The position numbers and the translations under genes were made by a program. From NCBI GenBank assembly GCA_024400505.1, contig JAKSMP010000017.1:1-45913 (forward strand): 45,913 nt of DNA, given 5' to 3'. The notes under the pieces are model-generated. The model ran no database searches and was not told the origin of the DNA. It worked only from the letters and a program-made list of their open reading frames with translations. Source of the stretch: Bacteroidales bacterium (GTDB lineage: Bacteria; Bacteroidota; Bacteroidia; Bacteroidales; P3). Positions 1-45,913 of the stretch are shown here, piece after piece. The number at the start of each line of letters is the position of its first letter. Position 1 is the stretch's first letter.

Positions 1-480
1 TACTACCTACTCCCTGCTCCCTACTCCCTGCTCCCTACTCCCTGCTACCTACTACCTGCTACCTGCTCCCTACCACCTACTCCCTACCACCTACTCCCTG
101 CTACCTCCTCTCTTCTCCCCAAAATTTTCGCATCTTCCGCTTGCACCAGCAAGCCCCAAGTTAGCGCCTTATAAAAATTTCGTGCCTTTCGCGTCTTTCG
201 TGGTTTCCCATACCCCCGCCCAAAATTTCCCCCGGCTCCCGCCCCCCTACTACCTACTACCTACTCCCTGTTTCCCAAAATTTTCGCATCTTCCGCTTGC
301 ACCAGCAAGCCCCAAGTTAGCGCCTTATAAAAATTTCGTGCCTTTCGCGTGTTTCGCGGTTTCCCATACCCCCAATCCCCCCGGCTCCCGCCCACCTACT
401 ACCTACTACCTGCTACCTACTACCTGTTACCTACTACCTAAAAACCTCCTCCCTGCTACCTACTACCTACTACCTCCTCC
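1..480. repeat. Heptanucleotide arrays with a duplicated ~115-bp unit
   Basis: This stretch holds no credible gene. Bases 1-115, about 246-270 and 392-480 are arrays of 7-bp units of the form TRCTNCC (for example TACTCCC, TGCTCCC, TACTACC). Between the arrays lies a ~115-bp unit starting AAAATTTTCGCATCTTCCGC, present at about 121-240 and again at about 277-391. The two copies differ by only a few substitutions. The order is array, unit, array, unit, array, so the composite period is about 156 bp. The array probably continues to the left of the window. I see no function. Confidence 0.85.
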
Positions 481-500
481 CTGTTCCCCAACTCTACATA

Positions 501-540
501 AAAATAACAAAGCCGACATAGAGTCCTCTATGTCGGCTTT
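501..540 (-). terminator. Intrinsic terminator after the ushA-like gene
   Basis: A perfect 15-bp inverted repeat (509-523 and 526-540, arm AAAGCCGACATAGAG) is followed on the minus strand by a T-rich run (TTTGTTATTTTTATG). It lies about 50 bp past the stop of the minus-strand nucleotidase gene. Confidence 0.85.
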
Positions 541-592
541 CCGTGTTTCGCCTTCAGGCCAAGCCATGTGGCTGGTCAGAATGGGAAAGGGG

Positions 593-2188
593 TTATTTCA
601 TGTTGATACGGCCTTGGGTGCCACCATAGGGGGCGCCGATGGTGCCGTGGAGCTCCTGCTGGAGGTATTCCTCAAGCAGCTGGAGGTCGGAGCCGGGATA
701 GGTAGTGATTTTCACCTTGGAGGGGAACTGGAGTCCGTTGCCGCCGCCAAAGAGCACATAGTCGCTGCTGGCAATGGTGTAGGTGTCCTCGGGGTCGAGG
801 GGCTTGTTGCCCACCATCACATTGCTCACACGGTATGCGCCTTTCACACCGATGAATTGGCCGTCCTTGTCAAACTCGCAGCTGGGTGTCACCGCAGGGT
901 CGAAGGTGAAGGAGAGTCCGCTCACTTGGGGGAATCCGCCTTCGGCCAAGGGATAGTCGCGCACAGCGCATTCCAGGGCGTTGAGGATGTCGATGCCTTT
1001 CACACGCACCAGGCTTATCTTATTGTCGTAAGGGCACACAGCAAAGAGTTTGTTGTGGGTGATGGGACCCACAGGCACATCGTCGCGGATGCCGCCGCTG
1101 TTCACCCAGCCGATGTCGGCTTTCAGTCCCCAGCGGAATGCGTCGGCAATCAGGTCGCCCAAGTTAGTCTCGCGCAGACGGCACACCCGGATGGTGTTCT
1201 CCGTGGCCACAAGGTTAAACTCCGTAGTGGCCACCACGTTGTTGCCCATGGCGTTGAAAAGGTCGTTGATCACCTGCAGGGTGTCCATCACCACCTTGTT
1301 CACACAGCCGGCCTTGCGCAGGTCTTCCACCTTGCAAAGCTTGGTGGTGAGATTCTGGCGGCCCACCTGCTCATAGGTAGAAGTGGGCAGCACGGCCATG
1401 CCTATGTATTCAAACTGGGTGCCGGTGGAGCTGATCAGGAGCTGCTTTCCCTCTTTGTCGGTGACCTTGGTGCCGGGCAGCACATGGTGGTCGTGGGCAT
1501 CCAGTATCAGGTCCACACCCGTCAGCTGGGCGGCCAGTTGGCCCGAGGTGGGAGTGCCGTCGCTGTCGCCAATATGCGACAACAGCACCACCACACTAGC
1601 ACCTGCAGCGCGGGCTTCGTCCACCGAGCGTTGCACCACCACTGCCAAATCGTTGGCACAGAGGTTGTAGATATAGTTGCCCTGGTCGTCCTTGAAACTA
1701 GCAGGCGAAGAGGTGGTGATAGCCGTGGGGGTGGTGATGCCGATGAAGGCAATATCTATGCCGTTGTAGCGGCGGATCACATAGGGCGAGAATGGATGAG
1801 CCATAGGCTCTTCGTTCAGGCGCAGGTTGCAGCTCAGCAGGGGGGTATTCACCATCTCTTCCAGTCGGCGCAGATTCACCATGCCGTAGTCAAATTCGTG
1901 GTTGCCCAGTGCGGCAGCATCGTAGCCCACAGTGTTCATCATGCGGATGATGAATTCTCCTTTAGAGGCAGCGCCCATGGGGCCGCCAAACGAAAAGTCG
2001 CCCGAGGAGACCACAGCCACGGCGCATCCCTTGCGTTGCAAACTGTCGCGCAAGCCAGCCAGCACAGGATAGCCCTTGACGGCGCAGTGCACATCGTTTT
2101 CATACAATATCACCACATCGCCCGAGCGTTGAGCCATGGCGGTCAGAGCCATGGCCAGTCCAAGGAAGATAAAACCTAATTTCTTCAT
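593..2188 (-). CDS. 5'-nucleotidase / UDP-sugar hydrolase family metallophosphatase, secreted
   Basis: A 531-residue protein of the UshA/5'-nucleotidase family, which removes phosphate from extracytoplasmic nucleotides. The N-terminus (MKKLGFIFLGLAMALTAMAQ) is a signal peptide, so it should act in the periplasm or on the surface. The metallophosphatase signature motifs are visible: NDVH (31-34), SGD (62-64), GNHEFD (95-100), a SHIGD motif, and DAHDHH near residue 230. The second half matches the C-terminal 5'-nucleotidase domain (NSGGIRDD, and FGGGNG near the end). Length is normal for the family. The start ATG at 2188 gives a complete signal peptide. The gene begins 13 bp after the stop of the phosphofructokinase gene, so the two are probably cotranscribed. 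The true substrate cannot be read from the sequence. Confidence 0.9.
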   Translation of the reverse strand: MKKLGFIFLGLAMALTAMAQRSGDVVILYENDVHCAVKGYPVLAGLRDSLQRKGCAVAVVSSGDFSFGGPMGAASKGEFIIRMMNTVGYDAAALGNHEFDYGMVNLRRLEEMVNTPLLSCNLRLNEEPMAHPFSPYVIRRYNGIDIAFIGITTPTAITTSSPASFKDDQGNYIYNLCANDLAVVVQRSVDEARAAGASVVVLLSHIGDSDGTPTSGQLAAQLTGVDLILDAHDHHVLPGTKVTDKEGKQLLISSTGTQFEYIGMAVLPTSTYEQVGRQNLTTKLCKVEDLRKAGCVNKVVMDTLQVINDLFNAMGNNVVATTEFNLVATENTIRVCRLRETNLGDLIADAFRWGLKADIGWVNSGGIRDDVPVGPITHNKLFAVCPYDNKISLVRVKGIDILNALECAVRDYPLAEGGFPQVSGLSFTFDPAVTPSCEFDKDGQFIGVKGAYRVSNVMVGNKPLDPEDTYTIASSDYVLFGGGNGLQFPSKVKITTYPGSDLQLLEEYLQQELHGTIGAPYGGTQGRINMK

Positions 2189-2201
2189 ATCCTAATCGGT
2201 A

Positions 2202-3434
2202 TTAGTTCCAGTTGAGAATCTTCTTAAAGTCGTAGTCCTCGGGGTTGGGCAGATACTGTTTGGCGGCCTCGTAGTCGGCGGGGGTGATATAATCCATGAT
2301 GTCGTTGATGTAGGACATCACCTTGGGGCTGTTCACGTTCACCTGGCGAGGAGGAATCTTGCCCGTCACGGGGTCTTGCAAGTCTTTCAGATAGAGGGGT
2401 GAAATTTCGCCCTGATGGTTGCAATACACCATGCATCCGGTGCAGCCCTGCTGGAAGAGGGTGTGCACACCCATGCCCATCAGCGAGCAATAAGTGAGGT
2501 CGAAAGCGATGGGAGTGTGGCAGCGGATTTCATAGCCCACTTCCACGGGGCGGGTCTTGGTCTTGAGGCCGAGTTCCTTCACGCGGCGTTCCAGTATATC
2601 GTTGAAGATATGAGCCTTCGACACCTTGCCCAGTTCGGGGTGGCCGTGGTCGTCATAGGTAAAATGGATGCCCGATTTCTTAATCTCCTCGTCGGAGAGG
2701 CTGTGGAACACACCTTCCGAAATCATGGCAGCACCATAGTTGATGCCCATCAGCTTGCGCTTGACAATGCAAGAAATCACCATGTTGATAATCTTGTCAA
2801 CGGTGATTTCAGTCTTATTGAAAAATTCGGGGATAACCACCATAGGATAGTGGCATGCGCCAGCAATGCCTAGGGCCAGATGGCCGGCCGAGCGACCCAT
2901 GGCTGACACCACGAAGAAGTTCTCGCTCGTGCGAGCATCCTCCATCACAGCGGTGCAGATAACCGTGCCCTGTGCCTTGGCGCTGTTGTAGCCAAAGGTG
3001 GGGGAACTGTTGGGCAGAGGCAGGTCGTTGTCGATAGTCTTGGGCACATGGATATTGGCAATGGGATAGTGCTTGCTCTCCAAGAATTTGGCAATGCGGT
3101 TGGCGGTTGAGGCGGTGTCGTCGCCACCCACAGTCACCAGCAGCTTGATCTCGTTATCCTTGAAAAGACCCAGGTTGAAACGTTTCTCAAAGTCCTCGTC
3201 GGTGGGTTTGAAACGGCTCATGCGCAGAATGCTGCCGCCTTTGTTGAATATCTCGTCGGCGGTTTGGAAATCGAGATCCATCATGCGGGGATTCTCGGTG
3301 AACAGCGAGCTGTAGCCGCCATGGAGGCCAATCACGCGGTATCCGTCGCGCAAGAAAGTTTTGGCCACAGAGGCCACTACGGTATTCATTCCGGGTGCGG
3401 GGCCGCCGCCAGTCAGTATTGCAATGCTTTTCAT
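2202..3434 (-). CDS. 6-phosphofructokinase, probably pyrophosphate-dependent
   Basis: A 410-residue phosphofructokinase-family enzyme of glycolysis, cytoplasmic. It starts with the phosphate-binding stretch ILTGGGPAPGMN and has GGDD at 103-106 and PKTIDND at 131-137. In this family, Asp in the second GGDD position together with the Lys of PKTIDND marks pyrophosphate use rather than ATP (ATP enzymes have GGDG). I therefore infer diphosphate:fructose-6-phosphate 1-phosphotransferase (PFP), which can also run in the gluconeogenic direction. MGRSAGHLAL and the later substrate-binding residues are intact. It is the first gene of a two-gene operon with the nucleotidase and has its own -7 element at 3476-3484. 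Confidence 0.9.
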   Translation of the reverse strand: MKSIAILTGGGPAPGMNTVVASVAKTFLRDGYRVIGLHGGYSSLFTENPRMMDLDFQTADEIFNKGGSILRMSRFKPTDEDFEKRFNLGLFKDNEIKLLVTVGGDDTASTANRIAKFLESKHYPIANIHVPKTIDNDLPLPNSSPTFGYNSAKAQGTVICTAVMEDARTSENFFVVSAMGRSAGHLALGIAGACHYPMVVIPEFFNKTEITVDKIINMVISCIVKRKLMGINYGAAMISEGVFHSLSDEEIKKSGIHFTYDDHGHPELGKVSKAHIFNDILERRVKELGLKTKTRPVEVGYEIRCHTPIAFDLTYCSLMGMGVHTLFQQGCTGCMVYCNHQGEISPLYLKDLQDPVTGKIPPRQVNVNSPKVMSYINDIMDYITPADYEAAKQYLPNPEDYDFKKILNWN

Positions 3435-3475
3435 GTGAGGTGTATTTTAATTTGTATTGTATATTAATTGATTTT

Positions 3476-3503
3476 GCAAAGATACGATTTTTTTTTGAAA
3501 CAA
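3476..3503 (-). promoter_or_regulatory. Bacteroidetes-type promoter of the phosphofructokinase operon
   Basis: The minus strand reads TATCTTTGC (plus strand 3476-3484), matching the -7 element TAnnTTTG, about 40 bp upstream of the start codon. A TTG lies upstream at 3501-3503, but the spacing is only 16 bp, shorter than the usual ~19, so the -33 box is uncertain. Confidence 0.6.
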
Positions 3504-3529
3504 GCGAAAAAAAGATACAAGCGTAATCC

Positions 3530-3700
3530 TAGGCCGTGCTTGGTGCCAAACCCCACACCAATAATGCTGCATGGCCCATGAGCTGCATCGTTCGCTTGAG
3601 TAGAATAGTAGGACATCCCCAGCGGATGTCATGGATGTAGTCCACCGCAGCGGGGCTAGGCATCCGGTGTTGTGTGCTTGTTTAGCTGTCGTTTGTAGTT
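3530..3700. repeat. Probable dispersed non-coding element with hairpins
   Basis: This GC-richer patch lies between two divergent promoters. It contains a hairpin at 3612-3630 (arms GACATCC and GGATGTC). The translated string TTSMTSAGDVLLFYS looks to me like one of the short repeat-derived ORFs often misannotated in Bacteroidales genomes. That is recollection, not a search. I do not think the 87-codon ORF across it is a gene. Confidence 0.35.
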
Positions 3701-3741
3701 TATAATCCATGGTTGGTAAAGATCAATATGCAATAAAAATA

Positions 3742-3771
3742 TTGCTGAGTTAAAAAAAATATGTATTTTTG
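3742..3771 (+). promoter_or_regulatory. Bacteroidetes-type promoter of the C5 methyltransferase operon
   Basis: TTG at 3742-3744, 19 bp of spacer, then TATTTTTG at 3764-3771. This matches the Bacteroidetes consensus (TTTG, ~19 bp, TAnnTTTG). Transcription should begin near 3777, about 28 nt upstream of the ATG at 3806. Confidence 0.75.
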
Positions 3772-3805
3772 CAACGAATATTATTGACATAAAACAAAGA
3801 CTCAA

Positions 3806-4957
3806 ATGGCTTCAGAAGGACACATCAAAAGGGTTTGGGAAATGAATGAAGATGCTGCAATTGTCACCCATTACATGCAGTTGAAAGATTCTTGTTATGC
3901 TGCCCCCTATAAAGCAGAAGCATTGCGAATACTGGACATACAAGAAGTTATTCCAGGGTCTGATGGAGTTGCAGATCCGTCAATTCAGCTGAATGTGTTC
4001 GATCAGTTGAGTGATGTGCCATTTGCCCCTCCTTCTCATCCCAAGTTTTCATTTATCGATTTATTTGCAGGCATTGGTGGCTTTAGACTTGCATGTCAAG
4101 CATGGGGAGGCAGGTGTGTCTATTCCTCCGAGTGGGATGAACACGCCAAGCAAACCTATTTTGCCAATTTTGGCGACGTGCCTTTTGGTGATATCACTCT
4201 GGAACGTACCAAGAGTTTTATTCCCGAGAAGTTTGATTTGTTGTGTGGTGGTTTCCCGTGCCAAGCATTCTCAATAATTGGAAAAATGAAGGGCTTTGCC
4301 GATACCCGAGGTACGATGTTCTTCGAAATTCAAGAGATTTTACAAAAGCACAATCCTCCCGCTATATTTTTGGAGAATGTAAAACAACTAGTGGGACATG
4401 ATGGTGGACGAACTTTCAAAGTGATACTTGGAATATTGGACGAATTGGGGTATCATGTAAAGTGGAAAGTTCTGAATGCTTTGGATTTTGGTGTGCCGCA
4501 AAAACGTGAACGAGTGATTATCGTTGGTTTTAAGGATAAGAACAAATATGAAGCTTTCAACTTTGAATTTGAGCGTAAACCCTATGCTTTAGAGTCGGTA
4601 TTGGAACAAGACGATTCGGTGGACTCCAAGTTGTACGCTTCTGAAGCGATAAGGAAGAAAAGATTGGAGAAAGTAGCAGGCAAACCTGTTTTTTACCCAT
4701 CGATGTGGCATGAGAACAAGTCAGGAAACATTTCTGTGCTTGGTTATGCCTGTGCATTACGAACAGGTGCATCGTACAACTACCAATTAGTGAATGGATA
4801 TCGTCGTCCTTCTTCACGTGAACTTTTTCGTTTCCAAGGCTATCCAGAGGAGTACAAAATAGTAGTGTCTCATCAAGAAGTGAGACGTCAGACAGGCAAT
4901 TCAGTAGCTATTCCCTTGATGACTGCTGTGGCCAAAAAAATAGCAGATTTAATATGA
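3806..4957 (+). CDS. DNA cytosine-5 methyltransferase (type II restriction-modification)
   Basis: A 383-residue C5-cytosine methyltransferase that protects DNA by methylating cytosine in a specific site. Conserved motifs are present in order: motif I FIDLFAGIGGFRLA (about 83-96), motif IV PCQ with the catalytic Cys at 152, motif VI ENV (190-192), motif VIII QKRERVIIVG (about 237-246), and motif X QTGNSVAIPLM at the C-terminus. About 80 residues precede motif I, which is longer than usual and of unknown role. The gene is AT-richer than its neighbours and lies on the opposite strand, which fits horizontal acquisition. Its stop overlaps the start of the next gene by ATGA, so the two are translationally coupled. 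The recognition sequence cannot be inferred. Confidence 0.95.
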   Translation: MASEGHIKRVWEMNEDAAIVTHYMQLKDSCYAAPYKAEALRILDIQEVIPGSDGVADPSIQLNVFDQLSDVPFAPPSHPKFSFIDLFAGIGGFRLACQAWGGRCVYSSEWDEHAKQTYFANFGDVPFGDITLERTKSFIPEKFDLLCGGFPCQAFSIIGKMKGFADTRGTMFFEIQEILQKHNPPAIFLENVKQLVGHDGGRTFKVILGILDELGYHVKWKVLNALDFGVPQKRERVIIVGFKDKNKYEAFNFEFERKPYALESVLEQDDSVDSKLYASEAIRKKRLEKVAGKPVFYPSMWHENKSGNISVLGYACALRTGASYNYQLVNGYRRPSSRELFRFQGYPEEYKIVVSHQEVRRQTGNSVAIPLMTAVAKKIADLI

Positions 4958-5700
4958 ACCATCCTAGATTACGAGATTCAAAAAAGGCTCTGACCAATGA
5001 ACTGTATGAATTGGGTCACTTCCCAGAGCAGATGATTAAAAAAATAGGTGCGCATATAGTGTACATGCTGCACATTGGACGTAAAGATATTATTGGTGAT
5101 GATTGGGGGGATATTTTTGCCGATGTAATAGGGGGAAAGCATTTCTCAAGTCCACTAGGTGTGGCTGATGTGTCATACAATGGTATGGCATGGTCAATGA
5201 AGACTGTAAAAAACGAGAATCCATTCTCATGCAAGAACCTTCGTTTAATAAGTGGGCGTTGTTCGCCTGATTTCTCTTTTGGTATCACAGATCCTCATTC
5301 GGATATTCAGCGCACTGGGCAAGCCGTTTTGGCAGTATGGAACGAACGAATCAATATTGCCTACGAAGAATATAACCCAGTTCGAGTTAATGTATTGGTT
5401 CGAAATAGCGGACTAACTGAGTTTTGTCTTTTTGAGGAATACATTGAACGATATCGTACTGCCGATTTTGTATGGGAAGAGAACAAAAATGGCAATCTGA
5501 TAGGTAAAAGAAAAGATACCGGTGATACATTTTTTACTTGGCAACCACATGGTTCTCAGTTTACAATACACACAAGAGTCCCCGAAGATGCCGTTAAGTT
5601 TACTGTCAAAAAGCCTCCTATTGTGTCCATGGATGAAGCATTGAAAAATATTCATTTCGATGAGTCCTGGGTGCAGATACTAAAAAACAATGGTGAGTGA
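4954..5700 (+). CDS. Probable type II restriction endonuclease, family not recognised
   Basis: A 248-residue protein whose ATG overlaps the methyltransferase stop codon (ATGA). That position in a two-gene operon behind a C5 methyltransferase is the main reason to call it the matching endonuclease. I do not recognise the family. A possible nuclease core is GVAD (69-72) followed by WSMKTVK (80-86), which would place Asp72 and a Ser-Met-Lys in a PD-(D/E)xK-like arrangement with Ser where Glu or Asp is usual. That is weak evidence. Composition is AT-rich like the methyltransferase. A strong bidirectional terminator follows 40 bp downstream. Confidence 0.6.
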   Translation: MNHPRLRDSKKALTNELYELGHFPEQMIKKIGAHIVYMLHIGRKDIIGDDWGDIFADVIGGKHFSSPLGVADVSYNGMAWSMKTVKNENPFSCKNLRLISGRCSPDFSFGITDPHSDIQRTGQAVLAVWNERINIAYEEYNPVRVNVLVRNSGLTEFCLFEEYIERYRTADFVWEENKNGNLIGKRKDTGDTFFTWQPHGSQFTIHTRVPEDAVKFTVKKPPIVSMDEALKNIHFDESWVQILKNNGE

Positions 5701-5731
5701 TTGTCGGTATTTTGTCCTCACAGGCTATTAT

Positions 5732-5772
5732 AAAAATCCCCAAGGCCGCAAGAGTCTGCCTTGGGAATTTTT
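5732..5772. terminator. Bidirectional terminator between the RM pair and the HU-tail repeat
   Basis: An 8-bp stem (CCCAAGGC at 5739-5746, GCCTTGGG at 5758-5765) is flanked by AAAAAT on the left and AATTTTTT on the right, so it can terminate in both directions. It may originally have belonged to an HU-like gene whose last 45 bp lie just beyond it. Confidence 0.75.
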
Positions 5773-5781
5773 TATGAGAGT

Positions 5782-5826
5782 GTGGAGGGTTACTCTTCCT
5801 CGTCGCCGGAGCCGCTGGGGGTGTTG
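5782..5826. repeat. 45-bp direct repeat, copy 1: detached 3' end of an HU-like gene
   Basis: These 45 bases are identical, and in the same orientation, to 19227-19271. There they are the last codons (NTPSGSGDEEE), stop codon and first downstream bases of the HU/InlB-repeat gene. Here nothing else of that gene is present: the similarity stops abruptly at 5826. The two copies bracket the complete Ter operon. Confidence 0.95.
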
Positions 5827-6032
5827 CACATATAATTTGGCTTCCCCAAGTCCATCTATTCCATAGTATTCCCCATTTCGACTTATTCCAAGTCCTTTCA
5901 ATTGGGGAAAGATATCCCCAAGTCCAGTGAGAAGTTTTCTTTCCTGATTCGATCTCGATAAAGCCCTGTCAAAATCTTAATCTTGAACATCAAGAAAACG
6001 TTGTAGATTATTCTGATTCATATTGATATAAA
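5827..6032. other. AT-rich intergenic segment, no gene seen
   Basis: About 200 bp without a credible ORF. The string CCCCAAGTCC occurs twice (about 5844 and 5921) and a related TTCCAAGTCC once, giving a loosely repeated character. No known element is recognised. Confidence 0.5.
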
Positions 6033-6064
6033 ATGGGCACTATGCGCAATTGCATAATGCCCAT
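6033..6064 (-). terminator. Hairpin terminator of the Ter / calcium ATPase operon
   Basis: An inverted repeat with outer arms ATGGGCA/TGCCCAT and inner arms TATGC/GCATA, separated by one mismatch. It ends 10 bp after the ATPase stop codon and is followed on the minus strand by TTTATAT. Confidence 0.7.
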
Positions 6065-6073
6065 GATTTGATA

Positions 6074-8983
6074 TTATTTGCCTAGTTTCTTGAACAAGTG
6101 GTCAAGTTCACCAAGCCACATGACCAAAGAAGTGCCAAGGATGATAATCAGCCAATTGGTCAAACCAAGGCCTCCTTCTGCCACATTGAACATCTCTTGA
6201 AGACCAGGAACTTCTACAAGAAGGATTTGAACAACGAATATGACTGCGGAAATGATAATGAACCATCTAGTCTTTGACCAGGACAGCCCTTTGAAAGCAG
6301 AATCTGTGGTCATGAAAGCCTTGGCATTGAACATATACCAAAAATGCAGCATTACGAAAATGGTAAAGAACAAACCTAGCTCAAAAGGAGTCAAACCATT
6401 GAACTCTCCCCAAGACAAGTTGAGCATGTCGGAAAGATTTGTCACATCATTATGTTGGAAGTAGAGCAAAAATCCCAAACAGATAAAGGCGAATGTAAGA
6501 CCAACGCCAAGAATACTGCCACCAATACCTTTAAGGATATGCTCTTCAATCGAACGAGGTTTCTCTTCCATAACCTTGTGAGTCGGCGGCAACGAAGCCA
6601 ATGCCAATGCGGCAAAAGTATCCATAATCAAGTTAACCCAAAGCATCTGCGTGACGGTAAGGGGCGATTCAGTACCAATAAAAGCACCCACCAACACAAT
6701 AAAACAGGCTGTCACATTCACAGTCATCTGGAACAGGATGAATCGCTTGATATTCTTATACAAAGAACGTCCCCACATGACAGCATTGGCAATGGTACTA
6801 AACGAATTGTCCAAGATGGTCATGTCACTAGCTTCCTTGGCCACGGCCGTGCCATCGCCCATAGAAAGACCCACATTTGCAGCATTCAGCGCGGGTGCAT
6901 CATTTGTGCCATCACCCGTTACAGCCACAACCTCGCCCATCTCTTTCAACATTCGAACCACTCGTTCTTTGTCATTGGGTCGAGCACGAGAAATAACCTT
7001 CACCTCTGGCAGACGTTCTTTCAGTTGGTCATCAGTCATACCCTGGATGTCGGGGCCATACAGAATATTTCTATCTGTGTCGCTGTCGTTCCAAAGACCC
7101 ACCTGTCGGCCAATCTCTTTGGCAGTGCCCACAGTATCACCGGTGATAATCTTGACCTTGATACCTGCGTCAATACACTCCTTGATTGCGGCAGGAACCT
7201 CTGGACGGATAGGATCAGAAATAGCCACCACACCCATCATTCTCAATGAACGAGTGTCAACCAATTTGCCATCCAAAATCACATTATCATCATCTTTCAG
7301 CACAGCATAAGCCAAACCAAGTGTACGTTTAGCCTGATTCTGATATCCTTGCAGTTTGCTCTCGTAAGAGGAGCGTTCCTCTCCAGATACACCACAAAGA
7401 TCGAGCAGAATGTCAGGTGCACCAGTCACATAGAGCACTCTGCGGTTCAGTACTTGTGACATCACCACAGTTGCCATGTACTTAATCTCAGTCGAGAAGG
7501 GAATACGGTCTTTCACTTCTACCGACTCTCTTATATCCAAGTAATTCACGCCAAGACCATTCAACCACAGCAGCAAAGCACCTTCTGTAGGGCTACCGAT
7601 AGCCTTAACCTTTTTCTTGTCGGAAAAATCCAGATTTGCAGTAGTATTCGTAGAGACAGCCTCAATTAGCAAACGAGAGAACTCACCACCATCAAGTTTT
7701 TGACTAGGAAGTTCGGGGAATGCAGTTTCATGAATCTGCATCTGATTCTGGGTCAGAGTTCCGGTCTTATCCGTACAGATGACAGAAGTTGCGCCCATAG
7801 TCTCGCAAGCATGCATGGTTCTGGGTAGCGTATTCTGTTCCATCAGTCGCTTCATACTGAACGCCAAGCTCAGTGTCACAGCCATAGGCAGACCTTCAGG
7901 CACAGCCACAACAATCAGCGTAACGGCAATCATGACGGTGTCGAGAGCGTATTTCACAAAATGAACCACATCAAAATCGCCATCAGGATGTACGAAATAC
8001 ATGATGATACGGCCTACGATAATCAGGCCAGCGATGACATAACTAGCCTTTGTAATCAAGTCTGCCAACCCATCAAGTTTTTGACTCAGCGGAGTAGGAT
8101 CGCCGTCTTTCACTTGGGCGGCTTCAAACACCTTACCACAAGCAGTTGAATCACCAACGGCAAAAACCTTAGCTGTGCAATAACCTTCAAGGATGGTCGT
8201 GCCCTTCATAATGTGGTTAGAAGGATATGTTGCCTCCTTATCAAAATCAGCTTCATTGGTAGTCTTAAAGCATGAAGGCTCACCAGTCAACGTCGATTCG
8301 TTGAGGTTCAATGTCAAAGATTCCAATAGTTCGCAATCAGCAGGAACCTCTTCGCCCGTAGTCAGCAAAACGATGTCGCCAACAACGATATCCTTTCGGG
8401 GTACTTGACAAATATTATTGTTTCTGATAACTTTAACAAGAGTGTCGTCATTAACCTGATTCAAACTTTTAAAAGTCTTATCATTGCTAGCTTCGAGAAT
8501 GTGAGCAACACCGGTAGCCAACAAGACTGCAATCGCAATTCCAAGAGGTTCGAAATAAGGGCCCCAACCAGTCTCGTTTCCCCACACCACTTGGTAGAAA
8601 GTGATTGCACCAGACAGCACCAATGCTGCCATCAAGATGGTAATGAGCGGATCCATATCAAAGCTCTTCTCATCCTCATCCCAGTTGCCGCCGAGATAGG
8701 CAACCAAATAAGTCAGGCAGAAAAGCACGGCAAGGATAATCGGACCAATCCAAATATTGGCAGGCAGTTCAATTCCAGCCATTGGTAACGCCACGACGAA
8801 AATTACCGCAGCGACGAAAAGTCCCAATATGACCTTTAACAGCCAGAAATGCATACAATCCTTTATTTTCTCCCAAGTGGATTGTTCCTCGGGCGGTGTC
8901 AAGATGTTGGCACCATACTGCTGACGGCTCTGCAAAACCTGCTCGTCAGTCAGGCCTGTGTAATGATGTTTCTTTTGTTCCAT
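6074..8983 (-). CDS. Calcium-transporting P-type ATPase (PMCA-like, P2B type)
   Basis: A 969-residue cation pump of the inner membrane, predicted to export Ca2+ by ATP hydrolysis. Motifs seen: TGEP near 232, VAVPEGLPMAVT near 360 (membrane helix 4, PMCA signature), the phosphorylation motif DKTGTLTQNQ near 403, VTGDGTNDAPAL near 690, and NLIMDTFAALALAS (helix 6, with the Asn and Asp expected for calcium binding). An N-terminal cation-ATPase domain and about ten membrane segments are present. A longer-than-usual acidic stretch (WDEDEKSFDMD) follows the second helix. It starts 10 bp after the PrsW-like gene with no promoter between, so it is the last gene of the Ter operon. TerD domains bind Ca2+ and Ter loci often carry a metal transporter (TerC), so a calcium pump here fits a Ca-linked role. 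Confidence 0.93.
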   Translation of the reverse strand: MEQKKHHYTGLTDEQVLQSRQQYGANILTPPEEQSTWEKIKDCMHFWLLKVILGLFVAAVIFVVALPMAGIELPANIWIGPIILAVLFCLTYLVAYLGGNWDEDEKSFDMDPLITILMAALVLSGAITFYQVVWGNETGWGPYFEPLGIAIAVLLATGVAHILEASNDKTFKSLNQVNDDTLVKVIRNNNICQVPRKDIVVGDIVLLTTGEEVPADCELLESLTLNLNESTLTGEPSCFKTTNEADFDKEATYPSNHIMKGTTILEGYCTAKVFAVGDSTACGKVFEAAQVKDGDPTPLSQKLDGLADLITKASYVIAGLIIVGRIIMYFVHPDGDFDVVHFVKYALDTVMIAVTLIVVAVPEGLPMAVTLSLAFSMKRLMEQNTLPRTMHACETMGATSVICTDKTGTLTQNQMQIHETAFPELPSQKLDGGEFSRLLIEAVSTNTTANLDFSDKKKVKAIGSPTEGALLLWLNGLGVNYLDIRESVEVKDRIPFSTEIKYMATVVMSQVLNRRVLYVTGAPDILLDLCGVSGEERSSYESKLQGYQNQAKRTLGLAYAVLKDDDNVILDGKLVDTRSLRMMGVVAISDPIRPEVPAAIKECIDAGIKVKIITGDTVGTAKEIGRQVGLWNDSDTDRNILYGPDIQGMTDDQLKERLPEVKVISRARPNDKERVVRMLKEMGEVVAVTGDGTNDAPALNAANVGLSMGDGTAVAKEASDMTILDNSFSTIANAVMWGRSLYKNIKRFILFQMTVNVTACFIVLVGAFIGTESPLTVTQMLWVNLIMDTFAALALASLPPTHKVMEEKPRSIEEHILKGIGGSILGVGLTFAFICLGFLLYFQHNDVTNLSDMLNLSWGEFNGLTPFELGLFFTIFVMLHFWYMFNAKAFMTTDSAFKGLSWSKTRWFIIISAVIFVVQILLVEVPGLQEMFNVAEGGLGLTNWLIIILGTSLVMWLGELDHLFKKLGK

Positions 8984-8993
8984 AGTTTATATA

Positions 8994-10037
8994 TTAATTC
9001 CTCAATTTTGATTGATAATTCAAACCATTTTTCAAGTAGGTCATCAGTAAGACCACACCAATAAAAGAAATTGCAACACCAATAAGTCCTCCGCCAAAAG
9101 TGTCATATAATCCATGCAGCAATGCTGGGATTGCGATAGAAAGCGAATACAAGCCTCTACGGTATTTGGGATACAGTGCTGCGAACGCACAGAAATAGCC
9201 TGAAATGCCACACCAAACGGCATGTAAGAATGGCAGACAAGTTAGCCTGGCGATATTCATAAAGAATGCACCTGTATAATCTAGTTCGACATTCACCTCC
9301 ATCTGATATTGGACGCCCTCAAAAACACCAAAAGCAATACCTGACATCAATCCATAGAAAACCAAAGTTTGTGGGACAATAGGTTCTTTAGCCCTCGATT
9401 GGACAATCCATAATGGAATAGATTTTACAATCTCTTCTGTTATGCCAACAGCAAAAATATAGAAAACCAATCTACCGAGGAAACCCATCCTTTCTTCTAA
9501 GAAGTAGAACGGATTTAATAAATTAATTCCGAATCCAAAAATCAAGAAAACAGCAAGCTGACATAGAAAAAAGATTTTGATGGTGGTTTTCAGTGTCACT
9601 TGTTTTGTCTTAAAGAAATAAAAGAAAAATAGGCCCCAAATAACTGAGAAATACAATGACACAGAATAAAACACTATCACCGGGGCAGATTCGGCAATAA
9701 TCCTCACCAATCCAATCAAAGCCAAAGGGAGCAATCCAATTAACGACAACAGAAGTAATCTACTGTCAGATTTTATTGCTTGCTTATTCAGTAATCCTTT
9801 AGGAAATATCAACTCTCGACCCATTGCTTTTATCTGACTAAACAAACCACCCTTGTTCGAAATCTTCACATTCTGGTGATTCAGTTTTAGCAATTGCTTT
9901 ACGGTCGCAATCTCATTGGGACGAGATTCCTCACATGCTTGGTCATGCAGCAATATCTGTCCATCCTCAACATATTGACGAAGAACATCTATTGAATATG
10001 GTCCATATTGCTGATTATTCCTAATAATAATGAACAT
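8994..10037 (-). CDS. GYF_2-domain plus PrsW-like intramembrane protease
   Basis: A 347-residue membrane protein. Residues 1-50 (RNNQQYGPYSIDVLRQYV) match the GYF_2 fold found at the N-terminus of bacterial membrane proteins. From about 95 there are eight or so hydrophobic segments containing the PrsW-type metal motifs: EE at 201-202 with Lys205, FGVFE (236-240), His272 in LHAVW, and HGLYD (308-312). PrsW proteins cleave membrane-bound anti-sigma factors; the target here is unknown. The gene sits between the DUF805 gene (12 bp gap) and the Ca-ATPase gene (10 bp gap), so it is part of the Ter operon and may transmit its signal to the membrane. Confidence 0.8.
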   Translation of the reverse strand: MFIIIRNNQQYGPYSIDVLRQYVEDGQILLHDQACEESRPNEIATVKQLLKLNHQNVKISNKGGLFSQIKAMGRELIFPKGLLNKQAIKSDSRLLLLSLIGLLPLALIGLVRIIAESAPVIVFYSVSLYFSVIWGLFFFYFFKTKQVTLKTTIKIFFLCQLAVFLIFGFGINLLNPFYFLEERMGFLGRLVFYIFAVGITEEIVKSIPLWIVQSRAKEPIVPQTLVFYGLMSGIAFGVFEGVQYQMEVNVELDYTGAFFMNIARLTCLPFLHAVWCGISGYFCAFAALYPKYRRGLYSLSIAIPALLHGLYDTFGGGLIGVAISFIGVVLLMTYLKNGLNYQSKLRN

Positions 10038-10049
10038 ATCATTGCTTTT

Positions 10050-10607
10050 TTAGTATGGGGAAGCCCCATATTCATTGTCGTTCATCTCTCCCTTAAAGAA
10101 CGCTAAGTATATACCAATGAATAAATTCACCAATGGGATAAATGTCAACAAACACCAAAAACCACTTTTGCCTAAATCGTGACAACGTCTAACAATATTC
10201 ACCACCATCATCCATATTGCGGGGATGAGTATTAACAATGTAAAAATCGCAACACCTTCTGACATATCATCACCCATAATATTAGCTGGCACAAAAAGAC
10301 TACCGACACAAAGTTGAGTTATCCAATATTTAGATCTACGATTCCTACCATTAAATGAGAATAAAGACTTCAAGAGTGATTCTTCTGACACACAACCGAC
10401 TCCATGAGAATGAGGTGGCTGAAATTCCTGAGTAGGTTGCTGCACTGGTTTCGGAACATCAGTAGACGAAGACCCCCTGTCACTAGACTTCGTTAAATCC
10501 AATCTTTTCTGATATTGCTCACACGACAATCCATTAAATACAATGTCCTGCTTGCATTCTTCCGAACCTTTTTTCTTGCATTTATTGCACTGGTCTAATA
10601 TTGCCAT
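10050..10607 (-). CDS. DUF805 membrane protein with N-terminal cysteine cluster
   Basis: A 185-residue protein. The first 35 residues hold five cysteines (CNKCKKKGSEEC, then SCEQYQ), which suggests a small metal-binding knuckle. A polar Gln/Pro/Ser linker follows (about 40-70). The C-terminal 110 residues match DUF805 (FNGRNRRSKYW, then RRCHDLGKSGFW and the LIPLVNL-like segment) with three to four membrane helices. DUF805 has no established activity. It lies 4 bp after the kinase gene in the Ter operon. Confidence 0.8.
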   Translation of the reverse strand: MAILDQCNKCKKKGSEECKQDIVFNGLSCEQYQKRLDLTKSSDRGSSSTDVPKPVQQPTQEFQPPHSHGVGCVSEESLLKSLFSFNGRNRRSKYWITQLCVGSLFVPANIMGDDMSEGVAIFTLLILIPAIWMMVVNIVRRCHDLGKSGFWCLLTFIPLVNLFIGIYLAFFKGEMNDNEYGASPY

Positions 10608-10611
10608 ATCG

Positions 10612-12087
10612 TTAATTATTTACAAGTTGCACAATAATTAACCGTCCTCCTTCTTCGGTGGAAAGAAGTATCTTCTTTCCCTCGGTAAGTTCAACATATT
10701 GGCCAATTTCAATCTTCTTATCAAGGTCTTTGTCCCAAAGGCTCGTTAATCGACGATTGATAAGTATCCACTTGCCATTGTGGAAGTGAAAGTCACCAAC
10801 TGGCTTCTTATCCTCTTGTCGAATCTTTTCGTTAGGCGTGATAAACCGATTTACATGCCACATGTACAGAGTCTGCTTATCATAAACCATCAAACGGTAG
10901 TTCTCAGGTTTGAACACACCTTTTTTGGGGGAATAGTAGAGGTTTAGTACAGGAAGTTGGCCGTGGAATTCTTGTCCACAGAATGGGCATCTAGGCTTGG
11001 TGCTATTATCAAAAACAAACCAATGAGCTTCGCAATTAGGATTTTGACAGGGTTGCATCAAGTCCGTTGTCTTTACCAGTGCTGTTTCCCATTCATCTGC
11101 GGTAGGTCTTTTGGAAGGTTCATGCAATCCATCTATAAAGGCGCGGTCAAACAATTCTTTTAGATACGGACCGCAGATAGTGTAAGGCAATTTTGTCACA
11201 TCACCCTGAGGTAGCTCGGATGGGCGAAGTTGATTAACCTTAGGCCGATTGCTCTTGTCGGTAGGGTGTTCAATGAACAATGCCTTTGAACCCATTGACA
11301 ACTCTTCATCCTTAGCAGGGTCTAGGTCATTAACCTTACCGCCACGTAGAGGATGTCGGTAAAGCAAATACATATAAATCAACACAGCCAAAGCGTGACG
11401 GTCAGTTGCAATACTTGGCAGTTTTCGATTGGGGTCAGTCAAAGATAGATGCTTTGTCTGTAACACTTCAGGTGCAATAAAATCGGGTGTGCCTACAACA
11501 TCAGGAGGATACTTGCCAGGAACAACTAAGCCATCACAATCTATCACGGATGCCTTTCCTGTTACAGGATCAACCAATACATTTTTGTATGACAGATCAG
11601 AATGTGCCAACCCTGCCGCATGAAGACGCTTAACAGCTCTAGCAATTTGAATGCACATGTGATAATGTGTCAGCCAAGTACCTTTTTGATCAGCCGGAAG
11701 AAACTTGTTTCTCAAATTTGCAGAAGCGAACCATTTACCTTCTTTTTCCTTCCCCTTAAAAGGGCCTGAAGAAAAGAAAAAATGCGATTGGTATGTTGGA
11801 CAAACAATGCCTAGCTTACCATTCCATTCCACTAACTTCTCAGGCCAACAGAAAAGGTTTTTCCAATAATCACCTCCTGCTTGGTTAAAAATTCGCTCGC
11901 GATACACTCCAGTGATATTCTGCAAACGATCTTTTGAATTGGCATCTTGTGGTTGACGAAAGAAACCGACTACATACTTCTTATCGGGACTGAAGTAAAC
12001 ATCTTTCATGGCACCAGAGCCAATCACCTCATCCACAAACTCCACTTGGGATCCGTCCAAAGCCTTAAGTTTAATTGTTTGTGCCAT
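10612..12087 (-). CDS. Ter-associated Ser/Thr protein kinase with C-terminal zinc ribbon
   Basis: A protein kinase-fold protein of about 491 residues, the kinase member of the TerY-phosphorylation triad. It has a glycine-rich loop GSGAMKDVY (about 23-31), catalytic loop HSDLSYKN (about 162-169, HSD instead of HRD), DCDG in place of DFG (about 183-186), and APEV (about 205). The invariant beta-3 lysine is not obvious: the aligned stretch reads YVVGFFR. After the kinase domain come Cys pairs CQNPNC and CPFC, a zinc ribbon, then about 110 residues of beta-rich sequence. I use the ATG at 12087 (MAQTIK). The longer reading starts with TTG and overlaps the phosphatase stop. Confidence 0.88.
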   Translation of the reverse strand: MAQTIKLKALDGSQVEFVDEVIGSGAMKDVYFSPDKKYVVGFFRQPQDANSKDRLQNITGVYRERIFNQAGGDYWKNLFCWPEKLVEWNGKLGIVCPTYQSHFFFSSGPFKGKEKEGKWFASANLRNKFLPADQKGTWLTHYHMCIQIARAVKRLHAAGLAHSDLSYKNVLVDPVTGKASVIDCDGLVVPGKYPPDVVGTPDFIAPEVLQTKHLSLTDPNRKLPSIATDRHALAVLIYMYLLYRHPLRGGKVNDLDPAKDEELSMGSKALFIEHPTDKSNRPKVNQLRPSELPQGDVTKLPYTICGPYLKELFDRAFIDGLHEPSKRPTADEWETALVKTTDLMQPCQNPNCEAHWFVFDNSTKPRCPFCGQEFHGQLPVLNLYYSPKKGVFKPENYRLMVYDKQTLYMWHVNRFITPNEKIRQEDKKPVGDFHFHNGKWILINRRLTSLWDKDLDKKIEIGQYVELTEGKKILLSTEEGGRLIIVQLVNN

Positions 12088-12089
12088 AA

Positions 12090-13484
12090 TCAATACAGTA
12101 TTGCTATTGTTCTATCATCGTGATTGCCTTGAGACCAGAAGTCAAGCCACTTCAATAATTGATATTGTGATTCGGCATTGTCATCAGACAGTTCCACCTC
12201 TTTACTAATGTTCTCATAAAGAGCATCCCACATTTCGACTTTATTTAAGTTGGCATCGGTCTCGAACATTGGGTCAGAAACACCATCTGTCATCAGCATC
12301 AGGGCTGTGAAGTCTTGTTCAATAGAGAATCTCAGTCTTCCATAAAATGAAGCCTGGTCTGTGAAAATCTCGGGCATCGTCAGGAATCGAGTTTGACCAG
12401 CAAACTCTCCCCCATCAGGAGTTCCAAGCAATTTGATATACTGGCGTTCTTTGTCATAGATGCACATAGCCCCATCACCAACCCAAAATGAGCCAACAAA
12501 CCAACCAAAGTCGAATTTTTTACAAACTGATAGTAACAGAGTTGTAGAATACAATTTCATTGGAACATTCTCATGGGATTTGGCTTCTGTTTCAATAGCC
12601 TTATACCCTTTGAACGCCGCATTTCCAACTAATTGATAAATATAGTCGCCTAATAGTTTTTTATACTCATCGTTGCCCTCAGCATTATAGACAGTGATAT
12701 ACTCCTCAAAGTCCTTGACTTTTTTCTCATCAGCAAAGAATTGCTTGCAATGATCCACTGCAGCATCACAAGCCAGTGATGAACCTTTGCGAGAATATTT
12801 TGCCGAGCCTGCTCCATCAGCCACAGCCATAATATACCAACCACTCTGTTCTAAATATTCCACTCTGTAATGGTCGTCTCTGGGATTGCCCTCGTGAGCA
12901 TGAGAGCGACCTCTTTGGCTGGCCACTACAATGTCTTTCTGTGGTTGGCCATTTTTTGATTCAACTTTCACATAACCACATTCTGAGTCGGGTTGATAAT
13001 ATTCGATATCTGTAGGTGTTGGAATATTTTTCCATAAGGTTTTGGGATCGGGATTAATTGCAATGGTGAATTTTCTTTCGAGGTTTGCCATTCCTCTTAC
13101 CCAACCTTTATATTTGTAACATAATCTAAATGTGTATGAACCTGCCTCGGTAGGAACTCCCGATAGGTTGCAACTATTGTCAGTTGGATTAACCTCGTCT
13201 TTTAACCCAATAGCTTCTACATCCTCCAACCAGTAATCCTCTACCAGATCGTCTGGCAAAGAAAATGAAGCATGATATTCCTTACCAACAGTTCCATTAG
13301 GAAACGATATTGGCAATGCGTCAATTTTGTTTTTAATAACTACTGCTTTGTCCATTCTTTCCTTATCATATTCCTGCCAGTCCTTCTTTATTCTCCATGT
13401 AAGGAAGTCAATAACTTCCTCATCCGAACAATTGATCAATATATTATTGGACAGCAGGTCTTTAATCTCTTTATTCAATTCCAT
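12090..13484 (-). CDS. PP2C-family protein phosphatase with N-terminal Ig-like domain
   Basis: About 464 residues. The C-terminal part is a PP2C metal-dependent phosphatase: VADGAGSA followed by SRKGS, then VGDGAMCIYD, LMTDGVSDPMFE and the final NHDDRTIAIL, which carry the metal-binding aspartates. Residues about 55-150 look like a bacterial Ig-like (He_PIG type) domain (FPNGTVGKEYHASFSLPDD, then LSGVPTEAGSYTF), an unusual addition for a cytoplasmic phosphatase. It should reverse phosphorylation by the adjacent kinase. I place the start at the ATG at 13484 (MELNKE), because the longer reading begins with TTG. That leaves 5 bp to the upstream TerY gene and 2 bp to the kinase gene. Confidence 0.88.
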   Translation of the reverse strand: MELNKEIKDLLSNNILINCSDEEVIDFLTWRIKKDWQEYDKERMDKAVVIKNKIDALPISFPNGTVGKEYHASFSLPDDLVEDYWLEDVEAIGLKDEVNPTDNSCNLSGVPTEAGSYTFRLCYKYKGWVRGMANLERKFTIAINPDPKTLWKNIPTPTDIEYYQPDSECGYVKVESKNGQPQKDIVVASQRGRSHAHEGNPRDDHYRVEYLEQSGWYIMAVADGAGSAKYSRKGSSLACDAAVDHCKQFFADEKKVKDFEEYITVYNAEGNDEYKKLLGDYIYQLVGNAAFKGYKAIETEAKSHENVPMKLYSTTLLLSVCKKFDFGWFVGSFWVGDGAMCIYDKERQYIKLLGTPDGGEFAGQTRFLTMPEIFTDQASFYGRLRFSIEQDFTALMLMTDGVSDPMFETDANLNKVEMWDALYENISKEVELSDDNAESQYQLLKWLDFWSQGNHDDRTIAILY

Positions 13485-13489
13485 AGTTA

Positions 13490-14536
13490 TCAACCTTTCG
13501 TTCTAGTTAAGTCCTCACCCCCATCTCCCACACTTGATAGTTCTCCTTCCATCCCACACCACGGACATTTGCAATGAGCATCTTCTCCAACGCAAAAGAT
13601 ATTTCCACATTCGCATATCACCAAGCCGAGCTGATTACCACAACAAGGACAAGTCGGCTGACCTATCAATTCGGTTGTATTAATCTTAGGTTGTTGGCCA
13701 CCCACTTCAGATAGTTCGGTATAGGATTCTTCATCAATAGGATACGCACCCACTAATTTGTAATAGGAGACTAGTTGTTCGGGTATCATCTCCGAATTGC
13801 CCAGCCTCTTAGCGTATTTTATCAAGTAGGGCTTGTTTGTTGTCTGACATTTGCCCATCAATACAACAAAATTCTCATCCACAACACAGGGTTTGTTGGT
13901 GTCAACTTTTTCAAGATTAATACCATTGACTGGTGCTAATTTCACATCATCATCGCCCATATCAGTGACTGATACACTTGAAGTCTTAATTGATGCAGTA
14001 ACCCACTTAAAAAATGATTTGAAAGATTCTGGCGTAGTATCGTTCAGTCGCAACACATTGTCGGATACTTGACCAAGCAGATTAGTGTTAACGTTATCAC
14101 CCAATGAAACAATAATAAGATTGCACCCTTTTCTGTATTTAGCGTTCCAACGGGCAAAAGCCTTTTGAGTGTCATCTGTGGGATTGCCATCTGTGAAAAG
14201 AAAAATTATCGGTTTCCAATCGCCTTTTTCTTCCACAGTGGTTTTTTGCACAGAATGATCCATATCATCCATCAGAAACTCCAAAGCATTGCCCAATGAG
14301 GTGCCACCACCGATAGGGAACTTCGGGGGATAAAACTTATATAGTTCCGTCAAAGGTGTTAATACTTTAGCTTTGCCTGCAAATGCTATGACGGAGACGA
14401 AGGCTGTCTCTAATGCATAAGGATCCATCCTAAGCTCATTGATGATACTAGCCATACCATCTTGAACTTGCTCAATCGGAGTGCCAATCATAGACTCCGA
14501 TACATCAACTAAAAAGAAAATGGGTAATCTTCTCAT
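13490..14536 (-). CDS. terY: TerY-type vWA protein with C-terminal zinc ribbon
   Basis: A 348-residue protein. Residues 5-205 are a von Willebrand factor A domain. Its MIDAS motif is altered: DVSESM (11-16) replaces the usual DxSGS, while TDGNPTDD is intact. A linker domain follows, and residues about 291-329 carry a double-knuckle zinc ribbon (CPCCG, CECG, CKCPWCG), the TerY-C module. TerY proteins are the adaptor members of Ter kinase-phosphatase triads. The gene lies 11 bp after another TerY gene and just upstream of the phosphatase gene. Of the three TerY paralogues here, this is the only one with the zinc ribbon. Confidence 0.9.
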   Translation of the reverse strand: MRRLPIFFLVDVSESMIGTPIEQVQDGMASIINELRMDPYALETAFVSVIAFAGKAKVLTPLTELYKFYPPKFPIGGGTSLGNALEFLMDDMDHSVQKTTVEEKGDWKPIIFLFTDGNPTDDTQKAFARWNAKYRKGCNLIIVSLGDNVNTNLLGQVSDNVLRLNDTTPESFKSFFKWVTASIKTSSVSVTDMGDDDVKLAPVNGINLEKVDTNKPCVVDENFVVLMGKCQTTNKPYLIKYAKRLGNSEMIPEQLVSYYKLVGAYPIDEESYTELSEVGGQQPKINTTELIGQPTCPCCGNQLGLVICECGNIFCVGEDAHCKCPWCGMEGELSSVGDGGEDLTRTKG

Positions 14537-14547
14537 GATAATAAGTG

Positions 14548-15186
14548 TTAGACAATTACATTAACCTCATCTGGTGGTGGAGGCAATTCGATATCATTAG
14601 TTGCTCCAATACTCTTGTTGCCAATTTCGATAGTGTTTGAAACCCATTGGAAAAACTTTCTAAAAGAAGCACTATCCATGGTGTCCAAAGTGAATACTTG
14701 ATCGGTAAGTTGTTTTAGTGGGTCGGTCTTTGCATGCATACCTGCAGCACAGGCCACAATAGTCGCAAAATGGCGTTTTTTTACCTCGGATATAACCTGG
14801 TTATACACTTGGATGTCTGATGGTTTTCCATCAGTTAGAAGGAATAGCAATGGCATCCAATCCCCTTTGCGCTCGGGCGTACTCAATCGTACTTCTGAGT
14901 CAACTTGTTTGCATAAGAGTTCCAATGCTGCACCAGTATGAGTCGGGCCCGACTCGGGTACTACAATAGTGGGCAGCTGGAAATCTTCCAAAGGCGTAAG
15001 AGGCATCAAAACTTTAACTTCGCGGTCATAGGTTATGATGCTGATGTTGACAGATTCCAATGCATAAGGTTCAGACCGAAGGCTGGAAAGCATTGCTTCT
15101 ATTCCAACTTTTACCGACTCTATCGGTTCTCCTTTCATGGATCCCGATGTGTCAATTAGTATATATACAGGTAATCTTCTTGACAT
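14548..15186 (-). CDS. terY: TerY-type vWA protein, short form
   Basis: A 212-residue von Willebrand A domain protein, probably cytoplasmic. MIDAS residues are intact (DTSGSM at 12-17, a Thr in GPTHTG, and TDGKPSD). It ends in a proline-rich tail (ELPPPPDEVNVIV) almost the same as that of the upstream paralogue, which points to a tandem duplication. It probably binds a Mg-dependent partner within the Ter complex; the partner is unknown. It starts 9 bp after the small 53-codon gene. Confidence 0.9.
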   Translation of the reverse strand: MSRRLPVYILIDTSGSMKGEPIESVKVGIEAMLSSLRSEPYALESVNISIITYDREVKVLMPLTPLEDFQLPTIVVPESGPTHTGAALELLCKQVDSEVRLSTPERKGDWMPLLFLLTDGKPSDIQVYNQVISEVKKRHFATIVACAAGMHAKTDPLKQLTDQVFTLDTMDSASFRKFFQWVSNTIEIGNKSIGATNDIELPPPPDEVNVIV

Positions 15187-15195
15187 AATTGGATG

Positions 15196-15357
15196 TTATC
15201 TCTTGTTTCCGAATAAAAAGGCTAGAATTATCGCGCCAAGCTTTCTTTCTAGACCCTGTTTCGAAGTAGGGATACCCGTCTGCCGAGCAAATTGTTGCTT
15301 GGCAGACGTAATTCCCAATAATCGTTTCCAAGAAAACGAAAAACCATATTTCCCCAT
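15196..15357 (-). CDS. Small basic 53-residue protein, coupled to TerY
   Basis: A short ORF fills what otherwise looks like a 170-bp gap in the Ter operon. Its ATG overlaps the stop of the upstream terY as TGATG, a classic coupling arrangement, and its TAA is 9 bp before the next terY start. The protein starts MGKYGFSFSWKRLLG, continues ITSAKQQFARQTGIPTSKQG, and ends in a hydrophobic stretch followed by GNKR. It is strongly basic. The SWKRxLGI..AK....R..GIP pattern reminds me of short basic proteins in phage and plasmid genomes, but I can give no family name or function. An inverted repeat at 15278-15307 falls within the coding sequence. Confidence 0.75.
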   Translation of the reverse strand: MGKYGFSFSWKRLLGITSAKQQFARQTGIPTSKQGLERKLGAIILAFLFGNKR

Positions 15358-15995
15358 CAGACAACAATGTTCACTTCAGGAGGAGGTGGTGGTAATTCAC
15401 TAAGACCAGTGACTTCAACACCAGCATCTTCAACCTTCTGGCTTCCTGTGCTGACAGATGCTGACACCCATTTGAAGAAAGCTTTGATGGTTGCGCTATC
15501 TGCTGTATCCAACTGAACAACGCATTCGGTAATCTTTTTCAATGTGTCGGTGTTAGCACCTTGACCAGCGGCACAAGCCACCACCATGCCGAATTTACGT
15601 TTTTTAAACTCGGCCAAGCCACGATTCAGGTCATCGGTAGGTTCGCCGTCGGTCATAATGAACACCAATGGCTTCCAGTCGCCTTTCACCTCAGCGGTGG
15701 TTTTGGTCACTTCTGTGTCAACCTTCTGAGCTAATAACGATAAAGCTTCGCCCATGGCGGTGCAACCGCTGGCATCAATTGTCGGCTTCTGAAATGCCGA
15801 GAGTTCTGTCAAAGGTGTGACTTGCTGAGCAGAAGAATTGAAAGTGATAATGCTCAGATATGCTGTCTCAAGAGCATAAGGATCAGAGCGTAGTGTGGAC
15901 ACAAGCACATCAACGCCATTATTGACAGCCTGAATAGGCTCTCCGAACATACTGCCGGAGGTGTCCAATAAAAGATAAACAGGTAATCTTCTCAT
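15357..15995 (-). CDS. terY: TerY-type vWA protein, short form
   Basis: A 212-residue von Willebrand A domain with intact MIDAS residues: DTSGSM (11-16), Thr79 in GCTAMG, and TDGEPTDD (115-122). It ends in ELPPPPPEVNIVV. It is closely similar along its length to the protein at 14548-15186, so the pair looks like a duplication separated by the small gene. It starts 2 bp after the last TerD-family gene. In Ter systems such vWA proteins are proposed to act as scaffolds that connect TerD proteins with the kinase and phosphatase. Confidence 0.92.
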   Translation of the reverse strand: MRRLPVYLLLDTSGSMFGEPIQAVNNGVDVLVSTLRSDPYALETAYLSIITFNSSAQQVTPLTELSAFQKPTIDASGCTAMGEALSLLAQKVDTEVTKTTAEVKGDWKPLVFIMTDGEPTDDLNRGLAEFKKRKFGMVVACAAGQGANTDTLKKITECVVQLDTADSATIKAFFKWVSASVSTGSQKVEDAGVEVTGLSELPPPPPEVNIVV

Positions 15996-15997
15996 AA

Positions 15998-16723
15998 TTA
16001 TTTTGAATATTGTTTAAGAATGCGTTTAATTGTAAGACTTAAGTTTGAGTTTGGTAGGCGGCCATCTGCATCATCGTAAGCATCACCAATAGCGCCAAAC
16101 TTCCATTCGCCATTATGACGATATAATCGGCCCAGCACTAACGAATTTTTTCCAGAGAATTGGTTGTCTTTAGCTACGTCATACTGAGCAAAGACTTCTT
16201 TCACTTTCTTTATGTCAACTTGTGTTCCTTCATATTCACACATACGGATAGCAGCATAAGGAATCTGTAGAAAATCGATGCCTTTGGGCGAGAAAATATT
16301 CAAGAAAAAGACAATTTGGTCAATTCTGTTGCTTACTTTAGCAAGGTCAATTGTAATAATCTCATTGTCAAGTCCATCATCACCACCTTTATCACCCTCA
16401 GTATCATCAGGTGTATGATACATAGCTTTATCAGAAGACCAATCACTACCTTTGGCTAGGCCAGGAATGTTATTCGCAAAATTGCGAGGATAGATATTTG
16501 CGTTATACAAAGGTGAATACAAGGCATCGACCAAAACGCCTTGAGCATCAAGCATTACACAACTCAGGTCTACATCAACATCCACTTCCTCTGTTCTCAT
16601 ACCGAAAAGACCAGTCTTTCTTTCAATTGCACCCCAATTACATCCTACGAGGAATTTTGTCAATTTTGAGCCATCATTCTTTTCAAGATTGATGCGCTGT
16701 CCTTTTTCTAAGTTAATAGCCAT
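15998..16723 (-). CDS. TerD-family calcium-binding stress protein (divergent)
   Basis: A 241-residue TerD-domain protein, cytoplasmic. It begins MAINLEKGQRINLEK as most family members do. The calcium-site stretch reads VDVDVDLSCVML (about 46-57) instead of FDLDASAF, followed by an acidic insertion with DDTEGDKGGDDGLDNE. The C-terminal half keeps LGRLYRHNGEWKFGAIGDAY. It is one of four TerD-like paralogues encoded in a row. The acidic Ca-binding residues are partly changed, so metal binding is likely but not certain. It is encoded 29 bp after the TerA-like gene and 2 bp before the first TerY gene. Confidence 0.88.
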   Translation of the reverse strand: MAINLEKGQRINLEKNDGSKLTKFLVGCNWGAIERKTGLFGMRTEEVDVDVDLSCVMLDAQGVLVDALYSPLYNANIYPRNFANNIPGLAKGSDWSSDKAMYHTPDDTEGDKGGDDGLDNEIITIDLAKVSNRIDQIVFFLNIFSPKGIDFLQIPYAAIRMCEYEGTQVDIKKVKEVFAQYDVAKDNQFSGKNSLVLGRLYRHNGEWKFGAIGDAYDDADGRLPNSNLSLTIKRILKQYSK

Positions 16724-16752
16724 AATATTTTGATTTAGTTAAAATTCGTGTT

Positions 16753-17385
16753 CTATTTTGTTCCGTCACGGTATGAGAATCCCCAACCATACACTTTGTC
16801 ACAATCTTCATGTCCATTGTGGAAAGTAACAAGCTTACGAACTGTTATGGTATTATCGCCACCAAAATTCAATTCGGCAATGGCACAGAATCTTCTTGAG
16901 TCCGTTTGTTTACCCATTTCTACAATAACATCATCATTGCCAGGAACGCTCACTTTCACCACAGCGTTTGTATCTGCCCATTTTGCTGCACCCTCATAAA
17001 TGAATGTATAAACGATGATGCGTTTGATGTCATTGATATGATTGGGGTTCACCAAGATAGTTTCACCAGATTCGCTTGAGCCGCCACGGTCATCACCTTT
17101 ATGCCAAATATAAGGTTCTAGGTCATAACAACCTTGGCGAGTTTGCTTATTTCGTGGACCACCTTGATTGTGAGCGAACTGCAGTCCATCTATCAACTGC
17201 TTTTTGCCATTACGTAATTCATAGAAGCAACCTAGGTCAAGGTCAACCTCACTACCGAAAATCTTTTTCAGCAAACTACCTTTCGACCAATCAAGATTGA
17301 TTTTGATTTCACCCTGGAATGACGAAGATCCTTTTTCAAGGTTGATTCTATGTTGGTCTCCTGATTTTTCTAATCGTATTGCCAT
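16753..17385 (-). CDS. TerA/TerD-like protein
   Basis: A 210-residue protein of the TerD superfamily, closest in pattern to TerA C-terminal domains: EVDLDLGCFYEL, then GGPR, and the strongly conserved GDDRGG near residue 97. The N-terminus (MAIRLEKSGDQHRINLEKG) contains the family leader twice. The acidic residues of the calcium site are present. It is encoded 2 bp after the second TerD gene. The role is inferred from the family: Ter proteins give resistance to tellurite, colicins and phage, probably through calcium-dependent assemblies near the membrane. Which of these applies here cannot be told from sequence. Confidence 0.85.
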   Translation of the reverse strand: MAIRLEKSGDQHRINLEKGSSSFQGEIKINLDWSKGSLLKKIFGSEVDLDLGCFYELRNGKKQLIDGLQFAHNQGGPRNKQTRQGCYDLEPYIWHKGDDRGGSSESGETILVNPNHINDIKRIIVYTFIYEGAAKWADTNAVVKVSVPGNDDVIVEMGKQTDSRRFCAIAELNFGGDNTITVRKLVTFHNGHEDCDKVYGWGFSYRDGTK

Positions 17386-17387
17386 GA

Positions 17388-18092
17388 TTATTGATATTTT
17401 GAAACTAATTCTTCAAGACCACCTTTATGGCCAATGCCCAAAGCTTGAATTTTCCAACCTCCATCCTTGCGGTAAAGGCGGCAGAATTCGACAGATGCAC
17501 AAGCAGAAAAATCCTCAGTCAAGTCATAAATATACTCTCCTTCTCCCTCAGCTTGTCCAGGTTTATAGAGACGGACATATGCACGCTCTACTTGTCCAAA
17601 GTTTTGGCGACGATTAATATAATCATAAATACTAACTGTAATTACGATTTCTTTGACACGAGGATCAACCTTATTGAGATTGATATCCATGGTTTCATCG
17701 TCACCATCTTCAGATGTTAGACCATCCATATCGTCAATTGATCCAATCACAGACCATTCTGGCGATATGGGGCGTGTTTTCTCTCGCCAATGCATCTCTG
17801 ATGTATGATAGTCACCATTCTCGTCGGTGTATGCTGGATACTTGGTTTCATCTGGATGCTGAGGCACATCTAGTCTTTCTGGTGCCACACGGTATGGGTC
17901 TTCGCTATTATAAAAAACAAGAAAATTGTCGTTTATCAATTTTTTGTTTTCGTTAATCATGAATGCAGAAACATCCAAGTCAAAGTCAAACTGAGATACA
18001 CCTTCATTGACATCCCAACCAAGTCCGACGTGGAAGACATCAAAATCTTGATCCAGCTTGGCATTTTGACCTTTTACTAGATTGATTGCCAT
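17388..18092 (-). CDS. TerD-family protein with insertion
   Basis: A 234-residue TerD-domain protein. The core motifs are intact: GLGWDVNEG, FDFDLDVSAFM (about 34-44), DGDDETMDINL and FCRLYRKDGGWK. Compared with its neighbour at 18095 it has an extra segment of about 45 residues (about 70-115, rich in Pro, Tyr, Glu and Trp) just before the GDDE motif. Its gene starts 2 bp after the stop of the upstream TerD gene, so translation is probably coupled. Confidence 0.92.
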   Translation of the reverse strand: MAINLVKGQNAKLDQDFDVFHVGLGWDVNEGVSQFDFDLDVSAFMINENKKLINDNFLVFYNSEDPYRVAPERLDVPQHPDETKYPAYTDENGDYHTSEMHWREKTRPISPEWSVIGSIDDMDGLTSEDGDDETMDINLNKVDPRVKEIVITVSIYDYINRRQNFGQVERAYVRLYKPGQAEGEGEYIYDLTEDFSACASVEFCRLYRKDGGWKIQALGIGHKGGLEELVSKYQ

Positions 18093-18094
18093 AA

Positions 18095-18652
18095 TTATCC
18101 AACATATTTGTCAACAAAATATTGCAATCCACCTTTGTAGCCAATACCCATTGCTTCAAATTTCCATTCGCCATTTCTGCGATACAAGCGACCGAACTCA
18201 ACAGCTGTCTCAACGGAAAAGTCCTCATCAAGATCATACTTGGCGATTTCCTCATTGGTTTGGGCATTGTAAATGCGAATGTATGAGTTCCGTACTTGGC
18301 CAAAGTTTTGGCGTCTTTCTTCAAACTTATGAATGGTTACGCAAAATACAATCTCTTGGATTTTAGGGTCAACCTTTGTTAGGTCAACCATGATGGTTTC
18401 GTCATCGCCACCATCACTATTGCCGCCAGTAGTATCGTCATCGCCTGCTTCAACAGCTTTGTCAGGTGATAATTTATTATTATAGAAAACGAAATATTCG
18501 TCTTGTGGGAGTTTTTTGTTTTCACCAAGCATGAATGCGGAAGCATCCAAGTCAAAATCAAAACCTGTGCCCTCATTGGGATCCCAACCTAATCCAACGC
18601 CGACTTTCTGCAAGCCTATTTCAATGCGTTGGCCTTTCTCAAGATTAATCAT
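18095..18652 (-). CDS. terD: TerD-family calcium-binding stress protein
   Basis: A 185-residue classical TerD protein, first gene of the Ter operon. It has GLGWDPNEG, FDFDLDASAFM (the Ca2+-binding acidic cluster), GGDDETIMVDL and FGRLYRRNGEWKFEAMG. I chose the ATG at 18652 (MINLEKGQRIE), because the other three paralogues start in the same way and the longer reading begins with TTG and adds 12 unrelated residues. It is preceded by a leader of about 320 nt with extensive inverted repeats. Confidence 0.93.
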   Translation of the reverse strand: MINLEKGQRIEIGLQKVGVGLGWDPNEGTGFDFDLDASAFMLGENKKLPQDEYFVFYNNKLSPDKAVEAGDDDTTGGNSDGGDDETIMVDLTKVDPKIQEIVFCVTIHKFEERRQNFGQVRNSYIRIYNAQTNEEIAKYDLDEDFSVETAVEFGRLYRRNGEWKFEAMGIGYKGGLQYFVDKYVG

Positions 18653-18699
18653 AATTATTGTTGTTTGACAGTTAGTAGTTATTCTCAACGATTTCTATG

Positions 18700-18870
18700 A
18701 ACAAAGTTCTGTTCTAAATGGGAATAAAAAAAGAACCACGAACTTTTTGTTTGCGTTCGAGGTCCTGGAAACTACCTACCGTACTAACAAGAAAGCTCGT
18801 GGTAAACCACGAGCATTTCGGCTTTCTTTTAGTGTACGGTGTTTAGAAATTTTCCAGGTTTCGAAACGCA
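18700..18870 (-). promoter_or_regulatory. Highly structured 5' leader of the Ter operon, possible RNA switch
   Basis: By eye, the leader folds into one long multi-helix hairpin: 18752-18760 with 18862-18870, 18764-18771 with 18851-18858, 18778-18784 with 18834-18840, 18789-18794 with 18823-18828, and a 9-bp tip 18795-18803 with 18806-18814. A second hairpin (18700-18715 with 18732-18751) follows on the transcript. The tip's 3' arm (ACCACGAGC) could instead pair with GTTCGTGGT (minus strand of 18735-18743), which is directly followed by TTCTTTTTTT, a terminator-like arrangement. No known riboswitch class is recognised. Confidence 0.6.
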
Positions 18871-18977
18871 CTTAGAATAGCAAAAATGCTTTAATATGTC
18901 GTATTGTTATTTTAAATTAATATTATTTCTCTATAATCTAGTGTTTTAAAGTTGATACTATTTATTAAATTACTCTG

Positions 18978-19008
18978 CAAATATACTAAAAGTTTTTGAT
19001 TATGACAA
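18978..19008 (-). promoter_or_regulatory. Promoter of the Ter operon
   Basis: The minus strand has TATATTTG (plus strand 18978-18985) with TTG at 19006-19008 and 20 bp between, close to the Bacteroidetes consensus. Transcription would start near 18971, giving a leader of about 320 nt before the terD ATG at 18652. Confidence 0.65.
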
Positions 19009-19175
19009 AAAAAATGGCGATTTGTTTGGGTGAGCCTAAGCTCAAATAAGATGACTCTTCGATAATTCTTGGTTCTTCGATGATTGTTCGATGGCTTCGA
19101 TGAAAGGATGCGTCAGCCGTTCCCTTTTCAAAGGTCGAGAAGGGTCTGTGAGCCTTTGCGTGTAAGGTGGGTATA

Positions 19176-19210
19176 TAACAAAAGCAAGGCGGCTGGATGC
19201 CGCCTTGCTT
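19176..19210 (-). terminator. Intrinsic terminator of the HU/InlB-repeat gene
   Basis: A perfect 12-bp stem AAGCAAGGCGGC (19182-19193) with GCCGCCTTGCTT (19199-19210) and a 5-nt loop. It is followed on the minus strand by TTTTGTTATAT and lies 24 bp past the stop codon. Confidence 0.8.
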
Positions 19211-19226
19211 GCAGAAAGGGAGTGGG

Positions 19227-19271
19227 GTGGAGGGTTACTCTTCCTCGTCGCCGGAGCCGCTGGGGGTGTTG
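19227..19271. repeat. 45-bp direct repeat, copy 2: 3' end of the HU-like gene
   Basis: Identical over 45 bases and in the same orientation as 5782-5826. Here it forms the real end of the HU-like gene, including its stop codon (19235-19237). Together the two copies enclose 13.4 kb. Confidence 0.95.
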
Positions 19272-20065
19272 GCGGTGAAGATGGCTTGGAGGGTGAGGTT
19301 GTCGTTGATGGCGAGGGTGCGGGAGGGTTGGGTGCTGCCGTCGCTCCAACGGGTGAAGGTGTAGCCGCTGTTGGCGGTGGCGGCGATGGTGGCCGAAGCG
19401 CCGTGCTGGTAGCTGCCGGCTCCGCTCACGCTGCCTCCGTTGGCTGGGCTAGCCGAGAGGGCCACGGTGTGGCTGGTGGGAGTGGGATTGGGTGCGCCGG
19501 GAGTGGTGCCGGGAGTGGACTCGGTGGTGGTGGCAAGGTCAACGGTGGTTTGGCCGGCTTTGACGGCTTTGAGCACTGCTGCCTGTGCCGAACGGCTCAC
19601 CACGGGGTTGAAGTCGGCATCGTGGATGAGGTTTTTGAACTCTTTGCCACGGTCCCACACCACTTCTACGCTGGTGATGTTTTGGGCGGTGAATTTGTCG
19701 GCCGAGGGTGCTCCGATGGATTTGAGCTTGACGCTGAAATCACCGAGGTCGCCCAGGCGCACTTTCTTGCCGTCGAGGAGTTGCTCGCGCAGGCAGTCCA
19801 CTGCCATGTTGAGGATGGCGGCGATGTCGGTGCGTTTATATACGCATCCGTGGTCGGCGATGTGGCGGGCAAATTTGTCGATGGTCATCACATCGTTGTA
19901 CTGTGCCAGGGCGAATGCCTGCTGCTGTTGGGTTGCCACCAAGGCGAGGTCTTGGGTGGAGGGTTGCTGGCCTGCAGACTGGGCTGCTTTGACGCGGGCT
20001 TTGGCCTGATTGATCTCGAAAAGGTTCGAGTTTACGCCGCGCATGGTGATCGAATAATTGATCAT
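19235..20065 (-). CDS. HU-like DNA-binding protein with InlB-type repeat domain
   Basis: A 276-residue protein. Residues about 15-130 match the Bacteroidetes HU-like family (IADHGCVYKRTDIAAIL, then KVRLGDLGDFSV), a nucleoid-type DNA-binding fold. A Thr/Pro-rich linker (about 175-195) leads to a divergent InlB B-repeat of about 70 residues (SASPANGGSVSGAGSYQHG, then SGYTFTRWSDGS). The tail is acidic (NTPSGSGDEEE). Neither a signal peptide nor membrane segments are seen, which is odd for a repeat domain usually found in surface proteins. The gene lies downstream of the DUF3987 gene, a pairing I know from many Bacteroidales genomes. Its leader holds three 23-bp repeats, and its 3' end is duplicated at 5782-5826. 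Confidence 0.85.
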   Translation of the reverse strand: MINYSITMRGVNSNLFEINQAKARVKAAQSAGQQPSTQDLALVATQQQQAFALAQYNDVMTIDKFARHIADHGCVYKRTDIAAILNMAVDCLREQLLDGKKVRLGDLGDFSVKLKSIGAPSADKFTAQNITSVEVVWDRGKEFKNLIHDADFNPVVSRSAQAAVLKAVKAGQTTVDLATTTESTPGTTPGAPNPTPTSHTVALSASPANGGSVSGAGSYQHGASATIAATANSGYTFTRWSDGSTQPSRTLAINDNLTLQAIFTANTPSGSGDEEE

Positions 20066-20116
20066 TGTGTGTGTAATTTTTTGGGTTGATAAAAATTGGT
20101 TAACTTGCGACCGAGG

Positions 20117-20185
20117 TGAGGCTTAACTTAGGGCGGGCTTGGGGCTTAACTTAAGGCGGAGGTGGGTCTTAACTTAAGACCTGAC
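20117..20185. repeat. Three 23-bp tandem repeats with CTTAAcTTAAG dyads
   Basis: CTTAACTTA recurs at 20122, 20145 and 20168, an exact 23-bp period. Each unit carries a dyad centred on one C; the third is perfect (GTCTTAA c TTAAGAC). The repeats lie in the leader between the HU -7 element (20241-20249) and its start codon (20065), where a protein-binding or replication-like role is possible. Confidence 0.75.
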
Positions 20186-20240
20186 TCCGTTGCAAGCAGG
20201 CTTGGGCTCTGCCCGGGGTTGAGTTTCTCTCGATTCGTTT

Positions 20241-20249
20241 GCAAAGATA
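20241..20249 (-). promoter_or_regulatory. -7 element of the HU-like gene
   Basis: The minus strand reads TATCTTTGC. No convincing TTG is seen at -33. It implies a leader of about 165 nt that contains the 23-bp repeats. Confidence 0.55.
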
Positions 20250-20292
20250 CAACATAAATTCCACCCCGAAAAGGGGGCGAGATTGGGTTGCG

Positions 20293-22680
20293 TTAGTTTG
20301 CTTTGGTTTGCGTAGAGAACTTGCGATATGAGCCGTGCGACAACCTCTCGATAACCCCTTTTTTGAAGAGGATTCCTATCAAGTTGTCCACTCTTTTGGG
20401 TGAATTGGAGTGGTTTTGGCCTATGGTTTGATAGGTTGGGCGGTCGAACTGCTGGGGGAGTGCCTGGTAGAAGGCGGCCTCTTGGGGGGTGAGGTTCATG
20501 AGGTGGGCATCCGAGGGGGCGGCTTTGAGGATGTAGTCGGCATAGACATGGGCTGCATGGTTCATCAGCACGTCGATGATGGCCATGGCGGCTTGGAAGT
20601 CGTCGTCGGTGCATTCCAGTGTTCGGGGCAGCTGCTGGCAGTTTTCTAGGCGGGTGACGGAGAGTATCATCATGATGCGGAAGGCGCTCAACCCCAGGCG
20701 GCGGATGGTGGCCACGATGTCGTCGCCCAGCATCTGGAAGAAGTCGGTCTGCTCCTGGCTGAAATATTGGTTGAACTGCTTTTGTTGCTGCTTGGTGAGG
20801 GTGAATATGATGGGCTCATGGAGTGCTTGCAGACGGTGGTGGAGTGCGTGCACTCTTTTGCCCAGTGCGGCCATCACTTCGTCGAGGGTTTGCTCTTGGT
20901 CGGCAAACACGTCGTGCCACTCTAGGTTGCGGGGTATGCGCAGGAAGAGGAATCGGCTGAAGAGGCCGTTGTCCACAGAGGTGAATATGCGGCTGAGCTG
21001 GTCGGGGGTGCTGGTGATGAACACCGACCACTTGGGCTGCTTGATATAGACGTGTTCGTTCTCCTTGCGGCGGTTGTATTTGATGGGTTCGTGGTGGGCG
21101 GCGGAGCGCAATCCTTCGGAGTAGTCGCCATAGTCGCTTTTGAGCGAGTTGCCCAGTGCGTCGCCTTCGGTCTCGAAGGTGAGGCCCGAGCCGTGGTTGT
21201 CGTTCAGTGCCTGATAGGTGGCGGTGGCCGATCCGTTGGCGGGGATGGTCAGCGAGCGGTAGGGTGGCTCTTTGGGTTTGGGGGCGTCGGCGTTTTTCTT
21301 GCTGGCGACTGAGTAGAGGGTCATGTCGTGTTCCCATTGGTCGTGTTCGGCTTGGCTCTGGTTGCGAATCTCGGAGTCGATGTCTTCCACCAGTTTGGTG
21401 CAAGCCAGCAGTATGCCTTTGGAGCTGGCCGGGGGTGCCACCACATAGCCGAATATGTTGGGGAACACTTTGCGCTGGTCGTAGCGTCCCATCACGTTGC
21501 TCAGCACTGAACTGATTACCACCAGCGAGGCAAAGAGCAGCATGTCGCACTCTTGGGTGTTGCGGCCAGAGTGGGCTATGTCGGCCATGAGGGCGCTCAG
21601 CTTGGAGGCTATGCGGTCGGTGAAGGTTTTTTGTGCCCAATCTGATGCTTGGGGTGTGTCCAATTCCACCAAATCCACCAATTCCACCGACGGTGTAATT
21701 GGTGGAAAGGGTTTGAGCTGTGCGCCCGCCTGCTTGGCCAGGTGGAAGTAGGTGGCTATGGTAAGCCCCTCGCCGTGGCTTTTGAGGCAGGCGGTGTATT
21801 GCTTGTCGCAGTCGGCCTGTTGATATTTGGGGCTGAGGCGGCTCACTTGGTGGAATATGCTGCGTCCGCACTCGCCCAGGTCGTTGGCCAGGGCTTGCCC
21901 CATTTTGTACCAATTGTTGTAGTCGGGTGCGGGGTCGGCGGACAGTTTCTCCAGTTGGTTGGCAATGTCTTGGGCTTGTGCCAGCAGTTGGTTGGGGGTC
22001 TGATTCAGCAGATGGCTCATGCCATCGGGGTTGATGGGGCTTTTGGCAGCCCATTCAATGGGATTGAATGTGGGTGTGTTCATTGGTTGTTGAGATTTTG
22101 ATGTTGATGAAGATTGACTGCCGAAAGCGGCGGGGTTGAGGTAGGCTTCGGGGTCGTAGCAGAGGAAGCAGTTGCGGCTCTCATTCACGCATGAGCGGTC
22201 GGCCTCCAGCTGATAGGTTTGGCTCACATACTCTGCAATGGCATAGAACCATTGGCGGTGGCTGCACTGCTGGATGTCTATTTCCACCACCCATTTCAGC
22301 CCATTGCCGCTGGGCGACACAAACAGCAGGGCTGTGGTGAGGCAGGGGTCGGCCATCAGCTGTTGGCGCACTTGTGGCACACGGGCGTCGAGGTGGTCGA
22401 AGTCGAGGCAGATGAAGTTGGAGTGCATGATGAGTCCGTTGTCGGAGGGGGTGGCGAATGTGCCGCTGAATTTCACATAGTCCAGTTTCGAGCTCTTGAA
22501 CTCCTTGCGTGCTTTGTCGGTGGGCATGCTGCGCAGCTGTGCTGTGAGCTGGCCGTAGCGCTGGGGGTCGGTGATGAGGGCGTGGATTTGGGCAATACTC
22601 ATCTTGTGGCTTTTGCCGGGGCGGGTGACGGGATAGGGATAGAACTGGCACCCTTCATGAGTGAGTTGGTTAGTCGTCAT
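20293..22680 (-). CDS. VirE-N / PriCT / DUF3987 primase-helicase-like protein
   Basis: A 795-residue protein of the BT4734/BF3469 type found in Bacteroidales mobile regions. Residues about 30-160 match the VirE N-terminal (BT4734-like) domain (ICLDFDHLD, then VSPSGNGLKWVVEID). About 230-320 resembles a primase C-terminal domain (YNNWYKMGQALAND). About 360-720 is DUF3987, a P-loop-like ATPase region with APPASSKG as a modified Walker A. I prefer the ATG at 22680 (MTTNQL), preceded by AAGGAGG; an in-frame ATG at 22704 would add eight residues. It overlaps the end of the helix-turn-helix gene by 11 bp, so the two are one operon. The proposed role is replication or priming of a mobile element; the cellular function is unproven. 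Confidence 0.85.
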   Translation of the reverse strand: MTTNQLTHEGCQFYPYPVTRPGKSHKMSIAQIHALITDPQRYGQLTAQLRSMPTDKARKEFKSSKLDYVKFSGTFATPSDNGLIMHSNFICLDFDHLDARVPQVRQQLMADPCLTTALLFVSPSGNGLKWVVEIDIQQCSHRQWFYAIAEYVSQTYQLEADRSCVNESRNCFLCYDPEAYLNPAAFGSQSSSTSKSQQPMNTPTFNPIEWAAKSPINPDGMSHLLNQTPNQLLAQAQDIANQLEKLSADPAPDYNNWYKMGQALANDLGECGRSIFHQVSRLSPKYQQADCDKQYTACLKSHGEGLTIATYFHLAKQAGAQLKPFPPITPSVELVDLVELDTPQASDWAQKTFTDRIASKLSALMADIAHSGRNTQECDMLLFASLVVISSVLSNVMGRYDQRKVFPNIFGYVVAPPASSKGILLACTKLVEDIDSEIRNQSQAEHDQWEHDMTLYSVASKKNADAPKPKEPPYRSLTIPANGSATATYQALNDNHGSGLTFETEGDALGNSLKSDYGDYSEGLRSAAHHEPIKYNRRKENEHVYIKQPKWSVFITSTPDQLSRIFTSVDNGLFSRFLFLRIPRNLEWHDVFADQEQTLDEVMAALGKRVHALHHRLQALHEPIIFTLTKQQQKQFNQYFSQEQTDFFQMLGDDIVATIRRLGLSAFRIMMILSVTRLENCQQLPRTLECTDDDFQAAMAIIDVLMNHAAHVYADYILKAAPSDAHLMNLTPQEAAFYQALPQQFDRPTYQTIGQNHSNSPKRVDNLIGILFKKGVIERLSHGSYRKFSTQTKAN
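21674..21706. repeat. Palindrome inside the DUF3987 gene, similar to the one at 24481
   Basis: TCCACCAATTCCACCG, then A, then CGGTGTAATTGGTGGA: an imperfect inverted repeat inside the coding sequence, at the Thr-Pro-Ser-Val-Glu-Leu linker. The same core (CCACCAATTCCACC) forms the perfect palindrome between the Argonaute and 374-residue genes. Confidence 0.7.
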
Positions 22681-23071
22681 CTCTCCAACCTCCTTTCTCC
22701 ACATAGGTGGTGGTATGGGAGTCGATGCGATAGCCGTTTTCGAGCAGCCGTTCTATGTCGGCGCGCTTGTAGAAACAGCGTCCGCCGAACACGGAGTAGG
22801 GCAGCGCGCCGCACGAGCGTAGGTTTTGGAGCGTGCGCTGGCTGATGTTCAGCTTCTGCATCACGTCTTGGCCATCCACCCATTGCTCCAGCGGAGTGGG
22901 TGCGGGGGTGGCATTGGCAGTGCAGCCTTGGCAGGTCATGCACTTGCGCAGTAGTTGAGCAAAGGGTTCGTTGCTGGTGTTGGCGTAGTGGATCATCAGA
23001 TCACCCAGCATCATAGGCTCGCCATTGTTGGTGGGAGCCTGTTTTTTTGGGGTTGTGTCTTTTTTGGACAT
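22670..23071 (-). CDS. Helix-turn-helix (HTH_17/excisionase-like) DNA-binding protein
   Basis: A 133-residue protein. Residues about 64-112 form a MerR-like winged helix-turn-helix of the excisionase type (WVDGQDVMQKLNISQRTLQN, then GGRCFYKRADIERLL). The N-terminal half is polar and contains CMTCQGC, a possible metal-binding knuckle. The gene overlaps and precedes the DUF3987 gene, as in comparable Bacteroidales modules where such proteins are thought to control or accompany the primase-like gene. Three 11-bp repeats lie 120-150 bp upstream. Confidence 0.85.
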   Translation of the reverse strand: MSKKDTTPKKQAPTNNGEPMMLGDLMIHYANTSNEPFAQLLRKCMTCQGCTANATPAPTPLEQWVDGQDVMQKLNISQRTLQNLRSCGALPYSVFGGRCFYKRADIERLLENGYRIDSHTTTYVEKGGWRDDD

Positions 23072-23189
23072 ATTTTATTACTGACCTTTAAAGGTTGACT
23101 TGTCAGGTTGGTCAATTCCGAGCAAGCCGAAACCAGTTTTTTTTCTGATTCTGGGTGCAAAAGTCAGTAGTTTGATTTGGTATGGGAGT

Positions 23190-23221
23190 GGTTTGATGGA
23201 GGTTTGATGGAGGTTTGATGG
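23190..23221. repeat. Three 11-bp tandem repeats upstream of the HTH gene
   Basis: GGTTTGATGGA occurs at 23190 and 23201, with a third partial copy at 23212. The period is about one helical turn, so a DNA-binding protein could contact one face. The rest of 23072-23341 has no ORF. A near-consensus -7 (minus strand GACTTTTG around 23155-23162) may drive the HTH gene. Confidence 0.6.
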
Positions 23222-23261
23222 TTTGGTGAGGTTTGGTTTGATACACATAATGTTATGGATA

Positions 23262-23302
23262 TAAAAAAGCCTTGAAAAATGCTTTTTGCATAATTCAAGG
23301 CT
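23262..23302 (-). terminator. Intrinsic terminator of the Argonaute operon
   Basis: Arms AGCCTTGAA (23268-23276) and TTCAAGGCT (23294-23302). On the minus strand the stem runs into TTTTTTAT. It lies 40 bp after the stop of the 374-residue gene and closes the Argonaute operon. Confidence 0.85.
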
Positions 23303-23341
23303 ATCTGACTACCCTAATTTGTGAGTATCAAATTACTTTTT

Positions 23342-24466
23342 CTAATGGGATGGAAAAAATTTTAAATATTCTTCCTTACACTTTCCAATGTATTTTTTGG
23401 CACTATTGTTGCGTTGTGGGTTGCCAAAATGATAATTCTTGATGGAACCAAATTCCTTGTCGAATATTTGGCCTAAGAAAGTAAAATATTCTTTAGTAGT
23501 ATATCCTTTTTGTATAGTGCATATATATTTTTGGAACTCCAAATATTGCAACATGGCAAAGATGTACCCAAGATTTTTCGTTTTCAATACTGGAGCCATC
23601 AATTTTTTAGCATTCTTTTTGTTTTTGAGTCTGGCAATCATGGGTATATCCATAAAGTCGTATGGCTTTATCATTTGCACAAAAGCTTCAAATTCGTATG
23701 GTGAACTGCTTGTGGTGGGGGCTTTGCGTTCGGTGGCGGTTGGCTGTGGTTGTGGTTGTGTCTGAGGCTGCGTTGGGACAAGATCCTCGAATCGCTTATA
23801 CTCATCCTCGGTTGGTAGGCGGTCGAATTGCTTGGATACCATGTACTCAAAATCTGTCTTGGTGAATCGGCTTTCGCTATCATAGAGGCAGTTGTAGTTG
23901 AGCATAAGGCTGATGTGTAAGTGCATCAACGCTTGCTGCACCAGCTGCTTCACATGGGGGTGCTCCAATAGGTCGCGCTTGGCTTGGTCGCAATGGTGCT
24001 GGATGCGGTTGAGTGTGTTGCTCAGTTCGGCGAGTGTGTGGTTGTTGTTGCGAAAGGCTTGATGCAATTCGTCGAAAGCCCAAAGGGTTCGGCCACACTC
24101 TAGCTCCACTATTTGCTGGTAGAACATCAGCTGTAGGGTGTTGGTTGGAGGTTGGTCGAAGATGTCGTTGATGAACATTCCTGGGCTCAAGATGGTGGCC
24201 TCATCGGGCTGGGTGTTGAGCAGTGCCAAGACTTGTGGTGCGGCTGCTATGCGGCTGATGAATCTGTTGTATTCATCCTCTACAGGCACCAGCTGCCCCA
24301 CAGCGTTGATGAGGGCTAGCTCTATCTTTAGTCGCATGGAGCTGGGGGTGATGCCTTCCAAGGCCTTGTGGGCGTGGAACAAATCGTCGGTGGGCAAAGC
24401 GGTGGAAATTAATTCGGGTCGCAGGTCGCCATTCAGTATGCTGTTGATAATGGGTAACTTAATCAT
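23342..24466 (-). CDS. Unrecognised 374-residue protein encoded after the Argonaute gene
   Basis: I do not recognise this protein. It looks cytoplasmic: no signal peptide and no membrane helices. Residues 1-225 are mostly helical (for example LRLKIELALINAVGQLVP-like and LNRIQHHCDQAKRDLLEHPH segments). Residues 231-255 are a Pro/Gln/Thr-rich linker. Residues 256-374 form a Lys-rich second domain (RLKNKKNAKKLMAPVLKTK, then YFTFLGQIFDKEFGSIKNYH). I see none of the usual Argonaute-partner motifs: no PD-(D/E)xK, SIR2, TIR or HNH signature. It is 56 bp downstream of the Argonaute gene on the same strand, shares the terminator at 23262, and is separated from the Argonaute gene only by a 34-bp palindrome. 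It is therefore the best candidate for an Argonaute partner or effector. Confidence 0.7.
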   Translation of the reverse strand: MIKLPIINSILNGDLRPELISTALPTDDLFHAHKALEGITPSSMRLKIELALINAVGQLVPVEDEYNRFISRIAAAPQVLALLNTQPDEATILSPGMFINDIFDQPPTNTLQLMFYQQIVELECGRTLWAFDELHQAFRNNNHTLAELSNTLNRIQHHCDQAKRDLLEHPHVKQLVQQALMHLHISLMLNYNCLYDSESRFTKTDFEYMVSKQFDRLPTEDEYKRFEDLVPTQPQTQPQPQPTATERKAPTTSSSPYEFEAFVQMIKPYDFMDIPMIARLKNKKNAKKLMAPVLKTKNLGYIFAMLQYLEFQKYICTIQKGYTTKEYFTFLGQIFDKEFGSIKNYHFGNPQRNNSAKKYIGKCKEEYLKFFPSH

Positions 24467-24480
24467 ACATCAAAGGAGAA

Positions 24481-24514
24481 TTCCACCAATTCCACCACGG
24501 TGGAATTGGTGGAA
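24481..24514. repeat. 34-bp perfect palindrome between Argonaute and partner genes
   Basis: TTCCACCAATTCCACC (24481-24496), AC, GGTGGAATTGGTGGAA (24499-24514): 16-bp perfect arms. On the minus strand it is not followed by a T run, so it does not look like a simple terminator. It could be an operator, an RNA processing hairpin, or a dispersed palindrome. Confidence 0.85.
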
Positions 24515-24522
24515 AAAGAGTA

Positions 24523-26622
24523 TTAAATCATCCACAAACCTTTATCTTTGAAATCATTCAACTCCTCGTTGGGACTGTTGGCCACAGCCTGGGCAAACAG
24601 TTCGGTGTAGGCAATGGTGATGGGCTTGTTTTGCGTGCTCACCGAGCGGTAGTAGAGGCGGCAAAACTGGTAGGCTTGGGTGATGATCTCGTGCTCCACT
24701 TTTGCTATGTCGTCGGTGTCGGGAGTGCTCTGGCCGGGGGTGATGGTTAGTTTGATGGGAAACAACTTTCTGCGTACCATGCTGTCGTCGGAGAACCGCT
24801 CGTTGCAATAGAGCAGATACTGCCTTGGACGCAAGTGGATGATGGTGCCGCTGAGGGGCATGAGATGCTGAGATTGCATGTCGAAGGCGATAAGGTCTTC
24901 GGAGGTGGCGTCCACCATGTTCACCACATACACGGGGCATTGCAGCTTCAATTCTTGCAAGGCGTGCTCCACTTGGGCCGATTCGCGGCGGTTCATGGTC
25001 TTGTAGTAGTGTATTATCAGGCGGTCGGGGACGGCTTTTCGGTGCCGCACAAATTCAATGATGTCTTTGGTTATGGAGTTTCGCAGCGCACCCAGGTCGT
25101 TGGCCTTGCAGCAGTCAAACTGGTAGTAGTTACCCAGAAAATCGAAATAGAAGGCACTGCCCAGATAGGTTTTCTTGTCCTTGCGGCTGGCTCCCACGCC
25201 CACTATCAGGTCTCTGCTGGTGGTTGTGTGGGCCAATCTCCAAGGAAGGCCACCTTGTTTGGCCACTATGGCTGCCGCCATGTTGTCCATCGTGTATTTG
25301 AAATTGGGATTGGTATTAATCGTGTCGAGGCATATCATCTGCGACTGGATGTCCTTCCGCAGCAGTTCTAGTTTGAGCTGGTTGTAAAAATTGTTATCTT
25401 TTTCAGTGGATGTGGATTTCTTGTGCTTGAGCAGCACAATGGCCATATACTTTTTGCCGTTCTCGAATCGGGTGCTGTTCAGCTCATCCACTATGTGGGG
25501 TAGGGGGTCGGTGGAGGTGGGGTAAGGGATACTCAGGCTTTGCTCCCAATGTGGCAGCTGGTGGGTATAGCTGAATATGTTTTTGATTCCTTTTTCATTG
25601 TCTCCTCGTATTAGTATATCTTGGAGAGCATTCTTCTTTTCATCTTCCCCTTGAGGATAGATGATGAAATAAGTATAGTCAGAAGGTGGTTTCTTATAAC
25701 AACCACCTTTTACAAACTCGTTGCGTAGGTAGAGGGTGGGGGTGCTGCTGCCCGTCGTCAGTAGCTTGGGCTCTTTGTCAATGGACATGATTTTTTGTGG
25801 ATTCACCTGTATTCGGTCGTCGGAGGAGAGGGGTGCTATGCCCAGCGCCTGGGCAAAGGTGGCTGGCTGCAGCTCTTGGTTAATAAAGGTGAGCAACGCT
25901 TGGTTTTTGGTAGCATATTTGTCGCGGTCGTAATTTCGGATGGTTTTGCAACCTATTATCTCCTCTATTTCTTTATTCACTAGGGGGTAGAGTCCTTTGT
26001 CCTGTTGCATCCAGTGACGGTCGTGCAAATGTTTGCTTTTCACCACCTCGGTGCCCACAATCACGCTGAATGATTTGTTGCCCAAATTCAACTGTGTGGC
26101 AGAGGTGGTGCTCGCCAAGGATTGGCCTAGGGGCATAATGTTCAGCTGCCACCCATCACATTGGTCGCGGTAACGTGGTGAGAGGGCGTATTTTTTGTAT
26201 ATTCTATATTCATGGTTGTTTGGTGTGGGTAGGGGGCAGAATACTTCCACCTCGCCTATGAATCCTTGTCGGCAAGGGTATCCCTTCTGGCGGAAGTACT
26301 GCACAAGCTGTCGCTGCAGCCAGGCTTTGGCAAGGCGGATGTCCATGTTAAGGTCAAAGGTGATGGTGGTTTGGGGTAGCTGGGGCAGCATGTCGGCCAC
26401 CTCTTCTTCCCAGTGGACAAAGTAGAAATCTGTCAATCCATCCAGCCTCTCTTGGTTGGCTTCCCACAGCTGGCCATCTCGCTCTTGGCCGAAGTGCACG
26501 GCATTTCGCTTCAGCCTCTTGAAGTCAGACTCGCTGAGCCCCTCAGTGCTAGTTATCACTTTTACTTGGTGTCTGGTTTCTTTGACCGTTATGCTTACGG
26601 CATTAAATAATAATCTTGTCAT
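24523..26622 (-). CDS. Long prokaryotic Argonaute, predicted catalytically inactive
   Basis: A 699-residue protein with the MID and PIWI domains of prokaryotic Argonautes, which use small guides to find nucleic-acid targets. MID (about 390-465): Tyr413, Lys417, Gln426/428 and Lys455 lie where guide 5'-phosphate-binding residues are expected, followed by the typical KQGGLPWRL (455-463). PIWI (about 470-699): VGVGAS (474-479) has Gly477 where catalytic enzymes have Asp; IIHYYK (536-541) replaces HRDG-like sequence with Asp; and ITIAY (668-672) has Ala instead of the last His/Asp. Target cleavage is therefore unlikely. The N-terminal 390 residues are too long for a short Argonaute and should hold N and PAZ-like parts, though I cannot delimit them. 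It starts a two-gene operon with its own promoter (26660-26690). Confidence 0.85.
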   Translation of the reverse strand: MTRLLFNAVSITVKETRHQVKVITSTEGLSESDFKRLKRNAVHFGQERDGQLWEANQERLDGLTDFYFVHWEEEVADMLPQLPQTTITFDLNMDIRLAKAWLQRQLVQYFRQKGYPCRQGFIGEVEVFCPLPTPNNHEYRIYKKYALSPRYRDQCDGWQLNIMPLGQSLASTTSATQLNLGNKSFSVIVGTEVVKSKHLHDRHWMQQDKGLYPLVNKEIEEIIGCKTIRNYDRDKYATKNQALLTFINQELQPATFAQALGIAPLSSDDRIQVNPQKIMSIDKEPKLLTTGSSTPTLYLRNEFVKGGCYKKPPSDYTYFIIYPQGEDEKKNALQDILIRGDNEKGIKNIFSYTHQLPHWEQSLSIPYPTSTDPLPHIVDELNSTRFENGKKYMAIVLLKHKKSTSTEKDNNFYNQLKLELLRKDIQSQMICLDTINTNPNFKYTMDNMAAAIVAKQGGLPWRLAHTTTSRDLIVGVGASRKDKKTYLGSAFYFDFLGNYYQFDCCKANDLGALRNSITKDIIEFVRHRKAVPDRLIIHYYKTMNRRESAQVEHALQELKLQCPVYVVNMVDATSEDLIAFDMQSQHLMPLSGTIIHLRPRQYLLYCNERFSDDSMVRRKLFPIKLTITPGQSTPDTDDIAKVEHEIITQAYQFCRLYYRSVSTQNKPITIAYTELFAQAVANSPNEELNDFKDKGLWMI

Positions 26623-26659
26623 ATATTATTTATTGTTATTTCATTGATGATTTGAATTG

Positions 26660-26690
26660 CAAAATTACACAATTTTTTTGACATAGACAA
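26660..26690 (-). promoter_or_regulatory. Promoter of the Argonaute operon
   Basis: The minus strand has TTG (26688-26690), 20 bp, then TAATTTTG (26660-26667). It fits the Bacteroidetes consensus and lies about 38 bp upstream of the start codon. Confidence 0.65.
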
Positions 26691-26788
26691 GCAATGCATG
26701 AGTTGTGTTGAAAAATAATAAAGCTATATATTGAGAGTGGAGATTGGTGAACCCATGATGGCCGCTCGGCGAGGGTGCGGATCAGCTG

Positions 26789-26825
26789 AAAAAATCCCCT
26801 CTCGGCATGGAACCGGGAGGGGATT
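26789..26825 (-). terminator. Intrinsic terminator of the giant surface-protein gene
   Basis: Inverted repeat AATCCCCTC...GAGGGGATT with CGG/CCG inside and a short loop. On the minus strand it is followed by TTTTTT. It lies 40 bp after the stop codon. Confidence 0.85.
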
Positions 26826-26865
26826 GAAGGGCCGACGGGAAAGCCCGCCGATGATATATCAGCTG

Positions 26866-29800
26866 CTAGTGCAGCAGGGTGACGGAGCCTTTGGTGGTTT
26901 GCCAGCCGTTGGGGATGAGCTGGTGGGTGTAGCGGCATTGATAGACGTAGTTGGCTTGGGGGCAGACGCGGCCTTGGCTGGTGCCGTCCCAGCCTTCGTG
27001 CTGGTCGGTGCTGTGATATACTAGCACGCCGAAGCGGTCGTAGATCCATATCTCGTATTCCAGAATGCCGTTGCCAATGCCCATGAAGCGGTTGTTGGTT
27101 TCGAGCAGGGGGGTGAACACGTTGGGGAAGAAGATGTCGCTGCGGAGGATGGGTATGTTGAGGGTGACTACGTCGTGGCAGGTGGAGCTGGTGACGTCGA
27201 TTGAGATGTCGAGGCTGTCAACATGGTTGGGCACATCGAAGGTGAGTTCGCGCTCGGTGGAGTTGAAGGCCAGGGCACCGTCGTACCACACATACCACAG
27301 GTGCTGGTTGTAGTGGCCGGTGGAGCGGTTGAAGGCTTGGATGCTGCGATGCTCGAGGGTGATGGCTTCGGGGCGCACTTCGATGATGGCTCGCACGGGT
27401 TCGATGGGGGTGACTTCTACCTGGGCTTGGTTGGGGCAGGTCTCGGTGGGTCGGTGGTCAACCTCGGCGGTGTAGGTGGTGGGAGCGTTGGGGCTGACGG
27501 CTATGACGGCGGCATGGGATTGGCTGTCGAGTGCGGGGTCGGCGGGGGTGGCGTGCCAGGTGATGTAGGGGGCATCGGTGTTAGCGGTGATGAGGTATTG
27601 GGGGTTGTCGCCGCAGTTGTAGGCGGTGTCGATGGTGATGGCGTAGGGGGTGATCATGACGAGCTGGAGGGTGAAGGCGGTGTCGATGAGGGGCTCTTGG
27701 GTGGCTAGGATGGTGTCGTGGTAGGTGCCGGGGGTGCGGAGGGTGTCGCCATGGAAGATGTAGATGCTGCCCATGCAGATGGAGTCAACGATGAGCACTT
27801 GGTGGTAGGCTCGGTTGGAGAGGTGGAGGGTGACGGTGGAGTCGCAGCCGAGGGTGGTGGCGAGGTGGTGGGTGTAGGTGCCGGCGGTGGTGTAGGGTGT
27901 GCCGGAGAAGAGGATGGTGTCGCCACGGCGGATGGTGTCGTAGAAGTGGTGGTCGAAGGTGGGGTTGACCATGAGGTGGAGGGTGATGAGTGAGTCGCAT
28001 CCTTGGGCGGTGGTGAGGTGGTGGTCGTAGTCGTCGGCCAGGGTGTACCAGCTGCCTTGGAAGAGGGCTGAGTCGCCGGCGCAGATGGTGTCGGCGGTGT
28101 GGAGGTGGTATTGCTGCGACACGTGGTGGACGATGGTCACCAGGCTGTCGGCCCCGTGGCTTGTGGTGAGGTGGCGGTAGGTGGTGTCGAGTCGGGGGAG
28201 GTCTTCGCAGTAGAAGGTGTCAACGGTGGTGGACACGTTGGGCCAGATGTGGAGGTTGTAGGTGATGACGGAGTCGCACGAGCGGAAGAGGGGGAAGGTG
28301 AGGAGGGCGGTGGTGTCGGAGGTGAAGTGTTGGCCGCGATAGATGTGGTCGGGGGCGAGCTGGTTTTGGACGATGGTGTCGTAAACCTGTGCGGTGCCGG
28401 GATAATAGACGGTGAGTTGGAGTGTGCGCACGGAGTCGCATCCGTGGGTGGAGGTGAGCTCATGGGTGTAGGTGCCGGGGGTGTCGTAGGTGGTGTCGCA
28501 GAAGGGGTAGGGGGTGTCGGCACAGGTGGTGTCGGTGTAGTCGAGCTGATAGGTGGGGTTGACGGGGAGGTGGAGCGACACGGCACTATCGCAGCCGAGG
28601 GCTGTGGTGGTGGTGTAGAGGTATTCGCCGGTGGCGGAATAGGGGGTGCCGCCAACGGTGTAGGACTGGCCTTGGCACAGCTGGGCGAAGATGTGGTTGT
28701 GGTAGGCGGGATGGCCGTGGCTGATGATGGTCACCAGGCTGTCGGCCCCGTGTGTGGTGAGGAGGGATCGGCTGAGGGTGTCGATGGTGGTGGTGTCGGA
28801 GAGGTTGCAGAAGTTGCTGTCGAGGGTGGTGGATACGTTGGGCCAGATGTGGAGGTGGAGGGAGTGGGTGGAGTCGCAGCCGAGGGTGGTGGAGCGGTGG
28901 AAGGTGTAGGTGCCCGAGGTGGTGCCGGGGAGGAAGGTGGTGTCGTGATAGGTATAGCTGGGTGCGAGCTGGTTTTGGACGATGGTGTCGGAGTGGCTGG
29001 TGGAGGCTATGGGGTGGACGGTGAGGTGGAGGGTGACGGCACTATCGCAGCCATGGATTGTGGGCAGATGGCGGGTGCAGAGGTCGGTGGTGGTGAGGGT
29101 GGTGTCGTGGAAGAGGTAGGGTTGGTTGGCGCAGGTGGTGTCGTGGTGGTCGTGGGTGTAGGTGGGGTGGAGCGAGACGGTCATGTTGATGAGGCTGTCG
29201 GCGCCCAGGGCGTTGGGGATGGTGGCGGAGAGGATGCCGGCGGCGGTGAAGGTGGCTCCGTTCCAGCTGAAGGGCAGCTGATGGGGACAGATGGTGCTGT
29301 CGAGGGTGGAGGAGGTGTTGCGGATGACGCGGAGGGTGTAGGTGATGAGGCTGTCGCAGCCGCCTTGGAGGTCGGGCCAGGTGATGGGGAGGTTGGTGAC
29401 GGTGTCGGCAAAGGTTTGGCCGAAGGCGGTGACGGGGAGGTCGTTTTCAGCCACGATCTGCAGTACGGTGCGTGTGGGAGTGGGGAGGAAGGTGATGGAG
29501 AAGGAGGTGTCGAAGGTGGTGCCGATGGAGTCGAATACGGTGACGGAATAGAGGACGGTGGTGTCGGTCTCGAAGCGTGAGGGGGCGGTGATGGAGAATG
29601 TGGTGTCGGAGGTTTGCTGGGCAAAGGAGCCTACGATGTGGGCGGAGTCGATGGCGGGGTTGTATTCGCCCACGGAGAGGAGGTCGGGGTTGAGGGCCAG
29701 CTCCCAGCCGAAGATGTAGCCGTTGTCCACTCCCCAGCCGTCAATCACTTCGATGTACCATGCTCCGTTCATGGGGCAGCCCACGAGGGAGGCGAAGGAT

Positions 29801-32800
29801 TGGTCGGGGTGGTAGAATTGTGTGCCGGCTGCCACATGGGATGAATCGGCGATGTTGCCGTGGCGGTTGACATCGCGATAGACGAGGCCGTCGCCCATGG
29901 CATAGGTGTAGTTCTGGTCGGTGTTGTTGCTCCAGCAGTAGCGCCAGCCGGTGCCGGCGGGGTTGAGGGTGGAGTCGCATTTGTTGGCTGTGTTGTCGTA
30001 GGCGCCTATGTTGCCGAAGTGGGTGCTGTTGGTGTTGGATCCAGGCGACCAGCCGCGGTGTTCGGCGCCGATGGAGCTGGTGCAATTGGAGGAGCCAGAG
30101 CCGTAGAAGCGGAGGATGTCGGCACTCTGTCCGTTGGGGCAGGTGATGTTGATGTAGAGGTCGCCGATGAAGGAGTGCTCGATGTTGAGCATGACGTAGT
30201 GGATGTCGTTGACGGAGGTGATGACTTGGTTGGCATCGAAGCCGTCGAACACCACTTGCGAACGATAGGAGCAGCCGTGGTCGGAGGAGGGGTCGCAGTC
30301 TTGGCCATCGGGCAGGAAGATGCGTTCGCCCACCGAGAGGGTGGATCGGCTACTGCCCACCACGATGTTGTTGTCCTCGGCAGAACCCACGTTGACGTGG
30401 ACGCTCTGGCCGGGGCAGATGGAGTCGGGGATGTTGAGGTGGAGCGCGGGGTGGAGGCGGTTGATGTTGACGAAGGTGGTGTCGGGGCAGATGGAGTCGG
30501 GGTTGGCCACCAAGGTGTAGCGACCCGACTCGAAGACGCGGATGGACTGGGTGGTGTCGCCTGTGCTCCAGAGATAGCTGCCAGCAGGGGCGGCGGTGAG
30601 GGTGACGGTGTCCTGAGTGCCCACTAGGTGGGTGCGGCCCGAGATGTGGGCGGAGTCGTGGTGGTGGATGGTGAGGTTGAGCACGGTGGAGGAGTCGCAG
30701 CCATAGAGGAGGGTGGGATGATTGGCGGTGTAGGTGCCGGAGGCGGTGATGAGGGTGCCGTCGAAATAGTAGGGCACGTTGTCGCACACCTCTTGGTTGA
30801 GGGTGTTGTGGTAGGAGGGCACCACCTCTACGTTGCGGCACACCAGGCTGTCGAGGCCGTAGATGTCGGTGAGGGTGTCAATTTGGGTGCCAGCGGTGGC
30901 AAAGGTGAGGTTGCCCCAGGTGTAGGGCATGAGGTCGGAGCAGATGTTGCGCGACACGTAGGTGATGGCTGTGACGTAGAACGAATCGACCGACTGGCAG
31001 CCGATCTGGGTGCTGAGCGAGATGTCGTCGAGGCCGAAATCGTTGGCTCCGTCGGTGGTGTTGATGTCGTAGATGGCAATGGTGGCCGAGGTGGATGAGC
31101 CGCTATTCCAGGTGTGGGTGATTTGCTGCCAATCGGAGGAGTTGGACAGGCGTGTGTCGGACCCAAGGGATGAGCCGTTGATTTTGACCCGCAGCAGGGG
31201 GAGGTTCTCGTCGGAAACGCTGTAGAAGATCAGTTTGTGGGCCCAGAAGGTGAACTGGTATTCGGTGTTGGGCTCCACGCTGACGGTTTGCTGCCAAACG
31301 GCATGAGATGAATTGTTGGAGCCGTTGGCTATGAGCATCTTGCCATTGCCAAGGGTGTGGTCGTAGGCAGAGAAGTCGCTGATGAAGGAAGCGGGCTGGG
31401 GTGTGACGGCGTAGTAGTCTTGCGGCAGGTTGCCGTTGCCGTTGGCCATATAGGTGTATTGCGAGGTGAAACCTGTGTTGCCCTGCTCGAAATCGCCGTT
31501 GACCACGCGGTTATTGTCCATGAGGGTGGAGTGGATGTAGTAGTAGCCGGAGCGGGTGACATAGGTGCGCAGCAGTGGACCATTGCCCAGGTACGAGCCA
31601 GCGGCGTTGTACCATTCGTAGTTGGTGGCTCCAGCGGCCCACAAGTTGGTGGTTCTATAGCATTGGACGATGGTGTCGGGGGTGTGGGTGATGGTGGGCG
31701 AATGTTCCACAACGAGGTTGAGGTGGACTACGCTGTCGCAGCCCCATTGGTTGGTGAGCTGCTGGGTGAGGGTGGTGTTCTGGGTATAGGTTTGACCCAT
31801 GACCACGATGCTGTCGCAGGCCGTGGCGGTGGTGGTGATTTCGTGGTTGGAAGCGAGGGTGAGGTTGAGGGTGATGAGGCTGTCGGCGCCCAAGGCGTTG
31901 GGGATGGTGGCGGTGTAGGTGCCAGCAGCGGTGATGGTGGTGCCATGCCAGAGGAATGGCAGGGTGTTGGCGCAAGCCACGGAGTCGTAGGCATAGGCGG
32001 TGTTGCGGATGACGCGGAGGGTGAGGTATATCAAGCTGTCGCAGCCACTGGGCTGGGGCACAGCGAGGAGGCTGTCGGTCACCTCATCGGCAAAGGTGGT
32101 GCCATAGACGGTGTAGGGCAGCTGGTTCTCGGCGATGATGATGGTGCGGGAGTTGGTGGGCGAGGGGTGGAATGTGATGGTGAAGGTGGTGTCGAAACTG
32201 TGGCCGAGGGTGTCGTTGATGGTGACGGTGTAGTGGACAATGGTGTCGTGGGTGAGGTTGGTGGGGGCGGTGATGGTGAAAGTGGAGTCGGAGGTGCGCA
32301 CATGGTACATGCCTTGGAGGTCGGCAGTGGCGAGGGAGGGCTGGTAGCTATTGCGCGAGAGGCGGTCGGGGTTGAGGGCCAGTTCCCAGCCGAAGATGTA
32401 GCCGTTGTCCACTCCCCAGCCGTCAATCACTTCGATGTACCAAGATCCGTTCATGGGGCAGCCCCTGAGGGAGGCGAAGGATTGGTCGGGGTGGTAGAAA
32501 TTGGTGCCAGCAGCCACGTTGGAGGAGTCCATGGAATAGTTGTTGACGGCTAAATTGTCGAAACGATAGATGAGGCCGTCGCCAGGGGCAAAGCTGTAGT
32601 TGGACTGGTTGTTGTTGCTCCAGCAATAGCGCCAGCCGGTGCCGGCTGCGTTGAGGGGCGCGGTGGAGTCGCAGGGGAATTGGGTGTCTTCTTGGTCGAT
32701 GGGGAGGCCGAGGGAGGCTCCTTGGAGGTTGTTGCCAGGTGCCCAGCCGCGATGATCATTGCCGATGGAGCTGGTGCAATAAGACATGCCATTGCCATCA

Positions 32801-34362
32801 AAGCGGAGGATGTCGGCACTCTGTCCGTTGGGGCAGGTGATGTTGACGTAGAGGTCGCCGATGTAGGAGTGCTCGATGTTGAGCATGACGTATTGGATAT
32901 CGTTGGGCGAGGTGACGATTTGGTAGTTGCCAAAGCCGTTGAACTCAAGCTCGGAGCGATAGGAGCAGCCGTGGTCGGAGGTGGGGTCGCAGTCTTGCCC
33001 ATCGGGCAGGAAGATGCGAGTGGGGTCGGACATGGATGCAAGGGTGTTGCGATTGATGGTGACATTGGTGTTGAGGCCAAAGCCCACCAGCACATCGGCA
33101 CTCTCGCCGGGGCAGAGGGAGGAGGGCACGCTGAGGTTGAGGTCGAGCGAGTAGTCGGATATGCCGAAGGCCACGCTGTCGTAGCAGTTGGAGCCAAACA
33201 CTTTGAGCCAGTAGTAGCCCGAGGAGGTGACGGTGATGCTCTGAGTGGTTTCGCCGGTGCTCCAGAGGTAACTGTCGGCGGGGTCGGCGGTGAGGGTTAC
33301 GGCATCGTTGCCGATGAGGGGGCGGATGCCGTTGACCACGGCCTGATAGCAGGTGGTGTGGCCGGTGACGGTGGAGCCGCATTCATCGCAGCAGAGGTCG
33401 TTTTGTTGCCGCACGGTGAATGTGTAGGCGGTGTTGTGCTGGAGGTTTTCGAATCGGCACTCGGTTTCGTTCACCAGAGTGTCGTGCCCGTTGCAGGATA
33501 CGATGTAGGGGGGTGTGTTGTTCTCGGCATACCAGCTGATGGTGATGGTGCTGGCGGTGGAGTCAACCACATGCGCGGACAGGATGGAGTCGGTGCAGAG
33601 GGGGGTGCGGCAGATGACGGTGTCGGCGCATGGGGCCGAGCCGCTGTCGGCTGTTGACACCACAGTGATGTAGTAGTGGGTGTTGCGGGAGAGGTTGTTG
33701 ATGGTGGTGTAGGAGAAGTTGCTGTGGGTGGTGTCGGTGAGGGTGTAGGTGTTGGTGGCCGGATTGTAGAGGCCATAGCTGATGAGATAGGGCTGCAGAG
33801 AATAGTTGGCCGGATCCCATGATATTTCGGCCGATGAGGTTGAGGAAGAGGTTATGTGCAGATTGCGCACAGCATTGGCGCAGGATGAGGGCGAGATGGT
33901 GTAGAATAATTCAAATCCCGCATACGTGGTTTCGTAGTTAAGACCATAGAAGTAGATTTCCATGAACCCTTCATCGGTGGATAAATCCAGGGTGGAGGTG
34001 TGTATTTCTTGCGTTGAACCATTGTAGCCGCACTGTGCTAGGATGTAGCTGTCGTCGTCCCATTGTATGTTGCCCCACACATGGATGGTGTCGCCCGGCA
34101 GGGCATAGAAAAAGACTGAGGCACGATAGACGAGTGCCATATTGCCATTGATGCCACCATTGTCGTAGAAAACGCCGGTGTCGCTCACGATGCCGCCTTC
34201 TTCGGGCGTAATGTTCCAAGGGTAACGACTGGAAACAATGCGCCAATAGCTGGCATCGTCCACATTGGAGGTGTCAAGCGTTTGGGCTTGAAGTGTATTT
34301 GCAAAGGAACAGATGATTATGGCGAACCATAGTAATCTCTTAAAGAATAAAGATTTATCCAT
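26866..34362 (-). CDS. Giant modular surface protein with T9SS type B (CHU_C) sorting domain
   Basis: About 2,498 residues with a signal peptide (MDKSLFFKRLLWFAIIICSF, cleavage after LQAQ). I use the ATG at 34362, because the ATG at 34386 would lie only ~7 nt from the inferred transcription start. Approximate order: two fibronectin-III-like domains (150-345); a proprotein-convertase P-domain-like module (430-690, YVMLNIEHSYIGDLYVNITC); a jelly-roll, carbohydrate-binding-like domain (950-1120, NGDFEQG to FGLDDISL); a second P-module (1335-1580); then about a dozen 60-90-residue repeats ending GCDSxxTLHLxV; and finally the gliding-motility C-terminal domain (2400 to end, FFPNVFTPLLETNNRF and GWDGTSQG). 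It should be exported by type IX secretion and anchored outside. Substrate or adhesion target is unknown. Confidence 0.92.
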   Translation of the reverse strand: MDKSLFFKRLLWFAIIICSFANTLQAQTLDTSNVDDASYWRIVSSRYPWNITPEEGGIVSDTGVFYDNGGINGNMALVYRASVFFYALPGDTIHVWGNIQWDDDSYILAQCGYNGSTQEIHTSTLDLSTDEGFMEIYFYGLNYETTYAGFELFYTISPSSCANAVRNLHITSSSTSSAEISWDPANYSLQPYLISYGLYNPATNTYTLTDTTHSNFSYTTINNLSRNTHYYITVVSTADSGSAPCADTVICRTPLCTDSILSAHVVDSTASTITISWYAENNTPPYIVSCNGHDTLVNETECRFENLQHNTAYTFTVRQQNDLCCDECGSTVTGHTTCYQAVVNGIRPLIGNDAVTLTADPADSYLWSTGETTQSITVTSSGYYWLKVFGSNCYDSVAFGISDYSLDLNLSVPSSLCPGESADVLVGFGLNTNVTINRNTLASMSDPTRIFLPDGQDCDPTSDHGCSYRSELEFNGFGNYQIVTSPNDIQYVMLNIEHSYIGDLYVNITCPNGQSADILRFDGNGMSYCTSSIGNDHRGWAPGNNLQGASLGLPIDQEDTQFPCDSTAPLNAAGTGWRYCWSNNNQSNYSFAPGDGLIYRFDNLAVNNYSMDSSNVAAGTNFYHPDQSFASLRGCPMNGSWYIEVIDGWGVDNGYIFGWELALNPDRLSRNSYQPSLATADLQGMYHVRTSDSTFTITAPTNLTHDTIVHYTVTINDTLGHSFDTTFTITFHPSPTNSRTIIIAENQLPYTVYGTTFADEVTDSLLAVPQPSGCDSLIYLTLRVIRNTAYAYDSVACANTLPFLWHGTTITAAGTYTATIPNALGADSLITLNLTLASNHEITTTATACDSIVVMGQTYTQNTTLTQQLTNQWGCDSVVHLNLVVEHSPTITHTPDTIVQCYRTTNLWAAGATNYEWYNAAGSYLGNGPLLRTYVTRSGYYYIHSTLMDNNRVVNGDFEQGNTGFTSQYTYMANGNGNLPQDYYAVTPQPASFISDFSAYDHTLGNGKMLIANGSNNSSHAVWQQTVSVEPNTEYQFTFWAHKLIFYSVSDENLPLLRVKINGSSLGSDTRLSNSSDWQQITHTWNSGSSTSATIAIYDINTTDGANDFGLDDISLSTQIGCQSVDSFYVTAITYVSRNICSDLMPYTWGNLTFATAGTQIDTLTDIYGLDSLVCRNVEVVPSYHNTLNQEVCDNVPYYFDGTLITASGTYTANHPTLLYGCDSSTVLNLTIHHHDSAHISGRTHLVGTQDTVTLTAAPAGSYLWSTGDTTQSIRVFESGRYTLVANPDSICPDTTFVNINRLHPALHLNIPDSICPGQSVHVNVGSAEDNNIVVGSSRSTLSVGERIFLPDGQDCDPSSDHGCSYRSQVVFDGFDANQVITSVNDIHYVMLNIEHSFIGDLYINITCPNGQSADILRFYGSGSSNCTSSIGAEHRGWSPGSNTNSTHFGNIGAYDNTANKCDSTLNPAGTGWRYCWSNNTDQNYTYAMGDGLVYRDVNRHGNIADSSHVAAGTQFYHPDQSFASLVGCPMNGAWYIEVIDGWGVDNGYIFGWELALNPDLLSVGEYNPAIDSAHIVGSFAQQTSDTTFSITAPSRFETDTTVLYSVTVFDSIGTTFDTSFSITFLPTPTRTVLQIVAENDLPVTAFGQTFADTVTNLPITWPDLQGGCDSLITYTLRVIRNTSSTLDSTICPHQLPFSWNGATFTAAGILSATIPNALGADSLINMTVSLHPTYTHDHHDTTCANQPYLFHDTTLTTTDLCTRHLPTIHGCDSAVTLHLTVHPIASTSHSDTIVQNQLAPSYTYHDTTFLPGTTSGTYTFHRSTTLGCDSTHSLHLHIWPNVSTTLDSNFCNLSDTTTIDTLSRSLLTTHGADSLVTIISHGHPAYHNHIFAQLCQGQSYTVGGTPYSATGEYLYTTTTALGCDSAVSLHLPVNPTYQLDYTDTTCADTPYPFCDTTYDTPGTYTHELTSTHGCDSVRTLQLTVYYPGTAQVYDTIVQNQLAPDHIYRGQHFTSDTTALLTFPLFRSCDSVITYNLHIWPNVSTTVDTFYCEDLPRLDTTYRHLTTSHGADSLVTIVHHVSQQYHLHTADTICAGDSALFQGSWYTLADDYDHHLTTAQGCDSLITLHLMVNPTFDHHFYDTIRRGDTILFSGTPYTTAGTYTHHLATTLGCDSTVTLHLSNRAYHQVLIVDSICMGSIYIFHGDTLRTPGTYHDTILATQEPLIDTAFTLQLVMITPYAITIDTAYNCGDNPQYLITANTDAPYITWHATPADPALDSQSHAAVIAVSPNAPTTYTAEVDHRPTETCPNQAQVEVTPIEPVRAIIEVRPEAITLEHRSIQAFNRSTGHYNQHLWYVWYDGALAFNSTERELTFDVPNHVDSLDISIDVTSSTCHDVVTLNIPILRSDIFFPNVFTPLLETNNRFMGIGNGILEYEIWIYDRFGVLVYHSTDQHEGWDGTSQGRVCPQANYVYQCRYTHQLIPNGWQTTKGSVTLLH
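27780..29200 (-). repeat. Tandem GCDS-type protein repeats (DNA level)
   Basis: The coding sequence repeats short strings such as GAGTCGCAGCCGAGGGTGGT and GGTGTAGGTGCCGG every 200-280 bp, encoding GTYTHHL...LGCDSxVTLHL. The high GC and codon bias also open long spurious ORFs on the plus strand. Confidence 0.8.
29640..30360 (-). repeat. P-domain module, copy 2 of an in-frame internal duplication
   Basis: This segment is very similar to 32322-33042; the offset at the matched GWELALNPD codons is exactly 2,682 bp (894 codons). Stretches such as that encoding FASL.GCPMNG.WYIEVIDG are nearly identical at the DNA level, which points to recent duplication or gene conversion. Confidence 0.85.
32322..33042 (-). 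repeat. P-domain module, copy 1 of an in-frame internal duplication
   Basis: Partner of 29640-30360. Both encode a short Ser/Thr stretch, FLPDGQDCDP.SDHGCSYRS, the P-like fold and a conserved GWGVDNGYIFGWELALNPD. Confidence 0.85.
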
Positions 34363-34399
34363 ATAATTCGTATTAATTCGTTGCATTTATTAGATGCTA

Positions 34400-34407
34400 C
34401 AAATATA
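34400..34407 (-). promoter_or_regulatory. -7 element of the giant surface-protein gene
   Basis: The minus strand reads TATATTTG. Its position (start near 34393) decides for the ATG at 34362 over the one at 34386. No TTG is evident at -33. Confidence 0.55.
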
Positions 34408-34503
34408 CGATTTATATTTAAATAAATTATTTTTTATTATATAAAGTAACAAAGGAATGTGTTGGCGGCATGCCATGAGCGGGGGCAAGCGAGGCCCCAA
34501 GGG

Positions 34504-35235
34504 CTAGAAGAGATAGCTGAATCCCAAGCGGATGGGGGCTCCGCCACTGGACTGGATGCCCAGGAGCAGCTGATGGGTGCGGCTGATGGAATGGATGCCC
34601 TGCAGGGGGTATTCGTCGAGATAGGATTTGTGCTGGAGGGTGGTGGTGTGGGCATAGGCAAGGGAGGCCAGGTGGAGGTAGGCATGGAGGCAGCAGTGCT
34701 GGCCTAGCATGTAGGTGGCCACGGGGGTGAGGCTCAGCTGCCACTGGCGCTGGGTGGAGGGGGTGAGGGTGCTTATGGCTTCGTCGTAGCGGTTGTAGAT
34801 GGTGGAGGTGTGGATGCCATAGCTGTGGGCATAGAGGACTTCGGCTTCGAGGTGGAGGGCAAAGCTGCCTAGGACACAGATCTGCTGGCGGGCATAGAGG
34901 CCAAGGGCGGCTGTGAAGCGGGTCTGCTGGGTGTTGGTGGCGGGCTTGAAGAGTTCGTCCACGGGGTCGTAGTAGCAATGGGTTGAGGTGGATATGCTGT
35001 TGCCCACGCTGAGGTCGAGCCCCACCTGCAATTGGCTGCTAAGGCAGTAGAAGACACGCGGAGAGAAACTGAGAGAACGGCTGTTGGGCAGCCTGTCGTT
35101 CCACGCCTGCAACCCCGACTCGGAGTAGGTGGATTGGCTGGTGGCATAGCGGCAGTCGGCACTGATGCCCCACTGGGCTTGAAGCGAGAGCGAGCCGAGG
35201 AGGAAAAGGAGGGTAAGTAATGAACGCTTGGACAT
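34504..35235 (-). CDS. Predicted outer-membrane beta-barrel protein
   Basis: A 243-residue protein with a signal peptide (MSKRSLLTLLFLLGSLSLQA, then Q). The rest alternates polar and hydrophobic residues in about ten strands (LQVGLDLSVGNSIST, LHLEAEVLYAHSYG, and so on) and ends in LGFSYLF, a C-terminal aromatic residue typical of outer-membrane barrels. I cannot assign a family. I use the ATG at 35235, because it begins the signal peptide; upstream in-frame codons would run through a terminator hairpin. It is encoded between the GH25-like gene and the giant T9SS protein gene. Confidence 0.75.
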   Translation of the reverse strand: MSKRSLLTLLFLLGSLSLQAQWGISADCRYATSQSTYSESGLQAWNDRLPNSRSLSFSPRVFYCLSSQLQVGLDLSVGNSISTSTHCYYDPVDELFKPATNTQQTRFTAALGLYARQQICVLGSFALHLEAEVLYAHSYGIHTSTIYNRYDEAISTLTPSTQRQWQLSLTPVATYMLGQHCCLHAYLHLASLAYAHTTTLQHKSYLDEYPLQGIHSISRTHQLLLGIQSSGGAPIRLGFSYLF

Positions 35236-35243
35236 GGATAATG

Positions 35244-35296
35244 AAAAAAACTCCTTGTTGATTAATGCTGAAAACAACATTGAATCAAACAAGGAG
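35244..35296 (-). terminator. Strong terminator or attenuator just before the barrel gene
   Basis: Minus-strand stem CTCCTTGTTTGATTCAATG (35278-35296) with CATTAATCAACAAGGAG (35251-35267), two single-base bulges, followed by TTTTTTT. It sits 50 bp after the GH25-like stop and ends only 9 nt before the barrel protein's ATG. Confidence 0.8.
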
Positions 35297-35346
35297 GGTT
35301 AAAAAAAAACCACAAAAAAACTCATTCTTAAATCGGGTTCAAGAGG

Positions 35347-35997
35347 TTATTTCCTCTTGAGGTTGCCCAACGCATAGGTGGGATGGAGTTTCAGCCCAGG
35401 CACGTATTCCATGATGCCGGCTACTTGCTCCTTGTCGGTGTATTGCCAGAGGGTGTAGCGGGTGGAGGGGAATTTGAGGCCGTTGCTCACGATGATGACG
35501 TGGTAGGCGGCATAGCGTTCGAGGGAGAAGTATTTGAGGTAGGTCTCCTGGGTGGCCATGATGATGGGCTTGACGCCATAGCGCTGCTCAAGCAACTCGA
35601 AGAGTTTGTCGATGCGCTTGATATTGAGGTCGTAGGGGTTGTCGGGCACCACATACACAGCGGGGGCAAGTGCCATGGTGAATCCTTTGACGGCAGCCTG
35701 GAAAGCATCAAACTGGCTTTGGGCTGAATGATGGCGGTCGTAGCGCATCACAGCACCCACGGGAAAACCGGCTTTGACGGCTTGCGAAAGGTTGGTGGCG
35801 CAGCGTGAGTCGGTGATGGTGGCACCGGTGGTGGCCATCACATATACATAGTCGAGGTCGTTCTGTTCGTGCACGGCGGGCCAATCGATAGTACCTTGAT
35901 TTTGAGATACAAAAATACCCAGAGGGGCAGTGGTCTGAGCGGCTGCCACGAAGGGCAGTGCCAGCAGGAGGGTGAGGATGATTTTGCGCATATTCAT
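35347..35997 (-). CDS. GH25 (lysozyme-fold) protein lacking catalytic acids
   Basis: A 216-residue protein with a signal peptide (MNMRKIILTLLLALPFVAAA, then Q). Its pattern follows GH25 muramidases: GIFVSQNQGTIDW (27-39), DYVYVMATTG, AVKAGFPVGAVMRY, and LWQYTDKEQVAGI. But the catalytic positions are changed. GIDVS reads GIFVS (Phe29 for Asp), the ATEG motif reads ATTG (Thr for Glu), and the late DxN is missing. It is therefore probably a non-catalytic, glycan-binding relative, periplasmic or surface-exposed. The start is the ATG at 35997; the longer reading begins with TTG at the promoter itself. A -7 element lies at 36024-36032. Confidence 0.8.
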   Translation of the reverse strand: MNMRKIILTLLLALPFVAAAQTTAPLGIFVSQNQGTIDWPAVHEQNDLDYVYVMATTGATITDSRCATNLSQAVKAGFPVGAVMRYDRHHSAQSQFDAFQAAVKGFTMALAPAVYVVPDNPYDLNIKRIDKLFELLEQRYGVKPIIMATQETYLKYFSLERYAAYHVIIVSNGLKFPSTRYTLWQYTDKEQVAGIMEYVPGLKLHPTYALGNLKRK

Positions 35998-36023
35998 TAT
36001 TATTTTTTTCGGTATTTGAATTT

Positions 36024-36032
36024 GCAAAGATA
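36024..36032 (-). promoter_or_regulatory. -7 element of the GH25-like gene
   Basis: The minus strand reads TATCTTTGC, about 27 bp upstream of the ATG at 35997. Confidence 0.6.
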
Positions 36033-36102
36033 CGAATAATTATTGAATAATGAAATTTTTCTTTGGTTGAGCCCGGTTTGAGGCTATGCTTAGGGCAGCA
36101 AT

Positions 36103-36143
36103 TAGCCCCTGCTTACGATGATTTTTATCTTAAGCAGGGGCTA
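36103..36143 (-). terminator. Dyad between the AspT-family and GH25-like genes
   Basis: Perfect 13-bp arms TAGCCCCTGCTTA and TAAGCAGGGGCTA with a 15-nt loop, 32 bp after the transporter stop. There is no T run, so it may be a Rho-independent-like hairpin of low efficiency or a protein site. Confidence 0.5.
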
Positions 36144-36174
36144 GGCTTGGGGGTAACTTATGCTGCGCGCCGAT

Positions 36175-37833
36175 CTAGATGGAGAGCGCGATGAGTATCA
36201 TGATTTCGCCCGCAAAGATGCGCAGGAACATGGTGAGGGGATAGACGGTGGCATAGGCCACGGCAGGGCGGTCGGTCTCGGTGGAGGCGTTGGCAAAAGC
36301 CAGGGCTGGTGGGTCGGTGTAGGAGCCGGAGATGAGGCCTACGATGGTGTAGTAGGGCATCTTGTAAACCAGTCGGGCCAGCAGGAATCCAATGACGATG
36401 GGCACGATGGTGATAATCAATCCGTAGATGATCCACATGTAGCCGCCGTCAACGATGGTCTGCACAAAGCCCGCGCCAGAGGTGAGGCCCACAGCACCCA
36501 GGAAGAGGCAGATGCCCATTTCGCGCAGCATCATGAGGGCCGAGGTGGTGGCATAGGTGACCACTTTGTACATGGGGCCGAAGCGAGCGATGAGGATGGA
36601 CACGATGAGGGGGCCGCCGGCCAAGCCCAATTTGACGGGCTGGGGGATGCCGGGGAACTTGATGGGGATGATGCCCACCAGGATGCCGAGCACGATGCCG
36701 ATGAAGATGGGAATGAGGTTGGGGATGTCGAGTCGCTTGAGCGAGTTGCCCAGTTTCTGAGCACATTGCTGCACGTTTTCGTCTTCGCCCACCACCAGCA
36801 CACGGTCGCCCATCTGCAGCTGGAGCGATGCCGAGGCAAGCAGGTCAACGGAGGCACGTTTCACACCGGTGATGGTCACGTTGTAGCGTTTGCCCAACTG
36901 AAGTTCGCCAATGGTGCGGCCTTGGATTTCGGGTCGGGTGACCACGATGCGCTTGGACACCAGGTTGCCGGCTTTGTCTTCCCAGGGAATTTCCTTGTCG
37001 TTGAGTTGTTCGCCAATGATTTTCACAAATTCGGGGGTGGCGTCCTTGCCAATGATGATGCGGAGGATGTCGCCTTTTCTGATGATGGTGGTGCTGTTCA
37101 CATGCTCCTCTTGGCCGTCTTGGCGCATGATGCGTGAGATGATGAACTTGCCTGTGAAGAGCTTGGTGAGCTGCTCCACGGTGAGGTTGTCAATCAGGGT
37201 CACTTTGAGGGCGATACGCTCGCGCTCGGTGGTGTTGGACGATTTGGCTTCTTGCTCCTCTTTGTTGGAGTCGATGCGCAGGATGGCGCGCATGATGATG
37301 GGCACAAAGATGATGCTGAGCACGGCCAAAGGATAGGCCACGGCATAGGCCGAGGAGAGCATAGGACCGTTGGCACTGCCGGCATCCTTGAGGGTTTGCT
37401 GGGCGGCACCGAGGGAGGGGGTGTTGGTGACGGCACCGGTCATGATACCGGTCATCACGTCGAGGGGGGTGTTGGTGGCAAAAGCCAGGATGGCTGCCGT
37501 GACGCAGGCCATCACTATCATCACTATGGCCACAATGTTGAGTTTCAGTCCGCCCTCTTTGAGCGAGGAGAAGAACGAGGGACCCACTTGGAGGCCGATG
37601 GCATAGACAAAAAGGATGAGGCCAAAATCTTTGATGAAGGTCATCATGCTGGAATCTGGCACCATGCCGAAATGGGAGAGGATGAGTCCGACGAAGAGCA
37701 CCCAGGTGACTCCGAGGGAGACTCCCTTGATTTTGAATTGGCCCAGGTACAGGCCGGCTGCAATTGTGAGAGCAAGCAGTAGGATGCTTTGTCCTACGCT
37801 AGGGGTGAAAAAGATGTCATATAACCACTGCAT
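36175..37833 (-). CDS. AspT/YidE-family transporter with two RCK_C domains
   Basis: A 552-residue inner-membrane protein of the aspartate:alanine exchanger family. Two five-to-six-helix membrane halves carry the paired signature TGAVTNTPSLGAA (about 130-143) and SGSYTDPPALAF (about 505-516). Between them, about 200-375, are two RCK_C (TrkA-C) regulatory domains (EVPVG-like and RIVVTRPEIQGRTIGEL stretches). The family exchanges small carboxylates or amino acids; the substrate here cannot be read. Length is typical. It has its own -7 element at 37919-37927, and no other gene is in the operon. Confidence 0.9.
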   Translation of the reverse strand: MQWLYDIFFTPSVGQSILLLALTIAAGLYLGQFKIKGVSLGVTWVLFVGLILSHFGMVPDSSMMTFIKDFGLILFVYAIGLQVGPSFFSSLKEGGLKLNIVAIVMIVMACVTAAILAFATNTPLDVMTGIMTGAVTNTPSLGAAQQTLKDAGSANGPMLSSAYAVAYPLAVLSIIFVPIIMRAILRIDSNKEEQEAKSSNTTERERIALKVTLIDNLTVEQLTKLFTGKFIISRIMRQDGQEEHVNSTTIIRKGDILRIIIGKDATPEFVKIIGEQLNDKEIPWEDKAGNLVSKRIVVTRPEIQGRTIGELQLGKRYNVTITGVKRASVDLLASASLQLQMGDRVLVVGEDENVQQCAQKLGNSLKRLDIPNLIPIFIGIVLGILVGIIPIKFPGIPQPVKLGLAGGPLIVSILIARFGPMYKVVTYATTSALMMLREMGICLFLGAVGLTSGAGFVQTIVDGGYMWIIYGLIITIVPIVIGFLLARLVYKMPYYTIVGLISGSYTDPPALAFANASTETDRPAVAYATVYPLTMFLRIFAGEIMILIALSI

Positions 37834-37918
37834 ACACTTATCATTTAGGGTTAATAAAAAATCTTTAAGTTGCCATAACTATGTTACTTGTCGCAAATAT
37901 GGCGTTTGCATTGACGTT

Positions 37919-37927
37919 GCAAAGATA
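37919..37927 (-). promoter_or_regulatory. -7 element of the AspT-family transporter gene
   Basis: The minus strand reads TATCTTTGC, about 86 bp upstream of the ATG at 37833. Confidence 0.55.
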
Positions 37928-37984
37928 CGAAATTTTTGTTAATTGATGGAAAATGTTTCTCCCTAATGGGGGCGAGGGAAGGGG

Positions 37985-38509
37985 TCAGCAGTTGTTGTCG
38001 ATGGGGTCGATGCAGAACTCTCTGCGTTTGCAGCGCTTGCATTCGTGGCCCATCCACACACGGTCGAATTGGTCCATGGCTTGCTCCACCAGCGAGGGGT
38101 CGTCGGTGAGTATGCCCGACTCGAAATTGCGTGTGCCTTCGCCTTTCATCCCTATGCCGGCTCCGGTGAGGTTGGCGCTGCCGATATATACTTCTTGGCT
38201 GTCGAAGATGATCATCTTGAAATGCACCCGCGGGCAGAGGGCTCGCTCCAGTCCGCCATAGAGGGCGGGATATTTGTCAAAGTCTTCACGGAATGCGGGA
38301 CCGGGCTCTTTGGCGTGTATCAGCCTCACTTCCACCCCGCGGCGGATGAGCTGGGCCAGCAGTTTGAGGAAAGGCACTTTGTCGCCTTGGCTGTCGATGT
38401 AGGCATCCTTGATGTCGGCTGTGCCTATCCACAGGGTGTGCTTCACATCTTTGCAATGGGCCAGCACTTGGGTGTAGTGGCGTGAGTTGGCGATGAAGGT
38501 GGTGGGCAT
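37985..38509 (-). CDS. Phospholipase D-like (single HKD motif) protein
   Basis: A 174-residue protein with one HKD motif: HFKMIIFDSQEVYIGSANLTG (His-x-Lys with the Asp and Ser/Asn spacing expected for PLD-like enzymes). A single motif suggests that it works as a dimer, as in Nuc-type endonucleases. It ends in a cysteine cluster (CKRCKRREFC, then C-terminal Cys), a likely metal or Fe-S site. No signal peptide is seen. It is encoded 6 bp after the exonuclease gene, so both are in one operon and may act on nucleic acids. The substrate is not certain. Confidence 0.82.
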   Translation of the reverse strand: MPTTFIANSRHYTQVLAHCKDVKHTLWIGTADIKDAYIDSQGDKVPFLKLLAQLIRRGVEVRLIHAKEPGPAFREDFDKYPALYGGLERALCPRVHFKMIIFDSQEVYIGSANLTGAGIGMKGEGTRNFESGILTDDPSLVEQAMDQFDRVWMGHECKRCKRREFCIDPIDNNC

Positions 38510-38515
38510 GGGGTG

Positions 38516-39004
38516 CTAGAGGATTTGCAATGCTATGGCGGCGCAGGCTTCGGCATCGGCCAGGGCGTGGTGGTGGTTCTTGAGGTCGTAGCCGCATTTG
38601 GCTGCTATGATGTCCAGGTTGTGGTGCCCTTCGGGCCATACTTTGCGCGATTTCAGCAGGGTGCAATAGAAGGGGTAGTCGGGGTAGTCCATCTGGTAGC
38701 ATTGAAACACCGCCTTGAGGCAGTTCTCGTCAAAGGCTTTGTTGTGGGCCACCAAGGGCAGCCCTTCGATGAGGGGCTCTATCTCGCGCCACACATCGGG
38801 AAACACCGGGGCATCGGCCGTGTCGTGCTGGGTGATGCCGTGCACGCGGGTGCACCAATAATTATAGTATTCGGGCTCGGGTTTGATGAGTGAGTAGTAT
38901 TGGTCCACTTTCACTCCGTCACGATAAACCACTATGCCCACTGCGCATACGCTGGTGCGTTCGGCATTGGCGGTCTCGAAGTCGATGGCTGCAAAATCTT
39001 TCAT
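38516..39004 (-). CDS. DEDDh 3'-5' exonuclease (DnaQ-like)
   Basis: A 162-residue single-domain exonuclease. Exo I: FAAIDFETAN with Asp8 and Glu10. Exo II: VAHNKAFDENCL. Exo III: HHALADAEACA with His and Asp. All four acids plus the DEDDh histidine are present. Such stand-alone domains remove 3' nucleotides from DNA or RNA. It is encoded 31 bp after the acyltransferase gene and 6 bp before the PLD-like gene. Confidence 0.9.
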   Translation of the reverse strand: MKDFAAIDFETANAERTSVCAVGIVVYRDGVKVDQYYSLIKPEPEYYNYWCTRVHGITQHDTADAPVFPDVWREIEPLIEGLPLVAHNKAFDENCLKAVFQCYQMDYPDYPFYCTLLKSRKVWPEGHHNLDIIAAKCGYDLKNHHHALADAEACAAIALQIL

Positions 39005-39035
39005 TGGTGGAGGGTTTGGGCTGTGGGGGATGGGC

Positions 39036-40172
39036 TTACTGATTGGTCGATTTGTATTTTACCCCAAAGAGGTAGTGGGCCAGAAATGGGCTGAGGCGGA
39101 GTATGGCACTCACCGCCAACGACAGCATCACCACCACGGCAGCCAGCAGGGTGGCCGAAAGGGTGGTGGAGAGGATGTTGGATTTGAGGTAGGTACCCAG
39201 CACGCCCATGTTGGAGAGGAAGAAATAGTGTATCAGGTAGATGTCCAGTGTGCGGCGGCCAATGAATTGGAGCGTCCTGCCCATGGTTGTTTGCTGCGAG
39301 AATACCTGCTCATTTTTGCTGAACAGCAGCACCATGGTGAGTATGCCGCAGCATTGCTGCACGAAGTTGGCAATGATCACTACCCATTTGCACAAAGGCC
39401 CTTTGGGCAGCCACAGGTGGTGGTTGAATTGCAGGGCAATGTAGATGCCTAGGAAGAGCAGTATGACAAGGGCGGAGAGGTGTTGCTGGTTGAGCCATCG
39501 GAGCACTTTCGGGCGATGGCAAGCCACGATGTTGCCAAACACAAAGAATATCAGATAGTGGGCAATGTGCTTGATGCTGAGGAAGCCGGCTAGGGTGTGG
39601 GTGGAGCTGAGGCAAGGCCAGGAGTTGATGGGGCTGTAGATGAACAATCCCACCGCCAAGCCGATGAGAGTCAGGTGAGTCCATCGCCGGGGCAGCCGGT
39701 GGAGCGCATAGGTGACAACAAAATATATAATGAATAAACCCAGCAGCACCCAGGTAAACCAGTAGCCATGTTTCCACGAAGAGGTGAAGAAATCCACTAC
39801 CAAGTCCAGGTTGTCGGGTGTGCCCAAGTGGGCTTTCCTCCAGTCTCGCAGGTCGCCCGGCACCGAATTGATGCCCATGAACGTGAACAACAGGCCGAAC
39901 ACAATTGTGGGAAGCGCTTGGATGCGTGTCTTTTTGGCCACGAGGGACTTGAACTGGCCGAAACTGGTAATCTGCGAGATGTTGTAGGCAATGAAACCGC
40001 TGATAAAGAAAAACAACGGCATGCGGAAAGTGATAGTGAACAAAGAGATGGGGGTGGAGGTGTGGAGGCAGATGCTGTGGATGTGCTGAAACACCACCAG
40101 CAGCATGGTGAATCCGCGTAGTGCATCAATCCATTGTATCCTTTGTTTTGTGCTAATTGTCGTTTCTTGCAT
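39036..40172 (-). CDS. Acyltransferase-3 family membrane protein
   Basis: A 378-residue integral membrane acyltransferase of the OafA/YrhL type, which O-acylates cell-surface glycans. The N-terminal signature IDALRGFTMLLVVFQHIHS carries the conserved Arg and His. RMPLFFFISGF follows, with about ten hydrophobic segments after it. The extracellular acceptor is unknown. It is the first gene of a three-gene operon with the exonuclease and PLD-like genes, an odd functional mix that may only reflect compact spacing. Confidence 0.88.
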   Translation of the reverse strand: MQETTISTKQRIQWIDALRGFTMLLVVFQHIHSICLHTSTPISLFTITFRMPLFFFISGFIAYNISQITSFGQFKSLVAKKTRIQALPTIVFGLLFTFMGINSVPGDLRDWRKAHLGTPDNLDLVVDFFTSSWKHGYWFTWVLLGLFIIYFVVTYALHRLPRRWTHLTLIGLAVGLFIYSPINSWPCLSSTHTLAGFLSIKHIAHYLIFFVFGNIVACHRPKVLRWLNQQHLSALVILLFLGIYIALQFNHHLWLPKGPLCKWVVIIANFVQQCCGILTMVLLFSKNEQVFSQQTTMGRTLQFIGRRTLDIYLIHYFFLSNMGVLGTYLKSNILSTTLSATLLAAVVVMLSLAVSAILRLSPFLAHYLFGVKYKSTNQ

Positions 40173-40218
40173 TAGTAATCAGTGGCATAGCATCAACGAT
40201 GCAAACTCAATTGGGTTT

Positions 40219-40227
40219 GCAAAGATA
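40219..40227 (-). promoter_or_regulatory. -7 element of the acyltransferase operon
   Basis: The minus strand reads TATCTTTGC, about 47 bp upstream of the ATG at 40172. Confidence 0.6.
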
Positions 40228-40264
40228 CTCAAATTTTTTGGAATGGCAGTCTCTTGCTGTGCGA

Positions 40265-40657
40265 TCAACGCTGTATCTTCCAAAATGAAGAAATGCCAGC
40301 CAAGCAAAGCGCAAGGCCCAGGCCGGTGTAGAAATAGGCAAAAAAGGAGGTGGGGATAGAACTCAAATGGCGGAGCACAATACCCAGGGTCATCATAAAG
40401 GCGATGATGAGGTAGCCTTTGACCGTCAAGAATTTATATAGCGGTGCCTTGGGATGCTCCATAGCATTGATGCGTTGGGCATTCTTGCCTATGACGCGCA
40501 AAAACATAAGGCTAAAAAGGATAAATACAACGATAGACCACAGCCACACACAAGTGCCATCCTCAATGGCCGCCGTAATGCCGAAGCGGGCAATGTTGAT
40601 GCCAGCAGCCGCCCACACAAGGGCATTGGTGATGATAAGCCATTTTTTATGAACCAT
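40265..40657 (-). CDS. Small four-helix membrane protein, unknown function
   Basis: A 130-residue hydrophobic protein with four likely membrane segments (about 8-26, 36-55, 77-95 and 104-122). The short loops include RVIGKNAQRINAMEHPKAPL. I recognise no domain. It has no signal peptide beyond the first helix. It is encoded between the acyltransferase operon's promoter and the lipoprotein gene, on the same strand as both. Confidence 0.7.
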   Translation of the reverse strand: MVHKKWLIITNALVWAAAGINIARFGITAAIEDGTCVWLWSIVVFILFSLMFLRVIGKNAQRINAMEHPKAPLYKFLTVKGYLIIAFMMTLGIVLRHLSSIPTSFFAYFYTGLGLALCLAGISSFWKIQR

Positions 40658-40768
40658 AAATAATGTTTACAATAATGTATGCGAATTTGTGCTAAACTTG
40701 CATATCCCTTGTCTATAGCCTCTCCACACGCCATAGTTGTTGCCTGGTGGTTCTCGCTATTGCACAAT

Positions 40769-41698
40769 TCATCTCACCTTCACAGCAAAGCCATCATAGC
40801 TGGCCGTAATGCTGTGGGATGGGTCATCCAGCGCGATGGTGAATCTGTCGTTGTTGCGAGTCACATGCAGCGTGCCGCTGCTGATATTTACAGTCTGATA
40901 CCCACCATTAGGCTGACTTTCTTTAACCTCCACTATTGCACTTGCCCCCGACAGCATATCGTTGTTGTTGGTGCTGATGGCGATATCCTCCTTCAGTTCG
41001 TCCTTTGTGGTGATGGTTAGTTCGTTCCTGTTGTTGTAGTCCCTGAAAAAATATTGGTGCGAGGACTCATTGCAATGTTCTTCTACATAATTGAGTCCCT
41101 GTGCTGCGGATCCCACTCTCAACGAACCCTGTCCTGTGGGGAACTCGGGACTATAGATACCTCCTTCAAAACAGAATCGCAGCAGCACCCCACTAACCAT
41201 TGAGCCCTCGCCATATATGCGATAGCGGCTGTTGCCAAACTTCACAAAAGTCACCGTTCCGCTGGACAAGAAGACATATCTATCATCGCCCATGAAATGT
41301 TCCGTGAAGGTCACAAAGCATCCTCCCTCGTCGTTGTATGTCGCATCGTCATGGATGGTGTAGGTAACCGAATCGCCATCAAACTTAGAGAAACCTATCC
41401 GTAGGCTATTCCCATCGTTCAGCATAACATTCAAGTAATAAGTATTCTCGCGGTAATATGTCGATGCAATACCGAAATAACCATGTTCGTAGGTATATGA
41501 CGTTTCCCAGTATGTCATCCATCCTGTGCACTCCAGAGGCACAAATACATTGGGGTCGCTAGGCTGATCGGGAATGTCAGGAGTGCCGGGAGTATCTGGT
41601 GTATCAGGTTCTTTTTGGCAACCCACCAGCATAACTGCCGACAGAGCCATCACCAAGGTGGCGATAATCACGCCCATCAAGTAACAAGTTTTTTTCAT
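40769..41698 (-). CDS. Predicted lipoprotein, beta-rich, unknown function
   Basis: A 309-residue protein with a lipoprotein signal: MKKTCYLMGVI, hydrophobic core, lipobox VMLVGC with the modified Cys at about 27. A Pro/Asp/Thr linker follows (EPDTPDTPGTPDIPDQPSDP). The remainder alternates beta-strand-like segments with no family I know. The start is the ATG at 41698; the longer reading begins with TTG. A -7 element lies at 41725-41733. Probably surface- or periplasm-tethered. Confidence 0.75.
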   Translation of the reverse strand: MKKTCYLMGVIIATLVMALSAVMLVGCQKEPDTPDTPGTPDIPDQPSDPNVFVPLECTGWMTYWETSYTYEHGYFGIASTYYRENTYYLNVMLNDGNSLRIGFSKFDGDSVTYTIHDDATYNDEGGCFVTFTEHFMGDDRYVFLSSGTVTFVKFGNSRYRIYGEGSMVSGVLLRFCFEGGIYSPEFPTGQGSLRVGSAAQGLNYVEEHCNESSHQYFFRDYNNRNELTITTKDELKEDIAISTNNNDMLSGASAIVEVKESQPNGGYQTVNISSGTLHVTRNNDRFTIALDDPSHSITASYDGFAVKVR

Positions 41699-41724
41699 AA
41701 GGCATAAGTGTTTAAAATGATTTT

Positions 41725-41733
41725 GCAAAAATA
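41725..41733 (-). promoter_or_regulatory. -7 element of the lipoprotein gene
   Basis: The minus strand reads TATTTTTGC, about 27 bp upstream of the ATG at 41698. Confidence 0.6.
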
Positions 41734-41859
41734 CAAAAAAAAATCGACTAAAACCCGTTGTCTGAATTGATTTCCCGCAAGGATAAAAGATACAAGTTTG
41801 TTAATAGCTCAGATTCATTTACTTGTCACTTGAATTTAGCGTGAACGGATGTGGCTATA

Positions 41860-42010
41860 AATCCGTTGCATCGGATTCGACAGACAATGCTCCTTTTCTA
41901 TATTAAATATCCCTGCGGATTATTAACATTGTGATGAGCGAGTGCAGAACAGAGCTTGCTCAAGTTATGCCGAGCCGAAACAATGTCAGCGAAGCTAATC
42001 CTTTTAGTAA
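41860..42010. repeat. Dispersed repeat, copy A (partial, one hairpin end)
   Basis: From CGACAGACAAT (41878) to about 42010 this matches 42761-42891 in the same orientation, with roughly 85% identity by eye. The core GAGTGCAGAACAGAGCTTGC is identical. A short hairpin (AATCCG, 41860-41865; CGGATT, 41872-41877) precedes it. The element overlaps the last codons of the archaemetzincin-like gene. The remainder of 41734-41859 has no gene or motif I recognise. Confidence 0.8.
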
Positions 42011-42624
42011 ACCTTAGGGATTGACAATCCGCCATAATAGTGTAAGAGTTTTTGTTTGCAAGTGTTGCATATATATATCTGTTTTTCTAGTTGTGGCTTT
42101 TTATTTGCATCGCAAATATAACAGTTTCTATCATTATTGGGGCAATGTTTAAGGCCAAAACAATGAAGCAATTCATGAACACCTACTTTATAAAACAATG
42201 ACTTATTGGAAACCCGATAGTCTGAAACAACTGCGCTATGTCCGGGGCAGAAGCTTAGTCCTAAAACACCATAGTCGTTAATGCCGTGCGCGGTGGTAGA
42301 AATATCGGAATGAGTCAACCCCAGTATGTAACCAGACTGAGGATGTTGGTTTCGAATAATTGAATCGGCTCTATATCTGTGTCTGGCAGTGTATATGTAC
42401 TTCTTTGGTAGCGTATCCACTTCTAGAAGATGCACCTTAACCGATATCTCGGGAACTAGTGTGTCAAAGCAATTCTGTATATCTGCTTGAAGTATAGAGG
42501 CTTCTTGTGTAGTGAAATTATTATAAGGCTGCAAATACACGGTTAACTCCTTAAATCCATTTACCGGGTTGTGGGAACAGCTAACAAGGATTAATGTTAG
42601 CAGGATAAAATATAACCATTTCAT
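42004..42624 (-). CDS. Archaemetzincin-like zinc metalloprotease, lipoprotein
   Basis: A 206-residue protein with a lipoprotein signal (ILLTLILVSC, lipidated Cys16). The protease signature is complete: HELLHCFGLKHC (150-161), the HExxHxxGxxH zinc site of metzincins with the extra Cys typical of archaemetzincins (M54). It is followed by Cys168/171 and CNTC (186-189), the family's second structural zinc site. Archaemetzincins are usually cytoplasmic, so an exported lipidated form is unusual. Cleavage targets are unknown. The 3' end runs into dispersed repeat copy A. Confidence 0.85.
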   Translation of the reverse strand: MKWLYFILLTLILVSCSHNPVNGFKELTVYLQPYNNFTTQEASILQADIQNCFDTLVPEISVKVHLLEVDTLPKKYIYTARHRYRADSIIRNQHPQSGYILGLTHSDISTTAHGINDYGVLGLSFCPGHSAVVSDYRVSNKSLFYKVGVHELLHCFGLKHCPNNDRNCYICDANKKPQLEKQIYICNTCKQKLLHYYGGLSIPKVY

Positions 42625-42713
42625 AACAATATTGAGTGTTTTAATGCAATTCGGCAGCAGTATTATGTGTTTATTTCTGTTGAATCAGATTTTATATTTT
42701 CGTTATTTTCGTC

Positions 42714-42915
42714 GCATCGGATTTATAATCCGATGCTTCTTATTATTAGGATTTTCAATCCGACAGACAATATTCCTTTTATTTGAATATTCATGCGGAT
42801 TATAAACATTGTGAAGATCGAGTGCAGAACAGAGCTTGCTCAAGTTATACCGAGCCGAAACAATGTCAGCGAAGCTAATCCTTATAGTAAATGGTGTCGG
42901 ATTATAAATCCGACA
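42714..42915. repeat. Dispersed MITE-like repeat, copy B, with hairpin ends
   Basis: About 200 bp bounded by two perfect hairpins: GCATCGGATT tat AATCCGATGC (42714-42736) and TGTCGGATT ata AATCCGACA (42895-42915). The interior (42761-42891) matches copy A. It encodes no transposase. It lies between the archaemetzincin-like gene and the BsuBI-type endonuclease gene and fills most of the 326-bp gap there. Confidence 0.8.
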
Positions 42916-42950
42916 CAACAGCAGTTGTCAGAACATCGCTGGGGCTGGAT

Positions 42951-43898
42951 TTATCTCTTTTCCCTTGGTCCCATAAATCTATCACCATTCAAGTGAATCA
43001 TATGGTCAGGAATTTCTGCAATCCATACTTCTGTTTCCCATGCCAAAGAATCAGAAAATTTTTTGAAGGTTTTGAAGTCCAGAAATGCTGTCACATAAAT
43101 TATCCCGGATGTAACGTTGCCCGTCATCTGACCTATCTCAACAATTCTTTTGGAATCCATCGGTCCTACAGAAGTAACGGATTCCACGAAATATATCCAA
43201 TCCTTGTCGTCCCGATAGAGGACTACATCAGGCATTTTGTCGTGGAGGGTTATCTCGAATCCAAGATTTTTGAGTTTCTTAACGTTCTTTACAAGATTTT
43301 TTTCTGTTGTATCACCCACATAAAGGCACTCTGAATTTGGAGCAAAACGTGGCGCAAATTCCTCGATAATAGCTTTCTGTAGCTGATTGTGCTTTCCAGG
43401 GGAGAATGTAAAATCCTGATTGTTAATCTTGACTGGCATCTTCTCCATCTGCTTCTTTGAGGCATATATGTCTTTTAGACTCTGGTGATGGTTCATAAAA
43501 GATTCTATTTCAAATTCGTTGTCCTCATGGACACTCATACCATCAATTTCTTGGATAGAACGAATTACCCTCAGGAACTCGTTGGTGATCCTGTAACGGT
43601 AGTTAGGACTATTGGTTGCCTTGCCGTTGTCCTCAATGATAGCAGCTGTGCGGAAATGGTGCATAGCTTTTTTTCGAAATGTTTCACGGCTATTTTCAGC
43701 GTAAGTAATACCGTATTCCTTATCAATGAAGTCTATTACATCATGGATTCGTATCCATTCGTTAGTTGCTTCTTCGAAACTTGTTTCCTTCTTGATGTTT
43801 GCCATGGCAAGCAATGTCAGACAGCATATTGCTGACTGTTGCTGTTGAGGCATCCCTATTCGTTCCAATAAATATTTGACGGTTTCTAATTTATCCAT
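42951..43898 (-). CDS. BsuBI/PstI-family type II restriction endonuclease
   Basis: A 315-residue endonuclease of the BsuBI/PstI family, whose known members cut CTGCAG. An N-terminal helical domain (1-140, with a winged-helix-like part, FIDKEYGITYAENSRETFRK) precedes the catalytic half: CLYVGDTTEKN, then MPDVVLYRDDKDWIYFVESV, the PD-(D/E)xK-type core with Asp and Glu. MTGNVTSGIIYVTAF and KTFKKF complete the family pattern. Its start lies 13 bp inside the end of the methyltransferase gene, so the methyltransferase is made first. Target CTGCAG is inferred from the family only. Confidence 0.9.
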   Translation of the reverse strand: MDKLETVKYLLERIGMPQQQQSAICCLTLLAMANIKKETSFEEATNEWIRIHDVIDFIDKEYGITYAENSRETFRKKAMHHFRTAAIIEDNGKATNSPNYRYRITNEFLRVIRSIQEIDGMSVHEDNEFEIESFMNHHQSLKDIYASKKQMEKMPVKINNQDFTFSPGKHNQLQKAIIEEFAPRFAPNSECLYVGDTTEKNLVKNVKKLKNLGFEITLHDKMPDVVLYRDDKDWIYFVESVTSVGPMDSKRIVEIGQMTGNVTSGIIYVTAFLDFKTFKKFSDSLAWETEVWIAEIPDHMIHLNGDRFMGPREKR

Positions 43899-45313
43899 TG
43901 CTCTATGATTGTGTTACAATTATGTTCGGTCAGTTCTTGTCCCATGAGTTGATTACCCATGTCAATGATAGTATCTGTATCAGGAACCGGCATGTTATTT
44001 ATTTCTGTTGAGTTTACCTGTGTGGATCCATTCAAGATACGGTAGTACGTATCATAGATGGTTGAGTTAAATAGAACATACAGACCATAGGCGAGTTCTG
44101 GAGTCTCGCATTTGATATAGTTTACTTTGTTCTGTGTACTGATGTGGGCATACTCTGGATGGTCCGACTGCAGATATATACCACACTGAAGCCGTCTTCT
44201 CTCCTCTTTTGCTGTGAAACGCTTTACGAGGAGATAATTTGTATTTTCTTGCAAGAATCCTGATCGATTGGTTGATATATATTCATACTCCTTTCCTACA
44301 GGCCATTCCACCCTACCATTGCGGATGTGTTGACTGTAGAATAATGGAAAGGTCTTTTCGGATGGTTTATCACGAAGGACATCTCTTGTTCTGAAATCGA
44401 CAATAATTCCTGTCTTCATTGGATGATTAATGGAAGTTAGTGTTTCGTTCAAGTGTGACAGTTTGTTAAGAATTGTAGATTCTTGTTCATCCGTCACTAG
44501 AAATATATACTGATTGCTTGCAACGACAACATTATAAGGGGCTTGAAACTCTCGTATATCAGTAAATTCAGATGTTGAAGAGGACGTTATTCTTACTGTT
44601 TCTGGATGCTCTGTTGTTTTCTTTATTTTAACTATAATGGTTTCTTGAAGAACACTTTCGCTGCCAAATACCTTGTCTCTGCTTGAAAAAAGGTGAATGT
44701 GGGCTATGATACAATTAGAAAATAAGTATTCACGGAATTTGGCAAAGTACGCCCCAGATGTCCATGATCTCGGAATGATATATACAAGTTCCTGGTTCTC
44801 TTTCAATGTTTCAATAGCTTTTGCCCAGAACAGGAAGTAAAGATTTGGCGTACCATGACAAACGTGGGGAAATGCTTTCGCCTCTGCATCATCCTTGCCA
44901 ATCTTCTTGTATGGAGGATTGCCAATAATGTAATCAAATTCATCCTCTCTCGATGTAGTTGTAAGATAATTGTCAGTTTTAATCTCAAAATCAAGATTTC
45001 GACCCTTTCTTATCTCTGTCAGGTTTTGCAGAAGTATTGGCAGCACCTTTTTGTCATTCTCATAGCATACTAGGCTTATATGGCCGTTATATCCCATATT
45101 AAGGATTCTTTCAACAATAGCAGCTGACAGCATGCCAGTACCGGCTCCTGCATCGAGAATTCTTATTACGGGCAATGCGAGATCTATAACGAAAAGATCA
45201 GCCATAAAGCGTGCTGTTAATTCAGGTGTGAAAAACTGACCATATTCTTTACGTTGAGTTTTGGGCATGGTTTCAACAAAAGACAATGTGGTTTCTGTAA
45301 CTTCTCGAAGCAT
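43886..45313 (-). CDS. BsuBI/PstI-type adenine-N6 DNA methyltransferase
   Basis: A 475-residue N6-adenine methyltransferase partner of the endonuclease. KEYGQFFTP (22-30), SAM-binding motif I LDAGAGTGMLSA (53-64), and catalytic NPPYKK (132-137) are all present. The C-terminal half (target recognition, about 230-440) includes TGIIVDFRTRDVL and SGFLQENTNYLLV, typical of M.BsuBI and related Eco57I-like enzymes. The start ATG at 45313 gives the full FFTP region. No clear TAnnTTTG promoter is visible upstream. It is the first gene of the pair, overlapping the endonuclease gene by 13 bp. Confidence 0.92.
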   Translation of the reverse strand: MLREVTETTLSFVETMPKTQRKEYGQFFTPELTARFMADLFVIDLALPVIRILDAGAGTGMLSAAIVERILNMGYNGHISLVCYENDKKVLPILLQNLTEIRKGRNLDFEIKTDNYLTTTSREDEFDYIIGNPPYKKIGKDDAEAKAFPHVCHGTPNLYFLFWAKAIETLKENQELVYIIPRSWTSGAYFAKFREYLFSNCIIAHIHLFSSRDKVFGSESVLQETIIVKIKKTTEHPETVRITSSSTSEFTDIREFQAPYNVVVASNQYIFLVTDEQESTILNKLSHLNETLTSINHPMKTGIIVDFRTRDVLRDKPSEKTFPLFYSQHIRNGRVEWPVGKEYEYISTNRSGFLQENTNYLLVKRFTAKEERRRLQCGIYLQSDHPEYAHISTQNKVNYIKCETPELAYGLYVLFNSTIYDTYYRILNGSTQVNSTEINNMPVPDTDTIIDMGNQLMGQELTEHNCNTIIEQWIN

Positions 45314-45507
45314 AGGTATGATTCCTTTATTCAGAATGATTGTAGTACGTGTATCGTTTTTTGCAACCTGTCACTGTCAATGGATACACCTTTGGGGCTA
45401 CTTTTTACGTATATTTTCTCCTGAGGCAAATACAACTCTTTTTGATTGAAATGTAGCAACAATGTTCGCAGAGATACATTGACAATAGTTGTTTAAGTAT
45501 ACAAATT
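45314..45507. other. Upstream region of the second RM system, no gene seen
   Basis: About 190 bp without an ORF of note. It should hold the methyltransferase promoter, but I find no consensus -7 element on the minus strand, only loosely similar TATTTGC text near 45425. Confidence 0.5.
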
Positions 45508-45540
45508 AGCCAGGTCTCTGCATACTACAGAGACCTGGCT
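45508..45540 (-). terminator. Terminator hairpin after glyS
   Basis: Perfect 13-bp arms AGCCAGGTCTCTG (45508-45520) and CAGAGACCTGGCT (45528-45540), 7-nt loop, 15 bp after the glyS stop. The following minus-strand tail (AATTTGTAT) is only moderately T-rich. Confidence 0.7.
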
Positions 45541-45554
45541 TGGATTATCGTATC

Positions 45555-45913
45555 TTATTTCACCTCGATCGGCTTGATGTGATCGAAGAGGAAGGTGCGG
45601 AGGTTGGCGATGGGGATGCGCTCTTGCTTCATGGTGTCGCGGTCGCGGACGGTGACGGAGTTGTCGGTGAGCGTGTCGTTATCCACGGTGATGCAGTAGG
45701 GGGTGCCGATGGCATCCTGGCGGCGATAGCGGCGGCCGATGGCATCTTTCTCGTCGTACTGGAGCATGAAGTCGTACTTCAAAGAGTCGATAATCTCGCG
45801 AGCCTTCTCGGGCAGGCCGTCTTTCTTGACCAAGGGCAGGACTGCGGCTTTGTAGGGTGCCAGCACTGCGGGGAGGCTGAGGACGGTGCGGGTGCTGCCG
45901 TCTTCGAGGGTCT
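45555..45913 (-). CDS. glyS: Glycyl-tRNA synthetase, C-terminal part (cut by window end)
   Basis: The C-terminal 119 codons of a class II glycyl-tRNA synthetase of the single-chain homodimeric type. The sequence covers the anticodon-binding domain: LAPYKAAVLPLVKKDGL, YDEKDAIGRRYRRQDAIGTP, and YCITVDNDTLTDNSVTVRDRD. The reading frame is open to the window edge (TLEDGSTRTVLSLPAV precedes), so the start and catalytic domain lie beyond 45913. This is a conserved housekeeping gene and marks the edge of the variable region. Confidence 0.95.
   Translation of the reverse strand, partial: TLEDGSTRTVLSLPAVLAPYKAAVLPLVKKDGLPEKAREIIDSLKYDFMLQYDEKDAIGRRYRRQDAIGTPYCITVDNDTLTDNSVTVRDRDTMKQERIPIANLRTFLFDHIKPIEVK

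What the first reader, a model, noticed from the sequence alone, without database searches (positions are those of the whole stretch)
23342..26622. Inactive long Argonaute in an operon with an unrecognised 374-residue protein
Seen: MID and PIWI motifs (KQGGLPWRL; VGVGAS; IIHYYK; ITIAY) in a 699-residue protein with the expected catalytic Asp, Asp and His/Asp replaced by Gly477, Tyr540 and Ala671. The probable guide 5'-phosphate-binding residues (Tyr413, Lys417, Gln, Lys455) are kept. Its own promoter drives a two-gene operon closed by a terminator at 23262. Established: inactive long Argonautes usually depend on a co-encoded effector (nuclease, SIR2 or membrane protein). Inference: the 374-residue protein is that effector or an adaptor, of a type I do not recognise, so this could be an undescribed Argonaute defence system.
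Basis: partly seen in the sequence, partly recalled or inferred. Interest (0 to 1): 0.88.

Follow-up and report, generated by a model that had tools for sequence, protein, structure and literature searches.

The report
Inactive Argonaute with undescribed helical partner
A gut-type bacterium carries a disabled gene-silencing protein (Argonaute) that, in every relative found, travels with one unrecognised partner protein, probably as a new two-part defence system against invading DNA.

Summary
Window 24523-26622(-) is a full-length, catalytically dead long-B-type Argonaute followed by a 374-residue protein (23342-24466(-)), with a promoter-like site before gene one and a terminator after gene two. 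One detail is wrong: the fourth catalytic position is Glu674, not Ala671. The pair is a real unit: all 9 distinct loci of this Argonaute clade that my searches found carry the partner directly downstream; the clade is monophyletic (100/100) with three deep lineages; Argonaute and partner distances agree (Mantel r 0.96); no full-length partner was found without it. The partner reaches no curated family cut-off; its model is all-helical, without membrane segments, so it is not the nuclease, SIR2 or membrane effector of known long-B systems. New here: its C-terminal 130 residues are shared with proteins that stand behind tyrosine integrases in Bacteroidales elements, and in one relative this domain was exchanged for one nearer the integrase type while the N-terminal domain stayed. 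The pair sits as cargo in primase-type islands whose slot elsewhere can hold restriction or CRISPR genes. Best reading: a two-gene Argonaute defence cassette whose partner is an adaptor/effector with an exchangeable C-domain, probably DNA-handling. Defence is inferred, not shown.

The parts
26660..26690 (-). Bacteroidetes-type promoter-like site (TTG-N20-TAATTTTG), starting 68 nt before the Argonaute ATG
   Evidence: 7 such sites on both strands of the window; consensus recalled, function not shown
24523..26622 (-). catalytically inactive long-B-type Argonaute, 699 aa
24481..24514 (-). perfect 15-bp hairpin in the Argonaute-partner gap; palindromic repeat seen again on contig C17; the relatives' gaps are only 10-12 bp
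   Evidence: gaps from coordinates
23342..24466 (-). partner protein, 374 aa: helical N-domain (about 1-230), disordered linker (about 233-258), helical C-domain (about 258-374)
   Evidence: no family over its cut-off
23345..23731 (-). stretch holding the partner C-domain, homologous to the C-domain of integrase-neighbour proteins
   Evidence: hhalign 98.4%, E 4.8e-15; alignment A6
23262..23302 (-). intrinsic terminator after the partner (stem-loop followed by a U-run)
   Evidence: z -6.6; sequence; not listed by the scan
22670..23071 (-). HTH_17 protein, first gene of the island core (surroundings)
   Evidence: Pfam E 8.1e-8
20293..22704 (-). BT4734(VirE)-PriCT_2-DUF3987 primase/helicase-type protein of the island core (surroundings)
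   Evidence: 37% identical over 558 aa to the same gene in the integrase element L072
19235..20065 (-). HU-HIG protein next to the island core (surroundings)

Best explanation
A two-component, Argonaute-based defence cassette of a type not described in the papers I searched. The catalytically dead long-B Argonaute binds a 5'-phosphorylated guide (pocket residues kept; guide type inferred from other long-B systems) and recognises matching invader nucleic acid. Because it cannot cut, it acts through the co-encoded helical protein: the N-domain, which stays with its Argonaute, docks on it (inferred), and the C-domain, a separable module shared with proteins that stand behind tyrosine integrases in Bacteroidales elements, acts downstream, most likely by binding or remodelling DNA or recruiting a host factor (inferred). 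The pair moves as cargo among chromosomal primase-type islands whose slot elsewhere can hold restriction-modification, CRISPR-Cas or other cassettes. Shown: the pair, its co-inheritance, Argonaute inactivity (by sequence), the modular C-domain, the island setting. Inferred: guide loading, complex formation, direction of signalling, defence.
For: 9 of 9 clade loci have the partner directly downstream, 10-12 bp away in 8 and 56 bp in the window. The clade is monophyletic (100/100), one change of the partner label on the tree versus 7.8 in shuffles. Mantel r 0.96, p 0.0003; without the window 0.94, p 0.0014. Partner profile: 0 of 19 sister-Argonaute loci (L034-L052; L039 and L041 end within about 210 bp behind the Argonaute and cannot tell), 0 of 3 further sister contigs (L077-L079, each cut at the Argonaute 5' end), 0 of 20 Argonaute-less islands (L115-L134; L127 has almost no upstream sequence). 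C-domain exchange: the L060 partner N-domain is 0.27-0.34 from five siblings, its C-domain 0.70-0.75 and nearest an integrase-neighbour protein (E 1e-13 versus 6e-8 for the best sibling). Island slot: in several of those 20 islands it holds what read as type I RM, CRISPR-Cas or C5-methylase genes (by eye). The L007 island is a discrete insertion: 12.9 kb between lpdA and dnaA where 6 of 7 relatives fetched have 0.5-0.7 kb.
Against: No direct evidence of defence, of guide binding or of a complex. The clade loci were found with profiles of pair-bearing Argonautes and by peptide patterns, so the 9 of 9 may be biased towards the pair. The partner has no recognisable catalytic or DNA-binding fold (0 PDB matches at E 0.001; 0 in BFVD), at only moderate model confidence (pLDDT 65.5). 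The clade is rare (3 of 190 family and 2 of 393 order genomes). In the window the gene order partner-HTH_17-primase matches that of an integrase element, which leaves an element-side role open. Several Argonaute-less islands show host-like genes rather than defence genes in the slot. The 15-bp hairpin may uncouple the two genes in this genome.
Confidence: 0.55

Rival explanations
1. The partner is a stand-alone toxic effector (abortive infection), as in BPAN, BPAS or BPAM, with an enzymatic or pore-forming activity not recognisable from sequence; its C-domain is the toxic part.
For: The three long-B systems studied by Song et al. have a co-encoded downstream nuclease, SIR2 or membrane protein (PMC10620215, section 6). 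Exchange of the C-domain resembles toxin-domain swapping.
Against: No nuclease, SIR2 or other enzyme family over its cut-off; no membrane segment (19-residue Kyte-Doolittle maximum 0.83-1.51 over 9 proteins); the related C-domains sit in integrase-neighbour genes, where a toxin is unexpected.
Confidence: 0.2
2. Element-side role: Argonaute with partner took the place of integrase with neighbour protein in an integrative element, and serves the element itself (guided targeting, exclusion of rival elements, or maintenance).
For: The window order Argonaute-partner-HTH_17-BT4734-PriCT_2-DUF3987 is collinear with integrase-X-HTH_17-BT4734-PriCT_2-DUF3987 in L072; partner and X share the C-domain; no Phage_integrase match on the Argonaute contig in the four genomes where that contig is known; the other genes of the L007 island carry no recognised recombinase.
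Against: At least 6 of the other 8 loci have a different core (a gene of about 435-470 aa without Pfam family, then a CHC2-type gene). Relatives of that core gene occur in 30 of 99 genus genomes, and 20 of 20 such regions fetched show no Argonaute, partner or L072-type integrase, so the pair looks like cargo. No terminal repeats of 11 bp or more at the L007 island.
Confidence: 0.15
3. The partner is a transcriptional or housekeeping protein of the island that hitch-hikes next to Argonaute without a functional link; the Argonaute is a solitary defence or regulatory protein.
For: A related C-domain occurs without Argonaute; sister Argonautes have no such partner.
Against: 9 of 9 retention across three deep lineages, parallel divergence, and absence from 20 of 20 Argonaute-less islands.
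Confidence: 0.07

Closest known systems
Long-B pAgo systems BPAN, BPAS, BPAM (Song et al. 2023, PMC10620215: section 6 read in full, other passages seen)
   Same: Full-length inactive Argonaute encoded directly upstream of one partner gene; Argonaute and partner diverge together; EcAgo (PDB 23wq) is a sequence relative (E 2.2e-11)
   Different: The partner is no recognised nuclease, SIR2 or membrane protein; it is a two-domain helical protein whose C-domain is shared with integrase-neighbour proteins
og_54 (VirE N-terminal protein) subclade of long-B pAgos in the same paper
   Same: Long-B Argonautes with a VirE-N (here BT4734-like) gene nearby; the paper leaves their function to future studies
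   Different: There the VirE-N gene usually lies 2 to 8 genes upstream; in the window it lies downstream, and the constant companion of this clade is the 374-residue protein, which the passages I saw do not mention
Integrase-neighbour proteins X of Bacteroidales elements (L072-L076; no family name found)
   Same: Homologous C-terminal 130 residues (hhalign 98.4%); in the window the same gene order towards HTH_17 and primase
   Different: Three of five follow a tyrosine integrase directly, two follow neither integrase nor Argonaute in the stretch read; no alignable N-domain apart from a short first-helix similarity
AfAgo (Archaeoglobus fulgidus)
   Same: Best PDB sequence match to MID-PIWI (E 2e-22)
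   Different: The AfAgo chain is 427 residues; ours is a single full-length protein, and its partner is not an N-L1-L2 protein (the AfAgo partner seen only in the title of PMC10954474)

Membership tests
long-B prokaryotic Argonaute | full-length Argonaute with N-terminal part plus MID and PIWI | tested here: met
long-B prokaryotic Argonaute | loss of the catalytic DEDX tetrad | tested here: met
   no Asp at positions 477 and 540; Glu674 at the fourth position
long-B prokaryotic Argonaute | PAZ domain state | tested here: inconclusive
   model too poor to delimit PAZ
long-B prokaryotic Argonaute | 5'-phosphate RNA guide and DNA target | not testable with these tools
   only pocket residues, invariant in 9 of 9
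BPAN | PD-(D/E)XK nuclease partner | tested here: not met
   no nuclease family; all-helical model of moderate confidence
BPAS | SIR2 partner | tested here: not met
BPAM | transmembrane partner | tested here: not met
   19-residue hydropathy maximum 1.51 or less in 9 of 9; no dedicated membrane predictor was run
integrase-neighbour protein X | shared C-terminal domain | tested here: met
integrase-neighbour protein X | position directly behind a tyrosine integrase | tested here: not met
   Argonaute stands there in 9 of 9; no Phage_integrase on the contig in 4 of 4 known cases
RteC (PF09357) | profile similarity to RteC | tested here: not met
   hhalign of A4, A5 and A6 against three RteC proteins: probability 0.1-0.2%; a thin RteC profile

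The most novel reading that the evidence does not exclude
Argonaute has taken over the place of the tyrosine integrase in a Bacteroidales integrative element: a neighbour protein that normally serves an integrase was refitted with a new N-domain to serve a guide-binding, non-cutting Argonaute, so that guided recognition replaces site-specific recombination in steering the element or in excluding its rivals.
Probability: 0.12. Interest if true: 0.92.

Novelty: new variant of a known kind. Interest (0 to 1): 0.66.

Why it matters
Long-B Argonautes act through co-encoded effectors, and three effector kinds have been studied. This would be a further kind and the first, as far as my searches show, whose partner shares a domain with proteins next to integrases. 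The domain exchange in one relative points to the N-domain as the Argonaute-facing part, a directly testable prediction. It also suggests that the VirE-N association reported for some long-B Argonautes may reflect the island they sit in rather than a functional partner.

Tried and rejected
RteC as the partner's family: the C-termini look alike by eye, but profile comparison gave 0.1-0.2% probability. DUF1615: 4 of 9 partners match over about 55 residues, all below the curated cut-off (best 21.1 bits against 25, E 1.9e-4), the window protein not at all; taken as chance. Argonaute as viral cargo: pattern scans of IMG/VR gave no relative for either profile, tblastn none in 50,697 phage records; plasmids gave 11 distant matches at 19-31% identity, 9 of them annotated as Piwi-domain proteins. 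A single-sequence scan of genome contigs found nothing; the alignment scan gave 8 loci. Argonaute replacing the integrase as the main reading: demoted after 20 Argonaute-less islands pointed to a cargo slot. My early label DUF3987 for the core gene of the other loci was wrong: Pfam gives no family for the L007 and L008 copies; only the window and L072 proteins carry it. Methylase motif in the Argonaute N-terminus: only about 15 residues, sub-threshold Pfam (E 0.005), lost in the window; set aside. Terminal repeats of the L007 island: none of 11 bp or more. The C-domain is rare: 5 of 247 order genomes and 1 of 345 phylum genomes, the window genome counted in both. Weak partner-profile hits in 5 further order genomes (E 3.5e-4 to 0.007) were not followed. 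A joint model of Argonaute and partner was not possible with the two structure jobs.
Full report
The observation. The first is an Argonaute: Pfam Piwi E 1.6e-12, PADLOC pAgo model PDLC02385 at 465 bits along its whole length, and a predicted model that Foldseek lays along whole Argonautes, although that model is of low confidence, above all in PIWI. The profile alignment to solved Argonautes puts Gly477 on an Asp of AaAgo, the first catalytic one by recall; Tyr540 stands in the second-Asp motif. None of 23 aligned rows shows Asp at either place (by eye). The pocket residues Tyr413, Lys417, Gln428 and Lys455 are invariant in 9 of 9 clade members.

The operon. A Bacteroidetes-type promoter-like site starts 68 nt before the Argonaute start and a strong stem-loop with a U-run follows the partner. 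In the window a perfect 15-bp hairpin lies in the 56-bp gap between the genes. The same palindrome occurs on contig C17 of the same genome, with an imperfect copy about 1.1 kb further, so it is a dispersed palindromic repeat that may have inserted here; the eight relatives have gaps of 10-12 bp.

The pair is a unit. In 190 genomes of the family the Argonaute and the partner occur in the same three genomes, next to each other. In 393 genomes of the order, 24 have an Argonaute match at E 1e-10; two of these, the window's own genome and G398, belong to the 38%-identity clade, and full-length partners occur in exactly those two. A pattern scan of the genome-contig collection (84,980 species by its description) gave eight loci of the clade, three of which are the G076, G092 and G398 loci again. 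Counting the window, 9 of 9 distinct loci have the partner directly downstream on the same strand; in L059 the Argonaute is cut at its 5' end. The scans used profiles of pair-bearing Argonautes, so a pair-less member of the clade could have been missed. On a tree of 28 Argonautes the nine form one group with 100/100 support and three deep lineages: the window alone, L055 with L057, and six others. Distances of Argonaute and partner agree (Mantel r 0.96, p 0.0003; without the window r 0.94, p 0.0014). The partner changes faster than the Argonaute (21-25% against 36-41% identity to the window).

The partner. No family reaches its cut-off: Pfam and PHROGs for all 9 members, PADLOC and NCBIfam for the window protein, PDB sequences with the profile. 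It has no membrane-like segment by hydropathy. The predicted model (pLDDT 65.5) is all-helical: an N-domain to about residue 230, a disordered linker, and a C-domain from about 258. Foldseek found nothing at E 0.001 in the PDB or BFVD.

Where the C-domain comes from. The partner profile also hit five proteins of the order by their last 130-160 residues (L062-L066, the same genes as in L072-L076). Profile-profile comparison gives 98.4% and E 4.8e-15 over 131 columns. Three of the five lie directly behind a tyrosine integrase (Pfam Phage_integrase confirmed for two, the third by similarity to them); in four, mutually similar HTH genes follow. In L060 the partner N-domain is 0.27-0.34 from five siblings while its C-domain is 0.70-0.75 away from them and closest to an integrase-neighbour protein. 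So the C-domain is exchangeable and the N-domain stays with the Argonaute. This is the main new fact, and it points to the N-domain as the Argonaute-facing part (inference).

The setting. The window pair is followed by HTH_17, a BT4734-PriCT_2-DUF3987 protein and a HU-HIG protein. That primase protein is 37% identical over 558 aa to the one in the integrase element L072, with collinear order. Six of the other eight loci (L053, L054, L056, L057, L058, L060) have another core: a gene of about 435-470 aa without Pfam family (broken into pieces in L056) and a CHC2-type gene, in five of them after a small gene of 117-196 aa; L055 shows only the small gene before its contig ends, and L059 ends just after the partner (CHC2 confirmed by Pfam for L007 only, the rest by eye). 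Relatives of that core gene are common in the genus: 30 of 99 genomes, in several copies in some. In 20 such regions fetched (16 of the short type, 4 of a longer type), none has Argonaute, partner or a relative of the L072-type integrases; in several the slot holds what read as type I restriction genes, CRISPR-Cas genes or C5 methylases, in others host-like genes (by eye). The L007 island is a discrete insertion, 12.9 kb between lpdA and dnaA where 6 of 7 relatives fetched have 0.5-0.7 kb; in the seventh lpdA was not beside dnaA. No Phage_integrase match lies on the Argonaute contig in the four genomes where that contig is known. The pair is thus best seen as a two-gene cassette within cargo-bearing islands.

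Mechanism. By analogy with BPAN, BPAS and BPAM (PMC10620215; section 6 read in full, other passages seen), an inactive guide-loaded Argonaute detects invader nucleic acid and acts through its partner. Here the partner is no recognised toxin, so an adaptor with a DNA-handling C-domain is my first choice (0.55), an unrecognised toxin the second (0.2), an element-side role the third (0.15). That paper leaves a minority of long-B Argonautes near VirE-N genes (og_54) to future work; in the window the VirE-N gene is island core, and the 374-residue gene is the constant companion.

Print status. Searches of the open-access library, judged by titles and abstract starts, listed no paper on this partner or on a long-B Argonaute of Prevotella-like bacteria; subscription papers and preprints are not in that library. 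PMC6299218 was searched for six terms and passages were seen; VirE and integrase do not occur in its main text. Supplementary tables of both papers were not seen.

Noticed in passing
L053-L058 and L060, first 45 residues of Argonaute: Five of the seven other clade Argonautes complete at the N-terminus carry VID[LI]FAG[CI]G, like motif I of C5-cytosine methylases (L055: DNA_methylase E 0.005, below cut-off); L053 and L060 have variants and the window lacks it.
   Followed up: partly
L034, L035, L037, L040, L046 (sister Argonautes): Several sister long Argonautes without the partner lie directly behind, or one gene behind, what look like type I restriction HsdR genes (by eye), which suggests a separate Argonaute-restriction link.
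   Followed up: no
L039, L042, L043, upstream of Argonaute: A conserved protein of about 500 aa that looks like a nucleotide deaminase (by eye) lies shortly before three sister Argonautes.
   Followed up: no
L051 and L052: SIR2-like genes directly behind more distant Argonautes (by eye), fitting the BPAS type.
   Followed up: no
window 13490-18688: Ter-type operon beside the island: four proteins with TerD matches (one below cut-off) and two VWA/TerY proteins.
   Followed up: no
window 42951-45313: BsuBI/PstI-type restriction endonuclease with a neighbouring gene that may be its methylase (not scanned).
   Followed up: no
L131: Cas1/Cas2-like genes and a CRISPR-like repeat array (by eye) sit in the same slot before a longer relative of the island core gene.
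   Followed up: no
G000:C17:14550-14579 and about 15697-15718: One full and one imperfect further copy of the TTCCACCAATTCCACC palindrome: a small dispersed palindromic repeat of this genome.
   Followed up: partly
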